From Nocardiopsis metallicus (GTDB taxonomy: Bacteria > Actinomycetota > Actinomycetes > Streptosporangiales > Streptosporangiaceae): 64,000 nt of DNA. This document shows positions 1 through 64,000 of the stretch, piece after piece. Both the position numbers and the translations under genes were made by a program. A model generated the notes under the pieces. That model had not been told where the DNA came from. It saw only the letters and a list, made by a program, of their open reading frames with translations, and searched no databases. Positions within the stretch are counted from its first letter, which is position 1; each line of letters starts with the position of its first letter. The DNA is taken from positions 5,642,001 through 5,706,000 of the forward strand of contig NZ_JACHDO010000001.1 of assembly GCF_014201115.1 (NCBI RefSeq). The letters run 5' to 3'.

Positions 1-2512
1 GCACGGCGCCCAACCGGTCGAAGACCTCCATCGCGGTGTACAGGTGCTCGCGGGCCAGCCCCGGGTGCCGGGAACGGCGCAGGTGCCCGCCGTACAGCAG
101 CCGGGTGCGGGCCTCCTCGAAGTCGCAGTAGCCGGAGGCGTGCAGGTCGAGCGCGCTCTCGAAGTACGCGTTCGCCTCCTCGCCCTCGTGGAGCAGCCCG
201 CGGCAGCGCATCACCTGGGCCCGCGCGGTGTCCTGGCCGGTGGCCTCCGCCCAGCTGGCGAAGGTCTCCACCGCGCCCTGGACCCGTACCGCCACCCCGC
301 CGCGCACCGAGGCCTCCACCAGGTGCGGGGTGATCAGCAGCCGCACCGCCGCGTGACCGCAGCCCGGGCCGGAGCGGGCCAGGGCGCGCAGGCGCATCGC
401 GGCCTCCGCGCCGCGCCCGGCGCCGAGGTCGAGCAGGGCCAGCGCCCAGGCGGCCAGCCCTGCCGGCAGCCCCACGTCGTGCTCCCCGGCCATGGCCAAG
501 GCCGTTCCGGCGTGCTCGCGGCAGGTGTCCTCCTCGCCGCGGATGGCGGCGACGAAGGCGAGCGCTCCCCGGTGGTGGCTCGCGCAGTTGTCCTGCCCGG
601 ACTCCAGCGCCGTGCGCAGCCCCTCGGCGGCGCTCTCCTCGGCCAGGGAGAGGCGGCCGAACCACATCTCCGCGTAGGTCAGGAACTCCAGGGCCTGGGG
701 GAGCAGGGCGAGCGCCCCGGTCCTGCGGGCCACGGCCGCCGCGCGTCCGGCCAGGGCCCGGGTGCGCACGTGGTCGCCGCGCAGCAGTCCCGCGATCCCG
801 CCGAGCACGAGCGCCTGAGGGTCGCCGATCAGGTCAGCGGTGTCCTCGGCCCGGCCCAGCAGCACGGCGCCCTCGCGGTGGCGGCCCTGGAACATGGCGG
901 CCTTGCCGGTCATGTAGTCCAGGACCAGCCGGCTCCAGGGGTGGTCGATCCCGGTTGCGTCCCCGTTCGTGTCTCCAGCGGCGGGGGCCGCGGCCATGAG
1001 GGTTCGGGCGCGTTCGGCGGTGGCGAAGAAGCGTTCGTGGTCGCCGGACAGGCAGCTGGCCTCCCCGGCCTGGAGCAGGACCCGAAGCGCTGCCCCGGGG
1101 TCGCTGCGGGCCAGGCGGTCCGCGGTGGGGCCCAGTCGCTCGGAGGCGTCGATGGCCACGCTCGACCGCAGGTCGATCTCGGCCCGGAGCAGGTCGGCGT
1201 GGTCCGAGCGCACGTGTTCCAGGACGCGCCGGGCCCGGTTCGGGTCTCCGGACAGCCAGGCGGAGCGGGCGGCGTCGGTCAGGCGCAGGCCGCGCAGGAC
1301 GGGGTCCGGGGTCAACCGGGCGGCGTGTTCGTGGAGCAGGGAGGCGGGGGAGTGCCCGTCGCGCTCGACGGTGCGGCGCGCCTCCTCCTGGAGGGCGGCG
1401 GCGACCCGTTCGTCAGGGGCGCTCCCCGCCAGGGCCCGGTGCCAGGCGGCGCGCCCGGTGTCGTGGGCAGCCTCGTGCGCGCGGGCCAGAGCCGAGTGCG
1501 CGGAGCGGCGTTCGGCGGGGGAGGCCCGGTGGTAGCCGGCCGAACGGGCCAGCGGGTGGGTGAAGACCACCCGGTCCCCTTCCTCGGCGATCAGCCCGGC
1601 CCGCCGGGCGGGTTCGAGGGGGTCGGGGTTCCCCTCGCCCGGCGGGGAGCCCCAGGGCTCCGGGGGCAGGGGGCCGTGCGGCTCCGCGGCGATCTTCACC
1701 AGGCTGAGCCGGGTGGCCTCGGGCAGCCGGGCCAGGGTCGCGGCGAAGCCGTCGGTGAGCTCGCCCCGGGAGCGCGGCGGCCGGGCCAGGGCGAGGGCGC
1801 CGGAGCGCTGTCCGGGTCCGGTGCCCTCCAGCAGTTCGAGGGCGGCGCGGGGGTTGCCCTCGGCGGCGGTGGCCAGCGCCGCCGCCACGGGTTCGGCCAG
1901 TTCCTCCGCCCCGGCCGCCTCGATGAGCAGGCGCAGGACCGCGTCCTCGGGCAGCGGGCGCAGCCGGAGCACGGGAATCCCGGTGAGCCGGTCCGGGTCA
2001 CCCTCCCGGGCGCTGAGCAGGACGACGGCCCCGTCGTGGGTGAGCCTTCGGGCGGCGAAGGCCACGGCCTTCTGGGAGGGCGGGTCCAGCAGGTGGAAGT
2101 CGTCCACGCAGATCAGCAGCGGACTCTCGGCCGCGACCTCGGCGAACAGCCCCAGGGCCGCGTTGGCCAGCGGGAAGGCCTCGCCGGGGGTTCCCGTGTC
2201 CAGGGCCCGGGTGAGGGTCTCGCGCTGGATGCTCGGCAGACGCGGCAGATAGGGGAGCGCCGGCCGCAGGAGCTGGTGCAGCCCGGCCAGGGGGAGGCGT
2301 CCTTCGCCGGGGGCGGCGCGGGCGCGCAGCACGGTGAAGTCGCGGGCCTCGTCCCCGGCGTGCTCCAGCAGGGCGGTCCGGCCCGCGCCGGGGGCGCCCG
2401 TCACGAGCAGGCCGCCGCTGTGTCCGGACCGGGCGGCTTCGAGCAGGTGGCGGACGGTTCGGAGTTCGTGGTCGCGCCCGAGCGGGGGCACTGTGCGTGT
2501 GAGCGGGTTCAC
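1..2512 (-). CDS. Large ATP-binding LuxR-type (LAL) transcriptional regulator, C-terminus outside window
   Basis: The minus strand stays open from the GTG at 2512 to the window edge, so the 3' end, where LAL proteins carry their LuxR helix-turn-helix, is missing. Near residue 35 there is a Walker A motif (GAPGAGRT) in the usual N-terminal AAA setting (PPLGRDHELRTV, then LLVTGAPGAGRTALLEHA), followed by a long Ala/Leu/Arg-rich region typical of LAL tandem repeats. The start is placed at GTG 2512 with AAAGG about 10 nt upstream; an in-frame GTG at 2521 is possible. LAL proteins are cytoplasmic activators, often of polyketide or maltose genes; no target is visible. It is divergent from the lipase gene, and the 127 bp between holds both promoters. 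Confidence 0.8.
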   Translation of the reverse strand, partial: MNPLTRTVPPLGRDHELRTVRHLLEAARSGHSGGLLVTGAPGAGRTALLEHAGDEARDFTVLRARAAPGEGRLPLAGLHQLLRPALPYLPRLPSIQRETLTRALDTGTPGEAFPLANAALGLFAEVAAESPLLICVDDFHLLDPPSQKAVAFAARRLTHDGAVVLLSAREGDPDRLTGIPVLRLRPLPEDAVLRLLIEAAGAEELAEPVAAALATAAEGNPRAALELLEGTGPGQRSGALALARPPRSRGELTDGFAATLARLPEATRLSLVKIAAEPHGPLPPEPWGSPPGEGNPDPLEPARRAGLIAEEGDRVVFTHPLARSAGYHRASPAERRSAHSALARAHEAAHDTGRAAWHRALAGSAPDERVAAALQEEARRTVERDGHSPASLLHEHAARLTPDPVLRGLRLTDAARSAWLSGDPNRARRVLEHVRSDHADLLRAEIDLRSSVAIDASERLGPTADRLARSDPGAALRVLLQAGEASCLSGDHERFFATAERARTLMAAAPAAGDTNGDATGIDHPWSRLVLDYMTGKAAMFQGRHREGAVLLGRAEDTADLIGDPQALVLGGIAGLLRGDHVRTRALAGRAAAVARRTGALALLPQALEFLTYAEMWFGRLSLAEESAAEGLRTALESGQDNCASHHRGALAFVAAIRGEEDTCREHAGTALAMAGEHDVGLPAGLAAWALALLDLGAGRGAEAAMRLRALARSGPGCGHAAVRLLITPHLVEASVRGGVAVRVQGAVETFASWAEATGQDTARAQVMRCRGLLHEGEEANAYFESALDLHASGYCDFEEARTRLLYGGHLRRSRHPGLAREHLYTAMEVFDRLGAV

Positions 2513-2639
2513 GCTGATCACACCTTTAAGTTACTCGCCGGTTAAGGGCGAGTAAAGAGACCGGCTATTCAGCCGATGCGCTCGATGTGACCCGACACAC
2601 ACAATCAAGGTCCCCGCTTCCCCCACCCCCGGAGCTCAC

Positions 2640-3308
2640 ATGAGACGCCTGACCTCACTCCTGTGCGTACTCTTCCTCGCCCTCACCGCGGCCCTCCACT
2701 CCGCCCCCGCCTCCGCCGACTCCCGCGCCCCGGTCATCTTCGTGCACGGCTTCATGGGCAAGGGCGGCCAGTGGAACGACATGCGCGCCGCCCTGGTCCA
2801 ATCCGGCTACCCCGAGGACCGGCTGCACGTCTTCTCCTACGACTGGGCCCGCTCCAACACCACCATCGCCAGGCAGCTCGCCGACCGTGTCGACAGCGTG
2901 CGGGGCCAGCACGGCGCCGACCGGGTGCACCTGGTGACCCACTCCATGGGCGGCCTGTCCTCGCGGTACTACATCAAGAACCTCGGCGGCGCGGAGACCG
3001 TCGACCAGTGGATCTCCATCGGCGGCCCCAACAACGGGACCAAGGTCGCCAGTTTCTGCCCGTCCCTGATGACCCCCTGCAAGGAGATGCGCCACGGCTC
3101 GTCCTTCCTCAACGACCTCAACGGCGGCGACGCCACGCCGGGGCCGGTCACCTACACGACCATGCGCTCGTCCTGCGACCTGATCATCTCGCCCACGAGC
3201 AGCACGTCCCTGCCGGGGGCGAACAACATTCAGGTCGGCTGCGTCGAGCACATCTCGATGATGTGGAACCGCGGGGTCATCGACCACGTCCGCGGCGTCC
3301 TCGGCTGA
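2640..3308 (+). CDS. Secreted lipase/esterase, alpha/beta hydrolase (Lipase class 2 type)
   Basis: 222 aa. Residues 1-27 form a Sec signal peptide (RR, hydrophobic core, ASA cleavage site), so the enzyme is exported. The mature part is a small alpha/beta hydrolase resembling Bacillus LipA/EstA: the oxyanion region VHGF (35-38), nucleophile Ser102 in THSMGG, probable acid Asp180 and catalytic His204 (EHISMMW). Several Cys in the mature domain could form disulfides. It should hydrolyse carboxylester or acylglycerol bonds outside the cell. It is monocistronic, divergent from the LAL regulator and convergent with the transporter gene, with a shared hairpin terminator between. The ATG directly follows a GGAG-containing leader (CGGAGCTCAC). 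Confidence 0.88.
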   Translation: MRRLTSLLCVLFLALTAALHSAPASADSRAPVIFVHGFMGKGGQWNDMRAALVQSGYPEDRLHVFSYDWARSNTTIARQLADRVDSVRGQHGADRVHLVTHSMGGLSSRYYIKNLGGAETVDQWISIGGPNNGTKVASFCPSLMTPCKEMRHGSSFLNDLNGGDATPGPVTYTTMRSSCDLIISPTSSTSLPGANNIQVGCVEHISMMWNRGVIDHVRGVLG

Positions 3309-3364
3309 CCCGCTTCCTGCTGAGGGCATCCGACCGGCCTGTCGGCGGATCTACAGGTCGACAA

Positions 3365-3410
3365 AGGGACGGGACGACAGGTCGCCGAAACGATCTGCCG
3401 CCCCGTCCCT
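3365..3410. terminator. Bidirectional hairpin terminator between convergent lipase and transporter genes
   Basis: AGGGACGGGACG pairs with CGCCCCGTCCCT (one mismatch), and the inner CAGGTCG pairs with CGATCTG around a short CCGAAA loop. The stem-loop sits between two convergent stop codons. Confidence 0.65.
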
Positions 3411-3435
3411 CGCGATCGGGCTCAGCAGAGCTGCC

Positions 3436-4818
3436 CTACTTGTCGCTGGTGACCGGCTCGGGGCCCTCGATGCCCTCGGCGTGCAGGTCCACGCCCTGGA
3501 TGTCCTTCTTCACCAGGGAGACCGCGATGAAGGAGACCAGGGAGAGCACGACCACGTACACGCCGATGGTCCACGAGGCGTCGTACCTGGTGAGCAACAG
3601 CTCGGCGATCATCGCGGCGAAGGCGCCGCCCAGGATCGCGCCGAGCGCGTAGCCGATGGACACACCCGAGTAGCGGACCTCGGCCGGGAACATCTCCGCG
3701 TACAGGGCCGACTGGGGGCCGTAACTCAGGCCGAAGGTCAGCGTGAAGACGAAGACCCCCAGGAAGTACATGTAGATGTTCGCGGTGTCGACCATGAACC
3801 ACATCGGGACCGCCCAGGCGGCGAGCAGGACGTAGCCGATCTGGAACGTGCGCACCCGGCCGATCCGGTCACTGATCCAACCGCCGTACAGCGTGGAGAC
3901 CAGCCAGCCGAAGGAGGCCAGGGTAGTGGCCAGCAGGACCGGGCCGCGGTCCATGCCGAGGCCGAACTCCTCCACCGGGCGCGAGGCGTAGGTGGCCAGG
4001 AAGGCGATCACCAGGTAACCGGCGGCGTTGTTGGCGACGAAGATCAGCGCGGAGAGCACGACCTCCCTGGAGTTCTTGCGGAACAGCCGGCCCAGCGGGG
4101 CCGAGGACTTGGCCCGGCGCTGCTGCATGTGCTTGAAGACCGGGGACTCCTCGACCGTCTTGCGGATGAGGTGGCCGACGATGATCAGCACGAAGGAGAG
4201 CAGGAACGGGATGCGCCATCCCCACTCCATGAAGGCCTCGGTACCGATGGCCGCCGTGATGGCCCAGACCACGAAGGTCGCCAGGATCATGCCGCAGGGA
4301 ACACCGATCTGCGGGTAGGCACCGAAGTAGCCGCGCTTGCTCAGCGGCGCGTGCTCCACCGACATCAGGGCGGCTCCGCCCCACTCACCGCCAGCTGAGA
4401 AGCCCTGGACGATGCGCATCAGGATCAGCAGGATCGGTGCCGCCAAGCCGATCTGTGCGTAGGTCGGCAGCAGGCCGATCACACAGGTCGCGACACCCAT
4501 CAGGACGAGGGTGAAGACCAGGATCCTCTTACGCCCGAACCGGTCCCCGAGGTGCCCGGCCACGATCGCGCCCAGCGGACGGAAGAGGAAGGAGATACCG
4601 ATGGTCGCGAAGGAGAGCACCTGCGCCACACCGGGATTGGTGTCCGCCAGCGGGGCCAGGAAGAGGGGGGCCAGTACCAGACCCGCGGCCTGGGCGTAGA
4701 TGAAGAAGTCGTACCACTCGATGGTGGTACCGACCATGGTCCCCGCGAGGACCTTGCGCTTCTCCTTGGGGTCGAGGGTTCCACCGGGTCCTGGGACCGT
4801 GGCGTCGGAAGTCGCCAT
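3436..4818 (-). CDS. MFS transporter, metabolite:H+ symporter (MHS) family
   Basis: 460 aa from ATG 4818, chosen because GGAG lies 6 nt upstream; a 41-residue upstream extension without hydrophobic character was rejected. Roughly 12 membrane segments are readable. Family marks are the N-terminal GTTIEWYDFFIYAQAA stretch of the MHS group and the loop 2-3 motif GDRFGRKR. Relatives (ShiA, ProP, KgtP) import small organic acids or betaines with protons; the substrate here cannot be read. The 480 bp upstream carries a TetR-type palindrome and a tandem pair of 16-bp palindromes, so tight repression is likely, though no cognate regulator is adjacent. Confidence 0.88.
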   Translation of the reverse strand: MATSDATVPGPGGTLDPKEKRKVLAGTMVGTTIEWYDFFIYAQAAGLVLAPLFLAPLADTNPGVAQVLSFATIGISFLFRPLGAIVAGHLGDRFGRKRILVFTLVLMGVATCVIGLLPTYAQIGLAAPILLILMRIVQGFSAGGEWGGAALMSVEHAPLSKRGYFGAYPQIGVPCGMILATFVVWAITAAIGTEAFMEWGWRIPFLLSFVLIIVGHLIRKTVEESPVFKHMQQRRAKSSAPLGRLFRKNSREVVLSALIFVANNAAGYLVIAFLATYASRPVEEFGLGMDRGPVLLATTLASFGWLVSTLYGGWISDRIGRVRTFQIGYVLLAAWAVPMWFMVDTANIYMYFLGVFVFTLTFGLSYGPQSALYAEMFPAEVRYSGVSIGYALGAILGGAFAAMIAELLLTRYDASWTIGVYVVVLSLVSFIAVSLVKKDIQGVDLHAEGIEGPEPVTSDK

Positions 4819-5010
4819 TGCTGCTCCGTAGTTCTCTACCGGCCGGGGGTGGCCGAGTTCTCGGTCGGGCACAGGGCGACCGGCACCCACACCCGAAAAC
4901 AGAACGGTGGATACCGGGACAGACCCTGAGCCCCAGCACACAATGCCATGTGACTCACTGCACTTTCCACACTGGGTTTCGCTTTTTCGCAGCTAGACAC
5001 GTGTGTACTT

Positions 5011-5024
5011 ACCGAACGGTCGGT
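5011..5024. promoter_or_regulatory. TetR-family-like operator palindrome
   Basis: ACCGAACGGTCGGT is an inverted repeat (ACCGA/TCGGT arms) of the form common for TetR repressors in actinobacteria. It lies about 190 bp upstream of the transporter start, in a stretch with no gene (4819-5298). Confidence 0.4.
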
Positions 5025-5160
5025 GAGAAACCCTGTCTGACTAGGCAGCCTGGCAGCACGCGACCACTCGGTCACGACCGGAAGAAAAATTCCGAACCGT
5101 CCACACTCCGAGACAAGGCGGCGGGGCCCGGCCTGAACGGCACCGGAGGGGTGACAGACC

Positions 5161-5197
5161 GACCTGTCGACATGTCTCCTCGACCTGTCGACAGGTC
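5161..5197. promoter_or_regulatory. Tandem 16-bp palindromes, probable double operator
   Basis: GACCTGTCGACAGGTC (5182-5197) is a perfect palindrome; 5161-5176 is the same sequence with one mismatch. Centre-to-centre spacing is 21 bp, two helical turns, as expected for two dimers on one DNA face. The half-site ACAGGTCG also recurs near 3350-3385, at the other end of the transporter gene. Confidence 0.5.
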
Positions 5198-5298
5198 CAC
5201 GAATCACCTCAGCCGGAGTCAGCCCCGCCGGGGCCGGGTCCGTGACCGCAGTCGCTCGCCGAGCTGGCCCCGGAAGGGTGGTCAGAGGGCCTGGCGCA

Positions 5299-7659
5299 TC
5301 AGAGCAGCTCCTTCAGGTAGGTGCCGGTCCGGCTCTCCGGGGCCGTCGCCACCCGGGCGGGCGTTCCCCGGGCGACGATCCGTCCGCCCGCCGAGCCGCC
5401 GCCCGGTCCGAGGTCGATGACGTGGTCGGCGGTGGCCACCACCCGCATGTCGTGCTCGGCCGCCACCACGGTGGCCCCGGCACCGACCAACTCCCACAGG
5501 CGTCCCATGAGGACGTCGGTGTCATGGGCGTGCAGCCCCGTGGTGGGCTCGTCCAGCAGGTAGACCGTGTCCGCGACCTTGCGGCGCTGGAGCTCGGTGG
5601 CGAGCTTGATCCGCTGCGCCTCTCCGCCGGACAGCTCGGTGGCGGGCTGCCCCAACCGCAGGTAGCCCAGGCCGACCCCGGCGAGGGTCTCCAGGGCCCT
5701 GCTCACCGACGGCTCCTCGGTGAAGAATCCCGCTGCCTCCTCCACTGACATGGCCAGCACGTCCGCGACGGTCAGCCCCCGGTAGCGCACCCGCAGCGTG
5801 TCCTCGTCGTAGCGGGAACCACCGCAGGCAGGGCACGGAGCGTAGGTGGTGGGCAGGAACAGCAGTTCCACCGAAACGAAACCCTCGCCCTCGCAGTTCT
5901 GGCAGCGCCCGCCCACGACGTTGAAGGAGAACCGGCCCGGACCGTAGCCGAACGCGCGGGCGTCGTCGGTGGCGGCGAACAGCTTGCGCACCGTGTCGAA
6001 GAGTCCGGTGTAGGTGGCCAGGTTGGAGCGCGGGGTGCGGCCGATGGGCTGCTGGCTGACCCACACGACCCGGCCCGGCCCGGTGGCACGGTCGGCGGCG
6101 TGCTCGGCGATCTTCGCCAGCAGCGTGGACTTGCCCGAACCCGACACCCCGGTGACGGCGGTGAACACCCCCAGCGGGACGTCCACGTCCAGGTCCCGGA
6201 GGTTGTTACCGGTGACCCCGCGCAGCTCCAGAGCCCCGCGGGGCGTGTGCGCGGGGCGTTCGGGCAGGCCTGGAGTGGCGGGGAGGATGTTCTGGAACAG
6301 GTAGCGGCGCGTCACCGACTCCGGCACGTCGCGCAGCCCGGCGACCGGTCCGCTGTACAGCACCCGCCCGCCGTGTTCTCCGGCGTCCGGGCCCACGTCC
6401 ACGATCCAGTCCGCGCCGCGGACGATGTCCAGGTCGTGCTCGACGAAGCACACCGTGTTGCCGCCGTCCCGTAGCCGGCGCAGGATGCCCGAGAGCGCTT
6501 CGCAGTCGGCGGGGTGCAGGCCCGCGGAGGGCTCGTCCAGGACGTAGACCACACCGAACAGTCCGGCGCCGAGCTGGGTGGCGAGCCGGATCCGCTGGAA
6601 CTCCCCGGTGGACAGGGTCGGCGCCGGACGGTCCGCGCTCAGGTAGCCCAGGCCCAGCTCCTCCAGCACCTCGACCCGCGCGGTGATCTCCGCGGCCAGC
6701 GCACCGGCCGCCCCGGCCGTTTCCTTCCAGGGGCGCAGCACGGCGGCGAGTTCGGTCAGCGGCATCGCGGCCAGCTCGGTGATGGCGTACCCGGCGAAGG
6801 TGACCCGCAGCGACTCCTGCCGCAGCCGCCGCCCGCCGCATTCCGGACAGGTCCGGTCGACCATGAACTCGGCCGCTTTGCGCCGCCGGGTCTCGCTGGC
6901 CGAGGAGGCGTAGGCCTTGAGCACCAGCCGCCGGGCGCTGCTGTACTTGCCCTGGTAGGGGCGGTGGACGCGGCCCGCCTCCCGGACCGGGTGGACGGTC
7001 ACCACGGGCTGTTCGTCGGTGAACAGGATCCAGTCCCGCTCGCCCTGGGGCAGCTCCCGCCAGGGCTTGTGGATGTCATACCCGAGGGTGTCGAGGATGT
7101 CGCGCAGGTTCTTGCCCTGCCAGGCTCCGGGCCAGGAGGCGACGGCGCCCCCGGCGATACTCAGGGAGGGGTCGGGCACCAGCGAGTCCTCGGTCACCTC
7201 GTGCTCGACCCCCTCGCCGTGGCAGAGGGGGCAGGCCCCGGCCACGGTGTTGGGGGAGAAGGAGTCCGAGTCCAGGTGCTCGGCGCCGGGCGGGTAGTCC
7301 CCGGCCCGCGACAGGAGCATGCGCAGCGTGTTGGAGAGCGTGGTCAGGGTGCCCACCGTGGACCGCACCGACGGAGCCGAGCGCGGCTGGGCGAGCGCCA
7401 CCGCGGGCGGCATCCCGGTGATGCCGTCCACCTCGGGGGCGGGCAGCTGCTGGAGCAGGCGCCGCGCGTAGGGGGCCACCGACTCCAGGTACCGGTGCTG
7501 GGACTCGGCGTAGAGCGTCCCGAAGGCGAGCGAGGACTTCCCCGAGCCCGAGACGCCGGTGAAGGCGACCAGGGCGTCCCGGGGAAGCTCCGTGTCCACG
7601 TTCTTGAGGTTGTGGATGCGGGCGCCGCGCACCCTGATGCGGTCGTCGATCTCTGCCAT
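5299..7659 (-). CDS. Short UvrA-like ABC ATPase (DrrC/UvrA2 type)
   Basis: 786 aa, shorter than housekeeping UvrA (about 950) and close to the drug-resistance protein DrrC. There are two ABC modules: Walker A GVSGSGKS at 35-42 and 504-511, and signature LSTGE (usually LSGGE) at 349-353 followed by Walker [12 protein letters not shown]. The second module has canonical [12 protein letters not shown] and [10 protein letters not shown]. Four zinc-type Cys pairs occur at 143/146, 271/274, 586/589 and 609/612. Such proteins bind DNA or shield it from intercalating drugs; they often lack the UvrB-interaction region. A single transcription unit between the transporter and Usp genes; no antibiotic cluster is seen beside it. 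Confidence 0.88.
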
Positions 7660-7757
7660 GCCCCAGGTCTACCCGGCCCCGGCCCCCGCTCCGCCCCGCG
7701 GACGGCCCGCACCAGGCGAAACCGGTACCGGGGAGGGCTGTGCGCCGGAGGGTTCCC

Positions 7758-8666
7758 TCATCCGTGCTCGGCGGGGCGCACCACCGCGACCGGGGCCGGA
7801 CTGTGCGAGATCACGTTCCGGCTCACCGAGCCCAGCAGCATCCCGGTGAAGCCGCCCCGCCCGTGCGAACCCACGACCATCAGGTCGCAGTCCCGGGCCG
7901 AGTCGCACAGGGCCTCGACGGGGTGACCCTTCTCCACGACTTCCTCGACCCGTATCCGTGGCCAGCGCTCGCGGTAGCCCTCGACCGCCTCCGCAAGCAT
8001 CCGGCGCGCCCTGCGCGCCTCCTTGGCCTCCTCTTCCTCCCGTACCTCCCGAGGCTTGGTCCAGGCGGGGTCGTCCAGGGCCCCGAGGCGCCACCAGCGG
8101 CCCTCTTCGCGCACCATGACCGCGCGCAGCTCAGCCCTCCAGCTGTCCGCGGTGGCGAACGCCCACTCCGCGGCGGCCCGCGCGGAGTGCGATCCGTCCA
8201 CAGCCAGCACGACACGGCCACGGAAGGGACCCGGTTCCCGGTCCGGCACGACGACCACGGGGCACGAGGCGGACGCCAGCAGCTCCAGTGCCGTGGAATC
8301 CGGTATCACCCGCTCCACGGCCGTCATGCGGTGCGCTCCCACCACCATCGAATGCGCCTTCTGGCTCTCAGTCAGCAGGACGGGTTCGGGATCGCCGGTG
8401 ACGTGCACCGCGGTGACGTCGAGGCCCGGCACCCGTTCCAGGGCCCGTTCGCGCGCCTCGTCCACGATGCGGCGCGCGAACTCGTTCACGTCGAACCGCG
8501 GCAGGCCACGGGGGATCGAGTGGTAGAGCGGCCAGTCGAAGGCGTAAACGATACGCAGCCGCAACCCCCGCCGCCGCGCGTCATCCGCGGCCCAGTCAAG
8601 GGCCCGCCCGCTCGCCGCGGTTCCGTTGACCGCCGCCACCAGCGGCGCGTCGGCTCTGTGGTTCAT
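7758..8666 (-). CDS. Tandem universal stress protein (UspA-like, two domains)
   Basis: 302 aa with two Usp domains. The C-terminal one has the nucleotide-binding signature [19 protein letters not shown] followed by [14 protein letters not shown]; the N-terminal one is degenerate at this loop ([17 protein letters not shown]). The N-terminus [17 protein letters not shown] is typical of actinobacterial dormancy-type Usp. ATG 8666 is preceded by GGGGGAAG. The ATG overlaps the stop of the PEP-synthase remnant upstream (ATGA), as if once part of that operon. It is about 60 percent alike by eye to the Usp at 11,271. Likely a cytoplasmic ATP-binding stress or hypoxia factor. Confidence 0.88.
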
Positions 8667-9064
8667 GACTTCCCCCCAGCGGCTGTGAAGCCCTCTCGTG
8701 TCACGTTGGGAGCGGCCGCGTGCGTGCACCGGGTACGGGTGTCGCGTCGCTCGGCCGCGGCGGCCTTCTCCCCGGCCGCGAGGAATCCGTCCGGTACCAC
8801 GAATACGGAGTCGGTCCCGGCTTCGACCGGGAACCCGGCGTGCGCGGGGTCGTCAGCGGGCGTCTGCCCGCATAGGCCCGTCGGCTGGCCAGCCGTGTGG
8901 GCGTCGGCGATCGGGCTCTCGATGCTGCGCGCCACCGACGGATCCCGCTCGCCGAACACATCCGGCAGCAGTGCGGAGTCCCGATCGACGCCCGGGGTCA
9001 GCGGGGCGTTGGTCACAGGCGGCTTCCGCCCTAGGCCCTCACCCGTACCGCGGGGCCGTTTCAC
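8663..9064 (-). pseudogene. C-terminal remnant of phosphoenolpyruvate synthase (PpsA-like)
   Basis: A 133-codon frame whose middle matches the C-terminal PEP-binding TIM barrel of pyruvate, water dikinase as I remember it: VTNAPLTPGVDRDSALL corresponds to the family's SNDLTQLTLGVDRDSAL, GLCGQTPADDPAHAGF to GLCGQAPSDDPEFAAF, and VEAGTDSVFVVPDGFLA to VEAGIDSISVNPDSFLA. The swivelling and ATP-grasp domains are absent: the reading runs directly into the DUF4389 gene's end. Proline-for-Gln/Leu changes and a shuffled tail point to a decayed fragment. PpsA genes are often found among Usp and CBS genes in actinobacterial stress clusters, so it is probably native. Confidence 0.7.
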
Positions 9065-9797
9065 CCGCCTTCACCGCCGCCGGGACGCGGAACGGGCCCC
9101 GGACCCTCGGTCACCGTCGGCTCGGTGCCGCCCTTGACCAGTACGAACGGCGGGTACTGGTCCGTCATGAGTGCGGCGTAGGCGACGACCCGCAGCCCCC
9201 AGCGGTGCAGGCCGAGCACGAAGGAGAACAGTCCCCGCGGGTAGGAGCCGGTGAAGAGCAGGGCCACCGCGGCGAACAGCACCAGCAGGCCGATGAGACC
9301 GGGGGACTGGAACACGACTTCGGTGCCCCCTGCCCCAGCGGGAGCACCGGTGTCGGACACCACGCGCACGGCCCCGGAGGTGAACAGGGCGACGACGAGG
9401 TAGTGGGGCAAGGCCAGCAGCCACCACTTGACCAGGGCCAGGCCGCGTGAGAGGTCCCCTGGTGCGGCCACCTCCAGTCGCGCCGGGTAGTCGACGTCAC
9501 CCGAGAGCGTGAAGGGCGGGTACCGGTCGGTCCCCAGCACCCCGTAGGCGTAGAACGCGACCCGCCAGCTCCACCGCAGCACCCCCAGTTGAAGTCGAAG
9601 ATCCACCGCGGGTAGCGCCCCGTGAACAGGATCGCGAAGAACGCCACCACGGTCAGCGCGCAGAACCCCAACCACAGGAAGAAGAGTACGACGTAGTGGG
9701 GGATGGCGAGGATCCACTTGACCAGCCACAGCCAGCGGCTCAATGAGGGGTCGAGCGTCCCCTCGACCTTCAGCGGGTAACCCGTGCCGTCGTCCAT
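9061..9797 (-). pseudogene. DUF4389 membrane protein, interrupted by a frameshift
   Basis: From ATG 9797 (GGAGGTGA five bases upstream) the frame reads SRWLWLVKWILAIPHYVVLFFLW...GRYPRWIFDFN, the first DUF4389 repeat. At about 9581-9592 it goes out of phase; the family continuation GVLRWSWRVAFYAYGVLGTDRYPPFTL and a second repeat (SRGLALVKWWLLALPHYLVV...GRYPRG-like) are read in another frame to 9061. One missing base in the run AACTGGGGGTG accounts for it. Four or more membrane helices are evident. Function of the family is unknown; it accompanies Usp genes in stress clusters. A sequencing error at the G-run is the alternative. Confidence 0.75.
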
Positions 9798-9971
9798 ACC
9801 GGTCACCTCCAGAGCAAAGCTCGCTGTTGACGCCAACTCTCCCGCAGCCGATCCGTGCAGGCCAGGGCCACCAGGAGTCGATCGCAGGGGCTTTCGTCCC
9901 CGGGGAACTGGGGACTTCGCCCTCACACGGGGCAGACAGAGGGAATCCGGTGCGACTGCGGCCTGCTCTTG

Positions 9972-10157
9972 GTGACGGCCCTGGCCCTGTCTCCCGCGCC
10001 AGCGCTGTTCGCCCTGGCCGAAGCCGCGCGCGGAGCCGACCGGCTCGTGGTCGGCGCGCGGGGACACCACGGATTTCCGCGCGCGGCACTGGGAGCGATC
10101 GCGCACGGGCTGCTGCACAGCGCGCCCTGCCCGCTCATGATCGTGCACTCCGCCTGA
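9972..10157 (+). pseudogene. Truncated universal stress protein, C-terminal end only
   Basis: The plus-strand frame ends LFALAEAARGADRLVVGARGHHGFPRAALGA followed by HGLLHSAPCPLMIV. This is the nucleotide-binding loop and last strand of a Usp domain (G-x2-G-x9-G pattern). No start or N-terminal half exists upstream; 9798-9970 is unrelated sequence. Opposite in orientation to the neighbouring genes, so it is a remnant left by rearrangement. Confidence 0.6.
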
Positions 10158-10183
10158 ACCGGTTCCCGCGCCCGGCGACCAGA

Positions 10184-10217
10184 AGGGCGCACGGCGGATC
10201 CATCCGCCGTGCGCCCT
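10184..10217. terminator. Strong hairpin terminator after the CBS-BON gene
   Basis: A near-perfect stem, AGGGCGCACGGCGGAT pairing with ATCCGCCGTGCGCCCT around a minimal loop, directly follows the stop of the CBS gene on the minus strand. Confidence 0.7.
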
Positions 10218-10233
10218 CCCGCGGCCGCGTGCC

Positions 10234-10935
10234 TCAGGGAGTCACGGATCGCCACCGAACGTACTCGGGCACGACGTCATCCACGCGCCAGCGAAGCTCG
10301 GAGTCGACCGACACGACGCCCTCGATCGCCTTGAGCCGACGGATCAGCGCCTGGGCCTCACTGCGGTGCTCCACAGTCCCCGACACCCTCACCACCCCGT
10401 CCTCGACGGTGACGGCGGGTTCCTGTACGCGCACCGGCGTCAGGGCCTCGGTGATCCCGGCTCGTGCCTCCTCGGCGATCTCGTCGTCCTCCCTGATGAA
10501 CACCGACAGCAGATCCCGTCGGCCCACGATCCCGACCAGGTGGCCCTCCCCGTCAACGACCGGCAGCCGCTTGACACCGTGCCGCTCCATCAGCCTGGCC
10601 GCCGTGACCGTACCCGCGTCAGGAGAGACGGTGACGGCGGGGCTGGTCATCAACCCGCCCGCGGTTCGGGCCTGCGCCTTGTCGGCCGCGCTTCCCCCCG
10701 GACCCATCCGGGTACGCAGCCGGGCACGCAGTGGCGGCCGGTAGTCCCCTCCCGCGAACTCCTCCTTGTGCAGCAGGTCCTCCTCGGACACCACCCCGAC
10801 CACACGCCCGTCGCCGTCGGTCACCGGCAGCGCACTCACCTGCCGTTCCAGCAGTGTCCCGGCGACATTCCGGTAGTCGGTCTCCTGCGCGACCGAGAAG
10901 ACCTCGGTCGTCATGACCTCACGCACGGTACGCAT
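10234..10935 (-). CDS. CBS-pair protein with C-terminal BON domain
   Basis: 233 aa from ATG 10935 (GGGGGAG upstream). The two CBS motifs start at residues 1 (VREVMTTEVFSV...ALPVTDGDGRVVGVVSEEDLL) and about 90 (GLMTSPAVTVSPDAGTV...RLPVVDGEGHLVGIVGRRDLL); a BON domain follows (AGITEAL...VTVEDGVVRVSGTV). CBS pairs sense adenine nucleotides, and BON domains bind membranes or partner proteins. This architecture is common in actinobacterial hypoxia/stress clusters beside Usp and Hsp20, matching the context. Single gene with its own terminator. Confidence 0.88.
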   Translation of the reverse strand: MRTVREVMTTEVFSVAQETDYRNVAGTLLERQVSALPVTDGDGRVVGVVSEEDLLHKEEFAGGDYRPPLRARLRTRMGPGGSAADKAQARTAGGLMTSPAVTVSPDAGTVTAARLMERHGVKRLPVVDGEGHLVGIVGRRDLLSVFIREDDEIAEEARAGITEALTPVRVQEPAVTVEDGVVRVSGTVEHRSEAQALIRRLKAIEGVVSVDSELRWRVDDVVPEYVRWRSVTP

Positions 10936-11270
10936 CTCAGGCTCCCCCCCCCGGGCCCGGCACGAACGGTGAGCGGTCCGGTGGCGACCGGCTGGCACGC
11001 TCTTTTCGCGCTGGCGGGTGCGCCCGTTTCCGCTCCTCGTGTGTCATCCTGCCCTCCGGCCGCGTGACGGACCAGGGCCGTCGGACCCCACCGCGTAGGC
11101 CCTGTGGCACGCTCTCCTTCACCGGAGGCGGGCAGCCCACCACCGGGACCCCGTGGCAGCGCTGAGGAACCGGACCGGTGGTCCCGCCCGTACGGGACGT
11201 ACGCTCCTGGCACGGGCTCCGCGGGCTCCATAACCTGAAACCGGGGTTTGTCCACCTTTCGGAGGCAACG
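10936..11270. promoter_or_regulatory. Divergent intergenic region between CBS-BON and Usp genes
   Basis: No convincing gene lies in these 335 bp, which must hold two divergent promoters. An inverted repeat GTCCCG-N6-CGGGAC sits at 11,181-11,198, about 75 bp before the Usp start; it could be an operator for both genes. It does not fit the DosR box, whose half-sites face the other way. Confidence 0.35.
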
Positions 11271-12188
11271 ATGGGCCAGGGCACGCACGCACACGTGGTG
11301 GTAGCGGTCAACGGCTCGCCAGCCAGCGAGCGGGCAGTCGGCTGGGCTTCGGGCGAGGCCCGTCGGCGGGGTCACGGGCTGCGTATCGTATACGCTCTCG
11401 GCTGGCCCCTGTACCGCTCTCTGCCTCTCGGCCTACCGGGGTTCAACCTCGACGAGTCCGCTCTGCGCATCGTGGGGAGCGCACGTCGACGCGCCGTGGA
11501 ACTGGAGCCGGACGTCACCGTAGAAGCGGTGGACGTCATCGGCGATCCTGAGACTGTTCTGCTCCTGGAGAGCCAGAGCGCGAGCATGCTGGTACTGGGC
11601 GCACACCACAGGAAGGCCCTGGACGCTGTGCTCCCGGCTTCGACGGTCCTGGAGATGCTCGCCTCGGCTGCGTGCCCGGTCGTGGTCGTGCCCGACCGGC
11701 CGCCCGAAGCCGCCACGGACCGCATCCTGGTGGGTGTCGACGGTTCGGAGACCTCCCGGGCGGCATTGGAGTGGGCCTTCTCCGCGGCAGACGCCCGCGA
11801 AGCGGCGCTGCGCGCGGTAACCGTACGGGAGAACACAGCTTGGTGGCGTTCGGGCGCATCTGAGGACCCGTCGTGGGCGGGGAACGGGAAACAGCCCAAA
11901 CCCGGGAAGGTGGAGGAACGGAGAGCCTACTGCGAGGCCTTGTCCACGGCGGTCGCGGACGAACACGCGCGGTGGCCCCAGGTACAGGTCGAGGAGGTCG
12001 TCGCGACGGGACATCCAGCCAGGGTTCTGTGCACCAGCGCCCGGGACTGCGACCTGATGGTCGTCGGCTCGCACGGCTGCGGCGGCTTCGCCGGCATGCT
12101 GCTCGGCTCGGTGAGCCAGAACGTGATCTCGCACAGCCCCTGCCCGGTCGCCGTGATACGCCCGCCCCGCCCCCTCGGGGCGGCGTAG
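11271..12188 (+). CDS. Tandem universal stress protein (UspA-like, two domains)
   Basis: 305 aa; ATG preceded by GGAGG with five bases between. The N-terminal domain (HVVVAVNGSPASERAVGWA...MLVLGAHHRKALDAVLP) and C-terminal domain (ILVGVDGSETSRAALEWA...[22 protein letters not shown]) both show the Usp fold. Only the second keeps the full G-x2-G-x9-G(S/T) ATP-binding loop. Paralogous to the Usp at 7,758. The long linker is rich in Lys/Glu. Probably a growth-arrest or oxygen-limitation stress protein, transcribed alone from the divergent promoter region it shares with the CBS gene. Confidence 0.88.
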   Translation: MGQGTHAHVVVAVNGSPASERAVGWASGEARRRGHGLRIVYALGWPLYRSLPLGLPGFNLDESALRIVGSARRRAVELEPDVTVEAVDVIGDPETVLLLESQSASMLVLGAHHRKALDAVLPASTVLEMLASAACPVVVVPDRPPEAATDRILVGVDGSETSRAALEWAFSAADAREAALRAVTVRENTAWWRSGASEDPSWAGNGKQPKPGKVEERRAYCEALSTAVADEHARWPQVQVEEVVATGHPARVLCTSARDCDLMVVGSHGCGGFAGMLLGSVSQNVISHSPCPVAVIRPPRPLGAA

Positions 12189-12249
12189 TGAGAGCTTCCG
12201 CCCCGCCGCAGAGCGCTTCACCGCGCCCGGCGCTTCACCGCACCGGCGG

Positions 12250-12777
12250 TCAGACAGAAGCGGCGCCCGAGGCGCCCGCCGCGGAAAGGTCGGCGGCGAT
12301 CGTGTCGGCCCACGCGTCGATCTCCTCCCAGTCACGGAAGTCGCCGTAGCGCCCTCCGATGAGTCGGTAGAAGACCCGTCCAGGCAACGGTAGGTGTTGC
12401 GGCCGCAGGGCGCCGGCCAGCAGACGGTGATCGCGGAGATCGTGTCCGCGGCACAGTTCCATGATCTCCTCGGGGTCCCGGGAGTGCCTCTCGAACCACC
12501 CTCCGACGACCCTGGCCAGGCCGACGCTGAACAACCAGATCGGAATCCGGCCGAGCGGGTCGGTGTTGGCACGAACGTAGCCGGAGGCCTCATCGAGCCA
12601 GGCGCCGCCGTGCACGGCACTGCCCAGGACCACGGCCTCGTAGCCGTCCGCCCCCGGCGCATCGAACAGCGGCCGCACGTCCGCGGTGCGACCCCGCTCG
12701 CGCAACCGGGCGGCGATCCTCCTCGCGATTCCCTCCGTGGAACCGTGCTCACTCGCGTATCCCACCAGGACCGTCAT
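12250..12777 (-). CDS. Flavodoxin-domain protein (menaquinone-dependent protoporphyrinogen oxidase-like)
   Basis: 175 aa; GGAGG lies 7 nt before the ATG. The N-terminus VLVGYASEHGSTEGIARRIA is the FMN phosphate-binding loop (T/S-x-G-S-T) of flavodoxins; YEAVVLGSAVHGGAWLDEA is the second FMN-contact loop. The later WLFSVGLARV and DFRDWEEIDAWADTIA segments match the HemG-like flavodoxin family seen in actinobacterial stress clusters. Likely a cytoplasmic FMN redox protein; an actual HemG role is unproven. Confidence 0.85.
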   Translation of the reverse strand: MTVLVGYASEHGSTEGIARRIAARLRERGRTADVRPLFDAPGADGYEAVVLGSAVHGGAWLDEASGYVRANTDPLGRIPIWLFSVGLARVVGGWFERHSRDPEEIMELCRGHDLRDHRLLAGALRPQHLPLPGRVFYRLIGGRYGDFRDWEEIDAWADTIAADLSAAGASGAASV

Positions 12778-12962
12778 GACGAAACCTCCGACTCGAGTTC
12801 TGCCGATCCGGGGCCCACGGCACAGGAACGGCCGACGGCCCCGGCCTGTCCCGGGACGGGCGTTGGCCGGACGGCGGAGCCGCCAGCCCCGGCTGCGGCG
12901 ACGCGCCTCCCCGTTGGAGCCGGGCCCGGCCTCCCCCGTGCCGGACGCCGGCGCCGCCCCTC

Positions 12963-13382
12963 CTACTCCTGCGCCTTGCGTGAGATGGGCACCCGACGGC
13001 TGCTCTGCGACCGCTGGGTCAGACCGATGCTCACCTCCAGGATTCCCTTGTCGTAGGAGGCGGTGACGTCCTCCTCGGAGGCGTCCGCCGGGAGCGCGAG
13101 CATGCGGCTGAAGGAGCCGTAGCGGAACTCCGAGTGCTGCGGCGACGTCGTGCTCTCGCTCCGCTCCGCATGGATCGTCAGGACCCCGTGTTCGACGGTC
13201 ACGGTGAGGTCCTTGTCCGGGTCCATCCCGGGTGCCTCCGCCCGAACCACGTACCGGTCGTCCTCCATCGCGGTCTCCACCCGCAGACCCGCGGGAGACC
13301 TACCGGAGAAGAGCGGGGCGTCGAACAGCTCGGCCAGGTCCGGCAAGCGGGACGGTCCGGTGTGACGAACAATGGCGTTCAT
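12963..13382 (-). CDS. Hsp20/alpha-crystallin small heat-shock protein
   Basis: 139 aa with an alpha-crystallin domain from about residue 33 (VETAMEDDRYVVRAEAPGMDPDKDLTVTVEHGVLTIHAERSE) through FRYGSFSRMLALPADASEEDVTASYDKGILEVSI, and a short tail with the V-P-I oligomerisation motif. ATP-independent holdase chaperone. GAGGAG precedes the ATG, which overlaps the stop of the upstream fragment, as in a former operon. Typical member of this stress cluster. Confidence 0.93.
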   Translation of the reverse strand: MNAIVRHTGPSRLPDLAELFDAPLFSGRSPAGLRVETAMEDDRYVVRAEAPGMDPDKDLTVTVEHGVLTIHAERSESTTSPQHSEFRYGSFSRMLALPADASEEDVTASYDKGILEVSIGLTQRSQSSRRVPISRKAQE

Positions 13383-13756
13383 GTCATCATCTCCTCGCTC
13401 GATCGACCCGGGCCCGTGACGGCGGGCCGCGGCCTACCTCCCACTCGACCCGAATCGTGCCCTTGTGAACAGGCGTCGAAGGGTTCTTCGCGTAGGGTCT
13501 TCAGTCCCACGTTCCCAGGCCCGTCGTCGACCGCGGCGAGCACGTGGAAACCCTCCTCCTGGGCGAAGTGCGAAAGCGGGACCGCGTACAGCCCGACAGC
13601 GCCCCTACCGCGTACCGGCGCTCGGCGCCCCGGCGGGCAGAGCACCCGGGGCGCAGCGCGCACGGCGCCCGCCAAATCCTCCAGCATCCGCCCGCCGGTG
13701 AGCATGAGGGCGATGATCGCGCCCGCGACCAGTTCCCCGGCCAGGGCTGCTCCCAC
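13379..13756 (-). pseudogene. Probable fragment of a heavy-metal P-type ATPase
   Basis: The first 30 residues (LAGELVAGAIIALMLTGGRMLEDLAG) match the membrane segment and actuator entry of P1B-type ATPases (family form GEYLAGAVIALMLATGRALEDYA). The rest of the frame, including HFAQEEGFHVLAAVDDG, I do not recognise, and neither the DKTGT phosphorylation loop nor the ATP-binding domain is present. It ends in an ATGA overlap with hsp20. The GTG start lacks a clear ribosome site. Read as a decayed gene; a genuine small protein cannot be excluded. Confidence 0.4.
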
Positions 13757-14003
13757 CCGTGCCAGGTGGCAACGGCATCGACGCCGGGTCAGTGCTCCCG
13801 CAGCGTCTGCGCCACACAGGGCAGAGGCGACGGCGGCCAGGACGAGATGACGTACGCCGCCGAAGGCCCCCGGGGCGCGGCAGGGGGCCGGGCCGAGGTC
13901 CTCGTGCCGCCAGTCCAGCGCGGCCAGGGCCGCGTCCAGTTCGCCGGTCCAACCAACGGGGGCCAGTTCGCTTCATGCGAGAACACCCCTCTACTGGGAT
14001 GCT

Positions 14004-15137
14004 TCAGTCGATTGGGGCGTCCCACGACGCCGCCCAGGTCTCAGGGCCAACGATCCCATCCACCGTGAGCCCTTTCTCATCCTGGAACGCCAGGCACACG
14101 GCCTGGGACTGAGCGCCGTACACACCGTCGACCGCCCCGACGTTCCACCCACGGTGAGCCATCTGGCTCTGCCAGACGGACACGCTGGTGTGCGTGGTCA
14201 CACTCGGGTAGGAGCGGGAGATGTCAGGATGCAGGCTCGCCGGCTCGTAACGGAAGTAGAGTCCGGGCCAGGTCCAGTCCACGGGATCGGTGACGGGTTC
14301 GGTCCAGGCGGCGTTCCATGTCTGCTCGCCGACGATCCCGTCAACGTCCAATGCCTTCTCTGCCTGGAACAGGCGGCATGCGAGTTGGCTCCGGTTGCCG
14401 TACACGCCGTCAACATCGAGCCGCCAACCACGCGTGGCCATCTGTTCCTGCCATACCTGCACGGAAGTGTGTTCGGTCGGAGGCGGGTTCGTGAACTCCA
14501 CACCTGGCCACTCGGGAGGCTCGGCCGTCTGCGTGACTCTGATGTGTGCGTGCGGTTCGGGGGCGTTCTCGGCGGTGGTGCCCTCCGGCTGGAAGGAACC
14601 GTCTTCGACGTAGGGGCGCAGGTTTCCGGGGCACAGGGTGTCGTTCCCAGGGATGTCACCGTGTCCGACGGTGTCGGAGGCATTGGCGCCCAGCGTTTCG
14701 AGGTGATCGATGACGCGGCGGACTGCTGACACCAGGGGTGGTGTGGTGCCGGGGATGAGCACGGGTCCGTCCAGGACGCCAGTCAGGCCACAGATCGCGT
14801 AGTAGGTGGCGTTGCCGAAGTCGGTGCCGTTCGCGCCGGACTGGTACTGGTGTCCGCGCCCGATGTAGATGTAACCGTGTCGACAGACGAGGTAGTTGTA
14901 CGCGATGTCGTCATAGAGGCCGGTCATGTGAGATTCCTGGATACCGCGTACGTACTCGTCGCAGTTGCGGTGCAGGATGGGCACGGGCCAAATCGAGCCC
15001 GCATAGTGGATCGCGATGCCCGGCGAGCCCTCGATGGGACCGTTGCCGGTCGGGTCTCCGTCTGGGTCAGCGCCCCAGTCCCGCCGTGTGACGATGTTCT
15101 CTCCGGTGATCTCATCAGTTTGGATGGATAGGGTCAT
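14004..15137 (-). CDS. N-acetylmuramoyl-L-alanine amidase (PGRP/amidase_2) with two peptidoglycan-binding repeats
   Basis: 377 aa. The N-terminal amidase has the zinc ligands His44 (IHYAG), His159 and Cys169 (TVGHGDIPGNDTLCPG). Two similar peptidoglycan-binding repeats follow at about 225-290 and 305-375, each reading SVxVWQxQMAxRGW...VDGVYG...QS...FQxEK...VDGIVG..TW. No signal peptide is visible, as in phage endolysins. ATG 15137 has GGAGG ten bases upstream; an upstream TTG was rejected. Its place next to an integrase remnant and att core suggests a lysis gene of an old integrated element. Confidence 0.85.
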   Translation of the reverse strand: MTLSIQTDEITGENIVTRRDWGADPDGDPTGNGPIEGSPGIAIHYAGSIWPVPILHRNCDEYVRGIQESHMTGLYDDIAYNYLVCRHGYIYIGRGHQYQSGANGTDFGNATYYAICGLTGVLDGPVLIPGTTPPLVSAVRRVIDHLETLGANASDTVGHGDIPGNDTLCPGNLRPYVEDGSFQPEGTTAENAPEPHAHIRVTQTAEPPEWPGVEFTNPPPTEHTSVQVWQEQMATRGWRLDVDGVYGNRSQLACRLFQAEKALDVDGIVGEQTWNAAWTEPVTDPVDWTWPGLYFRYEPASLHPDISRSYPSVTTHTSVSVWQSQMAHRGWNVGAVDGVYGAQSQAVCLAFQDEKGLTVDGIVGPETWAASWDAPID

Positions 15138-15193
15138 ATAGCGAAATCCTCCAAAGGTCAAAGCTGTCTGACCTTGCCCATGCGGGCGTCTAG

Positions 15194-15769
15194 ATGAAGG
15201 GATGGATCCTCATCAGGTGTTTTGTTTTCAGCTTCGTCGCGGGCACCCTCTCATTACTACTGATGGGTGGCATCGCGATCTATGCCTTCCACCCTGGGCC
15301 CGAGGATGAGCGAGGGGAAACCGGAGCCGGCACGTTGCGTTTCGGTGATTTCTTCGACTACCGGACGGACTCGATGGGCCAGGGGGAAGCGGTGTCGTAC
15401 ACGGTGACGTCCGTACGGATGCGGGACACGCGGGAGGGGCAGTCCCACGCCTTCGAATTCACTCTAGGAATCGTTAACAACACTGATCGCCATGTAGAGG
15501 GCCAGTACCCGGACGTTTATTGCGAAAACGAGGACGAAAGTCACTTGGTCTTGAACCGGGAGATGGCCCGAGGGGGCGATTACCCGGCAGGAATGGAACC
15601 AGAGGCAGGGACTCTCGGAATGACGATAGAGCTCACCTGTGAATTCTCTGGGTCGATTCACCCCGAGGAGCTCGTGATCGCCCTGGAGCGGGAGAACGGG
15701 AGAGCGACGTTCGTCGATCCCATGAGCGTGGTGGATCGGATGAAGTGGCGCCACACGTTCGACGAGTGA
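15194..15769 (+). CDS. Unrecognised membrane-anchored extracytoplasmic protein
   Basis: 191 aa. A membrane helix (about residues 8-31, FVFSFVAGTLSLLLMGGIAIYAF) is followed by an acidic outside domain with strands (VSYTVTSVRMRD, HAFEFTLGIVNNTDRHVEGQYPDVYC, LGMTIELTCEFSGSI). The layout recalls DUF4352-like immunoglobulin-fold proteins but I cannot assign it. Two Cys could form a disulfide. Divergent from the amidase with only 56 bp between, so both belong to one old element. The ribosome site is weak. Confidence 0.6.
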   Translation: MKGWILIRCFVFSFVAGTLSLLLMGGIAIYAFHPGPEDERGETGAGTLRFGDFFDYRTDSMGQGEAVSYTVTSVRMRDTREGQSHAFEFTLGIVNNTDRHVEGQYPDVYCENEDESHLVLNREMARGGDYPAGMEPEAGTLGMTIELTCEFSGSIHPEELVIALERENGRATFVDPMSVVDRMKWRHTFDE

Positions 15770-15878
15770 TCAGTTGCCCTCCACCTGGCCCAGGACGCAG
15801 CAAAACCCGGGGCCTCGAGGGCGCTCCGGGTTTTGGATACGGGTGTTCTACGGCGTTTCGAGTGTGACAGGTGGTGTG

Positions 15879-16124
15879 CGGCTCGCGGAAGCGCAACCAG
15901 GGGCGCCCCAGCTCGTGATCGAGGGCGCGTCCCCGTACAAGGTGCAGAAGCTGCTCGGGCACGAGTCGCCGCTGACCACCCAGCGGTACGCACACCCGGC
16001 GCCGGACGAGTACGACGGCTTCCGGGATGTCTGGCGCGACTCGGCGGACGGCGTGACGCAAGGGCTGACGCACGGCGTGACGCACGAGAAGTCGTCCGGG
16101 GAGGCGGTTCGCCGCTCGTCGTGA
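15879..16124 (+). pseudogene. Tyrosine recombinase (integrase) C-terminal remnant
   Basis: The frame reads EGASPYKVQKLLGHESPLTTQRYAHP, the last catalytic box of tyrosine recombinases (LGH plus the nucleophile Tyr in TTQRYAH). The catalytic Arg box and the core-binding domain are missing. Its tail runs into six TGACGCA-type repeats and then the tRNA-derived core at 16,223, the order int-arms-att of integrative elements. It marks the right end of an element that lies to the left of element A. Confidence 0.75.
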
Positions 16125-16182
16125 CGCACGCGCGACGAACCCGGCGACGTTCAGGTCTGACGCTGACGCACGTGTGACGCAC
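16054..16182. repeat. Six TGACGCA(C) repeats, arm-type integrase sites of the older element
   Basis: Copies start at 16054 (TGACGCAA), 16066, 16078, 16122, 16164 and 16175. They lie between the integrase remnant and the att core. Related TGGCGCAC copies lie just right of the core at 55,340 and 55,351. Confidence 0.6.
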
Positions 16183-16193
16183 GGGACACAGAA

Positions 16194-16216
16194 AAAGGCC
16201 CCCCGTAGGGAGCCTT
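16194..16216. terminator. Hairpin beside the left att core
   Basis: AAAGGCCCCCC pairs with GGGAGCCTTT; T-rich on one side and A-rich on the other. Follows the integrase remnant. Confidence 0.5.
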
Positions 16217-16222
16217 TTCGCT

Positions 16223-16266
16223 GGTGGGCGTACCAGGACTTGAACCTGGGGCCTCATCCTTATCAG
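16223..16266. repeat. Left attachment site of element A (tRNA-Ile 3'-end duplication)
   Basis: 44 bases identical to 55,199-55,242 and to 63,345-63,388, which covers the 3' part of the intact tRNA-Ile on the minus strand. Only the T-arm, variable loop and part of the anticodon arm are present, so this is not a functional tRNA. Confidence 0.93.
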
Positions 16267-16378
16267 CGATCATCCGACCGCTGGAACGACCCGTCACAGA
16301 CCCCCTGAGAACCGCATTACCCCTGTTGAACGGCCTCCTGCCGTTCGCGGAGTGACGCCGGGTGTCGTGCTCTACCGC

Positions 16379-16404
16379 ACGGTCACACGGTCAGATCACG
16401 GTCA
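16379..16404. repeat. Three ACGGTCA arm-type sites at the left end of element A
   Basis: ACGGTCA at 16379, 16387 and 16398. The last two have the same 11-bp spacing as the pairs at 55,123/55,134 and 63,269/63,280 on the right ends, consistent with integrase arm sites. Confidence 0.6.
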
Positions 16405-16423
16405 AGAACAGGGGTCTGTCCAC

Positions 16424-17773
16424 GTGGGATTCTCACGCGCCCGCACCGGCGCCAGGGGCGGAACACGCTTCACCGCGTACTACACCGACATCAAGGGCGA
16501 CGAGCGGTCGGCGGGCACCTTCGCCACCGAGAAGGAAGCCGACAAGGCATGGCAACGCGCCGAGGCCAAGGTCGCCGAGGGCCGAGTCACCAGCACCAAG
16601 CACGGACGCCAGCGCTTCGCCGCCTTCGTCCTGGACACCTGGCTGCCCAACCACGTCATGGAGGAGTCCACCCGCCAGAACGTCACCTACACCGTCCACA
16701 AGCGCTTCATCCCCGAGTTCGGCAAGATGCGCATGAACGAGATCCTGCCCCAGCACGTCCAGAGCTGGGTCCGGCAATCCCAGCAGGAGGGACTTGCCGC
16801 CTCCTCCATCCACCGCATGACCACGGTCCTGTCGGCCATCTTCACCTCAGCCGTCGTCAACCAGGTCATCTTCACCCACCCCTGCAAGGGAGTGGTGTTG
16901 CCAACGGTCGGCAAGAAGCAGTTCGAGATCATCACCCCCGAGCAGTTCTCCGACTTCCACGACGCGATCGAGGATGAGCGGTTCCGGCTGCTCGTCGAGT
17001 TCGACATCGAGTCGGGGCTCCGGTGGGGAGAGCTCAGCGAGGTCCGGCTCAAGGACATCGACCGGGCGACGGGCATCCTCACCGTCAGCCGCTCCGTCGT
17101 GGAGCTCACCGCGAAGTCCCACCCGACCGGCGGACGGTTCCTGGTCAAGGAGTACCCCAAGGACCGCAAGTTCCGCCGCCTCAAGCTCAGCCGGCCCCTG
17201 GTGAAGAAGGTCCTCACCTACGCCATGGCGAACGGAATCCGCGACGACGACCTGCTCTTCTCCTTCCCCGAACAGGACGACAACGCCCCGGTACCCGGGG
17301 TCCCCGATGGTGCGGACCTCGGGCTCACCGCACCCAACGACCAGGGGCGTAGGTACAAGCACGGCACGACGACCGCGTACACGAACGGGAAGTGCCGCTG
17401 TGAGTACTGTCGTGCCGCCTTCGCCCACTACCGTGCCGCCCGCCGAGCCGAAGGCAAGGACAAGCCCAGGAGACGACGAAAGGTCACCACTGACGGGCAC
17501 ATCCCGGCGGACTGGTTCCGCAAGAACATCTGGCACCCGGCAAGGGAGAAGGCAGGGTTGCCGAAGTCGGCAACCCCGCACCAGCTACGGCACGCTCACG
17601 CCTCGTGGCTCCTTGCCGGAGGCGCCAACCTGACCGTGGTCCGGGACCGGTTGGGACACGCCTCCATCACCACGACCGAGCGCTACCTGCACACCCTGCC
17701 CGAAGCCGACGACAGCGCCCTCGAAGCTCTCAGCAACGTTCGCTACCGCAGCACAACCACGGCTACCGCCTAA
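16424..17773 (+). CDS. int: Site-specific tyrosine recombinase (integrase) of element A
   Basis: 449 aa from GTG 16424 (GGGG about 9 nt upstream); an upstream in-frame GTG at 16352 would put the arm repeats inside the gene. An N-terminal AP2-like/arm-binding part is followed by a SAM-like core-binding domain and the catalytic domain: Arg200 (GLRWGEL), His386-x-x-Arg389 (HQLRHAHASWLL), His412 (LGHAS) and nucleophile Tyr421 (TTTERYLH). Between strands there is an insertion of about 65 residues with a Cys cluster (KCRCEYC) and a basic tail, seen in some actinomycete integrases. It should recombine the 44-bp tRNA-Ile core. All catalytic residues are present. Confidence 0.92.
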   Translation: MGFSRARTGARGGTRFTAYYTDIKGDERSAGTFATEKEADKAWQRAEAKVAEGRVTSTKHGRQRFAAFVLDTWLPNHVMEESTRQNVTYTVHKRFIPEFGKMRMNEILPQHVQSWVRQSQQEGLAASSIHRMTTVLSAIFTSAVVNQVIFTHPCKGVVLPTVGKKQFEIITPEQFSDFHDAIEDERFRLLVEFDIESGLRWGELSEVRLKDIDRATGILTVSRSVVELTAKSHPTGGRFLVKEYPKDRKFRRLKLSRPLVKKVLTYAMANGIRDDDLLFSFPEQDDNAPVPGVPDGADLGLTAPNDQGRRYKHGTTTAYTNGKCRCEYCRAAFAHYRAARRAEGKDKPRRRRKVTTDGHIPADWFRKNIWHPAREKAGLPKSATPHQLRHAHASWLLAGGANLTVVRDRLGHASITTTERYLHTLPEADDSALEALSNVRYRSTTTATA

Positions 17774-17840
17774 CTACTGGTGGCACAGTTCTCTGATCGG
17801 TGTGCTGCGCTGGTGCAGGACGTAGCGGAAGATCGACAGT

Positions 17841-17874
17841 CGGGGAGGTGCGGCACGGTGCCCGCACCTCCCCG
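17841..17874. terminator. Hairpin terminator between int and the replication-relaxation gene
   Basis: CGGGGAGGTGCGG pairs perfectly with CCGCACCTCCCCG around an 8-nt loop, between two convergent stops. Confidence 0.75.
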
Positions 17875-17921
17875 ACGGCTACGCCCGGTCTACCGCGCTA
17901 TCCACCCATGGCCCCTCAGGG

Positions 17922-18845
17922 TCAGCGACTGAAGCCCAGTGCGAAGTCCGTGTACTCTTCCTTTCCCTGTTGCGGGCTGGTCAGGTTGATCCAGATCCGC
18001 GCCTGTGGCCCGTGCTCCATCAGGTCGGGCATCGTGGCGCATCCGATCGCGAAGCCTTCCCGGGGGACCGTCAAATACGGGGAGAAACGCACGTACGCCG
18101 CCAGGTCGGTCCGGCGGTTGGCCAGGCGCCGCTGGTTGGCTCCGTCCAGAACCAGCAGCACCCGGGGGAAGCGCGGATACCGCTTCTGCCACGCCGGGCG
18201 CGCTGGCCCGTCCGCGGCGCTCCTGCGTTTGCGTAGGGGATAGTGATCGAAGTAGCGGGCGTAGGCCACGAGCTTGGCCGCCAGCCGCGCCACGGGCATG
18301 GTGGTGCGGTCCACCTCCACCAGGAACTGGTACTGGACGCGGAACCCGTTGGAACGGATGGCGACGTAGTGCAGCAGAGCGTCGCTGATCACGTGGGTGT
18401 CGGCGAACCTGCCGGTGCCCTTCGCGTAGCGGTGTGCCACCTCCGGGATCCAGTGCAGGGGTTCGAAGTCGTCCCCCTGGGTGCGGGCGTGTTCGAAGAA
18501 GGCCAGGCCCATTTCCACCACGGCCAGCATGTGGTCGGCGAGCGGGCCCGCGGCGCGTTCGGGGCTCATCCGGTAAGGGCGTACCAGCACCTGGTCAGCT
18601 TCCTGCACAGCACGTGCCCCGGCAGGAGTAAGGAACCAGCGGTGGGGTTGGCGGCCCGGGGGCACCACCCGGTCGGCCAGGCCCTGATGTCGCATCTGGC
18701 GCAGGACGTGGAGCATGTACCGGCGTGAAGCGGCGTCCGGGGTGAGCAGGCGGGCCAACTGGTGGCTGGTGACCAGGCGGTGCTGGTAGAGCACCGCCAG
18801 CGCCTGTTGAGCCAGCGCGCTGGCCTCGATGGTACGGATCGGCAA
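17922..18845 (-). CDS. Replication-relaxation family protein (Replic_Relax)
   Basis: 307 aa from a TTG at 18845 that has GAGGAG 8 nt upstream; an extended GTG start at 18992 adds a low-complexity leader. The N-terminal winged helix reads QQALAVLYQHRLVTSHQLARLLTPDAASRRYMLHVLRQM, then LADHMLAVVEMGLAFFEHA and HWIPEVAHR, and the nuclease-like core VQYQFLVEVDRTTMPVARLAAKLVAY. The family is found on actinomycete plasmids and integrative elements and is implicated in plasmid replication. It is the only replication-type gene in element A; no FtsK-type transfer gene is present. Confidence 0.8.
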   Translation of the reverse strand: MPIRTIEASALAQQALAVLYQHRLVTSHQLARLLTPDAASRRYMLHVLRQMRHQGLADRVVPPGRQPHRWFLTPAGARAVQEADQVLVRPYRMSPERAAGPLADHMLAVVEMGLAFFEHARTQGDDFEPLHWIPEVAHRYAKGTGRFADTHVISDALLHYVAIRSNGFRVQYQFLVEVDRTTMPVARLAAKLVAYARYFDHYPLRKRRSAADGPARPAWQKRYPRFPRVLLVLDGANQRRLANRRTDLAAYVRFSPYLTVPREGFAIGCATMPDLMEHGPQARIWINLTSPQQGKEEYTDFALGFSR

Positions 18846-19569
18846 ACCGTCGTCCTCCTCGTCGTGGGAACAAAACCCGTCGCAAGGAGGAAGCAGGTCG
18901 CCTGCAAACGCATGACGCGAGGAATCAGACGATCGAATCCGCTGATGAGGCCCACACCCTCGGAGAGAGAAAAGCCCCCGGCGCCCTCCCACTTAAGGGG
19001 AATCGAGATCGCACTCCTTGCAGTCGAAACACACGAGCACATACATCAAAAGTCCTTCAGGGCCCTCTGAGGAATTCAGATACCTCGCCCCGACTTTCCC
19101 AGCCCGGGGATCTCACAAGGCACCAGCGTTCATCTGAAGAGATTGAGCACAGGTCAAGGTAGATGGATGAGCAGTTGAGGGAACAAGAATTCGTGAATCT
19201 ACCTGCGAGGATGGGGAGTCAACCATGGGACGGCGAAGGAACGTGGCAAGCAGACCAGAACAGTCTGGATAAACAGGAATCAGAGACAGGATGAGATCGC
19301 GGTCTTGGTGAAGCATGAGAAGGAGGAGGACATGGGGAGGATGATTTTTCTCTTCAATGATTCATATAAGAGAAGAAGATGTCGGAGTTTGCCGGACGCA
19401 GTCCATCCCCTGCCCTGTCAGGCTTTGCTGCCTTCAACCACGGCAACGAGACTGAACACCATCCTGTACTGGTACCCGTAGCTCTCGGTTAACTATGGGG
19501 TCAACCCCGGCAAGAGGTCTTCGCCCCCCCTGGCCCGCCCCGAAGCCGAGCACGCATGAGATTCTCCGG
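18846..19569. other. Gene-poor region with an AT-rich stretch
   Basis: No convincing coding sequence. Around 19,335-19,400 the DNA is strikingly AT-rich for this genome and contains an inverted repeat TTCTCTT (19349-19355) / AAGAGAA (19369-19375). A 49-codon plus-strand frame at 19,333-19,482 has AGGAGGAGG just before its ATG but no recognisable product. The region may hold promoters or an origin-like site beside the replication-relaxation gene. Confidence 0.35.
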
Positions 19570-20256
19570 TCAGGGCGCGAAGAGGTGAGCAGTGAGACGC
19601 TCCAGGTCCCATGGATCGACCGGCACGGGGTCGGGCAGCATGGGTTCCAGCGCTCCGGAGACGATCTCGGTCAGGTCGCACAACGTCCCGCCACGTTCGA
19701 AGATGCGTGCCCGCGCAGCCGAGGGTTCGTGAATGTCCGTGTCCTCAGGAACCACCCACACCAACTGGCCCTTCTTACCGTTGGTGAGGCGGTAGACGAC
19801 TCCGGCCTGGGAGTAGGAGCGGCCGGTATCCATCCACGGCTGAGCCACTCGTTCCCCGGCAGGAGTGGTCAGTTGGCCCTTGCCCCGGGCATCGGTGCCC
19901 AGCACCCCGGCTCCGCACCCCTTGGCGTCGATGAGCAACCAGCCCGATCCGGTCAGTGCCAGATGATCGATGTTGGTGAGCCCCAACGACATCGGATCCA
20001 GTCCCGCACCGGTGACGTGGTCCAGGCGTACCAGGTCGTGGAAGAGGTGGTACACGCCCGGCAAACCCTCCAACCAGCCCTGTACAGCCTGGCCCACGCG
20101 GCGTTCGAAGAACGCGCCACGACGAGCCGCCGAACCATACTGGTCCGCCGCCGTGTCCAACGACGTACCAGGACGACCGTGCACCTGTACCACCATGGCC
20201 CACCCCTGCACCAATCTGTTCCACCGACGATCGGCAAGGGTATCTGCACTGGTCAC
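19570..20256 (-). CDS. NERD-like nuclease-related domain protein
   Basis: 228 aa. The core GLTNIDHLALTGSGWLLIDAKGCG is the NERD/PD-(D/E)xK signature (Asp in NIDH, then D-A-K). An upstream acidic/basic region AARRGAFFERRVGQAVQGWL matches the usual helix. NERD proteins are predicted nucleases or nucleic-acid processing factors common on actinomycete plasmids. The GTG start at 20256 has no obvious ribosome site; a shorter Met start is possible. Single gene, divergent from the disrupted gene at 20,669. Confidence 0.7.
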   Translation of the reverse strand: MTSADTLADRRWNRLVQGWAMVVQVHGRPGTSLDTAADQYGSAARRGAFFERRVGQAVQGWLEGLPGVYHLFHDLVRLDHVTGAGLDPMSLGLTNIDHLALTGSGWLLIDAKGCGAGVLGTDARGKGQLTTPAGERVAQPWMDTGRSYSQAGVVYRLTNGKKGQLVWVVPEDTDIHEPSAARARIFERGGTLCDLTEIVSGALEPMLPDPVPVDPWDLERLTAHLFAP

Positions 20257-20668
20257 AACGTTTTGTCAGCTTGTCGGCAAATCCAGGTATCCGGATGGGC
20301 GAATCACGGCTTCCCTCTGTGTAGCCGCCTCGACGCTTCTGGCCCGTGAACGTATGGTCCTCACCAAGGCAGGACAAGCAGACCGGCTCTGGACCCCGTA
20401 CTGCTGGAGGCCGGAAACCGGGCGTGAGCAGTCCTTTCCCTTCAAGTCAGGTTCGCTGCCGTATCCGACCTGAGACCTTCGGCTACTCGAGTCGGCATCC
20501 CAGGTCTGAGAACTTTCCGGAGTTCTTCTTCTCGACAGAGGTGTCTCCGTCTTTCGGTTTTCCCCTCTCACCACGAAGTGCTGCTGTAGGTTCGGATCCC
20601 CAACACCCTCATCTGGCCAGCCTCTCCGCCGACTGGTCAACGGCCTCGGAGCCGGAGAAGGAACGGTT
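20257..20668. other. Intergenic region, no gene seen
   Basis: 412 bp between two divergent genes. Open frames here lack coding character and no repeat or RNA motif is recognised; it presumably carries the two promoters. Confidence 0.4.
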
Positions 20669-21957
20669 ATGCGTCGCTGGGATCCACTCAACGAATTGCA
20701 GCTCTCGGTACTGTCCAAGATCGCTGAAGGCATCGACCTCAGTGACCACGAAGGCGCCAAGTACCGCCGGTCGGCCTACGCACTTCGCGACCGGGGCCTC
20801 GTCACGGCGGGCAGGAAGCAGGGCAAGTGGCAATCCCGTATCACAGATGCCGGCCGCTTCTACCTGGAGCACGGCCACCATCCGGACAGGCCCTCCGGCG
20901 GGAAGGCCTCGAAGGGGAGGGAACACCCGGCCGAGGCAGAGCGGAAGAGAGCTCGCGCTTCCCGCTCCGTCTCCTCGGACGATGCCGCGAAGCTGATCGC
21001 CGACCTGAACGCCGGAGGGGGAGTCCTCCACCTCGAGAGCCCGGACATGGAAACCCGGGCGCGCTATCGACGGGCGATCGACCGTGCCAAGCGGCACAAT
21101 CTCGTGCCTGAGGGTAAATCCCTGAAGTACACAGGACGTAGCGCAGGAGACCTGGTCATGTGTCTGGTCGACCCGGCGAACGGCGGCGAGACCGAGTGGA
21201 ACAAGATCCGGACCACCACCGGCAGCACGCACACCGGCACGACGGCCATCCTCGAAGAGCTCCGGCGCGATCCTTCGCCGTTGAGGGTCTCAGAAGCCCT
21301 TCGACCGCGGGCACTGACCGTCATCGAGTCCCTCGGCAAAGTCCTGAGCAGGAAGGGGTATCGGCTGATCCTGGCCAAGAGGCGCAACGGCACCACGTTG
21401 TTCGTCACGGTCGACGGACACCAGTACGACCTGACGGTGGTGGAAGAACGCGAGCAGGTGGAGAAGAAGCCCTCGGACACACGGCTCAGGAAACGCTCAC
21501 ACAACCGCTACCTGTTGCCTCGCCCCGTGTACGAACTCAGATGGACCGGCCGCCTCCAACTCATGATCTCGCCCCAAGAACACGCCGATTCCACGGACTG
21601 GGGCGACAAGGGACGACGTCGTCTGGAGAACCAGGTCCGTGACCTCGTTCCCGAGCTCGAGCACCGTTCGAAGGCCGTAGACGAGGCGAGGCTCGCCCGG
21701 GAGCGGCAGCTCAGGGAATGGGAGGAGCAGGAGAGGCGCAGACGGCTCCACGAGCAGGCCCAATGGGAGAAGGCCATGGCCGACGCCACGGAACACGCCA
21801 TCGCGGCCAGGCGGAGCGCGGTGTTCCGGGAAGCACTGGAGTCGTGGAACACCGTCAATGAAATCCGTGACTTCCCTCTGTGTCAGGCTCAAGTGGGACA
21901 CCAAGGGATAACCTTCACTAACTGGCACAAGCAGGGCGAGAACAGGCAACCACCACC

Positions 21958-22380
21958 GTGACGATGACCAACCACGACCTCCACACCAACGATGAAGGGC
22001 CTCGAGCCACCCGGCCCAAGCGCCGGACCTTCACCCACGCCTACAAGCTGCGGGTCCTGGAGGAATACGACACCGCACCCGCCGGCGAGAAAGGCGCCCT
22101 GCTGCGCAGGGAAGGACTCTACGACTCCAGCATCCAGCTCTGGCGCAAACAGAGAGATGGCGGCGAACTGAGCACCTCACCGGCCGGGGCGACTTCCAGA
22201 AAGAAGACACCTGAACAGGTCGAACTGGAACAGCTGCGCCGGGAGAAAGCCAAACTTGAGCGTGACAACGCCCGGATGTCCAAGAAGCTGACCCAGACCG
22301 AGGCAGCCATGGAAATCCTGGGAAAAGCACACGCGCTCTTGGAGATCGTGTCCGAGAGCGCGGACTCGGAGAACTCGTAA
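21958..22380 (+). CDS. IS3-family transposase OrfA
   Basis: 140 aa: helix-turn-helix (RTFTHAYKLRVLEEYDTA...LLRREGLYDSSIQLWRKQRD) and a leucine-zipper-like coiled coil (VELEQLRREKAKLERDNARMSKKL), the DNA-binding half of the transposase. The OrfB frame is -1 relative to it, with a slippery GGGAAAAGC at 22320-22328 near its end for programmed frameshifting. Confidence 0.9.
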   Translation: MTMTNHDLHTNDEGPRATRPKRRTFTHAYKLRVLEEYDTAPAGEKGALLRREGLYDSSIQLWRKQRDGGELSTSPAGATSRKKTPEQVELEQLRREKAKLERDNARMSKKLTQTEAAMEILGKAHALLEIVSESADSENS

Positions 22381-23414
22381 CCGAGGTTCGCGAGAACACA
22401 CGAATCCAACTCGAACCGCATACCGGCGTCAAAGAGTCCTGTCGCCTGTCGGGCATCAACCGCTCGACCCACTACCGCAACCGGGACCGAAACCCCTCCG
22501 CCCCGACCGAACCCGCCAGGACGCCTCCCCCGAACCGGCTGGAGAGCGAAGAACGCGAACACATCATCGCAGTCCTCAACAGCACGAGGTTTCGGGACAA
22601 AGCTCCCCGGCAGGTGTGGGCGGCCCTGCTGGACGAGGGCACCTACCTGTGCTCGGTGGCCACGATGTACCGGCTGCTGCGCGAACGCGGCCAGAGCCGG
22701 GAGCGGCGGGCCCAGGCCACCCACCCGCCCAAGACCAAACCCGAGCTGGTGGCCCACGCCCCGAACCAGGTGTGGAGCTATGACATAACGAAACTGCGTG
22801 GACCCGGCCCGGGCAGGTTCTTCGATCTGTACGTCATGATCGACATCTACTCCCGGTGCGTGGTGCACTGGGAAATCCACACCAGAGAATCAGGCGAGAT
22901 CGCCGAAGGGTTCATCGCCAACTCCATCGCGGCCAACGGCCAGATCGCCGCCGAAGTGATCCATTCCGACCGCGGTACCGCGATGACATCGCAGCCCGTT
23001 TCCGAGCTGCTGTCCATGCTCGGCATCACCAAATCGCACTCCAGGCCGAAGACGAGCAACGACAACCCCTACAGCGAAGCGCATTTCAAGACGCTGAAGT
23101 ACTGCCCGGCGTTTCCTGACCGGTTCGGGTCCATTCAGGGAGCCCGGCGGTTCTGCCGCAGATTCTTCCAGTACTACAACCACGAGCACTACCACTCCGG
23201 GATCGGGCTGCACACTCCTTTCACGGTGCATATCGGCACCGCGCACGCGATTCAGGACAAGCGAGCGCAAGCCATTGAGGCCTTTCGCGCGGCCAATCCG
23301 CAGCGGTTCACCCGCAGGCCTGTGCTTCCTGCTCTTCCCGAGGCCGCGTGGATCAACGAGCCGGACATCGTGCCTACCGCACAGCACAGCGCTGACCTGC
23401 GTGAAGCGGCCTGA
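22323..23414 (+). CDS. IS3-family transposase OrfB (DDE integrase core), made by -1 frameshift
   Basis: Open in the -1 frame from the slippery A-run through NTRIQLEPHTGVKESCRLSGINRS (HTH_21 region) to the rve core: Asp in VWSYDITKL, Asp in VIHSDRGT and Glu in NPYSEAHFKTLKY, the D-D-35-E triad. It ends at 23,414. An internal GTG at 22,614 would remove the N-terminus. All catalytic residues are present, so the element may be active. Confidence 0.88.
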   Translation, partial: KSTRALGDRVRERGLGELVTEVRENTRIQLEPHTGVKESCRLSGINRSTHYRNRDRNPSAPTEPARTPPPNRLESEEREHIIAVLNSTRFRDKAPRQVWAALLDEGTYLCSVATMYRLLRERGQSRERRAQATHPPKTKPELVAHAPNQVWSYDITKLRGPGPGRFFDLYVMIDIYSRCVVHWEIHTRESGEIAEGFIANSIAANGQIAAEVIHSDRGTAMTSQPVSELLSMLGITKSHSRPKTSNDNPYSEAHFKTLKYCPAFPDRFGSIQGARRFCRRFFQYYNHEHYHSGIGLHTPFTVHIGTAHAIQDKRAQAIEAFRAANPQRFTRRPVLPALPEAAWINEPDIVPTAQHSADLREAA

Positions 23415-23822
23415 CGATCACCTGCCCCTGTCCGATTCGACTTGACACACTCCGCTTCTGCAGAGCGCTGGAGGAGGAGGCCCAGGAGTGCGGGGACTCC
23501 CCGCAATCTGAGCGGTTGATGCTATGGGCACGGTGGGGAGAGGAAACAGCCGAGCGGTGGGATCCGGTCCGCTCTGACTCCGGTGTCCGAAGCCAGGACT
23601 TCGACACCGCACCCTCACCGGATGAGCTGAGGCCCTTCCTCGGAGACTGGAGTCCTCACGGACCACGTCGTACATACCGGCACCGAACGGAGCACAAGGA
23701 GGCGGACCACGGAAGCACACACGAAGAAGGATGGCACTACCGCAACCGGCGGCGCCCCCAGTGGTGGCGCCGCTGAGGGCAACCAGTCCGCAAGGGCTAG
23801 GTCCGACAGAAGGATGGCCGTC

Positions 23823-24617
23823 TCACCTGTGGTAGCCACGATGGGTGTTCTGGGAGATGAAGTACGTCAGCGCGTCGCGCGAGATGTACTTCCTGGAACC
23901 GACCATCACGTGCTCGATCTCCCCGCGGTTCACCAGCTCGTAGACGGTGGAGTAGGAGAGCCCCAGGGCTTTGCCGGCCTCTTTCAGGCTCAGCAGGAGC
24001 GGGCCTTCGGGTGAGAGCGGGTGCGGCTGCTTGATGACGGCCGTCTCCTCAGCCCCAACGACCTCGACCTCGGAGCTTGCGGTCTTCCACGAGCCGAAAT
24101 AGCCGTACGGACGGTCGAACTCCTCCTGAACCTTCTTTGCGGCGTCCTCCTCGTCCGTCGCCCGGACGTACCTTTCAGCCACCTGGACACGAGTCACCAT
24201 GACGCGGTATCGCATGAAGGTCTCCCGGATCTCGACGTGTTTGACCTTGACTGCCTTGGGCTTCCTCGCTGTGGCTGCCCTCATCGCGCGCACGGTCGCG
24301 TCCGAAGTGCAAGCGCTACCACCCTGACCTGGTCTGCGACTGGCCTGCGAGGTTGTGGAAGCCGAGGCTGTCGGTCGTGGAGACGCTTTCTCCACTGGAC
24401 GGTAGGCACCGTGTCGGAGGTAGTACACACCGTCAGGCGTGAGGCTGGCCGACCACACTCCTTTGCGCTTACTCACCGAGATGAGACGCCGCCCTTGCAG
24501 GGCAATCGCGGTGGTCTTGTAGGTGTAGCCCTGCATGACTCCGTTGGGACATCCGTCCGAGATTCACCTGAGGACCTTGAGCTGCCAGGGGCTCAAGGGC
24601 GGGAAGCGGCGTGCCAT
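23823..24617 (-). pseudogene. Winged-helix/excisionase-type DNA-binding protein with early nonsense codon
   Basis: From ATG 24617 the frame reads MARRFPPLSPWQLKVLR, then TGA (24564-24566), then ISDGCPNGVMQGYTYKTTAIALQGRRL. Comparison with the paralogue at 20,669 suggests a Trp codon (TGG to TGA). Reinitiation at Met 24536 gives 237 aa lacking the first helices. The C-terminus LLSLKEAGKALGLSYSTVYELVNRGEIEHVMVGSRKYISRDAL is an excisionase/MerR-type helix-turn-helix. Possibly a control gene of element A. If reinitiation works it may still function. Confidence 0.65.
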
Positions 24618-24726
24618 GGTTCCAGTCGACCACAGACACCACTGTTTTGGGCTTCCTTCGTGAATTTAGGTCGAGCAGGTGTCCCGATGAGTCGCATTGT
24701 TCAGATTTTCACCCCCTATACCTGAA

Positions 24727-26269
24727 GTGACTGTTCAGGTCTCTCGGGCGGGTTGATCGGTTTGCCTGCGCGGCACGCGCCTAGCCTGTAACGATGAGCC
24801 CGTGACCTCCTCCGACCAGCCCGCGCCCTCCTACGAGGAGCTCGCCGCGCTGGTCGTTGAGCAGGCAGCCACGATCACCCAACTCCGCGCTGATCTGTCC
24901 CAAGCCAACGAGCGCATCGCCGAGCTTCAAGCCCGACTGGACAGCGACTCCACGAACTCCTCCAAGCCTTCCTCCACGGACCCCTTCGTCAAGCCGAAGC
25001 CGAAGTCCCAGCGCCGCCGCACCGGCCGCAAACCCGGCGGGCAACCCGGCCACCCAGGCCAAACGCGCGCCCAAACCCCGGACCCCGACCACGTGCTGGA
25101 ACACCACCCCCACACCTGCGGTGGGTGCGGAGGAGACCTGGCCGGATCCGAGCAGACCGGGCTGGTGCGCCGCCAGGTCGTGGACCTGCCCCCCATCAAA
25201 CCCACGGTGACCGAGCACCAGATGATCGAGCACACCTGCGCCTGCGGGGAGCGCACCCGAGCCAGCGCCCCCGAGGGGATCAACGCTCCGGTCCAGTTCG
25301 GAGCGAACGTGCGCGCGATGATCTGCTACCTGTACCTGGGCCAGTTCCTGTCCGCCAAGCGCACCGCCCAAGCCCTGTCGGACCTGGTGGGATGCCCCGT
25401 GTCGGCGGGCACAGTCGTGGACACCGCACGCCGGGCCGCCACCGCGTTGGAGGCCTTCACTCGCGCCGCCACCGAGGAGATCGCTTCCGCCCAGGTGGCG
25501 CACTTCGACGAGACCTCGCTGCGGGTGGGCGGGGGCCTGGTGTGGGTGCATTCGGCCTCCACCGGCAAGTGGAGCCTGCTGAGCGCCCACCCCAAACGCG
25601 GCACCGTGGGGATGGACGCCGCCGGGGTCCTGCCCGCCTTCGCTGGGTTGGCGGTCCATGACGCCTGGGCCCCCTATGACACCTATAAGGGTGTGGCCGC
25701 TCATGTGTTGTGCAACGCCCACCTGCTGCGCGAGTTGCAAGCGGTCCAGGACGCGGCTGGGGAGGGGGTGTGGTGCTGGGCCGGGCAGGCCGCTGACGCG
25801 CTGCGTCAGATGAAGCGCCTGGTCGATGCGCACCTGGCCACGGTCTCCTCGCTGGAGGGAATCGACACCGTGCGTTTGGACGGGCTGGGTCACCAGTGGC
25901 GCAGCGCGGTGGCCATCGGCCTGGCCCAGACTTCGGGCCGGGAGTCCAAGCTGGTGGCCAAGTTCCACGCGTTGGCCAGGCGGATGCGCGACCGGGAAGC
26001 GGATTACCTGCGGTTCACGGTCGATGAGCGGGCCCCGTTCGACAACAACGCGGCCGAGCGCGAGGTGCGGATGGTCAAGGTCCGCCAGAAGGTCTCGGGG
26101 TGCTTACGGTCCCTGGCCGGGGCCGAGTGGTTCTGCGCGGTGCGCTCCTATATCGCGACCGCCGCCAAGCACGGTATTGGCATGTTCGACGCCCTGGTCC
26201 ACCTGGCCCAGGGCGAGTGCTGGATGCCCGAAACAGCTTGAGTCTTCTTCAGGACACCTGAACAGTCAC
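24727..26269 (+). mobile_element. IS66-family insertion sequence
   Basis: 1,543 bp with perfect 14-bp terminal inverted repeats (GTGACTGTTCAGGT left, its complement right) and an exact 8-bp target duplication TACCTGAA at 24719-24726 and 26270-26277, the IS66 hallmark. It carries the transposase (TnpC-like) gene only; no TnpA/TnpB. It sits directly in front of jetA. Confidence 0.93.
24802..26241 (+). CDS. IS66-family transposase
   Basis: 479 aa. N-terminal coiled coil (VEQAATITQLRADLSQANERIAELQ), linker SSKPSSTDPF, zinc-finger region (HTCGGCGG and HTCACGER), then the DDE core: Asp in AHFDETSLRV, Asp in AVHDAWAPYD and Glu in NNAAEREVRMVKVRQKVSG. Full length for the stand-alone IS66 transposase type; all key residues are intact. 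Confidence 0.93.
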   Translation: MTSSDQPAPSYEELAALVVEQAATITQLRADLSQANERIAELQARLDSDSTNSSKPSSTDPFVKPKPKSQRRRTGRKPGGQPGHPGQTRAQTPDPDHVLEHHPHTCGGCGGDLAGSEQTGLVRRQVVDLPPIKPTVTEHQMIEHTCACGERTRASAPEGINAPVQFGANVRAMICYLYLGQFLSAKRTAQALSDLVGCPVSAGTVVDTARRAATALEAFTRAATEEIASAQVAHFDETSLRVGGGLVWVHSASTGKWSLLSAHPKRGTVGMDAAGVLPAFAGLAVHDAWAPYDTYKGVAAHVLCNAHLLRELQAVQDAAGEGVWCWAGQAADALRQMKRLVDAHLATVSSLEGIDTVRLDGLGHQWRSAVAIGLAQTSGRESKLVAKFHALARRMRDREADYLRFTVDERAPFDNNAAEREVRMVKVRQKVSGCLRSLAGAEWFCAVRSYIATAAKHGIGMFDALVHLAQGECWMPETA

Positions 26270-26294
26270 TACCTGAACTCGATGCACTACTGTT

Positions 26295-27815
26295 GTGCTC
26301 GTGTCTGAACGCGTCTCTCCCAATGACGTTGCAAACATCGAGGCGTTCTTCGACGAAGGTCTGGAACGCAGGCTCAAGTCGCTTGCCTGCACCGGGCCCA
26401 TCCATGACCTCGATGTTCGCAAGGGGCATCTGGACTTCGCCGACGCCACCGTGTACGCGATGTCGGAGATCGCCTTCCAGATCATCGATCAGGTCACCAT
26501 CAAGATGGACTTCGACCACGGTGCCGACCATGACGATGTGATCGCTGAGGTCATGCCATTCGTGGCTGCGCAGGCCCCCGGGCGTGATCGGGATGAACAC
26601 GAGCGGATCACGAGGTGGGTCCTGGAGAACCTGATCAACGTCGGAACCGTGGACAGGGGTTTTCGTGCTTTCTATGGTGTTTACTCCCCCGATGTCGGTT
26701 ACCAACGGCGCGCTTTCGACTTCAAGCTCCTCGTCGAACTCTCAGCTCCGGACGGAGAGATCTACCTTCGGGCATCGGATGAGGCGATCAACGTCCTCAT
26801 CGGTGCCTTGGACCTCGATGTGGAGTCCGCGCAGATCGCCGCGGAGATCAAACTCGAGAACCTGATCCGACGTGGGAAGCTCTCCGATGCCCAAGCCGCT
26901 GCGCAGCAGGCCCGGTATGCGACGGTTCGGTACGCGGAGAAGCTTCGGCGGATGTTGGAGGCGACCCGGAGGGACGTTCGCTCAGTCGACTGGGAGCGTC
27001 AGATGCCCGAGTTGATCGATGAGGCGCTCACGCACGTACTGGGCCGGTACCGCGCGGAAACGTCGATTCTCGACAACATCCGTGAGGCCCGCGATGAGGC
27101 TGTCGAACCGAGCCGGAAGCTGAAGGCCGCGACTCTGGTCACCATCGTCGAAGAGTGCCTGGACAGACACACCCAACTCCAGGCGCGCTTGCTGGAGGCA
27201 CGTGAAGTGTTCCGCTCCGAGCAGGACCGCCAACAGTTCTCCGGACGTCCCAAGGTCGCGGCGATCGACCTGTTCGGCCAGGTGTTGACGCCGGTCCTCG
27301 AGTTGACGCTCTCGGAGGCGACTGAACCGACCGACGCCTTCTTCCGAGCGGGGGTCGGACTGCGGCGACCATCAGCCCTGCGCTTGCGATCATTGGTACA
27401 GGCGCTCATCAGCCCTGTCGCTGAGAGGAGCGAGTTCGCGGGTGAGCTACCAGAGCCCTACCTGATGCCACTTCCGGGCCCCGACGTGTTCACGGACGAG
27501 CAGTGGACCCAGGCGGACGCCCTCTTGGACCTTCACGAAGTACCACGCAGGCTGTCGGGCCTACTGGAAGAGGCTCGCGAGTCTGATCCCGACTTGCCCA
27601 CACTGGTGATGCTGCGAGTGCTCCATGCCGTTTCCCCCGGTATCGGCCAGTCGCTACGGAAGCAGGACGATCGGGTGCTGATGGCGGTGGACGACGGACA
27701 GGAGCTGTGGGATCTGCAGTTCGGCGGCACGGACCTGCTCGTAGGCCAGGCCCGGTTGTCGCGTGACTTCACGGATGCTCCGGCCACGAACAACGAAGAG
27801 GGCGAGATCGCGTGA
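26295..27815 (+). CDS. jetA: Wadjet system protein JetA (kleisin-like subunit)
   Basis: 506 aa. First gene of a four-gene overlapping operon whose SMC-like and TOPRIM partners define a Wadjet/MksBEFG plasmid-defence system. The N-terminal half contains winged-helix-like segments, the middle has long amphipathic helices, and the C-terminal third (LPTLVMLRVLHAVSPGIGQSL) is globular; this fits the kleisin that bridges the SMC heads. Alternative GTG starts exist at 26295 and 26301. No ribosome site is visible, and the IS66 target duplication ends 17 bp upstream, so expression may be altered. Subunit naming rests on operon position more than on a motif. Confidence 0.8.
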   Translation: MLVSERVSPNDVANIEAFFDEGLERRLKSLACTGPIHDLDVRKGHLDFADATVYAMSEIAFQIIDQVTIKMDFDHGADHDDVIAEVMPFVAAQAPGRDRDEHERITRWVLENLINVGTVDRGFRAFYGVYSPDVGYQRRAFDFKLLVELSAPDGEIYLRASDEAINVLIGALDLDVESAQIAAEIKLENLIRRGKLSDAQAAAQQARYATVRYAEKLRRMLEATRRDVRSVDWERQMPELIDEALTHVLGRYRAETSILDNIREARDEAVEPSRKLKAATLVTIVEECLDRHTQLQARLLEAREVFRSEQDRQQFSGRPKVAAIDLFGQVLTPVLELTLSEATEPTDAFFRAGVGLRRPSALRLRSLVQALISPVAERSEFAGELPEPYLMPLPGPDVFTDEQWTQADALLDLHEVPRRLSGLLEEARESDPDLPTLVMLRVLHAVSPGIGQSLRKQDDRVLMAVDDGQELWDLQFGGTDLLVGQARLSRDFTDAPATNNEEGEIA

Positions 27816-28606
27816 GTCCGAGTATCTCTCCAGCGGACGCCGCTGACGCGGCACATCTGGTCGCGCTCGGTATGCGTCCACGGCTGCTGCCGACCAGAGA
27901 TCCCATCTACGCCGACTTCATCCGCCGCCACAACGAGGATCCGCTCTTTGCCGAAACCACCGCGGCCGTGGCGGGTGGACTGGGGCTCACCGTTCTGGGC
28001 TGCGACCGACGAACAGGTCTTGTTGTCGCTGCCTGCGAGGGTTCGCTCTTCGAGGTCCGTATGGAGGAGTACGTACGGCGAACCTCCGCGCGCGACCGAG
28101 GTGAGCGTGCTCTGCACGGGCTCGTCCACCTCGCTGCGGCGGCTCTGGCGTTCCCCCGTCCGGATGACCTCGTGGACGACTCCTATGTCGGGCGGACCAG
28201 CGTCGACCAAATCGACGGCGTGGTCCGCCAAACCTGTCAGATCCTTGAGGAGAGATCCGCCAACCTCGAGGAGAACTCCGATCCTGAGGACGGCGCCAGC
28301 GATCTGGAAAGGCTCTGGCAGATCTACAAACGGCGACCCGAGACCACGCGCACGAAGGATGGTCGTCTCGCTCCGAGCACCACCCGCGGCATGGTCTCCA
28401 AAGCTCTGAAGTTCCTCGCGGATCAAGGCCTGCTCGCCCACGTCAACGGCGAGGGAGGCGGCACATACCGCACGACACCGCGTTATCAGACACAGGTGCG
28501 CGACCTGGCTGCCGACGCGGCCTTCAACGAACTGCTCGAACTAGGGGTCGTGGCAGTCGCTGACGGCTCCGGTTCGCTACACGTTCTCGATGCGGACGAA
28601 GAGTAG
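27812..28606 (+). CDS. jetB: Wadjet system protein JetB (MukE-like KITE subunit)
   Basis: 264 aa. The GTG start overlaps the jetA stop by 4 bp. It contains EDPLFAETTAAVAGGLGLTVLGCDRRTGLVVAA and a C-terminal winged-helix RLWQIYKRRPETTRTKDGRLAPSTTRGMVSKALKFLADQGLLA, matching the tandem winged-helix KITE proteins that bind kleisin in Wadjet and MukBEF complexes. Cytoplasmic, part of the DNA-loop-extruding complex. Confidence 0.82.
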   Translation: MSPSISPADAADAAHLVALGMRPRLLPTRDPIYADFIRRHNEDPLFAETTAAVAGGLGLTVLGCDRRTGLVVAACEGSLFEVRMEEYVRRTSARDRGERALHGLVHLAAAALAFPRPDDLVDDSYVGRTSVDQIDGVVRQTCQILEERSANLEENSDPEDGASDLERLWQIYKRRPETTRTKDGRLAPSTTRGMVSKALKFLADQGLLAHVNGEGGGTYRTTPRYQTQVRDLAADAAFNELLELGVVAVADGSGSLHVLDADEE

Positions 28607-28619
28607 GCCAGAAAGTCGG

Positions 28620-31600
28620 ATGTACGAACTCTCACGCGTGCGGCTGTTCTCCATCGGTCCCAAAGGCGCCCGCTACCAGGATGTAACCCTGGACCTGAGG
28701 AACGTCGGTCCGCCTGTACCGAACGGGACACCCGCTCCCCTTTTCGAGCTCGATTCCACCGCTGCCAGTGTGTCCGCTCCCCTCCGGCGTCCGAGTCCCG
28801 CGACGGTACTGTTCCTGGAGAACGGAGGCGGCAAATCCGTCCTCATCAAGCTCATCTTCTCGGTCATGCTCCCTGGGCGGCGCCAGGTCGTGGGCAGCTC
28901 GAGCAGTCGGCTCCTGGAGAACTTCGTCCAGGCCCACGATGTGGCCCATGTGGCATTGGAATGGCAACACTTCAAGACTGGACAGCGCGTCGTGGTGGGC
29001 AAGGTATCCACCTGGCGTGGACAGGTCGTGTCAAGTGATCCTTCTCGGCTTCTCGAAGCGTGGTATTCGTTCCGTCCCACCGAGCGGTTCAACCTGGACT
29101 GTCTGCCGCTCACTGAAGGCAGCCAGACCGTGTCCATGACCGGATTCCGCAGTCGGTTCGAGGAAGCGGGCAAGGTCGAGCCGCATCTGGAAACCGTCTG
29201 GACCGTCAATCACGGGATCTGGCGCGAACGCCTCACCCGGTTGGGGCTCGACCCCGAGCTCTTCCGTTACCAGCGTCGTATGAACGCGGGCGAGGGCGAG
29301 GCCGCGGACGCCTTCACCTTCAAATCGGACGAAGCCTTCGTCGACTGGTTGCTCACAGCCGTCACCGACGAGGAATCGGTCCGTGTGGTCGGTGATGTCG
29401 TCGAGCAGTACGCCACCCGACTGGCGCAGCGCGGCCAGCTCCTCTCGGAGCGAGAGTTCGTCTCTGGTGCTCTGGAACAGCTTCACCCACTGGCCGAAGC
29501 AGCGCAGGAACGTGCGGCTGTCACTGACCAGTTGGCCGAAGCGCAGAGAAGGGCTCGAGCCTTCGCGATCGCGTTGAAGCTACGCCGTGATCAGGAAGCG
29601 GAGCGGCTGGGCACCCTCAAGGACGAGCTCGAAGAGGCGGCCGAGGGGCAACAGCGAGAGGACCGCAGGGAGCGCAGGCTCAACCGAATCACCATCGAGA
29701 TGCGCCGTGCCCAGGCCGAACTCAGATGGAAACGGGCCTGCGCGGAGCTGGAACAACTGGAAGCCCGGCTAGACGAGGCTCGTGACCACCTAGCCGCCTG
29801 GCAGGCCACCGGAGTCCTCATCGCCTACCACCGGGCCCATGACGAAGCGGAACAGATCCGGTCGCTCGTTTCCGATCAGGAACAGCAGGCGGCGCCGCTC
29901 TTGGAGGCTCGGGACAGAGCGGCACGCCGACTCGTACGCGGTCTGTCCCATACCGCAGACCAGGCTCAGCAGTCGGCTGAGGAAGCTCAGAAGCGATGCG
30001 CATTGCTCACCAAGGCGGCCCAACAAGCCGAGGATGAGCGTGTGGAGGAGATGGGCAGCGCCGAAAGCGAACGAGCCCGCGCGCGACGGGCCGACACGGA
30101 CGTGGAAACGATCGTGCGCCTGGTCAAGGACGCTGTCAGCGACTCCCTTCTCACCTCAGTCGAGGACGACGTGTCCGCCAGGGCGGACCAAGCCGACACC
30201 GTTCTCAAGCGCACCGTCGCCAACATCAAAAACGCCGAGCAGAGGATGTCCGAACTGGCCACGGCGCTAGGAAGGCTACGACGGGAGATCCGCCAAGCCA
30301 GCCAGGCAGCGGATGAGGCCAGGAACAGGGCCCGCACGGCTGAGGATGCCTTGGTAGCCGCCGAGGGCGCAGCGGAGCGACTGCGGACGGATGAACGTCT
30401 CGTGGCGCTCCTGGGCACCCAAGAGGTGGATCCGGAACTGGACACTCCCGCACTGATCGAACTTCTCAAGGACGCGCTCGACAGCAACCGCGAGGAACAG
30501 GCCCGGGTGGGAATCAGTCTCAGCGAGAACCAACGGGTGCTCGACGCCCTCGGGTCGGGCGGGTTGCTGCCCCCCAGTGTCGACGTCACCGACGCGTTGA
30601 ACGAACTCGAGGCCGCCGGGATCCACGCATGGTCGGGCTGGCTGTATCTGTCGACCATGCGCCCGGAAGACCGCGAACCGGCTCTGGGAGCCCACCCAGA
30701 CCTGGTCGGTGGTGTGGTACTGAACAACGCCGACCACATTCCGCGTGCCAAGGAGGTCCTCACGCGCGCCCGGCTTCTGCCGCGTACGGTCGTCGCGGTG
30801 GGGACCACGGCACAGATCACCACCTTGCCCCCGGAATCTCCGGTTTCGCCCCCCTTCCTCGTGCCACCCAACCCGGCCATGTACGACGAGGAACAGGCTG
30901 AGCTTGAGCGTCAGCGCGTCACCGAACTCGTCGACCGTTCCCGAACCAAACTGGGTGCACTCACCTCCCAAGCACAATCCGACCGGGGGCTCCTGACGCT
31001 GGTGAGTGCCTGGTCCGAGCGCTATCCGCCTGGGACGCTATCGCGGCTACGCGAGGAGAATCAGACCGCGGAAGGAGCGCTTGCTGAAGCGAAAGCGCTC
31101 GTGGAAAGCCTGGAAACGCAGAGCGATGAGATCGAGGAAGAACAGAACGACCTCAGGGAGGTCCGGCTTCCCTCTCTCCGCGCCGACGAGGAAGAGCAAC
31201 GCGCGACGACGGAACGACTACTCAGCCTGGTAGCACAGGCGGACCGCCTTCCTGGATTGCGACAGACCGCCAGAGAAGCCTGGGCGGCTGTCACGTCCCA
31301 CACACAGCAGGCTGATGAATACAGAGAGCTGGCTGAGCGGCATCGACGCGATGCCCACGAGGCGCAACGCGACTGCGACGACAGTCTGCGTGCAGCGAAC
31401 ACCTGTCGTGAGGAGATGGCCTCCGTTCCGGGATCCGGAAGCGTCGCTGACACCGAACCCGTGCCTGAGGAATCCATCTCACGCCTGCGTGACAGCCATC
31501 GCTTCGCCCGTGAAGCATACGAGGCCGTCCGTATCGGCGCTGACCTTCGTGATCGCCTCAACGCGGCGGAGAAGGTCGAAACGCAAGCCCAAGCCCGCCT

Positions 31601-33131
31601 CGAGGAGGTCCAACCCGCGCGGATTCTCCCCGCGGCCGAGCGTTTGCTCGCCACTCCGGACGGAGCCGACGCCGCATCCAGAGCCGCGGCTACCGACAGG
31701 GCCCGACGCACCGTCGAAAACCATGAGCGTGACCGCACCGCTCAAGCCGGGGTCGTCGGGCAACTGGAGAACGAGTTCTCACGGTTCCAACGGCAGGAAG
31801 TGACTCTGGAGCCGCACTACAGTTACCCGACCAGTATCGCTCAGGCTGAGGAACTCGTCAGCCGCGCCGAGACGGAGTTCACGGAGGCTCACAGCGCCCA
31901 CGAAAGAGCGAAGGAACGACACGAGGCGCTGAAACAGCAGACCTCACACAAGCAGGAACTGGTCGACCGCCTCCGTTCACATCTCGACGTGATGGATGAT
32001 GTCGCCCCGCCTCAGGAGGAGGCAGGTGACGCCGAACTTTTCACCGGCACCTCGGAACAGGCCAGTGAGCAGCGAACCTCGCTCGTAGAGAGGTTGCGAA
32101 AAGCGGAAACGCTGCTCAATGACGCGACGAGTGTCGAACGCCGCGCGGCCGACCGGCTCGCCCAGTACGCAAGCGATGAGCGCTTCGCCCAGGTCGACAG
32201 CCCGGTCCGCCGTCAGATCATCAGTGTCGAACGTGAGCAACTGCCCGACTACGCGGGAGAGTGGGAATCGGCTCTGCGTCCGCGACTTCGGAGCCTAAGC
32301 GATGAGCTCACCCAACTGGACAGACACCGCGCTGGAATCATCGAACGCCTGCGCGGAATGGTGGAGAAGGGTCTCCACACACTCCGGAACGCCAGGAGAC
32401 TCTCAAAGCTGCCTGAGGGCTTGGGAGACTGGGGCGGGCAGGAGTTCTTGCGCATCACCTACACGGTGGTCGCGAGGGATGTACTAGACGACCGGCTCGG
32501 CACGGTGATCGATGAGGCAGTCACCCCTCCTGAGCAGGAGACCGGACGCAAGCGACCACCGCGAAGCAACGGCCGCAGGGACGGTCTCACCCTTCTGCTG
32601 CGCGGAGTCCGGGCGGCCACTCCCAAGGGCATCAAGGTGGAGATCCTCAAACCCGACGCTGTGCTGAGGACCGAACGCGTCCGTGTCTCGCAGATCAACG
32701 ACATCTTCTCAGGAGGGCAACTCCTGACGGCCGCCATCATCATCTACTGCACTATGGCCGCGTTGCGGGCGAACGCCCGCGGGCACACACGCCAGCACTC
32801 CGGTGTTCTGTTCCTGGACAACCCCATCGGCCGTGCTTCGGCCGGTTACCTGATCGAACTGCAGATGGCCGTGGCCAAGGCGCTCGGAGTCCAGTTGATC
32901 TACACCACGGGCCTGTTCGACACCAACGCGCTCGCCGCTTTCCCTCTGATCATTCGCCTGCGCAACGACGCGGACCTGCGTGCCGGGCTGGTCTACCTCT
33001 CGGTGCACGATGTGATCCGCGCTGAGATCTCCAGACTCGGTAAACCCGATGGAACCGGCTCCATCACCGCGAGCAGGGTGTACGCACGCTCGGAGACAGG
33101 AAACGATGATGGCGAACACGCGACTGAGTAG
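28620..33131 (+). CDS. jetC: Wadjet system protein JetC (SMC/MukB-like ATPase)
   Basis: 1,503 aa from ATG 28620, which places the head sequence MYELSRVRLFSIGPKGARY at the terminus; an in-frame ATG 30 bp upstream overlaps jetB. Walker A is LENGGGKS (66-73). Two very long coiled coils, rich in Glu/Arg/Ala, flank a hinge near the GLLPPSVDVTDALNELEAAGIHAWSGWLYL region. The C-terminal head has the signature FSGGQ (1363) and Walker B GVLFLDNP (about 1395). It would power loop extrusion on circular plasmids. Its 3' end overlaps jetD by 26 bp. Confidence 0.92.
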   Translation: MYELSRVRLFSIGPKGARYQDVTLDLRNVGPPVPNGTPAPLFELDSTAASVSAPLRRPSPATVLFLENGGGKSVLIKLIFSVMLPGRRQVVGSSSSRLLENFVQAHDVAHVALEWQHFKTGQRVVVGKVSTWRGQVVSSDPSRLLEAWYSFRPTERFNLDCLPLTEGSQTVSMTGFRSRFEEAGKVEPHLETVWTVNHGIWRERLTRLGLDPELFRYQRRMNAGEGEAADAFTFKSDEAFVDWLLTAVTDEESVRVVGDVVEQYATRLAQRGQLLSEREFVSGALEQLHPLAEAAQERAAVTDQLAEAQRRARAFAIALKLRRDQEAERLGTLKDELEEAAEGQQREDRRERRLNRITIEMRRAQAELRWKRACAELEQLEARLDEARDHLAAWQATGVLIAYHRAHDEAEQIRSLVSDQEQQAAPLLEARDRAARRLVRGLSHTADQAQQSAEEAQKRCALLTKAAQQAEDERVEEMGSAESERARARRADTDVETIVRLVKDAVSDSLLTSVEDDVSARADQADTVLKRTVANIKNAEQRMSELATALGRLRREIRQASQAADEARNRARTAEDALVAAEGAAERLRTDERLVALLGTQEVDPELDTPALIELLKDALDSNREEQARVGISLSENQRVLDALGSGGLLPPSVDVTDALNELEAAGIHAWSGWLYLSTMRPEDREPALGAHPDLVGGVVLNNADHIPRAKEVLTRARLLPRTVVAVGTTAQITTLPPESPVSPPFLVPPNPAMYDEEQAELERQRVTELVDRSRTKLGALTSQAQSDRGLLTLVSAWSERYPPGTLSRLREENQTAEGALAEAKALVESLETQSDEIEEEQNDLREVRLPSLRADEEEQRATTERLLSLVAQADRLPGLRQTAREAWAAVTSHTQQADEYRELAERHRRDAHEAQRDCDDSLRAANTCREEMASVPGSGSVADTEPVPEESISRLRDSHRFAREAYEAVRIGADLRDRLNAAEKVETQAQARLEEVQPARILPAAERLLATPDGADAASRAAATDRARRTVENHERDRTAQAGVVGQLENEFSRFQRQEVTLEPHYSYPTSIAQAEELVSRAETEFTEAHSAHERAKERHEALKQQTSHKQELVDRLRSHLDVMDDVAPPQEEAGDAELFTGTSEQASEQRTSLVERLRKAETLLNDATSVERRAADRLAQYASDERFAQVDSPVRRQIISVEREQLPDYAGEWESALRPRLRSLSDELTQLDRHRAGIIERLRGMVEKGLHTLRNARRLSKLPEGLGDWGGQEFLRITYTVVARDVLDDRLGTVIDEAVTPPEQETGRKRPPRSNGRRDGLTLLLRGVRAATPKGIKVEILKPDAVLRTERVRVSQINDIFSGGQLLTAAIIIYCTMAALRANARGHTRQHSGVLFLDNPIGRASAGYLIELQMAVAKALGVQLIYTTGLFDTNALAAFPLIIRLRNDADLRAGLVYLSVHDVIRAEISRLGKPDGTGSITASRVYARSETGNDDGEHATE

Positions 33132-34152
33132 GCGGGGCGAGCGGTTCGCCACCGCCCTTCGAGGGTGCCGGGGTCGCCGTGTCCCCCTGGTCGACCTTTG
33201 GGCCATACTCGACCGTGTTGATCCCGCTTCGCGTACCGATCCGAACCGCCGCATCATCCTCGCCGGCCTCCTGGAGGAGCTCGCCGAGACCGAGCAGATC
33301 ACCCTCCCAAGCGCACGCTCCTATGATCGCTCTGAGCATCCACCGCTTCCGAAATTCGTCACTCTGCCCGTGACGGGCAGGGCCTCAACCCCACGTCGGC
33401 AGATCGTCTGGCATCCCGCCTTGTCGTGGGTACCCGAGTCCCGGGTGGCTCCGAGCCAGCACGACCGCCTTGCGGAGATCAACGCATGGCTGCACTCGAC
33501 TCCCGATCCTCCCCCTGTCCCGCACAGGGAGAGGTCATTGGAGATCTTCGGTGAAGAGAAGGTCCTCGACCGGCTCCTCGCAACCGGGATGTTCGGCCCG
33601 GATCGGCTGACCTTGGAGCTGCTCGCGGCCTACCGCGCAACCGTACGGTTCACCAGTGAACTGGTTGGGGGAGGAGACATACTGCTCGTCGTGGAGAACA
33701 GCGACACGTTCGACTCACTCGTCCACGCCCTGCGAAGTCGGTCCGATCACAGGGTTTCCCTTGTCGCTTGGGGCGCAGGCGGTGCGTTCGAGGCGTCGGT
33801 GTTGTCCATCGCACGGCTGGACCAGGCGGTGAACGATGTCGCCTACTTCGGGGATGTGGACGCGAAGGGAATCAAGATTCCTGCCAACGCCGCCTCGCTC
33901 GCAGCCCAGCACGGTTTGCCCACGATCCGCCCCGCGATCGGCCTCTACACGGCTCTCTTGGACAGGGGACGTCGGCGGAGTGGGCAGAAGCCGGTCTCAC
34001 CTGAAGTGGCCGAAGGACTGGTCGGCTGGCTTCCTCCCGAACACAGAGACGCAGTGAAGAGCTGCTTGGCCTCGGGAGTGAGGCTGGCGCAGGAGGCTGT
34101 GGGACGCGACTACCTCACCACCGACGAGACCTGGCTTTCCGACCTTCGCTGA
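33106..34152 (+). CDS. jetD: Wadjet system protein JetD (TOPRIM nuclease subunit)
   Basis: 348 aa. An N-terminal winged-helix-like arm precedes a C-terminal TOPRIM domain: Glu197 in DILLVVENSDTF and the D-x-D of YFGDVDAKGI (Asp250, Asp252), followed by a DNA-binding tail. JetD cleaves plasmid DNA when the SMC motor stalls on small circles. AGGA lies 6-7 nt before ATG 33106. The full jetABCD order and all catalytic residues are intact, so the nuclease itself should work. Confidence 0.88.
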   Translation: MMANTRLSRRGERFATALRGCRGRRVPLVDLWAILDRVDPASRTDPNRRIILAGLLEELAETEQITLPSARSYDRSEHPPLPKFVTLPVTGRASTPRRQIVWHPALSWVPESRVAPSQHDRLAEINAWLHSTPDPPPVPHRERSLEIFGEEKVLDRLLATGMFGPDRLTLELLAAYRATVRFTSELVGGGDILLVVENSDTFDSLVHALRSRSDHRVSLVAWGAGGAFEASVLSIARLDQAVNDVAYFGDVDAKGIKIPANAASLAAQHGLPTIRPAIGLYTALLDRGRRRSGQKPVSPEVAEGLVGWLPPEHRDAVKSCLASGVRLAQEAVGRDYLTTDETWLSDLR

Positions 34153-34202
34153 GCTTTCGGTGATTCAGGCGTTCCGAGCCCAGGCTGCCCACGTACGGGC
34201 AG

Positions 34203-36989
34203 TCAGCGTCTGCTCCTTGAGGCCGGCTTGTCCCGGCACAGGGCGACGAAGTCGCAGCGGTCACACTGATCGCACCATGAGTTCAGCCGTGGTAGGTCGT
34301 TGGCCCGGAGGGCTTCACCTGCTTCCCAGATCTTGTTGTGTACGTTGGTGAGCAGGGAGTCCTCGATCTCCTCGCGGGTGGTCTGTCCAGCCTCGTCGAG
34401 GTTGAGGACCTCGACGAGGTCCGCATTCTCCCCAGTTAGCTCTCCATAGCCGACCGCATAGACGTGGAGCTGGTCGCGAGTGACCTCTTCGGCCTGGGCC
34501 CGATCAGTGGACTTGAAGTCCACGATGGACAGTTCGTCGGTGTCCAGCCGACGAATGAGGTCGATGCGTCCATCCACGGTGATGCCCGGGGCCACATGTA
34601 CCTGAACCTGTTTCTCGGAGTGTTCAGTCTGCGGGATTTCCTCGCCGTGAGTGGCGAAGTAACGCCTAATCGCCTTGATCGCGGCTGCGCTGAGGGTGGC
34701 CCGAAGCTCGGGGTAGGCGAACGGGGTGTGCAGGTGGCGTTCGACCAGATCCTCGGCGTCGGAAGCATCGAGCAACTCCCCAGCGATGGCTCTCTTGTGT
34801 ACCTCCGCCAAGGCGTCGTGTAGCCCTTTGCCGTAACCCAGGGCCTCGTGCAGCGGAGGGTTGAAGCCGTAGAGGAAGCGCAGCTTGAACGAGTACGGGC
34901 ATTCGAAGAGGTACTTGAGCTCGGAGAAGGAGAACGTCAACTGCGGTGTCTCCCGCCGTGGTACGGCAGGCAGCCGATCCGGCAGGGGACGCGTACTCGG
35001 TCTGGTCGACACCCACCTCTGGTCCGAGCAGTGGTCGAAGAAGGGCGAGCGGTTGCGGTATCGCGTGGTCCTTCCTGGTGAGTAGGTCAGGTTGAGGTAC
35101 TTCTGCGCCCGGGTGACCGCCACGTAGAACAAGCGGGTTTCGTCTTCGACCGTACCCCGGTAGCGGTCCGGGTCCTCGACGGCTTCCTGCGGCAAGACGT
35201 GGAACAGCCCCAGGCCTCCGTGCCGCTGGGAGGGGAAGCGGTTCTTACGCAGGCACGGCACGAACACGACCGGCCACTGCATCCCCTTGGCCTGATGCAC
35301 GGTGGAGAGCGTAACCGCGTCCGGCGCGGCATAGCCCACGTCGGCATTGGACTCGGCGTAGTAGCCGGGGGCCTGGTGGGTCAGCCAGGAGACGAACGAC
35401 TGATACTTCTCCGCCGGTTCGGTGGTGAAGTAGATCTGCTCGAAGTCTGAGATCACTTGGCTGAACTTGCCCAGCTGGTAGTAGACCAGCTCACCTCGGC
35501 CTTCCGGCCCTGGCACGGTCTCCTCGCGCAGCGTCAGCTTCTCCAGGAAGTCGAGATAGACCCGCTGGATGTTGTACACACCGAAACGGCCCCCTTGCTC
35601 GAAAGCCCTCCCCTGCTCAAGGACGTCGAGGGCGGCTGGCCAGTCGTAACCCTCCGGGAGGAGCTCGGCGTTCTGCCACAGCGTGCGCAACTCTCCGGCT
35701 GAGATCTCCTGGACCATGAAACGGAAGATCCCGACGACCGCTTCGACCTCTGGGGTGTCGAAGAGCCGGTTCAGCCCTTTGACCACATAGGGGATACCGC
35801 GTCGCTTCAGCTCGGCAACCAGTGGGTCGGCGTCTTTGGCCACAGAGCGGAACAGCACCGAGCAGTCCGACCACGACAACCCGCGGGGCTCCGCGTCCGG
35901 GGTGTCGCGGAACGGCACTCCGCGCATCTCTTCGATCCGGTCACAAATCCAGGCGGCTTCCCCCTCAGCGTCATCGAAAGAGAGCGCGAGCAGGTCCCCG
36001 CGCTGCCATTCCTGGGACTCGGCCGAGACCATGCGCTTGGGCAGTCGCTCACCGTCCGGGACACGCTCGGCGATGGACCGGCCAAGCTCGACGATCCCCG
36101 GGCTGGAACGGAAGTTGTCCGCCAGCGTCACCCGTCGCACTCCGTCGTGGCGTTCAGCGAAGGTGACGATGTTGGAGACCTGGCTGCCCCGCCACTGGTA
36201 GATCGTCTGATCGTCGTCGCCGACCACGCAGAGATTGGCGCCATGACGCACCAAGCCCTCGATCAGACGCTCCTGCAACGGGTTGACGTCCTGATACTCG
36301 TCGACGACCACGTATCTGATGTCATCGCGGACATGCTTCTGGACGACCGCCGCGTTCTCGTCCTCGTCCGGATCTGCCTCGAGGAACTGCACGGCCAGGT
36401 GGATCATCTCGGTGTAGTCGAAGCTCGCGTGATTGTACAGGAGCTTCATGTAGGAGTGGAACGATGCGGCGACTCCCTCGGGCACCTGGGCATCGTCGAC
36501 GACGTCCTCCCGGAGCACGCTCATGGCCTGCAGGAACAGGCTGGAGTTCTGATAGCGCTTCAGGTGGGACTGTGTCGCCCGTGGGAGGGTGGGACAGGTG
36601 GTCAGTCCGGACTTCTTGCTGTTGCGGTCCACGAGAAGGCGGGCTGTTATGTCGCTGAGCACCGAGAACTTGAAGGTCTCGGGCACCAGCCGCTGCAGGA
36701 GGTCCAGACAGTAGCCGTGCATGGTGCCGATGTACATCTCCGCCATGCCGACGATCTCACCGCGTTCGGCGGCGACGATGCCGAGGATCCGGTCCTTGAG
36801 TTCGGCCGCGGCCTTCTCGGTGAAGGTGAACGCGATGACGTTGCGGGGTTCCACCCCCGGCTGGGCGAGGATCGCGGCGATGCGCTGGGAGATCACCTGG
36901 GTCTTGCCGGAGCCCGCGCAGGCGATGATCTGCAAGGGCTCGTCCAGGCAGTCGATCGCTTCCTGCTGTGCTGGAGTATAGGACGCCAT
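34203..36989 (-). CDS. UvrD/PcrA-like superfamily 1 helicase fused to a PD-(D/E)xK nuclease
   Basis: 928 aa. Helicase motifs: Walker A CAGSGKT (24-30), VVVDEYQDVNPLQ (motif II), VVGDDDQTIYQWRG (III), TVHQAKGMQWPVVFVPCL (V) and YVAVTRAQKYL (VI). The C-terminal part is an AddB/Cas4-like nuclease: GRIDLIRRLDTDELSIVDFKST supplies D...D-F-K, and a Cys cluster CDQCDRCDFVALC at the end could hold an iron-sulfur cluster. ATG 36989 (AAGG upstream) was chosen over a TTG at 37052 that overlaps the methyltransferase stop. Third gene of the res-mod operon; probably degrades DNA opened by the restriction complex. Confidence 0.88.
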   Translation of the reverse strand: MASYTPAQQEAIDCLDEPLQIIACAGSGKTQVISQRIAAILAQPGVEPRNVIAFTFTEKAAAELKDRILGIVAAERGEIVGMAEMYIGTMHGYCLDLLQRLVPETFKFSVLSDITARLLVDRNSKKSGLTTCPTLPRATQSHLKRYQNSSLFLQAMSVLREDVVDDAQVPEGVAASFHSYMKLLYNHASFDYTEMIHLAVQFLEADPDEDENAAVVQKHVRDDIRYVVVDEYQDVNPLQERLIEGLVRHGANLCVVGDDDQTIYQWRGSQVSNIVTFAERHDGVRRVTLADNFRSSPGIVELGRSIAERVPDGERLPKRMVSAESQEWQRGDLLALSFDDAEGEAAWICDRIEEMRGVPFRDTPDAEPRGLSWSDCSVLFRSVAKDADPLVAELKRRGIPYVVKGLNRLFDTPEVEAVVGIFRFMVQEISAGELRTLWQNAELLPEGYDWPAALDVLEQGRAFEQGGRFGVYNIQRVYLDFLEKLTLREETVPGPEGRGELVYYQLGKFSQVISDFEQIYFTTEPAEKYQSFVSWLTHQAPGYYAESNADVGYAAPDAVTLSTVHQAKGMQWPVVFVPCLRKNRFPSQRHGGLGLFHVLPQEAVEDPDRYRGTVEDETRLFYVAVTRAQKYLNLTYSPGRTTRYRNRSPFFDHCSDQRWVSTRPSTRPLPDRLPAVPRRETPQLTFSFSELKYLFECPYSFKLRFLYGFNPPLHEALGYGKGLHDALAEVHKRAIAGELLDASDAEDLVERHLHTPFAYPELRATLSAAAIKAIRRYFATHGEEIPQTEHSEKQVQVHVAPGITVDGRIDLIRRLDTDELSIVDFKSTDRAQAEEVTRDQLHVYAVGYGELTGENADLVEVLNLDEAGQTTREEIEDSLLTNVHNKIWEAGEALRANDLPRLNSWCDQCDRCDFVALCRDKPASRSRR

Positions 36990-37041
36990 CGCCGCCGCCT
37001 TCTCGTTGCTGTCGTGCTCCTGCTGTCCCGTTCCGCCAGCG

Positions 37042-39744
37042 TCACACGTCAAAAACCTTCATGACCTCGTCGCCGTAGTTGTTGATCACCTTGACCGCGA
37101 TCTTACCGGTCTCCGGTTTCGCGAACGGCTGAGAGATGGTGGCGTTCAGTGACTCCCACGCCTCAGCGTCGATCTCGGCCTTCAGCGCCGTTTTGAGTTG
37201 CTTATAGGGGTTGGTGCTTCCGGTGAAGTAGCAGTGCCGAACGAAGAACGACTCCTCGTTGTAGTCGGTGTCCACCATCCACAGCGCGATCTGGCTGGTG
37301 TCATTGCTGCGGATCTCGCCGGTGGTCGGGTCGAAGACATCCACCCCGTTGAGCCGCACGACGACGCCTTCCTCAGTTTCCTCGACGTCGATGTCGGGCT
37401 CGCCGAAAACGGTGAACAGGTTGCCAGCCCCGGTCTTCTTGAGCTCCTCACCCATGAGTAGATCCGAGTTCATCCGCACCATGAGCACTGGGATGCGCCC
37501 GAGCCTGCGGGTGGCCTCCACATTGGCGAAGCCCTCATCGGAGGCCTCCACGGTCACACCATCGCCCTCGGTCACTCCGGTGACCTGGGCGTCGAACGCG
37601 AAGCCGAGCACGCACAGCAGGTCGACCCCGTCGGCGTTGATCGCCTCGCGGGCGGCCTTCTTCACGAACGAGGGACTCACTGTCCCGTACTGCGGCCCGA
37701 TCGCCAACGCCACCCGAGAGGCCGTGCCCTCTTCGCCCGGCTCAGTCCGTTCGCCGATCGCTTGGATGTATGCGCCCGCGTAGCTCTCGAACGAGGCGAA
37801 GGTGATCCGCTCCTTGCGTCGGCCGTTCTGGATGCCCGCCTTGGCCAGATTGTCTAGGATTGACTGCTCGAAGTTGGGGGCATCGGCTTCCTTCGCCGCC
37901 GATATTTCACTCGCTGACTCTTCCGGTCCACCGGCGAACGCAAGCGAGCGATGTGGGCTCAGCGACTCCACCGTGAACGGCCCAGCGACCCGGATCTTCT
38001 TCTTGTCCTCGTACGGCTTGTCGTAGAGCAACTCATAGTCGGCGTGTCGCCGGATCGCCTCGTCAATCTCCTCGCGAGTCATCCCCTCCTGAATGTCAGG
38101 GTTGTTCGCGATCGACTTCAAGGTGATGTGCTGTACACGATCATAGACGAAACCGTGCCGGATGTCGTTCGTGAATTTCTGACGCGGCAGCGGCTTCTCA
38201 GCGAGCACCTCCTCCTTCGCGTGCCCCTCAGCGGAGTCTGAGACCAGATACCAGGGGTATTTCGCTCCCATCACCCGCTGACGGGCTAGAGCCAAGGCGA
38301 CCCGCGAAGTGTCGATAGTGATCCACCGACGACCCCATTGCTCAGCGACATGGGCCGTGGTTCCGCTACCGCAAGTCGGGTCAAGAACGAGATCCCCGGG
38401 GTCAGTCGCCATTAGAATGCAACGCTCGATAACTTTTGAAGCAGTCTGGACAACATAGAGTTTATCGTCAGTAAAATTCCCCGTCGCAGTGTCCGTCCAT
38501 ACGCTAGTACGCGATTTCCAGGGGAAGTCATCAGACATTCGCTTGAAGCGCAGACTTGATTTCGCAACATGTATCCGCTGAGCCCAAGACAGACGATTCA
38601 TCCCATCAGGCCAACTTGCCTTCCAATGATTCCCCCTCGGCGGAGCGAAACTTCGCCCTTCATAAACAAAAGGCTGCGGAGTGGCAGCAGCACCTTGCGA
38701 ATTAAGAGAAGTCGGCTGGTAATATCGACCCTCCGGAAGCGGCGACTTGCCATCTCTTTCTTCTTTCGTCAACCCTCGACAATTTCCATCAGGGAATTCA
38801 ACCCAACGATAAGGTGAACCTTGCGGACTCGTATCGAACTTCTCGAAAAGAGTTCGAAACTTAGGGCTCTCAGTTTTCCCATACCACAGCAAGTTGTCGA
38901 AATTTCGAGGAAGGTAGTCTGCCGCAAAACCTCCAGTTTTCACGAAAACAATCTGACTTATAAATTTATCGACACCAAAAACCTCGTCCATCAGAGATCG
39001 GACAAGGTGAACGTTTTCGTCGCCAATCTGGACAAAGCAAGAACCCGACTCCGTCAGCAAATCCCGCGCCGCATGCAGTCGATCCCGCAAGTACGACAAA
39101 TAAGAGTGGATTCCTAGCTCCCAGGTATCCCGAAAGGCTTTGATCTGCTCGGCCTCACGTGCAGCGTCTTCCAGCTTTCCATCCTTGACATCCCGGCTTC
39201 CTGCCGACACCTGCCAGTTGGATCCGAACTTGATGCCGTACGGCGGATCGATGTAGATCATCTGGACCTTGCCGCGCAGGTGTTCCCGTTCGGCGAGCGA
39301 GGACATGACCTGTAGCGAGTCACCAAGGATCATGCGGTTCGACCAGTTAGCGGTATGCCGGTAGAAATCCACCTGATCGAGTTCGTCCAGGCCGTCGAAG
39401 TCGTCGAAGAGTGTGAGCTCGGGCTCCTCTTCGGGTCGCTCGGCGGTACGGCGGAGGTTCTCGATGAGGACGCGGGGGTCGATCTTCTCCTGGATGTAGA
39501 TCGGTGGGGCGTCCACCACGAGGTCGTTGTCGTCGCTACCCTGCTCGTCGGCCTCCGGGTACTTGCCGCGCCAGACGAGCTGCGGGTCGAGGGTCTCGTC
39601 CCGGTCGTAGCGGACCTTGCGGACCTCTTCGAGAGCCGGATCCACGAAGTCGTGGGCGTCGGCGGTGGGGATGTTGGTCCGCTTGTCGTCGTGCTTGATG
39701 GCGTCGACGGGGATCGGTCCCTTCGCGGTCTTCTTACGCGCCAC
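37042..39744 (-). CDS. Type III-like restriction-modification methyltransferase (Mod, N6-adenine, beta class)
   Basis: 900 aa. Catalytic motif DPPYG (166-170) precedes the AdoMet motif DPTCGSGTT (455-463), the beta-class order of Mod proteins. Target recognition would lie between, residues about 262-450. The DNA for this middle part (roughly 38,390-39,120) is visibly more AT-rich than both sides, suggesting domain exchange. C-terminal 430 residues (MTREEIDEAIRRHADYELLYDKPYEDKKKIRVAGPF onward) resemble extended Mod tails. Start overlaps the res gene by 11 bp. Methylates host sites and directs the partner nuclease. Confidence 0.9.
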   Translation of the reverse strand: MARKKTAKGPIPVDAIKHDDKRTNIPTADAHDFVDPALEEVRKVRYDRDETLDPQLVWRGKYPEADEQGSDDNDLVVDAPPIYIQEKIDPRVLIENLRRTAERPEEEPELTLFDDFDGLDELDQVDFYRHTANWSNRMILGDSLQVMSSLAEREHLRGKVQMIYIDPPYGIKFGSNWQVSAGSRDVKDGKLEDAAREAEQIKAFRDTWELGIHSYLSYLRDRLHAARDLLTESGSCFVQIGDENVHLVRSLMDEVFGVDKFISQIVFVKTGGFAADYLPRNFDNLLWYGKTESPKFRTLFEKFDTSPQGSPYRWVEFPDGNCRGLTKEERDGKSPLPEGRYYQPTSLNSQGAAATPQPFVYEGRSFAPPRGNHWKASWPDGMNRLSWAQRIHVAKSSLRFKRMSDDFPWKSRTSVWTDTATGNFTDDKLYVVQTASKVIERCILMATDPGDLVLDPTCGSGTTAHVAEQWGRRWITIDTSRVALALARQRVMGAKYPWYLVSDSAEGHAKEEVLAEKPLPRQKFTNDIRHGFVYDRVQHITLKSIANNPDIQEGMTREEIDEAIRRHADYELLYDKPYEDKKKIRVAGPFTVESLSPHRSLAFAGGPEESASEISAAKEADAPNFEQSILDNLAKAGIQNGRRKERITFASFESYAGAYIQAIGERTEPGEEGTASRVALAIGPQYGTVSPSFVKKAAREAINADGVDLLCVLGFAFDAQVTGVTEGDGVTVEASDEGFANVEATRRLGRIPVLMVRMNSDLLMGEELKKTGAGNLFTVFGEPDIDVEETEEGVVVRLNGVDVFDPTTGEIRSNDTSQIALWMVDTDYNEESFFVRHCYFTGSTNPYKQLKTALKAEIDAEAWESLNATISQPFAKPETGKIAVKVINNYGDEVMKVFDV

Positions 39745-42700
39745 CGGCGCTCCTCATCTGCATGTCGTAGTCGAGCAGGTCCGGGTCACCGATGATCGGC
39801 TGATCGCCGTAGAGCAGTTGGATCGCCTCGGCCAGTCGGGCCTTGAACAAGAGGGGATCGGTCATCTCGACATAGCCCCAGCGGCCGAAACCACGATGAT
39901 TGTTCACCGCAACACACCAGGAATCCCGGGCCGTAGCGGCCTTGGCCCGGGTTGGCCCGGGGCTCTTCTGGCTGCCGGAGACCTCCACGATCAGGTAGCG
40001 GTCGAAGTCTTCATCGCCTGGGCGATGAAGCCGGACCAGGAAATCCGGTACGTAGGAGTGGGACCGTCCCCCATGCACGTAGGGGATGGAGAAACCGAGA
40101 TGGTCGTTCTTCACATAAGCCGCGACGTTCGGGTTCAGCTCCAGCTCGCTCGCGAGCAACTGCTCCCAGGTATTGCCGAGCACACCGTCCAGGGTCACGT
40201 GCGAGACCTCGGACTTCTCCGTCGGTACCGTGGCCTTACGGGTGTGGAAGTAGACCCCTTCGGTCGAGCCTTGGGGGTCGAACCTGTTCAGCATCGGCCG
40301 TAGGCGAATCCGTCGGTCGCCGATGAAGCGGATGATCGCGCCCCAGATCTGCTCGGCGGCCTCGGCCTGCGCCTGTGTGATGGTCATCAGGGGGCCGAGG
40401 CTGTAGCCCTTGTCGATCGTCACCCGGTGGTCGAGCCACTCCCGGCAGATCTCGACGAGTTTGGGGAACAGCCAGGGGCGTTTGTCGTCGGCGGTGTTGA
40501 ACTGGCTATCGAGGATGCGCTTGGCGAGCGCGAAGGCTACCTCCTGGCGCCGGTAGGTGCGCTCCTCACTCGTGTCGTGCTCGCCCGCGCCTACGACCCC
40601 TTGCAGCTCCACCCAGCTTGGCACTGTGTCTGGTCCGATCTCGAACACCGGTGCGACGTCGAGATCCAGATTGATCTCCTCGTCGGGGAGTTCGGCGCGA
40701 TAGCCGTCGAGTTTGGGGAAGGTGATCCGGAGGTCATCGCGGCCTTCTAGAGCTCGGACCTCCTGGACCGGTTTGGGAGGCAGAGGTTCCTTGGCCGGCT
40801 TGTCTGAGGGAATGAACTGGAAGGGGATGCCGTAGACGTTGGCGTATTCCGGTTCGAAGAATCCCTCGTCGTTGACCGCGTAGGAGCGACGCCGCAGTCC
40901 TCGGCCCACCACCTGCTCGCACAGCAGTTGGCTGCGGAAGGGACGGATGCCCAGGATATGGGTGACGGTGTTGGCGTCCCATCCCTCGGTCAGCATGGAC
41001 ACGCTGACCACGCACCGGACCTGCTCGCCGAGCCGTCCCTTCTTGCCGACGGTGTTCATCACCTCTCGAAGGAGTTCTTCCTCGGTGATCTTCTCGACGT
41101 CGGCGCCCGGGTAGCGGCGTCGGTACTCCGCCTGGAAAGCGGCGATCTCGGCGGCCGCGGCCTGCTTGAAGTCCTTCTTCAGGCCTTCACCGGATTCGAG
41201 CGCCCGGGAATCGATGAGGATCGTGCGCGGTCGGGCCAACGGCTTGCCGTCGACCACGTTGCTGAGCAGCTTCAGATTGCCGGGAGTGTGCGCCACGACC
41301 TCGTCGTCCTCCACGGCCTCTCGGCCGGCGATCCACTCGTAGACGAGCCTGCTCACCGTGGTGTTGGGGCAGACCACAATGAAGACCGGCGGGGGCTCGC
41401 CGTGCTGTTGCAGCGAAGTCTCCCAGTGTTGGAAGGCCTTCGTGTAGCTGCGGTGCAGACTGTGCAGCGCGCCTTCCAGCTCGGGCTCGGGGAGCCAGTC
41501 CTTCACCGTGTTCTTCGGTGCCCTCTTCGGCAGCTTGTCGCCGACGAAGTCCCACAGTCGCAGATAGGTGACGAGTTTGTGACGTGCGTCGTCGTCCACC
41601 GGCGTGCGGGGGACTTTGACGATTCCCGACTCGATCGCGTCCATCAGCGAGAAGTCGCTGACAGTCCAGGGGAAGATGTAGCCCTCGTTGTAGCCCGAGC
41701 CCTTGAGGTAGAACGGCGTGGCCGAGAGGTCGATGATCTGCTTGATCCCGGCGTGCCTGGCCACTGCCTGCAGGCCACGGAACCAGACCCGGGCCTCTTC
41801 GTTGGCCGCCTGCTCTTCCTTGTCGAGCTTGGTGCCCTGCTCTGCGGCGGACAGCGGCTTGTCCTGGTAGCAGTGGTGCGCCTCGTCATTGAAGACGATG
41901 ACCTGCTGCTTGCCCGAACCGCCCAGGTCACGGAGCACCCGGCTCACCATGGCCTTCGGGGTCTCCTTGAAGGCATCCTCCTTGCGGTCGCCCTTGAGCA
42001 GCAGTCGGGTGTTGCGGGCGATGCCCTGGATCTCCTTGGCGTCCTTGAGCTGGAAGGCGTGGTAGTTGGTGATCGCTATCCGGGCATGGGCCAGGCCGCC
42101 CTTGAGATCCGCCGGGATCAGGTCGCGCTGGTCGTAGTAGTTCTCCGGCTCTTCGGGAAGCAGCACGCGCAGGCGGTCTCGGATCGTGATTCCGGGCGTG
42201 ACCATCAGGAACCGGCTGGTGAACCGCGCGTCACGTGGGGACTGAACCTTGTTCAGCGTCTGCCAGGCGATCAACATCGCCATCACGACCGTCTTACCGG
42301 TACCCGTGGCCATCTTCAGCGCGATACGGGGCAGACCGGAGTTGTGCGCGTCGTTCTCGGGCTCCAGGCGCCTGCGCCAGTCGGTGTAGCCGTGACGGCC
42401 GGCGACCTCTACGAGGAAGATCGCGGTCTCCGCGGCCTCGCGCTGGCAGAACAGTACGCGGTTGTCCCGGTCTGGGGCGGCCCAGTGCTGCAGTAGCTTG
42501 CGGCTGATCGGGGTGACGCCTGAGTAATCGCCACCGCGCCGCCACCGGGCGACCTCACGACGCAGGTCGTTGATGAGGGTGTTGCGTTCCCGGCGCTCGC
42601 CCGTTGTGTCGAAGTCGAGCTCGATCTGGTCGGTGCCCTGCTTCCCCTTCTTGGACACCGCAATGGGGATGAACGACTCGCTGGGCCGCCGTCCCTCTTG

Positions 42701-42796
42701 GATCTCACCTGTCGGGCCCTGCGGACCGATCTCGTAGTAGCGATCCGGCTGCTCATACGGTGAGTTGAGGATCGGGTTCTCGATCGCTTCCGTCAT
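39734..42796 (-). CDS. Type III-like restriction subunit (Res), DEAD-type helicase with C-terminal nuclease
   Basis: 1,020 aa. Superfamily 2 motifs: MATGTGKT (162-169), NDEAHH (303-308), SATPF (358-362), and SVSMLTEGWDANTVTHILGIRPF with QVVGRGLRR for motifs V-VI. The C-terminus SYVPDFLVRL...YLIVEVSGSQK is the PD-(D/E)xK endonuclease core. The start is set at ATG 42796; GTG 42811 is in frame but badly spaced from the AAGGGAG upstream. First gene of the res-mod-helicase operon. It needs the Mod partner and cuts unmodified foreign DNA. Confidence 0.9.
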   Translation of the reverse strand: MTEAIENPILNSPYEQPDRYYEIGPQGPTGEIQEGRRPSESFIPIAVSKKGKQGTDQIELDFDTTGERRERNTLINDLRREVARWRRGGDYSGVTPISRKLLQHWAAPDRDNRVLFCQREAAETAIFLVEVAGRHGYTDWRRRLEPENDAHNSGLPRIALKMATGTGKTVVMAMLIAWQTLNKVQSPRDARFTSRFLMVTPGITIRDRLRVLLPEEPENYYDQRDLIPADLKGGLAHARIAITNYHAFQLKDAKEIQGIARNTRLLLKGDRKEDAFKETPKAMVSRVLRDLGGSGKQQVIVFNDEAHHCYQDKPLSAAEQGTKLDKEEQAANEEARVWFRGLQAVARHAGIKQIIDLSATPFYLKGSGYNEGYIFPWTVSDFSLMDAIESGIVKVPRTPVDDDARHKLVTYLRLWDFVGDKLPKRAPKNTVKDWLPEPELEGALHSLHRSYTKAFQHWETSLQQHGEPPPVFIVVCPNTTVSRLVYEWIAGREAVEDDEVVAHTPGNLKLLSNVVDGKPLARPRTILIDSRALESGEGLKKDFKQAAAAEIAAFQAEYRRRYPGADVEKITEEELLREVMNTVGKKGRLGEQVRCVVSVSMLTEGWDANTVTHILGIRPFRSQLLCEQVVGRGLRRRSYAVNDEGFFEPEYANVYGIPFQFIPSDKPAKEPLPPKPVQEVRALEGRDDLRITFPKLDGYRAELPDEEINLDLDVAPVFEIGPDTVPSWVELQGVVGAGEHDTSEERTYRRQEVAFALAKRILDSQFNTADDKRPWLFPKLVEICREWLDHRVTIDKGYSLGPLMTITQAQAEAAEQIWGAIIRFIGDRRIRLRPMLNRFDPQGSTEGVYFHTRKATVPTEKSEVSHVTLDGVLGNTWEQLLASELELNPNVAAYVKNDHLGFSIPYVHGGRSHSYVPDFLVRLHRPGDEDFDRYLIVEVSGSQKSPGPTRAKAATARDSWCVAVNNHRGFGRWGYVEMTDPLLFKARLAEAIQLLYGDQPIIGDPDLLDYDMQMRSAGGA

Positions 42797-43281
42797 ACGC
42801 GCGCCGCCCACTCCCTTGACATCGTGGCCATCCTAACGAGATTTGGAAATTGAGAAGAATCGGGAGCTGGGCCCTCAAGCCAGGATCAACGCTGCCATCT
42901 TCCTAGCAGGGGCACGAGGCCGCCGGGCGGGAAAATGGGCGACCTTGTGTGGGACGGGCGCAAGGTTCATCTCCCCGAGTCCTGTGAGACGGGGTGAACG
43001 CCAGAGCCCCCACTGCCATCCAGGTCATGGCTGCCCGCTCCAGCCACAGCGTCGACCTGCCGGGACCAACGGCGGATGACACTACGGCCTCGGACCGTGG
43101 CACCTACGGTCAGGATACGAATCGGCGTGCCTGACCGTAGTGCTTGTTGGCCGGTATCCTTTCGGCGTCGTCTGCTCCAGGGGCCGGTCCTCGTCCGAGT
43201 TCGCATCACTCCAGGCGGAACGTTGAGGACGACCCTTGAAGCAGGAGCCTGTTCCCGCCCCCGGCTCAGGAAGTCCAGCCC
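42797..43281. other. Divergent promoter region between res and the hydrolase gene
   Basis: No gene is supported in these 485 bp. It contains the inverted repeat described at 43,104-43,140 and must hold the promoters for the res operon and for the hydrolase. Confidence 0.4.
43104..43140. promoter_or_regulatory. Perfect 11-bp inverted repeat upstream of the hydrolase gene
   Basis: CTACGGTCAGG and CCTGACCGTAG are separated by 15 bp. The right arm overlaps a possible -35 (CTGACC) placed 18 bp before TATCCT, so it may be an operator. It could also be a weak hairpin terminator. Confidence 0.4.
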
Positions 43282-44070
43282 ATGCGCGCCCTCGACGTAG
43301 TCAGCGCCGACGGCGTCCCGCTCGACGCGGTCCTGCACCCTTCCAAAGGAGACCGCTCGAAGGGCACCGTTGTCCAGGCCCACGGCATCACCGTCGACAA
43401 GGACGAGGGCGGCATGTTCGTCCGCTTGGCCGAGAGTCTGTCCGACAAGGGGTTCAACGTCGTTCGGTTCTCCTACCGGGGACATGGAAAGAGTGGTGGG
43501 ACGCCCCGCGGTGTGACCGTCGCTGGCGAGATGCTCGACCTCCAGTCGGTCATCGAGCACGCTCTGGACACCTGGCCCGAACCGCTCTCCGTTCTGGCCG
43601 CGAGCTTCGGGGCCGTGTCCTCTTCACTCCTGCTTCCTGTACTCGGCGACCGGATCGACTCCCTCGTCCTGTGGAACCCCGTACTCGACCTGAAGCACAC
43701 CTTCCTCAACCCAGAGCTCCCCTGGGGAGTGGAGAACTTCGGTCCTGACCAACAGCGGGAGTTGGGCGCCAGCGGTCAGTTGTTGATCGACGGCGAGTTT
43801 CCCATCAGCCCGATCATGTGGCGCGAGTTCAGCCTCTACGATCCCCTCAGCGCCTACACGTCATCCCGGGCTCCCTCGCTCGTGGTCCACGGTGACCAGG
43901 ACAGCTACGTGTCCTACGGCATCGCTAGGGCCGCTGCCTCCGACCGGGCCGACACGGACTTCCACACGGTGCAGGGGTCCGACCACGGTTTCGATTCCAC
44001 CGAGCGGGAGGACGAGGCGATCGGGGTTTCGGTGGACTGGCTCAACACACGGGCGCAGCGCAGAAGATGA
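43282..44070 (+). CDS. Alpha/beta hydrolase, cytoplasmic
   Basis: 262 aa, no signal peptide. Oxyanion loop QAHGITVDKDEGG, nucleophile elbow ASFGAVS, acid in VHGDQDSYVSY and His in GSDHGFDS form the expected triad; the SYRGHGKSGG segment is typical of acyl-esterase or dienelactone-hydrolase-like members. AGGAAG lies 8 nt before the ATG. Substrate unknown. It stands alone upstream of the T-box/AspRS unit, and could act on an aspartyl ester or a peptide antibiotic, but that is only context. Confidence 0.8.
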   Translation: MRALDVVSADGVPLDAVLHPSKGDRSKGTVVQAHGITVDKDEGGMFVRLAESLSDKGFNVVRFSYRGHGKSGGTPRGVTVAGEMLDLQSVIEHALDTWPEPLSVLAASFGAVSSSLLLPVLGDRIDSLVLWNPVLDLKHTFLNPELPWGVENFGPDQQRELGASGQLLIDGEFPISPIMWREFSLYDPLSAYTSSRAPSLVVHGDQDSYVSYGIARAAASDRADTDFHTVQGSDHGFDSTEREDEAIGVSVDWLNTRAQRRR

Positions 44071-44199
44071 ACGGGTTCGCATGACCGGGATGGACAAGTT
44101 CACCCCGGGCAAGGGGCGTGTCTACGGCACGGTGCTCATCGACGCCGAACCACAGAATCCGTGCCAGAACCTGTCTTTCAGTAGTCATGGCCTTCCTCG

Positions 44200-44229
44200 T
44201 TGCGTTGGTGGCTTGTGGCCTCCTATGCT
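44200..44229 (+). promoter_or_regulatory. Predicted promoter of the T-box/AspRS unit
   Basis: TTGCGT (44200-44205) and TATGCT (44224-44229) with an 18-bp spacer, placing the transcript start a few bases before the T-box Stem I. Confidence 0.4.
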
Positions 44230-44235
44230 TTCTCG

Positions 44236-44503
44236 CAACGCGTTGACGGAGACGAGTAACCGCGGGACCACGTGAGCCGAGAGAACTGCCGGTAGCTGGG
44301 AAGGCAGTCTCACGCCCCGCGGCGAAGACCCTCCCGAGCGCGGGGAGGAACGGTCCTCTGCGGCCCCATGCCCCGCCGGATGGCCCCCGTCATAGGGCCT
44401 GAACGAGGTCGCTGTCCGAGCGACGAAAGTGCGGTGGCACCGCGAGTTGCCCTTCTCGCCCGCACTCCCAAGGGATCATGACGAGGTCCTTTGGAGGACT
44501 GCT
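44236..44503 (+). ncRNA. T-box riboswitch, tRNA-Asp-specific by sequence
   Basis: The antiterminator-type element is complete: stem GTGCGG (44429-44434)/CCGCAC (44460-44465), bulge TGGCACC (44435-44441) and upper stem GCGAG/CTCGC (44442-44446/44455-44459). TGGC in the bulge pairs with tRNA ending G73-CCA, as tRNA-Asp does. Stem I has helix CCGCGGG (44260-44266)/CCCGCGG (44316-44322) with AGTA on its 5' side and GAA-GAC on its 3' side, the canonical specifier-loop layout; the specifier GAC (44327-44329) is an Asp codon. Just downstream GTCCT/AGGAC (44486-44490/44495-44499) buries the GGAGG ribosome site, so control is probably translational. Confidence 0.85.
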
Positions 44504-45826
44504 GTGATCCACCCTACGAGCCGTGTACTGGTCGCTGAACTGCGAGAACACGTCGGGGAATCTGTTTCGATCTCAGGATGGGTGAACACCCTCCGCCTGC
44601 AGAGCAAGATCCAATTCGTGGTCGTGAGGGACCACACCGGCATGACCCAGGTCACGCACAAGCGAGGTAGCGCTGGTGACGTTGTCGAGTCGGAGCTGGA
44701 GCGTCTGACCACGGAGTCAGCCGTCCGCATCACTGGCCGTGTGGTCGACAACCCCATCGTCAAGCTCGGTGGACTGGAGATCATCCCCGAGTCCGTCGAG
44801 ATCCTGAACCTGGCCGAGACCCCTCTGCCCATCGACGAGCACACCGGGCTCGAGCAGCGTCTGGACTGGCGCTTCCTGGACGTGCGTCGCCGTTTCCCCG
44901 CCCAGGTGCTCTTCGCCGTGCAGACCACCCTCGAGCAGGGCATGCGCGAGTACGCCTATGCGCAGGGGTGCACCGAGATGCACACCCCCAAGCTGATGGG
45001 CACCGCCTCGGAGTCCGGCGCCGAGGTGTTCAAGCTCGGCTACTTCGACCGAGACGCCTATCTGGCCCAGTCGCCGCAGTTCTTCAAACAGATGGCGATC
45101 GCGGCCGGGATCGACAAGGTCTTCGAGATCGGCCCCGTCTTCCGCGCCGAGCCCTCATTCACCTCCCGGCACGCGACCGAGTTCACCGGTGTGGACGTCG
45201 AGCTGGCCTGGATCTCGGACGTCGAAGACGTCATGGCGTTCGAAGAGCGGATGCTCGCGCACGCCCTGGCCAAAGTCGCCGAGGCCCACGGCGAGGCGAT
45301 CCGGGAAGCCTTCGGCGTCGAGGTAACGGTCCCCTCGGTGCCATTCCCGCGAATCACCATGGCCGACGCTCAGGAAATCCTCCGAGCCGAGGGCTGGGAC
45401 CCCGAAGGCGCCAAGGAGGACCTGGACCCGGAGGGGGAACGCGGGATCGCCGCCCACATCCAGCGAGAGACGGGGCACGAGTTCGTCTTCGTCACTGACT
45501 ACCCGGCCAGTATCCGACCCTTCTACCACATGCGTCCGGCCGGGCGACCCGACCTCACATCCAGCTTCGACCTGATGTGGAAGGGACTGGAGATCACTAC
45601 CGGCGCCCAGCGCGAGCACCGGCACGGCGTCCTGCTCAAGCAGGCCGCCGAGAAGGACATGAACACCGGACCCATGCAGGACTACCTGAACACCTTCCGG
45701 TACGGCTGCCCGCCGCACGGCGGTCTTGGTATGGGCCTCAGCCGTGTCCTGATGGTGCTGCTCGGTCTGGACTCCATCCGTGAGGCCAGCTTCCTCTTCC
45801 GCGGCCCCAACCGGCTTACGCCGTAG
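44504..45826 (+). CDS. aspS: Aspartate--tRNA ligase, archaeal-type (possibly non-discriminating Asp/Asn)
   Basis: 440 aa, the length of archaeal/eukaryal-type AspRS rather than the bacterial type of about 590. N-terminal OB fold for the anticodon (VSISGWVNTLRLQSKIQFVVVRDHTG), class II motif 2 FRAEPSFTSRHATEF, the AspRS-type DYPASIRPFYHM, GLEITTGAQREHRHG, and motif 3 GGLGMGLSRVLMVLLGL. GTG 44504 follows GGAGG by six bases. It charges tRNA with Asp; the compact type often also charges tRNA-Asn. Expression is set by the T-box in front. A second AspRS on an island next to peptide-modifying genes may give resistance to an AspRS inhibitor or supply Asp-tRNA. Confidence 0.9.
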   Translation: MIHPTSRVLVAELREHVGESVSISGWVNTLRLQSKIQFVVVRDHTGMTQVTHKRGSAGDVVESELERLTTESAVRITGRVVDNPIVKLGGLEIIPESVEILNLAETPLPIDEHTGLEQRLDWRFLDVRRRFPAQVLFAVQTTLEQGMREYAYAQGCTEMHTPKLMGTASESGAEVFKLGYFDRDAYLAQSPQFFKQMAIAAGIDKVFEIGPVFRAEPSFTSRHATEFTGVDVELAWISDVEDVMAFEERMLAHALAKVAEAHGEAIREAFGVEVTVPSVPFPRITMADAQEILRAEGWDPEGAKEDLDPEGERGIAAHIQRETGHEFVFVTDYPASIRPFYHMRPAGRPDLTSSFDLMWKGLEITTGAQREHRHGVLLKQAAEKDMNTGPMQDYLNTFRYGCPPHGGLGMGLSRVLMVLLGLDSIREASFLFRGPNRLTP

Positions 45827-45836
45827 GGACGCGCCT

Positions 45837-45870
45837 GGGGTGGTCCTGCCCGTCGTGGCAGGACCACCCC
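45837..45870 (+). terminator. Terminator of aspS
   Basis: A perfect 14-bp stem, GGGGTGGTCCTGCC pairing with GGCAGGACCACCCC around CGTCGT, beginning 10 bp after the stop codon. Confidence 0.85.
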
Positions 45871-45879
45871 GGTTCCCGT

Positions 45880-47229
45880 GGGTGTGTCAAGTTAAGGGTG
45901 TAACTGTTGTTCTTGGTCAGCGGCGTGTCGCGGTCAACCGGCCATCAAAGGTCAGATCGAACGCGTTCAGCGCCTTCTTCCAGCGCGCGCTCCACTTGGC
46001 CCGCCCGGTCCCCTTCGGATCCAGAGCCATCAACGCCATGTAGACGCACTTGAGCGCGGCCTGCTCGTTGGGGAAGTGCCCCCGAGCCTTGACCGCGCGG
46101 CGGATCCGGGCGTTGATCGACTCGATCGCGTTCGTGGTGCAGATGATCTTGCGGATCTCCACATCGAAGGCCAGGAACGGCACCATCTCCGCCCAGGCGT
46201 TCTCCCACAACCGCACGATCGCCGGGTACTTGTCCCCCCACTCCTCGCAGAACTCGGAGAACCGCTCCAGAGCGGCCTCCTCGGTGGCGGCGGTGTAGAC
46301 GGGCTTGAGCGCCTTGGCGACCTTCTCCCAGTCGGCCCGGGAGGCGTAGCGGAAGCTGTTGCGCAGCAGGTGCACGATGCAGGTCTGCACCACCGTGCGC
46401 GGCCACACCGACTCCACCGCCTCGCTCATGCCCTTGATCCCGTCGGCCACGAGCATGAGCACGTCGGCCACACCACGGTTCTTGAGTTCGGTGAACACGT
46501 GCGCCCAGTACTTGGCGCCCTCGTTCCCATCGCCGGCCCACAGACCGAGGATGTCGCGCTCACCCTCGGCCGTGACGCCGAGCACGACGTAGATGGGCCG
46601 GTTGGCGACCTGGCCATCGCGGATCTTGACGTTGATGGCGTCCACGAACAGCACCGGGTAGACCTGGTCCAGGGGCCGGTTCTGCCACTCGGCCATGCGC
46701 TCCATGGCCGCCTCGGTGATGTTGGAGATGGTCTGCTTGGACACGTTGGCGTCGTAGACCTCGGCCAGGTGGGCGCAGATCTCGCCGTGGGTCAGGCCGC
46801 GGGCTGAGAGTGAGAGGACGATGCCGTTGACCCCGTTCAACCGCCTCTGGCGCTTGCGGACGATCTGGGGCTCGAAGGAGCCGTCGCGGTCGCGGGGCAC
46901 GTCGAGCTCGACGGGTCCGGCCTCGGTGGTCAGGGTCTTGGACCGGGTGCCGTTGCGGGTGTTGCCGCCGGGCTCGGTGGAGCGTTCGTGCTTGGCGTAG
47001 CCCAGGTGGGTGTCCATCTCGGCGGCCAGGACGTTCTCCAGGGCGGTCTTGGTCAGGCGGGCCAGTAGCCCGTTCTCGCCGACCAGCTCGATGCCCTCGG
47101 CCTCGGCCTTGGTCTTCAGTTCCTGGACGAACTCTTCGTCCGACCTGCCAGTATCGGCCTTGACCTGCGTCTTGTCACTCATGGTGCACTCCTACCCCCT
47201 TGGAGTTACACCCCTACCTTTACACTCCC
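45880..47229 (-). mobile_element. IS256-family insertion sequence
   Basis: 1,350 bp with imperfect terminal repeats of about 25 bp (GGGTGTGTCAAG... left; GGGAGTGTAAAG... right, both ending in GGGTGTAAC) and an 8-bp target duplication GTTCCCGT at 45872-45879 and 47230-47237, as usual for IS256. It landed between the aspS terminator and the JmjC-like gene, whose stop codon touches the right duplication. Confidence 0.92.
45917..47182 (-). CDS. IS256-family (mutator-type) transposase
   Basis: 421 aa. Characteristic segments: MDTHLGYAKHERS, RNGTRSKTLTTEAGPVELDVPRDRDGSFEPQIV, the first Asp in PVLFVDAINVKIRDG, the second in VLMLVADGIKGM, CIVHLLRNSFRY (C-x2-H) and the Glu in TNAIESINARIRR. Full length with the DDE triad intact, so probably active. 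Confidence 0.95.
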   Translation of the reverse strand: MSDKTQVKADTGRSDEEFVQELKTKAEAEGIELVGENGLLARLTKTALENVLAAEMDTHLGYAKHERSTEPGGNTRNGTRSKTLTTEAGPVELDVPRDRDGSFEPQIVRKRQRRLNGVNGIVLSLSARGLTHGEICAHLAEVYDANVSKQTISNITEAAMERMAEWQNRPLDQVYPVLFVDAINVKIRDGQVANRPIYVVLGVTAEGERDILGLWAGDGNEGAKYWAHVFTELKNRGVADVLMLVADGIKGMSEAVESVWPRTVVQTCIVHLLRNSFRYASRADWEKVAKALKPVYTAATEEAALERFSEFCEEWGDKYPAIVRLWENAWAEMVPFLAFDVEIRKIICTTNAIESINARIRRAVKARGHFPNEQAALKCVYMALMALDPKGTGRAKWSARWKKALNAFDLTFDGRLTATRR

Positions 47230-47236
47230 GTTCCCG

Positions 47237-48022
47237 TCAGTAGCGGGTGTTGCGCAGGTCGTGGAGCCAGGCTTCGGCGGGATGGTCATCCCAGTAGCGG
47301 CGCAGGGCCACTTCCCGTTCGGCGTAGACGCCGTGGTGGCACAGGGCTCCGTGGGAGAGGTTGATGCTCATGCTGAGCGGTGTCTCACTGGTGACCCAGT
47401 GCGGTGTGAGGGCGTGGCTCCACAGCGTGTCTCCCGGCTCCATGCGGATGGAGAGACGCTCAGCTTCGTTGTGGGCGGGCGGTTCTTCGGCTGTGGTCTT
47501 GCCGATGACGGCGTCCTCCGCCGCGAGGACTCGGTCAGGGTCGACGTAGCTGTGGAACGCCTTGACACCCTCGACCTGCCACACCAGTCCGTGGGAATTG
47601 TCGTTGTGGTAGGTAGAGGCGGCGCCCTGGCTGGAGATGAACAGCAGCGGAGCACATCGCTGCCAGGTGAAGCCCTGAGCTGAAAGAAACGTGCGCCACG
47701 GGGTCATGACGTCGTTCTGGAAGCCCTCCAGGAAGTCCTTGTAGAAGCGGCTCAGGTTGAAGTGCACCAGCCGAAAGCGCCAGGTCAGGAGTTCCTCCAG
47801 CGGTGCGCTGCGGAAGGCCGCGGTGCGGTCCAGGCGGACCTGCCAGTCGTCCGGATCGAGGACGGTGTAGCGCACCTCGTTGTCGCGTCTGATGTGGTCG
47901 AGGATGTCAACGGCCTTCGGGAACTGGAACTCGAAGGGGACCAAAGGGGCCGCGACAGGGAAGTTCGGTGGCGTCCGCCAGCGGGTGACGAACTCTTCGG
48001 ATGTCGTGACGGGTGTCTGCAC
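47237..48022 (-). CDS. JmjC/cupin-like Fe(II) 2-oxoglutarate-type oxygenase
   Basis: 261 aa. The double-stranded beta-helix core shows a facial triad pattern: His139-x-Asp141 (STYHNDNSHG) and His208 (LWSHALTPHWV), with MEPGDTLW as the cupin strand before. JmjC-like relatives hydroxylate peptide or protein side chains. Fourth gene of the minus-strand operon, 18 bp after the second radical SAM gene; GAGG precedes its GTG. Its substrate is likely the same peptide or protein as the radical SAM enzymes. The IS256 insertion lies just beyond its stop and leaves it intact. Confidence 0.75.
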   Translation of the reverse strand: MQTPVTTSEEFVTRWRTPPNFPVAAPLVPFEFQFPKAVDILDHIRRDNEVRYTVLDPDDWQVRLDRTAAFRSAPLEELLTWRFRLVHFNLSRFYKDFLEGFQNDVMTPWRTFLSAQGFTWQRCAPLLFISSQGAASTYHNDNSHGLVWQVEGVKAFHSYVDPDRVLAAEDAVIGKTTAEEPPAHNEAERLSIRMEPGDTLWSHALTPHWVTSETPLSMSINLSHGALCHHGVYAEREVALRRYWDDHPAEAWLHDLRNTRY

Positions 48023-48040
48023 GGGTGACCTCGCGGGGTG

Positions 48041-48898
48041 TCAGGAACGGCAGATGGCAGCGCAGTCTGTAGTGACCCGGTCGGTGGTCGGCCGGACGAG
48101 GAACTCCCTGACGTCAGACCGGGGTTGGTGGGTGCTCACGCCGACTTCGCTGAATGGGCAGCGCCTCAGTTGGCCCTCAGCGGAGACGTACAGCGCTCGC
48201 GACCGGCAGAGGTGCCGACATCCTGGTGAGCGCCGCATGGCCCGCAGATGGGCGAGGTAGTCGCGAAAGCCATCCCCGAGTTCGAAGTGATGCTCGAGTA
48301 CGGCCGCATCGCGTTGCTGCTGCTCCTCGTAGCCAGCCACGGTCATCCGGGCGCGCTGGATCGCGAGCTCGTCGAGCAAGACCGGGCTGAACTGGAGCTC
48401 CGCGCCCGCCTCCGTCACGAGCCGCGCCAGCTCACGGCATTCATCGTCGACAAGGTCCCAGTAGCTGACGTGCAGGACGCTCGCAGGGGCATCGACCCTC
48501 AGCAGGGTACTGATACCCGACCCCACGGAACGCCTGGTCCGACCCAGCTTCATCGCGCCACGCGAGTCCGCGGAGACGGTCACGTTCTCCACGAGGTGTG
48601 CGACTTCGGCGAGGGCGGTGACCTCGGCCTCGGTACGGGCCGAGGTCACCACGGAGACAGGCAAACCGAACTGGTGCGAAAGACGAACCAGTTGTCGCAG
48701 TTCGGGGTGATGCGTCGGCTCACCGCCCGTGAGGCAGATGCTCTCGACGCCGATCTCCCTGAGGCGGGACAGGGATCGGGTGTACGTCGCGACGTCCAGG
48801 AATCCGTGGGCCCGATCGGCCCGGAAGCAGAATCCGCACGCGACGGCGCAGTGCCCGGCAGTGGAGACGAGCGCGGTCCGGAACCGCGGGGTGGTCAT
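48041..48898 (-). CDS. Radical SAM enzyme, short, second of the pair
   Basis: 285 aa from ATG 48898, whose ATGA overlaps the stop of the upstream radical SAM gene. Cluster motif C17-x3-C21-x2-C24 (HCAVACGFC), AdoMet-contact strand ICLTGGEPTHHPEL. The C-terminus has extra Cys (SPGCRHLCRSRALYVSAEGQLRRCPF and TDCAAIC) as in truncated SPASM/twitch auxiliary cluster sites. Works with the preceding enzyme; the reaction is unknown. Confidence 0.85.
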   Translation of the reverse strand: MTTPRFRTALVSTAGHCAVACGFCFRADRAHGFLDVATYTRSLSRLREIGVESICLTGGEPTHHPELRQLVRLSHQFGLPVSVVTSARTEAEVTALAEVAHLVENVTVSADSRGAMKLGRTRRSVGSGISTLLRVDAPASVLHVSYWDLVDDECRELARLVTEAGAELQFSPVLLDELAIQRARMTVAGYEEQQQRDAAVLEHHFELGDGFRDYLAHLRAMRRSPGCRHLCRSRALYVSAEGQLRRCPFSEVGVSTHQPRSDVREFLVRPTTDRVTTDCAAICRS

Positions 48899-50199
48899 TG
48901 CACCCCCGTGTTGTCCCAGACCGCGATCTCGACCGTTCCGGTGTAGAAGGCGCACATCTCCTCATCAGGCGCGTCCGCGCCCACCAGGGCCTGCTCATTG
49001 CGTGACGGCCCGCCGCAGATGGCCAGCGCTGGACAGTCGCCGCATTTCTCGTACGGGGCGACCTCTTTGGCGACGCCGCCCAACAGCTCCGGGCCAGCGC
49101 GCAACTCATCGAGCGTGTGGATGAAACTGGGCTCGGTGAAGTTGATGTCGCACAGGCTGATCCTGCTGCCGGGCAGCAGGGCAGCGTTGAGGCTCCGGTC
49201 GCCCTGCATGTGGTCGAAGAGCATCGGGCGCCGGGTGTCGAGAGCCTGAAAGGCACGGTCGAGGACGGAGAAGAGCATGCCTCCCTTGCTGAGCGCGGTG
49301 AGCCGGGCCTCATAGAGTTCGCGCGCGAGGTCGCGTCCCTTGACGCGCCAGCGCCCTTCGGAGGGAATCGGGGTGTTGACGTAGATGAACTTCAGCCCGA
49401 GTTCCTCGATGATCCACGAGACCGTCTCGCCGAGCTGACCGATGTTGGCCGCTGTCGGTGTGAGATTGCATCCCACGTAGAGGCCATCGGCCTCCAGCAG
49501 GCACCGAACGTTGGCGCCGATGCGGTCGTCGGCGGATTGACCGCCGAGGAGTCTGCGGTTGACGGCGTTGATGGCCGGCGGGCCGTCGACCGAGATGCCG
49601 ATGCCGTACTGGTGCCGGACGAAGTGCTCAAGCATCTCGTCTGTGAGGCGGGCTCCGTTGGTGACGACGGTGCGGCGGATGCGCTCGACGTCGTAGCGGG
49701 ATGCAAGCTCGTCGGCCAGCGCATCGCCGTAGCGCATGAGGTCGAACCGGATCGTCGGCTCACCGCCGAACCACTGGATCGAGACTTCCCGCTGCCCAGC
49801 GTTCTGTTCGAAGAGGTACGTCAGCCCCTCTGCGAGTTCGTGGTGTGTCATGTCGGGCTTGCCGGTGTTGGTGTCGACGAAGCAGTACGTGCACGCCATG
49901 TTGCAGCGGTCGGTGAGTACGACGCGCAGACCGCTGATCCGGCTGGGTGTCGGGGCGAGGCCCAGGTCGTGGAGGCGGGCACGGAGGGCTTCGCGCCGGC
50001 CGGTCGGTGGCTCGTCCGGTGTGAAGCCGAGCCCAGCGAGGGCGTCATGAGTCGCGGTCGGGGGAGCAGCGGAGAGGTCTGCGACCTCCCCGCGGTCGAG
50101 GTACACGCTGTCCAGACCGACCGGGTCGAGGAGCACGGATTCCTCGTCCCGGTCGTACTGGACGTACTTCCCCCACAGGAGCTGGGAAGAAGAGGTCAT
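48895..50199 (-). CDS. Radical SAM/SPASM peptide-modifying enzyme
   Basis: 434 aa. About 90 N-terminal residues resembling a RiPP-recognition region precede the AdoMet cluster motif C99-x3-C103-x2-C106 (RCNMACTYC). Then SIQWFGGEPTIRFD, TVVTNGARLTDEM and GIGISVDGPPAINAVNRR follow, and a SPASM region with C386, C389, C395 and C416 (EKCGDCPALAICGGPSRN). This is the anSME/SPASM class that modifies ribosomal peptides or proteins. It starts 4 bp after the 118-aa gene, so the two are translated together. Confidence 0.9.
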   Translation of the reverse strand: MTSSSQLLWGKYVQYDRDEESVLLDPVGLDSVYLDRGEVADLSAAPPTATHDALAGLGFTPDEPPTGRREALRARLHDLGLAPTPSRISGLRVVLTDRCNMACTYCFVDTNTGKPDMTHHELAEGLTYLFEQNAGQREVSIQWFGGEPTIRFDLMRYGDALADELASRYDVERIRRTVVTNGARLTDEMLEHFVRHQYGIGISVDGPPAINAVNRRLLGGQSADDRIGANVRCLLEADGLYVGCNLTPTAANIGQLGETVSWIIEELGLKFIYVNTPIPSEGRWRVKGRDLARELYEARLTALSKGGMLFSVLDRAFQALDTRRPMLFDHMQGDRSLNAALLPGSRISLCDINFTEPSFIHTLDELRAGPELLGGVAKEVAPYEKCGDCPALAICGGPSRNEQALVGADAPDEEMCAFYTGTVEIAVWDNTGVQ

Positions 50200-50203
50200 G
50201 GTG

Positions 50204-50560
50204 TCAGGCCGTTTCCTCTTCGCTGATGCCCAGTTCGGCCATGGCCTCGCGAATGGCCTTCTCGTAGGTGACCTGAAGTTCGGCCGAGGCGGCGGGCGAA
50301 CCGCCGTCCGCCAGGACGATCACGCCGGGCAGGGTGGGGTTCGGAGCGATGATGGCGATCCCAGCGGGCTCGGTGCTGATCGCCATGACGGCGCCCTCGA
50401 CGGTCACCCAGTCGAGCTTGTCCTTGACGGCTTCGAGAATCCTGCTCTGCTGCTCCTGGAAGGACTCGCGCTCTCCCATCCAGACCCCTGCCTTGCTCTT
50501 GGAGTCCACGACGTCGGCGTAGATGAGGTGATCGGTCTTGCTGCGACGAGCAGTCGGCAT
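50204..50560 (-). CDS. 118-aa protein, candidate substrate or recognition partner of the radical SAM pair
   Basis: First gene of the four-gene operon; AGAGG six bases before the ATG. Not recognised. A charged N-terminus is followed by MGERESFQEQQSRILEAVKDKLDWVTVEGA, a hydrophobic VMAISTEPAGIAIIAPNPTLPGVIVLAD stretch and an acidic helix ending in EEETA. It has no Cys and no typical leader/core split. It could be an unusual RiPP precursor, a peptide chaperone, or a small protein modified in its middle segment. Confidence 0.65.
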   Translation of the reverse strand: MPTARRSKTDHLIYADVVDSKSKAGVWMGERESFQEQQSRILEAVKDKLDWVTVEGAVMAISTEPAGIAIIAPNPTLPGVIVLADGGSPAASAELQVTYEKAIREAMAELGISEEETA

Positions 50561-50769
50561 GTCCTGCCTCTCTTCGATCGGTACGGAGCCACTTTCAACC
50601 GTCGTTGACAGCTACCCGGCTCGGCTCCGGCCAGGCACGTCCACGCTGTCACTTCGGCTCGGAACGCAGCCATGGGGCGCCGTCCTAGTCCTGCCCTAAT
50701 TCCGTTGTCGGCTGGCTACCGTAAGGTGCACGAGGACGACCCGGTGCGAAACGGAAGGGATACGGACCC

Positions 50770-53700
50770 ATGGGTTCGTTGGTGGCCCGATGGACCGGCC
50801 GGGAGGCACGCGCCTTTCGCGAGGCCAAACGCATGAGCGTTCGGGAGTTCGCGGCTCATCTGGGGGTCAACGATGCCGCCGTGTCCAACTGGGAACGCCG
50901 CGGCACCAGGGCGAGGCTGCGCTACGACACACAGCAACTCCTCGATACGGACCTCACCCGATCCGAGCCGGAGGTAGCTGATCGGTTCGAGCTCATCCTG
51001 CGATCCGAGACTCCCGACGATCCGACCGCCCAGTCGCAGCCGCAGGACGAGACAGCGGCCAGTGGCATCCACTTTGGTGGCCGCTCCGGGCAACGAACCG
51101 CCTCCCTTCTTGATGCGGCTCGAACCACGGTCACCGAGTCGACGTACCACCCCGATCAGACAGCCCTCGAACGATTCCGGCGGTTCCTCGACTCTCAAGC
51201 GCGGGTCTTCGTCCTCACCGGAGCCACCGGCAGCGGGAAGACCCTACTCACCCAGTACCTGGCGCACCGGTGGTCGGAGCATGTGGACTTCCAGCTGCAC
51301 ACCTGTTCCACGTGGGCTCTGTCCACGATGAACCTCGCCACGGAGATACTGCGGTACGCCTCGCTGTCTGGTGGTGAGGACGCACTGCTGACTCTGGAAC
51401 GCGCATCACACTTCCTCGAGCGCCCGTGCGTCGTGGTCATCGATGGCGTCGACACCCAGGAGCACCTCACCTCCGTCGGGCGGCATATCGACGGCATCCT
51501 TCGACAAGCCCATTCCGATCGCCTGCGGTTCCTTGTCGTGGTGAGAACGTCTCCCGAACCCGACCTGTCACCCTTTCCCGTCCTGTCAGCCGCCGCCTTC
51601 GGCCATGTGGCGCAGCCGTCCAGGGCGTCCCACACCATGGAGCCATGGACTCTGGCGGAGGCCCGGGAACTGTGGGACCGCGAGCGTCACGCGGATCAGA
51701 TCCCGTTCTCGGACCTGCCGGAATCGCTGCGGTACCTGGCGAGAACGCCCTTGTACATGCGGATGCTGCGGACCGCTGGGGACACCACTCCGGTACGAGC
51801 GCGACCAGGGGCCATCAATGCGTTTCGGCTTGTCGACCACTGCGTTTGTATGGTTCTCGGCCGTGGCTCCCACGACATCGGCTCGGACACGGGTCGCTTC
51901 ACGCGGCTCGCCCGCGAACTGATGCCCGAGGCCATCCCCGGACCGTTGGCCATCGCCGATCAACAGCCTGAACCGGTTCGGGCGTCGAAAGCTCCCGCTG
52001 GGGAGCCAGTGTTCGCATTCGTCGAGCGGGCCTCGGACGGACGAGAACGATTCACGCATGACGTGTTCCGTGAGTACTTTCTCGCCGTCCACATCGTCGA
52101 GCAGATGACAGCCAGGGGACGATCCATCGCGACGGTCGCGGCCTTCAATGACCTGGCTGATCACGCCGCCCGATCGGCTGCGGCTCGGGGCGTATTCGAC
52201 TTCGTCGTGTGCGCCCTCGACTGCCGTGCGCCAAACCTCGTCGGGGTCATCGCCATGGCGCCGTCGATCGATCTGGACGCCGCTCTACCGATGTTGCTCG
52301 AGACTGCTGCGGCCAGTGGTGCTCTCGTGTCCGCCGAGGTGGTTCGCTCTTGTGCTCGCCGGTGTACACAGACCGCGACTCACCAGCTCGCGCGTGCGCT
52401 GCTCGCGACTCCGCACCTCGGGGAGTCGCTCGGGGAACAGTACGCGCCCTGGATCGTCGAGCAACTACGAACCCACGGTTTCGGGATCTGGGACGAGGTC
52501 GCCCGCCACGTCGAACACGCTCTCGACATCCAGGTCAGTACACGCATCGTGGACTGTATCGACCTAGACCAGGCTGAGGAGGCCGCCTTCCTAGCACGGC
52601 ACTTCGATCTGTTCGCCGGTGCCAGGCATGACCATGCCGATCTGCTTCAGCGACTCCTGCGACATCTGGACTGGCGCGTACGGGCGGGCCTGGCGGAGGC
52701 TCTGCTCGGTCACCGCGGACTCAGCTCAACGTTCGTGAACCGCGTCGTCGAACATCTCGTCCACGATGATGACTACAAGGTGCGCGCCGCTATCGCCCGC
52801 GCGGTAGGAACTCTCGACACCGTCGCCGTGCACGACCACGTCCAAGCGTTGCTTTCGGACGGCAACTGGCACGTTCGTGAACGCACTCTGCAGGGACTTC
52901 TCGAGGGGCCGCGAGCACCACTGCCACATCCGGAAGTGGCCCACGCCGTGATGAGGGGCCTCGCCGCCGACAAGGGTTGGGACGCGGCTCCTGCTTCCAC
53001 GGCGAAGCTCCTCGCGAGAATGCGGCTCCTCAACGGAGGGTCGGCCCACGAAGCATCCCCTTCTGAGGGGGGAGCCCTCTTCGGGTTACTCAGGGAACTT
53101 CGGACCGGCTGGATCGAACTACCGTCTCACATCGAACAATCCCTCATATCCCAGGGCAAGGTCTCCTCTCACTGGCTCACCGCCAGAGAGGCTCACGCCG
53201 CCCAGCAGCGAACGGCTTCCCCACGAGGGGAACCGAGCGCCCGTGAACGGTACCGGCGCCGTCGAGGCCAACGTTCCATCCAAGTCGCCCTCGACGTCCA
53301 CAACCTCGATCGTGCGGTCGAGGTCGCCACGGCCTCCGCCGATGCGGGGGTCGATCTCCTCGAGGTCGGCGACCCGTTGATCAAGCGAGCGGGCGTCGCC
53401 GCGATCGAGGCCGTCAAGCGTCACGCACCGGACGCGGCCGTGGTGGCCGAGATGATGTCCGCTGACTGGGGTCGCGACCAAGTCGAGCTCGCGGCCGAGG
53501 CGGGAGCTGATGTCGTCCTTCTCATCGGACCGGCCTCGATCGCCAGCGTATCCGCCGCCGTCGCGGCTGCGCGTCGCCTCGGAGTCGCACTCACGCTCGA
53601 CGTGGCGGCGGAACGCCTTGAGCCCTCGTGGCTGCGCGATATGGAACGAACCGGTGTTGACGGGTTCGTCGTCACCACCAACATCGACCTAGGAGTCGGA

Positions 53701-53922
53701 GGCAATCACCCCCTCGCGACCGCCAGAATGATTCGCTCGCGCAGTCGGCTGCCCGTCGCGGTTTCCGGCGGGTTCAGCACGACCGACGACGCTCTCACGG
53801 CCAGTGATGACTGGGATATCGTCATCGTCGGCCGCAGTGTCGCTGACGCCGTCGCTCCCTCCGACATGGCGCACCAATTGACCACCATCGTCCACCAGGT
53901 CCACACCGAGGAACGTCCATGA
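50770..53922 (+). CDS. Fusion regulator: XRE HTH, STAND-like NTPase, HEAT-like repeats and HPS/OMPDC-like barrel
   Basis: 1,050 aa. Domains: XRE helix-turn-helix (12-45, MSVREFAAHLGVNDAAVSNWERR); P-loop NTPase with GATGSGKT (151-158), Walker B VVVIDGVD (221-228) and a NACHT/STAND-like second half; helical repeats (about 490-800, for example LLRHLDWRVRAGLAEALLGH and HDDDYKVRAAIARAVG); and a 3-hexulose-6-phosphate synthase-like TIM barrel from 835 (IQVALDVHNLDRAVEVA, LLEVGDPLIK, IVIVGRSVADA). In the catalytic D-x-K-x-x-D site it reads E894-M-M896-S-A-D899, so the key Lys is lost and the barrel is probably a ligand sensor. Divergent from the radical SAM operon with 209 bp between; likely controls it. 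Confidence 0.85.
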   Translation: MGSLVARWTGREARAFREAKRMSVREFAAHLGVNDAAVSNWERRGTRARLRYDTQQLLDTDLTRSEPEVADRFELILRSETPDDPTAQSQPQDETAASGIHFGGRSGQRTASLLDAARTTVTESTYHPDQTALERFRRFLDSQARVFVLTGATGSGKTLLTQYLAHRWSEHVDFQLHTCSTWALSTMNLATEILRYASLSGGEDALLTLERASHFLERPCVVVIDGVDTQEHLTSVGRHIDGILRQAHSDRLRFLVVVRTSPEPDLSPFPVLSAAAFGHVAQPSRASHTMEPWTLAEARELWDRERHADQIPFSDLPESLRYLARTPLYMRMLRTAGDTTPVRARPGAINAFRLVDHCVCMVLGRGSHDIGSDTGRFTRLARELMPEAIPGPLAIADQQPEPVRASKAPAGEPVFAFVERASDGRERFTHDVFREYFLAVHIVEQMTARGRSIATVAAFNDLADHAARSAAARGVFDFVVCALDCRAPNLVGVIAMAPSIDLDAALPMLLETAAASGALVSAEVVRSCARRCTQTATHQLARALLATPHLGESLGEQYAPWIVEQLRTHGFGIWDEVARHVEHALDIQVSTRIVDCIDLDQAEEAAFLARHFDLFAGARHDHADLLQRLLRHLDWRVRAGLAEALLGHRGLSSTFVNRVVEHLVHDDDYKVRAAIARAVGTLDTVAVHDHVQALLSDGNWHVRERTLQGLLEGPRAPLPHPEVAHAVMRGLAADKGWDAAPASTAKLLARMRLLNGGSAHEASPSEGGALFGLLRELRTGWIELPSHIEQSLISQGKVSSHWLTAREAHAAQQRTASPRGEPSARERYRRRRGQRSIQVALDVHNLDRAVEVATASADAGVDLLEVGDPLIKRAGVAAIEAVKRHAPDAAVVAEMMSADWGRDQVELAAEAGADVVLLIGPASIASVSAAVAAARRLGVALTLDVAAERLEPSWLRDMERTGVDGFVVTTNIDLGVGGNHPLATARMIRSRSRLPVAVSGGFSTTDDALTASDDWDIVIVGRSVADAVAPSDMAHQLTTIVHQVHTEERP

Positions 53923-54398
53923 TCGTCACGCCCCTTCACCCCGAACGGATCGGCGAGGTCCTGCGCCTCATGGAGTTCGGCGAGCCGTACATCTCAGCGC
54001 GCACCCTGTCCGACTACTGGCTCTACGCCACGTTGTTCTCCTCCACCTGCCCCATCGCCGTCGCGGATGATGGCACCGTCGCCGGAGCGGTGATGGCCTT
54101 CCGCAGCCAGGACGACCCCCAGGACGTCTATGTGCAAGACGTCATGACCCACCCGCGACACCGGCGCCAGGGGATCACACGGGCGCTCCTGGACAGTGTG
54201 CGCTCCCAGGCCGAGGTGTGGGGCTGCCGACGCCTGTACCTCACCTCGGAACCCGACAATCACGCGGCACACGCCAGTTGGACCGCCCTCGGTTTCGTCA
54301 ACGTCCCCGGAGACCACGAAGTCAACGGGGTCTCGGTCATCAGCGACTTCAAGGGGCCTGGCCGTCATCGCGCCGTCTACCAGTTGACCCTGACCTGA
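53919..54398 (+). CDS. GNAT-family N-acetyltransferase
   Basis: 159 aa; start overlaps the fusion regulator's stop by 4 bp (ATGA). Acetyl-CoA pyrophosphate loop VYVQDVMTHPRHRRQGITRALL (R-x2-x-G-x-G/A form) and the strand WGCRRLYLTSEPDNHAAHASWTALGFVNV are typical. Probably acetylates the product or protects against it. Confidence 0.88.
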   Translation: MIVTPLHPERIGEVLRLMEFGEPYISARTLSDYWLYATLFSSTCPIAVADDGTVAGAVMAFRSQDDPQDVYVQDVMTHPRHRRQGITRALLDSVRSQAEVWGCRRLYLTSEPDNHAAHASWTALGFVNVPGDHEVNGVSVISDFKGPGRHRAVYQLTLT

Positions 54399-54721
54399 AC
54401 GACGCGCACTGTTGGGTCACTTCCGACACGCGTTCGGTGTCCGGAGTGCCCGTGAGACATAGGTGGGGCTCGGTGGGGATGCCAGCAGCGGAGCGGGCGT
54501 TCGCGCACTCCTGGAACCGCGAGTGGGAGGATCCACGCGTCGATAACGATCCGCCCCGCCAACCACCGAGTGGCGAGATCGACTGCTTGCGGCGTGAGCA
54601 CACCGCCTCGTAAGAGTAGGGTTTCGAGTGGTGCCTGTCTTCGAGGCCAATGGGCGCCCTAAGCCCCGGAGGAGGCACGCACCGCCTCCTGGCCAGCCTC
54701 TCCCTCCGAGACGACCTCCAG
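54399..54721. other. Intergenic stretch, no gene seen
   Basis: 323 bp between the GNAT gene and the duplicated right end of element A. Open frames on both strands lack recognisable products. Confidence 0.35.
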
Positions 54722-54791
54722 GTCGATGTCACGGCCTGTGGACATGGTGACTTGTCTCCCCTTGCAAGCAACTTCAACCCACGGGAGACCG

Positions 54792-55009
54792 GTGGCCGAG
54801 AAGTCCAGAGCATTCACGATCCGAGAGCTGTACGACCTACCCGCCGCCGTCGACCTGATGACGGCAGCCCGTGCCCTGCACATGGGACGGACAACGGCCT
54901 ACGAGCTCGCCAGTTCCCCTGTCGGCTCCTTCGCTACGGCGGGACCTACCGGGTGGTCACGGCGGAGCTCCTGGAGCTGCTGGGCGTGCCCCTGCCCGAG
55001 CGGGGGTGA
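54792..55009 (+). pseudogene. Excisionase-like gene of element A, broken by a 10-bp deletion
   Basis: It starts at GTG with GGGAG before it and reads FTIRELYDLPAAVDLMTAARALHMGRTTAYELA. It then lacks AGAAGCGGCC, present in the copy at 62,928, and shifts frame, losing the wing of the helix-turn-helix. The homologous end after the deletion (YRVVTAELLELLGVPLPERG) is still encoded in another frame. The deletion lies between short repeats (GCCAG), a slip-type event. Confidence 0.85.
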
Positions 55010-55020
55010 CCGGCTACAGT

Positions 55021-55056
55021 CGAGTCGACATAGCGATTCGATCTGTTGTCGACTCG
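55021..55056. repeat. Inverted repeat CGAGTCGAC/GTCGACTCG near the right end
   Basis: 9-bp perfect arms with an 18-bp spacer, also at 63,167-63,202. Between the excisionase gene and the arm sites; possible excisionase or host-factor site. Confidence 0.5.
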
Positions 55057-55122
55057 GCGTCCGGCCGGTGCCGTTCAGTGCCGGGGGAGTGCGGGCTCTG
55101 ACAGGGGATGCCGTGGGGTCCC

Positions 55123-55140
55123 ACGGTCAGATGACGGTCA
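55123..55140. repeat. Two ACGGTCA arm-type sites, right end of element A
   Basis: ACGGTCA at 55123 and 55134, spaced 11 bp as at the left end of element A (16387/16398). Confidence 0.6.
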
Positions 55141-55198
55141 CAACAGGAAGAGCCCTGCTCTCCGGGTGGAGAAGCAAGGCTCTGACCAGTTGAAACTG

Positions 55199-55242
55199 GG
55201 TGGGCGTACCAGGACTTGAACCTGGGGCCTCATCCTTATCAG
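55199..55242. repeat. Right attachment site of element A / left junction of element B
   Basis: 44-bp core identical to 16,223-16,266 and 63,345-63,388. Sequence to its left matches the tRNA-side end at 63.3k; sequence to its right has arm repeats of the older integrase type. Confidence 0.93.
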
Positions 55243-55253
55243 GCACTCACGAC

Positions 55254-55291
55254 CCCCAGGTCAGGAGCTTCCGACAGCTCCTGACCTGGGG
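55254..55291. terminator. Perfect 15-bp hairpin beside the att core
   Basis: CCCCAGGTCAGGAGC pairs with GCTCCTGACCTGGGG around TTCCGACA, followed by ATTCTTGTTT. May insulate element B from its neighbour. Confidence 0.65.
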
Positions 55292-55339
55292 ATTCTTGTT
55301 TGCCGGCGTTCGCGGATGTTCGCAGTCGAACGCGCCTCC

Positions 55340-55358
55340 TGGCGCACGTGTGGCGCAC
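55340..55358. repeat. Two TGGCGCAC repeats, arm-type sites of the older integrase
   Basis: TGGCGCAC at 55340 and 55351, each followed by GTG or GG as in the paired TGACGCAC copies at 16164/16175. Same spacing of 11 bp. Confidence 0.5.
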
Positions 55359-55484
55359 GGACACATGTCGGGGGAGGCAAGCCCCAAGGATGAGGCCACG
55401 CCCGAGCGCAGCGTGAGGTCATTTCGCTGGGCGCCTCGTCCCGGTATGCTCCTCGAGGAGCGTCTGTAGGACGCGACTCAGGTA

Positions 55485-55524
55485 CACAGAACCCCCGCAC
55501 CCGGGACGGTACGGGGGTTCTGTG
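55485..55524. terminator. Hairpin terminator after the DUF397 gene
   Basis: CACAGAACCCCCG pairs perfectly with CGGGGGTTCTGTG; lies just after the DUF397 stop on the minus strand. Confidence 0.7.
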
Positions 55525-55538
55525 ATGTCCAGGCGCGT

Positions 55539-55724
55539 CTACCCGTCGAGACCCTTCAGGTCGGCGAGGAACGCGGTCCACTCAGCCCGCGGGAACTCGA
55601 GGTGCCCGGCCTCGCGGTGCTTCGTGTCTCGGATCGCCCCGGCCCCTTCAGGCAGGTACGCGCACTCGACGCAGTCCTGGTTGTGGTTGCTGTAGGACGC
55701 TTTGCGGAACTCAGGTGTCATCAT
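55539..55724 (-). CDS. DUF397 small protein
   Basis: 61 aa: FRKASYSNHNQDCVECAYL...IRDTKHREAGHLEFPRAEWTAFLADLKG is the DUF397 signature (W/F-x-K-S-S-x-S, then C-V-E, then R-D-S-K). It overlaps the XRE gene stop by 4 bp. These proteins are co-encoded with DUF5753 regulators in streptomycetes and relatives and are thought to work with them, as in BldB-like or toxin-antitoxin-like pairs. Confidence 0.92.
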   Translation of the reverse strand: MMTPEFRKASYSNHNQDCVECAYLPEGAGAIRDTKHREAGHLEFPRAEWTAFLADLKGLDG

Positions 55725-56596
55725 GATTCGTCGCTTTCTTCGGGCAGGATGTCCTCGATGAAACGGGCGCTATGCACGGTCGACAGTGCCGCGCCTTGCA
55801 GTTCGCCGAAGGTCGTCGTGTAGCTCTCGACCTCGGCGTCGGTCTCCTCGAAGACGCCGGAGGCCACGCTATCCGTGTAGGCGATCGGAGCGTCCAGCGG
55901 ATCGGGGAAGTCCAGGAGGGTGAACGACATCCCGAGTGCGGCGTGCGGGCCTGCGCTGAAGGGGAGCACCTGGACGTCGATGTTCGGCAACTGCCCGATT
56001 CTCAACAGGTACTCGAACTGCGCGCGCATCACCTCGGGTCCACCCATGGGGCGACGTAGCGCGGCCTCGTCGATCACCGCCACCAGGCGGGGCGGACGGT
56101 CGTAGCGCGTCAGGATCTCGCGGCGCTCCATGCGCGCGGCCACCTGCCGCTTGATGTGCTCTGCCGAGGTGTATCGGCCCCCGGAGAACACGCCTTCGGC
56201 GTACTCGGGGGTCTGGAGGAGGCCCGGCACGATCGCGACCTGGTAGGTCCGGATGAGGCTCGCCTCGGTCTCGAAGTCCGGCAGGCTCTCCGCTCCGAAG
56301 ACGTCCCGGTACTTCCACCACCAACCGCGTTCCTTGGCGTCGCGCGCGAGCTGGTGGAGGGCTTCCCGCTGCTCGTTCTCCTCGACGTTGTAGAGGGTCA
56401 GCAGCGCGTCGAGGTCAGCGGGTTTGACCGTCTTCAGCTCGCTCGTCTCGAGTTTGCCGATCTTGGCCTTGGCCCAGCCGAGCCGCTCGCTGACGTTGGC
56501 CATCGTGTAGCCGGCGTCCTCGCGCAGGCGTCGGAGGTGCCGCCCGAGGCGTCGACGCCGTACAGACGGCGAGTAGGTGGGGTTCGCGCGTGCCAT
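55721..56596 (-). CDS. XRE-family regulator with DUF5753 domain
   Basis: 291 aa. N-terminal helix-turn-helix (LGRHLRRLREDAGYTMANVSERLGWAKAKIGKLETSE) and a C-terminal DUF5753 ligand-like domain (SLIRTYQVAIVPGLLQTPEYAEGVF...RQVAARMERREILTR...PNIDVQVLPFSAGPHAALGMSFTLLDFPD). Paired with the DUF397 gene. Divergent from the small-ORF/radical SAM run on the plus strand; probable local regulator of element B. Confidence 0.93.
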   Translation of the reverse strand: MARANPTYSPSVRRRRLGRHLRRLREDAGYTMANVSERLGWAKAKIGKLETSELKTVKPADLDALLTLYNVEENEQREALHQLARDAKERGWWWKYRDVFGAESLPDFETEASLIRTYQVAIVPGLLQTPEYAEGVFSGGRYTSAEHIKRQVAARMERREILTRYDRPPRLVAVIDEAALRRPMGGPEVMRAQFEYLLRIGQLPNIDVQVLPFSAGPHAALGMSFTLLDFPDPLDAPIAYTDSVASGVFEETDAEVESYTTTFGELQGAALSTVHSARFIEDILPEESDES

Positions 56597-56725
56597 AGAT
56601 GCATCCTACCGCCGGGCGAAAATCGTAGAGTCTCTCTTTTAGGGTTGTGCTAGTCGGTGTTTCTAGCGCATGATGTCTTCACCTGAGTATTGGCCCTACA
56701 GACAGCGAACAGGAGAAGATCCTCA

Positions 56726-56851
56726 ATGTCCGGTTTCAAGGAAGGAACCCCCGCCCAAAGCCCACGATCACGCGGAGTCTCACCCCGGCGAAGGCCCCGA
56801 AGCGCCCACCGCGTCCGGCCTTACCTCGGCGACTGCTGGGCGGTGGTCTAG
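56726..56851 (+). CDS. Possible 41-aa basic peptide
   Basis: AGGAGA lies about 9 nt before the ATG and the TAG is followed directly by the ATG of the next gene, suggesting coupled translation. The product is Arg/Pro-rich in the middle and ends YLGDCWAVV. Not recognised; could be a leader peptide. Confidence 0.4.
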   Translation: MSGFKEGTPAQSPRSRGVSPRRRPRSAHRVRPYLGDCWAVV

Positions 56852-56853
56852 TG

Positions 56854-57537
56854 ATGGAGCTGTTCACCTTGGACGACCAGCGAGACGTCATCCTCACGAA
56901 CGACGCCGTCCTGGCTGACGGGCGTGAACTGAACGGCGAGGAGATCGGCGAGCTGATGAAGCAGCTCGAGCCGCTCCGCCTCGAGACGCTGTGGCGCGAA
57001 GTCCACCGTCACTACCCGCTCGGCACGTGGGTGACGGTCGCCAACAGCAAGCGGACCCGGCCTGACGAGGTGATCGGCTACCAACGCGGCCGCCCCGGAA
57101 CTCCCGGTCACATGCTGAAGATCCGCACACATCGGGGTGACGAGATCCGCGTACCCGTGGCCGAGGCGCGCGTGGTCCCCCCCACCGAGGGAGGGACAGC
57201 GATGATCCGGCTGTTCCTCTGCCTGCTGGGTTCGGTCCTGCGCCCCGTCCGATCCGACGTCCGTTCTCGACCTGCACCGAGCGCGGCCGTCCCTCCAGTT
57301 CCGCGCCAGGCTCGCCGAACCTTTGACCGAGTGATCGAGCTACTCGCACGCGAACACCCCGACTGGCGGGTGTTCGCGATCCCGACCGACCGGGGTCGTT
57401 GCTTCGTTGCGAAGAAGGAGGCGACGACCGTGTACGCGGACACCGCCGAGGAGATCAGCCAGCGAATCCGGAGCGTCGACGAGGAACCCGAGCCCGACAT
57501 GGTGCGCTCCTACATCGACTGGCGGGTGCCCGCATGA
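56854..57537 (+). CDS. Unrecognised 227-aa protein
   Basis: Two parts: an acidic helical front (ELNGEEIGELMKQLEPLRLETLWREV) with a small beta segment (YPLGTWVTVANSKRTRPDEVIGYQR), and after a short hydrophobic run (MIRLFLCLLGSVL) a second domain FDRVIELLAREHPDWRVFAIPTDRGRCFVAKKEATTVYADTAEEISQRI. The start is ATG 56854; a GTG one codon earlier is possible. It precedes the radical SAM gene on the same strand. Confidence 0.6.
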   Translation: MELFTLDDQRDVILTNDAVLADGRELNGEEIGELMKQLEPLRLETLWREVHRHYPLGTWVTVANSKRTRPDEVIGYQRGRPGTPGHMLKIRTHRGDEIRVPVAEARVVPPTEGGTAMIRLFLCLLGSVLRPVRSDVRSRPAPSAAVPPVPRQARRTFDRVIELLAREHPDWRVFAIPTDRGRCFVAKKEATTVYADTAEEISQRIRSVDEEPEPDMVRSYIDWRVPA

Positions 57538-57749
57538 GTCGAAGACATCCCCCGGTGAACGCGGTCGATGTTGTCGGCCTTGCGCTGATCCTGCCCCCGG
57601 GCGCTGTTGAGCCTGGACATCCGATAGCGCGCATACAGGACGTGTTGCGTGCTGCTCTACGAACCCCCGGTGCGTGCAGTCCCCAACGCGCGAACCGGGC
57701 GGCCAGTGCCGAGACCACCGCTGGCCGAGGTGGTGCCCGCACCCCGTAG
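57534..57749 (+). CDS. Possible 71-aa protein coupled to the preceding gene
   Basis: The ATG overlaps the stop of the 227-aa gene (ATGA). MSRRHPPVNAVDVVGLALILPPGAVEPGHPI reads as a plausible globular start. Unrecognised; the tail is low complexity. Confidence 0.4.
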   Translation: MSRRHPPVNAVDVVGLALILPPGAVEPGHPIARIQDVLRAALRTPGACSPQRANRAASAETTAGRGGARTP

Positions 57750-57965
57750 CGGGCACCACCAACCCCCGACCCCCGTGTGTCCGGTGTGCGTGGCTGTCGC
57801 CGGACACGCGGGACCAACCGCCGCCCCTCGATCCGGGGGCGAGGGGCGGCGCTTACCCGGCCATGCACCAGCCGGACGCGGCCCCGAGGAACCACCCACC
57901 TCGGGGCCGCCACCCCACACAACGCCGGTACCGACTCGCCGTTTCGACCGAGGAGACCAGCACAT

Positions 57966-59087
57966 ATGCATGACCTGATCGTCGCCCCCTTCCTCGACCA
58001 CCACCTGTTGATGCGCCCTGGCCACACGGCCGGGGCCAAGCTCCCCCGACGCCGCTACGACGAACTCGCCGCCGCCCCCGGGGGAACTCCGGTGCCCGGG
58101 TGGCTGGTCGACACCGCCGCTACCGTGTTCGGCCTCGACCTGCTCGGGCGCCGCCTCGACCCGACCGTGCTCGTGCGTGAGCGCTCCCCGTATGGGTACG
58201 TGCGCGCCTCCTACGAGCTGAACCTGGGCTGTAACTACGACTGCGAACACTGCTACCTCGGTGACCGGCCGTTCGACGGCCTCGACTGGGCGGGCCGCGA
58301 GAAGCTGTTGCACATCATGCGCGACGCCGGGGTGGTGTGGGTTCAGCTCACCGGCGGGGAACCGCTGATCGACAAGTACTTTCCGGACGTGCACCGGCTC
58401 GCCTACGAGCTGGGCATGATGATCAGCATCAGCTCGAACGGGTCCCGCCTGTCGAACCCGCGCATCCTGGAAGTGCTGACCACCTACCGGCCCTACCGGC
58501 TCACTCTGTCGGTGTACGGGGCGACGGAGGAGTCCTACGACGGCATGACCCGCCGTCGCGGTTCCTACCGGAAGTTCATCCGTGGCCTTGACGCCGCCGT
58601 CGAGGCTGGTCTTCCCGTGAACCTGAACGTGGTGGTGTCCAACCACAACGAGAACGAGGTCGACGCCATGTGCGCCATGGCGGAGTCGCGCGGGGTGCCG
58701 CACCACGTGTTCGTGAACATGGCCCCGACCATTCAGGGCGACGGCGGCGTGCTGGTCACCCAGTCGGCCGAACACCTGCGCGAGCGCAAGCAGTTCACGG
58801 GCTGCAACGCAGGCCACACCTTCTTTCACTCCGATCCGCACGGGCGCGCGTCGATCTGCAAGGTCGGCCGAGACGACGCGATCGACCTCATGTCCGAAGG
58901 TGTCGAGGGCCTGTCCCGGCTCGGCGAGGTCGCCGACCGCCTCATGCTGCGCACCGGCGGGTACTCCGGATGTGCGCTGTCCGGCTCCTGCACGGTGTGT
59001 CGCCCGCTGGCCAAGCAGTACCAGCAGGCCAAGGCCCCCTTGGGGATGTACTGCCAGCACGGAAAGCGGAAGGAGGTGAATGTGTGA
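57966..59087 (+). CDS. Radical SAM peptide-modifying enzyme of element B
   Basis: 373 aa; GAGGAG ten bases before the ATG. About 80 residues at the N-terminus (recognition-like) precede the cluster motif C89-x3-C93-x2-C96 (GCNYDCEHCYLGD), then VWVQLTGGEPLIDKYFPDV, ISSNGSRLSNPRIL and LTLSVYGATEESYDGMT. The C-terminal auxiliary-cluster Cys are in FTGCNAGHTFFHSDPHGRASICKVG and GYSGCALSGSCTVC...MYCQHG. The stop overlaps the precursor's start, binding enzyme and peptide tightly. Confidence 0.9.
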   Translation: MHDLIVAPFLDHHLLMRPGHTAGAKLPRRRYDELAAAPGGTPVPGWLVDTAATVFGLDLLGRRLDPTVLVRERSPYGYVRASYELNLGCNYDCEHCYLGDRPFDGLDWAGREKLLHIMRDAGVVWVQLTGGEPLIDKYFPDVHRLAYELGMMISISSNGSRLSNPRILEVLTTYRPYRLTLSVYGATEESYDGMTRRRGSYRKFIRGLDAAVEAGLPVNLNVVVSNHNENEVDAMCAMAESRGVPHHVFVNMAPTIQGDGGVLVTQSAEHLRERKQFTGCNAGHTFFHSDPHGRASICKVGRDDAIDLMSEGVEGLSRLGEVADRLMLRTGGYSGCALSGSCTVCRPLAKQYQQAKAPLGMYCQHGKRKEVNV

Positions 59088-59215
59088 TGGCCCCTGTGAC
59101 GGTTGCTGTGCCGACCCTGCCCAGCCAGGAGTCGGTCGAGGTCGTCGAGGACCTGGACGCGGTCCTGGAGTCCGAGCAGTGCAGTTGCAACGCCGGTGAT
59201 GACAACCCGTTCTAG
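59087..59215 (+). CDS. Putative RiPP precursor peptide with CSC tail
   Basis: 42 aa, starting inside the radical SAM stop (TGATG), with AAGGAGG 12 nt upstream. Acidic leader (PSQESVEVVEDLDAVLESE) and a compact C-terminal core QCSCNAGDDNPF. Size, acidic leader, position and Cys/Asn/Asp-rich end are as expected for the substrate of the adjacent enzyme, which likely forms a thioether or carbon-carbon link in the core. I cannot name the RiPP class. Confidence 0.75.
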   Translation: MAPVTVAVPTLPSQESVEVVEDLDAVLESEQCSCNAGDDNPF

Positions 59216-59289
59216 CGGCGGGTGACGCGGGCCCTGGTGGAATCCGCCAGTCGCCACCGGGGCCCGTGGCGTGTGAGTAGCATGTCGCC

Positions 59290-60153
59290 ATGCGCGACAC
59301 CAGCGGTCCCGAGGGGCTCGTGTTCCCGGTGCCCTACGTCCCCACCCTGGGCCCGATGCATCCGGCCGCGATCACCCCCGACCTGTGGAGACAGGTCGTC
59401 GAGGTCTCCGGAACCGGCCGGTTCCTGCCCCATGACAAAGACGCCCGCTGGGGCGGGGCCAAAGCCGAGCACGTCCTGGTCGACCACGTCAGGGACAGCG
59501 ACGGGCAAACCGCGGTGCCGACGCTGCTCCAACGCGGGAACCGGCGCACGGTGCGTGTTCACCTGTACGGCGAGGTCGACTTGGACCAGGCGGCCGAGCA
59601 CGCGGCCAAGCTGGCGGCCGACCTCGGCGCCGACCGCGCACACCTCGTACGCCTCACTGCCGACCCTCAGCCCGGCCGGTGCTGTCGCATCCAACTGCGC
59701 GTGTTCGCCCCCGGGGCCGAGGTGCCCGAGGTCGAGGGCGCTACCGAGCTTGATCGGCTCCCCGAATCCGTGCGCGCCACGTGGCCCGACTTCGCCGAGG
59801 AACTGGCCGGCGAAGGGTTCGCCTTCCTCGCCGCCAAGGAGCACGCAGGCGCCCTCGATGGCCCGGTGCTGACCGTGACCGAGGGCGGCCGCGTGGTCGG
59901 AGCGATCGGCCCGATGGCGACCAGGCCCGACCCGGTCGGCCGGACGCGCTTGCTGCCCCAGTACTTCGGTGTCCTGCCCTCGTACCGCGGCCGGGGCCAC
60001 GGCCGCACGCTGTGGCGAGCCGCGATGGCATGGGGCCAGCGCTCGGGGACCGCCTACCAGGTACTCCAAACCGAACTCGACGACGCGTCCGATCGGCTGT
60101 GCCGTGGGGAAGGGCTCGCCACCCTGGGGTTCGTCACCACGGTGGCACTGTAG
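59290..60153 (+). CDS. GNAT-family acetyltransferase with extra N-terminal domain
   Basis: 287 aa. The C-terminal half has YFGVLPSYRGRGHGRTLWRAAMAWGQ (acetyl-CoA loop R-G-R-G-H-G) and YQVLQTELDDASDRLCRGEGLATLGFVTTV. The N-terminal half (residues 1-140, GPMHPAAITPDLWRQVVEVSG...) is a separate, unrecognised domain. 75 bp after the precursor gene; probably a tailoring or self-protection enzyme of this RiPP cluster. Confidence 0.82.
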   Translation: MRDTSGPEGLVFPVPYVPTLGPMHPAAITPDLWRQVVEVSGTGRFLPHDKDARWGGAKAEHVLVDHVRDSDGQTAVPTLLQRGNRRTVRVHLYGEVDLDQAAEHAAKLAADLGADRAHLVRLTADPQPGRCCRIQLRVFAPGAEVPEVEGATELDRLPESVRATWPDFAEELAGEGFAFLAAKEHAGALDGPVLTVTEGGRVVGAIGPMATRPDPVGRTRLLPQYFGVLPSYRGRGHGRTLWRAAMAWGQRSGTAYQVLQTELDDASDRLCRGEGLATLGFVTTVAL

Positions 60154-60219
60154 GCCCGGACACGACGAAGCGCCTCGTCTCCCCATGGTGCGGAAGAAGC
60201 GCAGGATCTTCCTTCGCGC

Positions 60220-60657
60220 TTACGACGAGGCGACGTCGAACAGAACTCCATCAGTGGCCCGAAGACGGACACCGATAGGAACCGACGGGAGCAGGCCGGG
60301 GTGTCCTTCTGGGGGACGACGCGCCTGACGGGTGAACACCTCAGCCTGCGTCTCCGGGACCAAGTACCGCTGCCCGCTTCCGATGTCGAACGCGATCCAG
60401 AACCGTGCCCCTGACGTCGTCTTGGCGAGTTGGACCCACTCACATTGGGGATCGCCATCGAAGTAGAAGTCCACGCGCTGGCGGAAGCGGGCCCTTCTGA
60501 GCCCGAGATACGTCTGAATCTGGTCCCATAGGTCTTTCTCCCTGGAACCGGGCACCGTTCCCGCTCGCTGCCAAGCCTCACCCGGTCCACCGGGCCCTGG
60601 TGTGACTGAGGGGTACTCAGGAGTGTCTTGGGTTGATACCCACACCGTTGCTGTCAT
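60220..60657 (-). CDS. Unrecognised 145-aa protein
   Basis: Starts MTATVWVSTQDTPEYPS, has RFRQRVDFYFDGDPQCEWVQLAK and ARFWIAFDIGSGQRYLVPETQAEVF; reads as a mixed alpha/beta intracellular protein. Convergent with the GNAT gene. No family recognised. Confidence 0.55.
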   Translation of the reverse strand: MTATVWVSTQDTPEYPSVTPGPGGPGEAWQRAGTVPGSREKDLWDQIQTYLGLRRARFRQRVDFYFDGDPQCEWVQLAKTTSGARFWIAFDIGSGQRYLVPETQAEVFTRQARRPPEGHPGLLPSVPIGVRLRATDGVLFDVASS

Positions 60658-60763
60658 GGGAACATTCTCGCCTTCCCGGGGGACATTTCGCCGGGAACAG
60701 CAAGGCGGGCGTGATGAACATGAAGCTTCTCCAGGAAGTCGGCTGGCACCCCGGACACAGCGA

Positions 60764-60804
60764 AGGGCGCCCTCACTCTCCCTCCGAGAGAGTAAGGGCG
60801 CCCT
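60764..60804. terminator. Strong hairpin AGGGCGCCCT...AGGGCGCCCT
   Basis: Self-complementary arms plus inner ACTCTC/GAGAGT; a likely terminator in the 207-bp gap before the decayed lysis genes. Confidence 0.6.
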
Positions 60805-60864
60805 GTTGCATTCCCCTCGTGGTCTTCCCCAACCACGACTAGAACACGCGTACGAATATATCAG

Positions 60865-61075
60865 TCACCAATCCTGATCAGTGCCGCCCTCGAGGCGACG
60901 CTGGACCCAGGCCGCGAGTGCGGTTCCGGCCGCGGTCGCCACGGCCACGCCAAGCGTCGGCCAGTCGATGACCTCGCCAGGCACGACCTGGTCGAGAACG
61001 ACGGCGGCAACGGCGACGAGAGCCGTCGACACCGCGCTCTGAAGCGCCGTGCGCCAGCCGCGCGAGCGTGCGTCC
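60865..61075 (-). pseudogene. Holin-like small membrane protein remnant
   Basis: The frame ends TALQSAVSTALVAVAAVVLDQVVPGEVIDWP then TLGVAVATAAGTALAAWVQRRLEGG, two membrane helices as in actinophage holin-like proteins. A stop codon lies just upstream and no good start exists, so its front is lost. Confidence 0.5.
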
Positions 61076-61421
61076 TATTGGGTCTCGGCCTTGCTGCCCG
61101 GGGTCAAGGCCCCAGCTCGGGTGCTTCGTGTGCCATGTCAGCAATCCCCCTTGTCGAGGTCAAGGCCAGCCACGACCCGCTCGGCCTCGCGTCGTGCGAC
61201 GGCCCGTCGAATCTGTGCGGCAGCGATCGCGCTCACGCGAACACTGCTCGTCGCGCTCGAGCCGACGTATCGCCGAGCGGCCAGAACCGCCTCGTGGTGG
61301 CGCCGCCGTACTCGCCGTCGACGCCGTCGCCGCGCGGGCCGAAGTCGCCAAGCAGGCCACCGAACCCCGCGTGCCTGAGGGAGGTCTGGAGTCCTTCGAC
61401 TCGCTCGCCGCTGTCACCTTC

Positions 61422-61863
61422 TCAGAGTCCGTGCAACTCCTCGTCTCCTTCTGCTGCTGTTCCGTCAAGGTCCATGCCGCCCTTCGCCCAGGCATACAAG
61501 GCGTCGCCGGGCCCCGGTTGACACGAGGTCGCGATGACTGGTCACGGGAAGCGCCCGGCCCGCCCAGCTCTGCGCCTCGGCGTAGCACTGCCGGACGGCG
61601 GCCAGGGCGTGAACGCTGGGAAGGACGTTGTCGTAGGTATCGATCACGGCGTATGAACCGTGGTCGACAACCAGGCGCGCGTACCCGACGTCGGCCCAGC
61701 CGATCGAGAAGTGGTAACTCTGAATCTGCGCCGGGGTCTGGGTGGCGGGGCCGGCGGTGTGGTGCACGGTGAAGCCGCGCACCTCGGACTTTCCGACCGG
61801 GGATCTACTGCGGGCCGGTGCGAGACCGGCGTCAGCTCGTGACTGCTTGCGGACATCGGGCAC
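61422..61863 (-). pseudogene. N-acetylmuramoyl-L-alanine amidase (PGRP type), frameshifted
   Basis: GTG 61863 opens a frame with VRGFTVHHTAGPATQTPAQIQSYHF, GWADVGYARLVVDHG and YDNVLPSVHALA, then VTSHRDLVSTG. At about 61,508-61,517 two bases are missing: the family continuation PGDALYAWAKGGMDLDG is in another frame. The deletion removes the zinc-binding Cys codon expected before PGD. Between it and the holin-like remnant only short phage-like fragments are seen. Confidence 0.7.
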
Positions 61864-62028
61864 GTGAGGCGCCTCTTTCAGGGCATAGAAAAGCCCCGAC
61901 CGGTCGGGGCGGGGCTTGCACACGAGGGGCGTTCGGTTTGTTCCTCCGGGAGATCGCCGAACCCCACACACGAGCTAGTCACTTTAAGTAACATCAAAGT
62001 CACTGCTGGCTCGTTCAGAGAGTTGAGT

Positions 62029-62481
62029 ATGTCTTACGACGGCATCGAGACAGGCAAGCCCTACTACTTGACCTGCGGGGATCAAGGTGTTGCGGGAGAG
62101 ATAGAGTCCCGCTGGGAGTGGATCAAGTTGACCGGTCAATACGGAGACCACGGAGATCCGGTCGTCTTCCACCAGCAAGGCGACGGCTACGTCATCGAGC
62201 AGACCAAACGCCACTGGGACAACTACATGTTCTGGCAGGCGGCGGGCGGAATCTGCCTCAACCAGGTGAACGAATCCAGCCAATGGTTCGTCCAGCCCGC
62301 CACGAACGGCAAGATCGTGCTCAGCGTCAAGCATTTTGGGGATGACCTGCAGGTGCACCGCCAGAGCTCCCTTTCGGGGACCCAATGGCTCAAGGCCTAC
62401 CAGCACGAGCAGGATCATGGCAGGTATGGACACGGGGTAAGTGAGACCCCGATACTCGAGTTCACTCTGGTCCCCGCCTGA
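62029..62481 (+). CDS. Unrecognised 150-aa protein
   Basis: Reads MSYDGIETGKPYYLTCGDQGVAGEIESRWEWIKL, VFHQQGDGYVIEQTKRHWDNYMFWQAAGG and KIVLSVKHFGDDLQVHRQ: short strands with aromatic residues, recalling a beta-trefoil or lectin-like fold, without firm assignment. Codon use is a little less GC-rich than its neighbours. Weak ribosome site. Confidence 0.55.
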   Translation: MSYDGIETGKPYYLTCGDQGVAGEIESRWEWIKLTGQYGDHGDPVVFHQQGDGYVIEQTKRHWDNYMFWQAAGGICLNQVNESSQWFVQPATNGKIVLSVKHFGDDLQVHRQSSLSGTQWLKAYQHEQDHGRYGHGVSETPILEFTLVPA

Positions 62482-62547
62482 GTGACTGTTGTGTATGCGA
62501 CTGCGAACGCTGGGTGATGAGGGCAACCGCGTGCGCTGACACGAAAA

Positions 62548-62598
62548 CGGCCCCGGAATGATCGCGTCGTGTGTGCCAATGCAACGGTTCCGGGGCCG
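62548..62598. repeat. Hairpin CGGCCCCGGAA/TTCCGGGGCCG
   Basis: 11-bp perfect arms with a 29-bp loop, downstream of the 150-aa gene and at the edge of the transposase fragment; terminator or IS end. Confidence 0.4.
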
Positions 62599-62732
62599 CT
62601 GAACCCCGACGCTGCCCCTCCGGCCTCTCCGACGCGGCATGGAAGGTGATCCAACCCCTCATGCCCGTCCGTGACCAGCGCAAAGGCGGAGCGCCCCGCC
62701 TCTACGGCGAGCGGCTGGCCCTGGACGCGATT
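62571..62732 (+). pseudogene. IS5-type transposase N-terminal fragment
   Basis: CPSGLSDAAWKVIQPLMPVRDQRKGGAPRLYGERLALDAI is the start of IS5/DUF4096-type transposases (Y-P-T-D-L-T-D-A-Q-W form). The match stops at residue 54 and the catalytic domain is absent; the duplicated end of the att region begins about 130 bp later. Confidence 0.7.
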
Positions 62733-62860
62733 GGGTCTGATGCCTCGGCCATCTCACCGTGCCGCCGCTGAGTGGGCGGCATTTCTCCAGCTACCCCAGT
62801 AACGCATGCGAGGTCCTGGGCCCGGCTCAGGACCTCTGTCATACCCGGATCACCAGGGCC

Positions 62861-63388
62861 GATGTCACGGCTGGTCGACATGGTGACTTGTCTCCCCTTG
62901 CAAGCAACACCAACCCACGGGAGACCAGTGACTGAGAAGACCAGAGCATTCACGATCCGAGAGCTGTACGACCTGCCAGCGGTGGTGGACCTGATGACGG
63001 CCGCCCGTGCCCTGCACATGGGGAGGACGACGGCGTACAAGCTCGCCAGAAGCGGCCAGTTCCCCTGCCGACTGCTCCGCTATGGCGGAACCTACCGGGT
63101 GGTCACGGCGGAGCTCCTGGAGCTGCTGGGCGTGCCCCTGCCCGAGCGGGGGTGACCGGCTACAGTCGAGTCGACATAGCGATTCGATCTGTTGTCGACT
63201 CGGCGTCCGGCCGGTGCCGTTCAGTGCCGGGGGAGTGCGGGCTCTGACAGGGGATGCCGTGGGGTCCCACGGTCAGATGACGGTCACAACAGGAAGAGCC
63301 CTGCTCTCCGGGTGGAGAAGCAAGGCTCTGACCAGTTGAAACTGGGTGGGCGTACCAGGACTTGAACCTGGGGCCTCATCCTTATCAG
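62861..63388. repeat. Direct repeat, tRNA-side end (copy 2)
   Basis: Second copy of 54,725-55,242 including an intact excisionase gene, the CGAGTCGAC inverted repeat (63,167-63,202), ACGGTCA arm sites at 63,269 and 63,280 and the core within tRNA-Ile. Confidence 0.93.
62928..63155 (+). CDS. xis: Excisionase-like helix-turn-helix protein, intact copy
   Basis: 75 aa from GTG with GGGAG four bases before. FTIRELYDLPAVVDLMTAARALHMGRTTAYKLARSGQFPCRLLRYGGTYRVVTAELLELLG is the winged helix-turn-helix of actinomycete excisionases (MerR/HTH_17 type; T-A-Y-K-L-A-R and Y-R-V segments). Such proteins bend attachment sites for excision and normally sit beside int; here no integrase follows, only arm sites and the core. 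Confidence 0.85.
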   Translation: MTEKTRAFTIRELYDLPAVVDLMTAARALHMGRTTAYKLARSGQFPCRLLRYGGTYRVVTAELLELLGVPLPERG

Positions 63389-63420
63389 GGATGCGCTCTA
63401 ACCGACTGAGCTATACGCCC
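63347..63420 (-). tRNA. tRNA-Ile (anticodon GAT)
   Basis: 74 nt: acceptor GGGCGTA/TACGCCC with discriminator A, D-arm AGCTCAGTCGGTTAGAGC, anticodon loop CTGATAA, T-arm CAGGTTCAAGTCCTG. CCA is not encoded. It is the integration target: the core covers its 3' part and the gene remains whole. Confidence 0.97.
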
Positions 63421-63621
63421 TCGTTCCGTCAGGAACTCTACCGCATCCGGAGGACCGGAGCGAACCGGTTTCCGCGGGGCGGGGAGGAAGGCACACGGAC
63501 GTACCGCGTCCCTCTTCACCTCCTATTTTAGCGGGTTTCGGGTAGTGCTCGGGACAGCCCCGGAAAGGCGTTGGGCCCGGCCTCCTCCAGGAGCACCGGG
63601 CCCAGCGGGCAGGTTCGAGGA

Positions 63622-64000
63622 CTACTCGGCCTCGGAGAGGGTCACGTCGACACCGCCGACCAGGTCGGAGACCAGGTTGTACAGCATCGCGCCCACCGTG
63701 GACAGGGCGGTGATCAGCACGACGTTCAGCGCGCCGATCACACCCGTGTAGCCCAGCACACGGCCGGGGGAGAACCAGGCTGCCGGGTTCAGGCCCAGCT
63801 CGTCCTCGCCGCCGTCACCCTCCAGGAGGGCATTGATCATGCTGGTCAGTTCATCGAAGACACCCAGCATCGACAGGGTCGCGTAGATCACCGCGACCGC
63901 CACGAACAGGATGATGAAGCAGACGAGGGCGACCACGAAGCTGAACTTCATCACCGACCACGGCTCCACGCGGGAGACGGTCAGGTGGGCCTTGCGGCTG
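63622..64000 (-). CDS. DUF3566 membrane protein, N-terminus outside window
   Basis: The frame stays open to the right edge. SRKAHLTVSRVEPWSVMKFSFVVALVCFIILFVAVAVIYATLSMLGVF and later GYTGVIGALNVVLITALSTVGAMLYNLVSDLVGGVDVTL are the DUF3566 signature with two membrane helices. In actinobacteria this gene usually lies between gyrA and tRNA-Ile near oriC, as here. Confidence 0.93.
   Translation of the reverse strand, partial: SRKAHLTVSRVEPWSVMKFSFVVALVCFIILFVAVAVIYATLSMLGVFDELTSMINALLEGDGGEDELGLNPAAWFSPGRVLGYTGVIGALNVVLITALSTVGAMLYNLVSDLVGGVDVTLSEAE

Follow-up and report, generated by a model that had tools for sequence, protein, structure and literature searches.

The window analysed here, a 64,000-nucleotide stretch of DNA from Nocardiopsis metallicus, contains a gene whose product joins a likely DNA-binding head and a STAND-type NTPase to an enzyme-like barrel, and which is divergent from a radical SAM operon. 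This arrangement raises the question of what such a barrel does at the end of a regulator, and which genes the protein would control. The gene and its parts are as follows.

50770..53922, + strand: STAND regulator gene for a 1050-aa protein made up of HTH, NACHT-like NTPase, HEAT and pseudo-HPS barrel, with near full-length relatives
50770..51003, + strand: XRE-like helix-turn-helix head, residues 1-78, likely
51145..51804, + strand: STAND NTPase core, residues 126-345 (P-loop GATGSGKT, Walker B VVVIDG, sensor VVRT, LARTPLY)
52057..53214, + strand: FTHDVFREYF element and HEAT-like helical solenoid, residues 430-815 (Pfam HEAT_2; helices in the structure model)
53254..53901, + strand: HPS/KGPDC-like (beta/alpha)8 barrel, residues 829-1044
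53449..53469, + strand: E-M-M-S-A-D-W at residues 894-900, the remodelled active-site motif, shared by all 24 aligned members

A probable STAND regulator with a remodelled barrel site

The four parts occur within one intact open reading frame, in the order that an earlier note had claimed. The head scored below the Pfam cut-offs for both HTH_31 (20.4 bits; cut-off 27) and HTH_3 (19.7 bits; cut-off 23). A structure model placed five helices across residues 10-79, and the head was recovered by tblastn in HTH-bearing relatives. It is likely XRE-like, judging from sub-threshold matches to Cro/C1-type HTH models and the predicted helices, and the DNA-binding role that the note had assigned to it is likely to the same degree. 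The STAND-type ATPase of that note was borne out as a NACHT-like one, with a P-loop GxxxxGK(S/T) and an hhhhD Walker B motif present across the aligned family (commonest 12 variants per motif). We file the NTPase as NACHT-like only, because Pfam NACHT fell short of its cut-off (23.2 bits versus 26.7) and none of the other STAND models reached its own cut-off. We take the FTHDVFREYF element to resemble a NACHT-type end. The C-terminus, where a TIM barrel had been proposed, was found to be a (beta/alpha)8 barrel of the HUMPS/OMPDC type. The domain fusion and the barrel fold are demonstrated by computation, and no description of this architecture was found in the open-access papers searched.

A whole-protein scan of genome_contigs identified 25 loci, 17 of which aligned from residue 8 or earlier to residue 1023 or later. 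These near end-to-end relatives came from seven named genera (Nocardiopsis, Actinomadura, Nocardia, Micromonospora, Rugosimonospora, Saccharopolyspora and Amycolatopsis) and from a Micromonosporaceae MAG; the Nocardia loci L004-L006 were almost identical to one another. A frameshift or assembly artefact joining two genes, which the note had named beforehand as a possible flaw, is ruled out by this recurrence of the fusion.

The barrel was compared with three HPS chains, with residue roles as listed in Table 1 of PMC5980557. D842, E865, D899, D944, D973 and the G loops were kept. The altered positions were T to D868, D to E894, K to M896, T/I to S897, H to T969, G to N971 and A to S999, and W900 is a novel residue of the family. 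In all 24 aligned members, whose barrels are 51-86% identical to that of the window, D868, E894, M895, M896, S897, D899, W900, T969, N971 and S999 were identical. The family fails the test that defines HPS, in that D-x-K-x-x-D has become E-M-M-S-A-D and the later-strand His has become Thr969 in 24 of 24; the HPS model TIGR03128 gave 106 bits against a cut-off of 200. The earlier note had described an HPS-like barrel lacking its catalytic Lys, with E-M-M-S-A-D at the site. The motif was read correctly and the Lys is indeed Met, but the description was incomplete, as the Asp62 and His136 positions are also changed and the replacements are family-wide.

Family-wide counts refer to 46 rows (the window, L002-L026 and L114-L133), equal to 42 distinct loci once the repeats L118, L120, L122 and L127 are set aside; many of the compared loci are close relatives. 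All ten signature residues were retained in 43 rows (39 distinct loci), the exceptions being L124 (M895L), L126 (nine of ten lost) and L133, a fragment that does not span them. In L139, a broken remnant outside the 46 rows, D899 is changed as well.

Conservation was highest in the barrel, where 71 of 216 columns were invariant among the 17 HTH-bearing rows compared, the largest share of any part. Median pairwise identity over 31 loci, two of which (L012 and L020) are without an HTH, was 0.61 for the barrel, 0.59 for the adjoining GNAT, 0.47 for the HTH, 0.43 for the STAND domain and 0.38 for HEAT. Relaxed decay would yield the opposite pattern, and so the barrel was remodelled rather than decayed; a decayed pseudo-enzyme is ruled out by the rank of the barrel as the most conserved domain and by retention of the replaced residues. 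The conserved remodelled site is thus demonstrated by computation. As to its use, the KGPDC mutants K64A (1so4) and H136A (1so3) were deposited in the PDB with ligand bound, according to the entry titles, and therefore a barrel without Lys64 or without His136 can still bind. Unlike these single mutants, the family has replaced the equivalents of both residues. The residue pattern speaks for a site that binds but has given up the old chemistry, although a site kept this strictly could just as well be catalytic.

A sparse family with a constant GNAT partner

The gene directly behind the regulator encodes an acetyltransferase.

53919..54398, + strand: GNAT acetyltransferase, 159 aa, start overlapping the regulator stop by 4 nt (Pfam Acetyltransf_1, 1e-17)

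A GNAT gene adjoins the barrel in 45 of the 46 rows (41 of 42 distinct loci), counting L023, where the match is limited to the first 47 residues, and L133, where the barrel is a fragment. The only exception is L126, which also lacks the STAND domain and the motif; this degenerate relative consists of an HTH, a short HEAT part and a barrel. In 33 of the 44 rows with a called main gene, the first position of the GNAT match lies exactly 4 nt ahead of the stop codon's end. Even the stand-alone barrel of 243 aa in a Ktedonobacteraceae MAG of the Chloroflexota (L025) is followed, about 135 nt behind, by a GNAT that is 45% identical. GNAT residues around SDYW, LTSE and KG were invariant in 17 of 17 aligned proteins. 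Barrel and GNAT identities were correlated (r 0.89 over 29 loci, with 0 of 500 permutations as high). The correlation between barrel and STAND identities was at least as high (r 0.95), and common descent alone would produce such values. The GNAT pairing itself is demonstrated by computation, and the GNAT is the most constant partner of the regulator; the earlier note had overlooked it.

Genomes with the gene are sparse. With the barrel profile at E <= 1e-55, matches were obtained in 15 of 300 genomes in the family of L009 (one of them the degenerate L126, at 222.9 bits), in 8 of 297 in that of L015, and in the centre genome alone both in the family of L012 (1 of 375) and in the phylum of the Chloroflexota MAG (1 of 301); each count includes the centre genome, which was picked for having the gene. 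Within the family to which the window belongs, a search with the whole protein at E <= 1e-10 gave matches in 51 of 298 genomes, most of them to the HTH alone or to ordinary barrels. By eye, the protein was full-length in four of the 51 (its own genome, G245, G286 and G066) and partial in three (G004, G220 and G199). A phylum-wide profile search gave 46 of 396 genomes at E <= 1e-30, with a score above 200 bits in the own genome only; since the next score was 151.6, the other matches look like ordinary HPS. The weak barrel matches of the family-level search that were examined (L134-L138) were rejected as members, being ordinary HPS/KGPDC-type proteins that keep D-x-K-x-x-D. On the basis of viral_contigs and plasmid records, we also rejected phage or plasmid cargo. 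No relative of the barrel alignment was found in viral_contigs with patterns from two short peptides, and the barrel matches in 106 plasmid records were all below 60% identity (the 15 listed were HPS, at 30-32%); the GNAT gave one half-length plasmid match.

A conserved direct repeat and variable divergent operons

The 209-bp region that the regulator shares with the divergent operon (50,561-50,769) had been named in the note for a DNA-binding test. A plausible candidate operator lies inside it, and the divergent genes follow on the other side.

50684..50701, + strand: putative operator, tandem direct repeat CCTAGTCCTGC-CCTAATT with an 11-bp period, 86 bp before the regulator ATG
50204..50560, - strand: 118-aa protein encoded first in the divergent operon, with no family match above cut-off
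48895..50199, - strand: radical SAM protein, 434 aa, closest to models of peptide maturases (PapB, 3e-29) but under the cut-off; C-terminus SPASM-like by eye
48041..48955, - strand: second radical SAM protein, 304 aa
47237..48022, - strand: Cupin_8/JmjC-like protein, 261 aa, 24.3 bits versus a cut-off of 27.4

Reading the upstream regions by eye gave the direct repeat CCTAGTnnTGnCCTAGTT, with an 11-bp period (CCTAG). Within the window it occurs once with up to 2 mismatches (0.04 expected; 4 of 100 shuffles had one). Across the 7.78-Mb genome, the form fitted to the window had one exact site (50684-50701) and one with 2 mismatches, compared with 4 and 5 for a reversed-pattern control. The window's version was scanned over 30 of the 42 distinct loci, the other 12 comprising ten that have no HTH head or are cut there, plus L005 and L006, which nearly duplicate L004. 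In 14 of the 29 loci other than the window, the CCTAG repeat was the single best match of the whole locus, at -77 to -103; it shared the top score in L007 and L013, and the match of L004 at -83, with 4 mismatches, was outscored by one elsewhere in the locus. The sister clade of Saccharopolyspora and Amycolatopsis has GTGATCGGTTCTGATC instead (TGATC, 10-bp period), which was the single best match at -72 to -96 in five of its seven other members and lies 72 bp before the gene start in L128. L129 and L130 carry a GTGCTC variant by eye, and these two and L004 have only weak versions. Neither repeat was found near the start in L009, L022, L123 or L126. Most of the HTH-bearing loci scanned therefore have one or the other repeat about 70-105 bp before the gene.

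We compared 20 loci in which a similar HTH sits on another protein (one of them, L041, anchored wrongly, and some near duplicates). None had a match with up to 3 mismatches within 300 bp upstream of the gene, the 4-mismatch match at -108 in L038 being outside that limit. A general operator of HTH paralogues is rejected on these grounds, and the repeat tracks this regulator family rather than such HTHs generally. The conserved direct repeat is demonstrated by computation, and the survey is a description of it and not an independent test, because the patterns were derived from the same loci after inspection.

The divergent operons are variable, as the neighbours demonstrate by computation. At least one adjoining gene was scanned in 27 loci, with some names carried over by protein cluster, and radical SAM genes stood beside the regulator in three: the window, L002 (kinase-like, PLP decarboxylase, radical SAM and CYTH genes) and L124 (radical SAM 1.5 kb away). 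L003 and L015, and by cluster L017 and L128, have PCMT, LanB pieces and LanC; short precursor ORFs resembling those of FxLD-type lanthipeptides lie in the gaps of L015, L017 and L128, with a similar frame in L003. Thymidylate-synthase-like proteins are divergent in L016, L018 (there with NDK and RNase_T) and L130, and by cluster in L024 and L129. L014 and L024 have an epimerase with a carbamoyltransferase. L010 has an amino-acid permease with a methyltransferase and GPP34, to which L011 and other Micromonospora add formamidase, nucleoside-kinase, dehydrogenase and DegT genes (partly by cluster). Further neighbours are APH-like kinases with AdoMet synthetase (L132), an amine oxidase (L119), a sensor kinase with a binding protein (L123), AAA_16 (L013) and HMGL-like (L022). 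The divergent neighbours of L004, L007, L012, L021 and L125 had no Pfam match. The earlier note had called the protein the natural controller of the radical SAM system. A putative operator in the shared region agrees with this, but the regulator is not dedicated to such systems. That one sensor stands beside such unlike products suggests that its ligand, rather than being an operon product, is some metabolite or signal common to these systems.

Mechanism, alternatives and likeness to known systems

We think it moderately probable that the protein is a STAND transcription regulator akin to MalT and AfsR, in which the pseudo-HPS barrel senses by binding a ligand and the GNAT acts on that ligand. 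Its nature as a DNA-binding regulator stands on firmer ground than the ligand model, and it probably switches genes in response to some molecule; what we infer is the binding of ligand and of DNA, switching driven by ATP, the way in which control runs and the part played by the GNAT. At rest, the HEAT arm and barrel would hold the regulator inactive. A small phosphorylated metabolite would dock in the barrel, where the metal-ligand acids and phosphate loops are kept and the catalytic Lys and His are replaced. The NACHT-like ATPase would then swap its nucleotide and the regulator would self-associate, bringing HTH heads side by side to occupy the tandem repeat at 50684-50701. The bound regulator would alter the transcription of the operon that it forms with the GNAT and, by way of the shared region, that of the divergent radical SAM operon too. 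The GNAT might make, modify or remove the ligand, or modify the barrel.

We consider it rather unlikely that the barrel is instead a working enzyme with new chemistry, taking successive steps with the GNAT to make or consume a small molecule while the STAND part regulates or localises that activity. Six conserved acids (D842, E865, D868, E894, D899 and D944), the kept phosphate loops and the conservation of the barrel above the switch part are consistent with catalysis, as are the stand-alone barrel and GNAT of the Ktedonobacteraceae MAG, near NUDIX and asparagine-synthase genes and a kinase-like ORF seen by eye. However, the Lys64 and His136 equivalents are both replaced, the Lys without an obvious substitute catalytic base, and most members fuse the barrel to a switch with a DNA-binding head. 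Control might also be confined to the operon of regulator and GNAT, with the divergent operons as changing neighbouring cargo, which we regard as unlikely. Autoregulation is at least as well supported as operon control, because the repeat keeps its distance of about 70-105 bp from the own start, while the divergent gap ranges from overlapping calls to about 820 bp and the divergent operons vary widely. In several Micromonospora the next called divergent gene is 380-760 bp off and the repeat 280-660 bp from it; the gene caller may miss short genes. Against confinement to the own operon, the divergent layout beside coherent biosynthetic operons recurs in unrelated types, short uncalled genes narrow some gaps, and the window repeat is 124 bp from the first divergent start.

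Other heads bear on two further readings. In L020 (Nocardia jiangxiensis), a caspase-like domain replaces the HTH (Peptidase_C14, E 1.9e-4, 21.7 bits versus a cut-off of 21.4; GHG and DCCYSG by eye), with STAND, HEAT, barrel and GNAT kept; its neighbours are a GmrSD-type gene, an FGGY kinase and two helicases, one that matches DruE in part and one of the AAA_11 type. L012 had no HTH match, and in L140 an HTH of the same type, with 62% identity over 69 residues, sits on a protein named NB-ARC/WD40-like by eye. Heads and sensors have therefore been swapped between proteins. An immune or self-protection switch would fit the caspase-like domain of L020 and its defence-type GmrSD, DruE-like and AAA_11 neighbours. 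In such a switch a phage or toxin would alter a nucleotide or sugar phosphate, the barrel would detect this, and the head would set the output (gene expression for the HTH, protein cleavage for the caspase). We find this reading improbable, as it relies on that single locus and many neighbours look biosynthetic. PADLOC gave no full-length defence-model match to the window protein, only three short ones at the P-loop (about 40 residues) and the HTH (27 residues). A rather unlikely but broader idea is that pseudo-HPS barrel and GNAT together are a transferable unit, built into STAND switches with varied heads, that senses a single conserved small molecule. This might be a sugar- or nucleotide-phosphate signal in acetylated form, which the GNAT makes or erases. 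If so, the HTH head would run diverse natural-product operons and the caspase head would trigger an immune-like output, an undescribed intracellular signalling system in Actinobacteria.

The GNAT pairing, the tandem repeat, the varied divergent operons and the caspase-headed relative are new here. STAND regulators such as AfsR govern antibiotic production, and inducer binding by the AfsR sensor domain remains elusive according to PMC10936776. Because the present regulator has at its sensor end a barrel whose enzyme family is well understood and whose pocket is defined, ligand screening is practical. As the module adjoins operons of the lanthipeptide, radical SAM and nucleotide types across several genera, its ligand could unlock silent clusters, and the barrel-GNAT pair would be a simple marker to locate them. 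The barrel is also a clean example of an enzyme fold altered at key residues and then fixed.

NTP-dependent conflict systems are built on modular STAND proteins with exchangeable heads, among them caspase and other effectors, and L020 likewise has a caspase-like head. The main text of PMC7159879 (eLife 2020) contains none of the terms HUMPS, TIM barrel, orotidine, hexulose or GNAT. L140 resembles the regulator in carrying the same HTH type on a STAND-like protein, but it has another NTPase and WD40-like repeats, with no barrel or GNAT match in its 9-kb stretch. Compared with HxlA (3-hexulose-6-phosphate synthase), KGPDC (UlaD) and the OMPDC suprafamily, the regulator barrel has Glu for Asp, Met for Lys, Thr for His, Asp for Thr and Ser for Ala, and it is fused to a STAND protein. 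The closest likeness in layout is to AfsR and the large SARPs and to MalT/GutR, which share a DNA-binding domain, a STAND NTPase and a superstructure repeat. The head of MalT is of the LuxR type; the regulator differs from AfsR and MalT in its XRE-like HTH (in place of the OmpR-type SARP head), its NACHT-like NTPase, HEAT in place of TPR and the pseudo-HPS barrel at the sensor end. No OmpR-type DNA-binding or BTA domain was among the 25 Pfam matches listed, and the N-terminus matched other HTH models. According to PMC10936776, AfsR and MalT belong to the STAND activators, and the direct repeats bound by SARPs have a spacing of 11 or 22 bp. The window repeat has an 11-bp period. We judge that the barrel is HPS-like in fold while failing the defining HPS test, and that the regulator, which is not a SARP, works like AfsR.

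Further genes around the regulator in the window

57777-59215, + strand: further radical SAM protein of 436 aa, then a 42-residue ORF
55721-56596, − strand: DUF5753-type HTH regulator
45917-47182, − strand: IS256-type transposase, recognised by eye

Protein clustering placed the 436-aa radical SAM protein together with one protein in the divergent operon of L002 and one in L124, two loci that carry relatives of the regulator. The 42-residue ORF behind this gene, also on the + strand, has the C-terminal end EQCSCNAGDDNPF and looks like a RiPP precursor. Of the 46 rows compared, 13 contain a member of the protein cluster to which the DUF5753-type HTH regulator belongs. The IS256-type transposase adjoins the radical SAM operon, and an ORF in L015 falls into its protein cluster.

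Near-identical loci and additional repeat copies

Because the 21-kb loci L004, L005 and L006 are almost identical across records of three Nocardia species, we suggest that they reflect either recent transfer or closely related records. A pattern scan identified an additional copy of the operator-like repeat in L004, L007 and L013, with 3-4 mismatches and on the − strand. This copy lies about 3750 bp downstream of the regulator start, just past the GNAT gene.

Degenerate, broken and caspase-headed relatives

L126, 10584-12185, + strand after turning the locus: main gene
L020, 45-16183: caspase-like-STAND-HEAT-barrel protein, GNAT and neighbours

In the product of the L126 main gene, an HTH is followed by a short HEAT-like region and then a degenerate barrel; the STAND domain is missing, and so is the GNAT. 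Opposite this gene lie a short ORF and a member of the amino-acid permease cluster. In L139 the regulator is a broken remnant with interrupted reading frames, followed by GNAT sequence in which residues 5-150 were matched. In L020 (Nocardia jiangxiensis), genes for GmrSD-type, FGGY kinase, partial DruE-like helicase and AAA_11 helicase proteins surround the caspase-headed protein and GNAT, and this gene set is a possible defence island.
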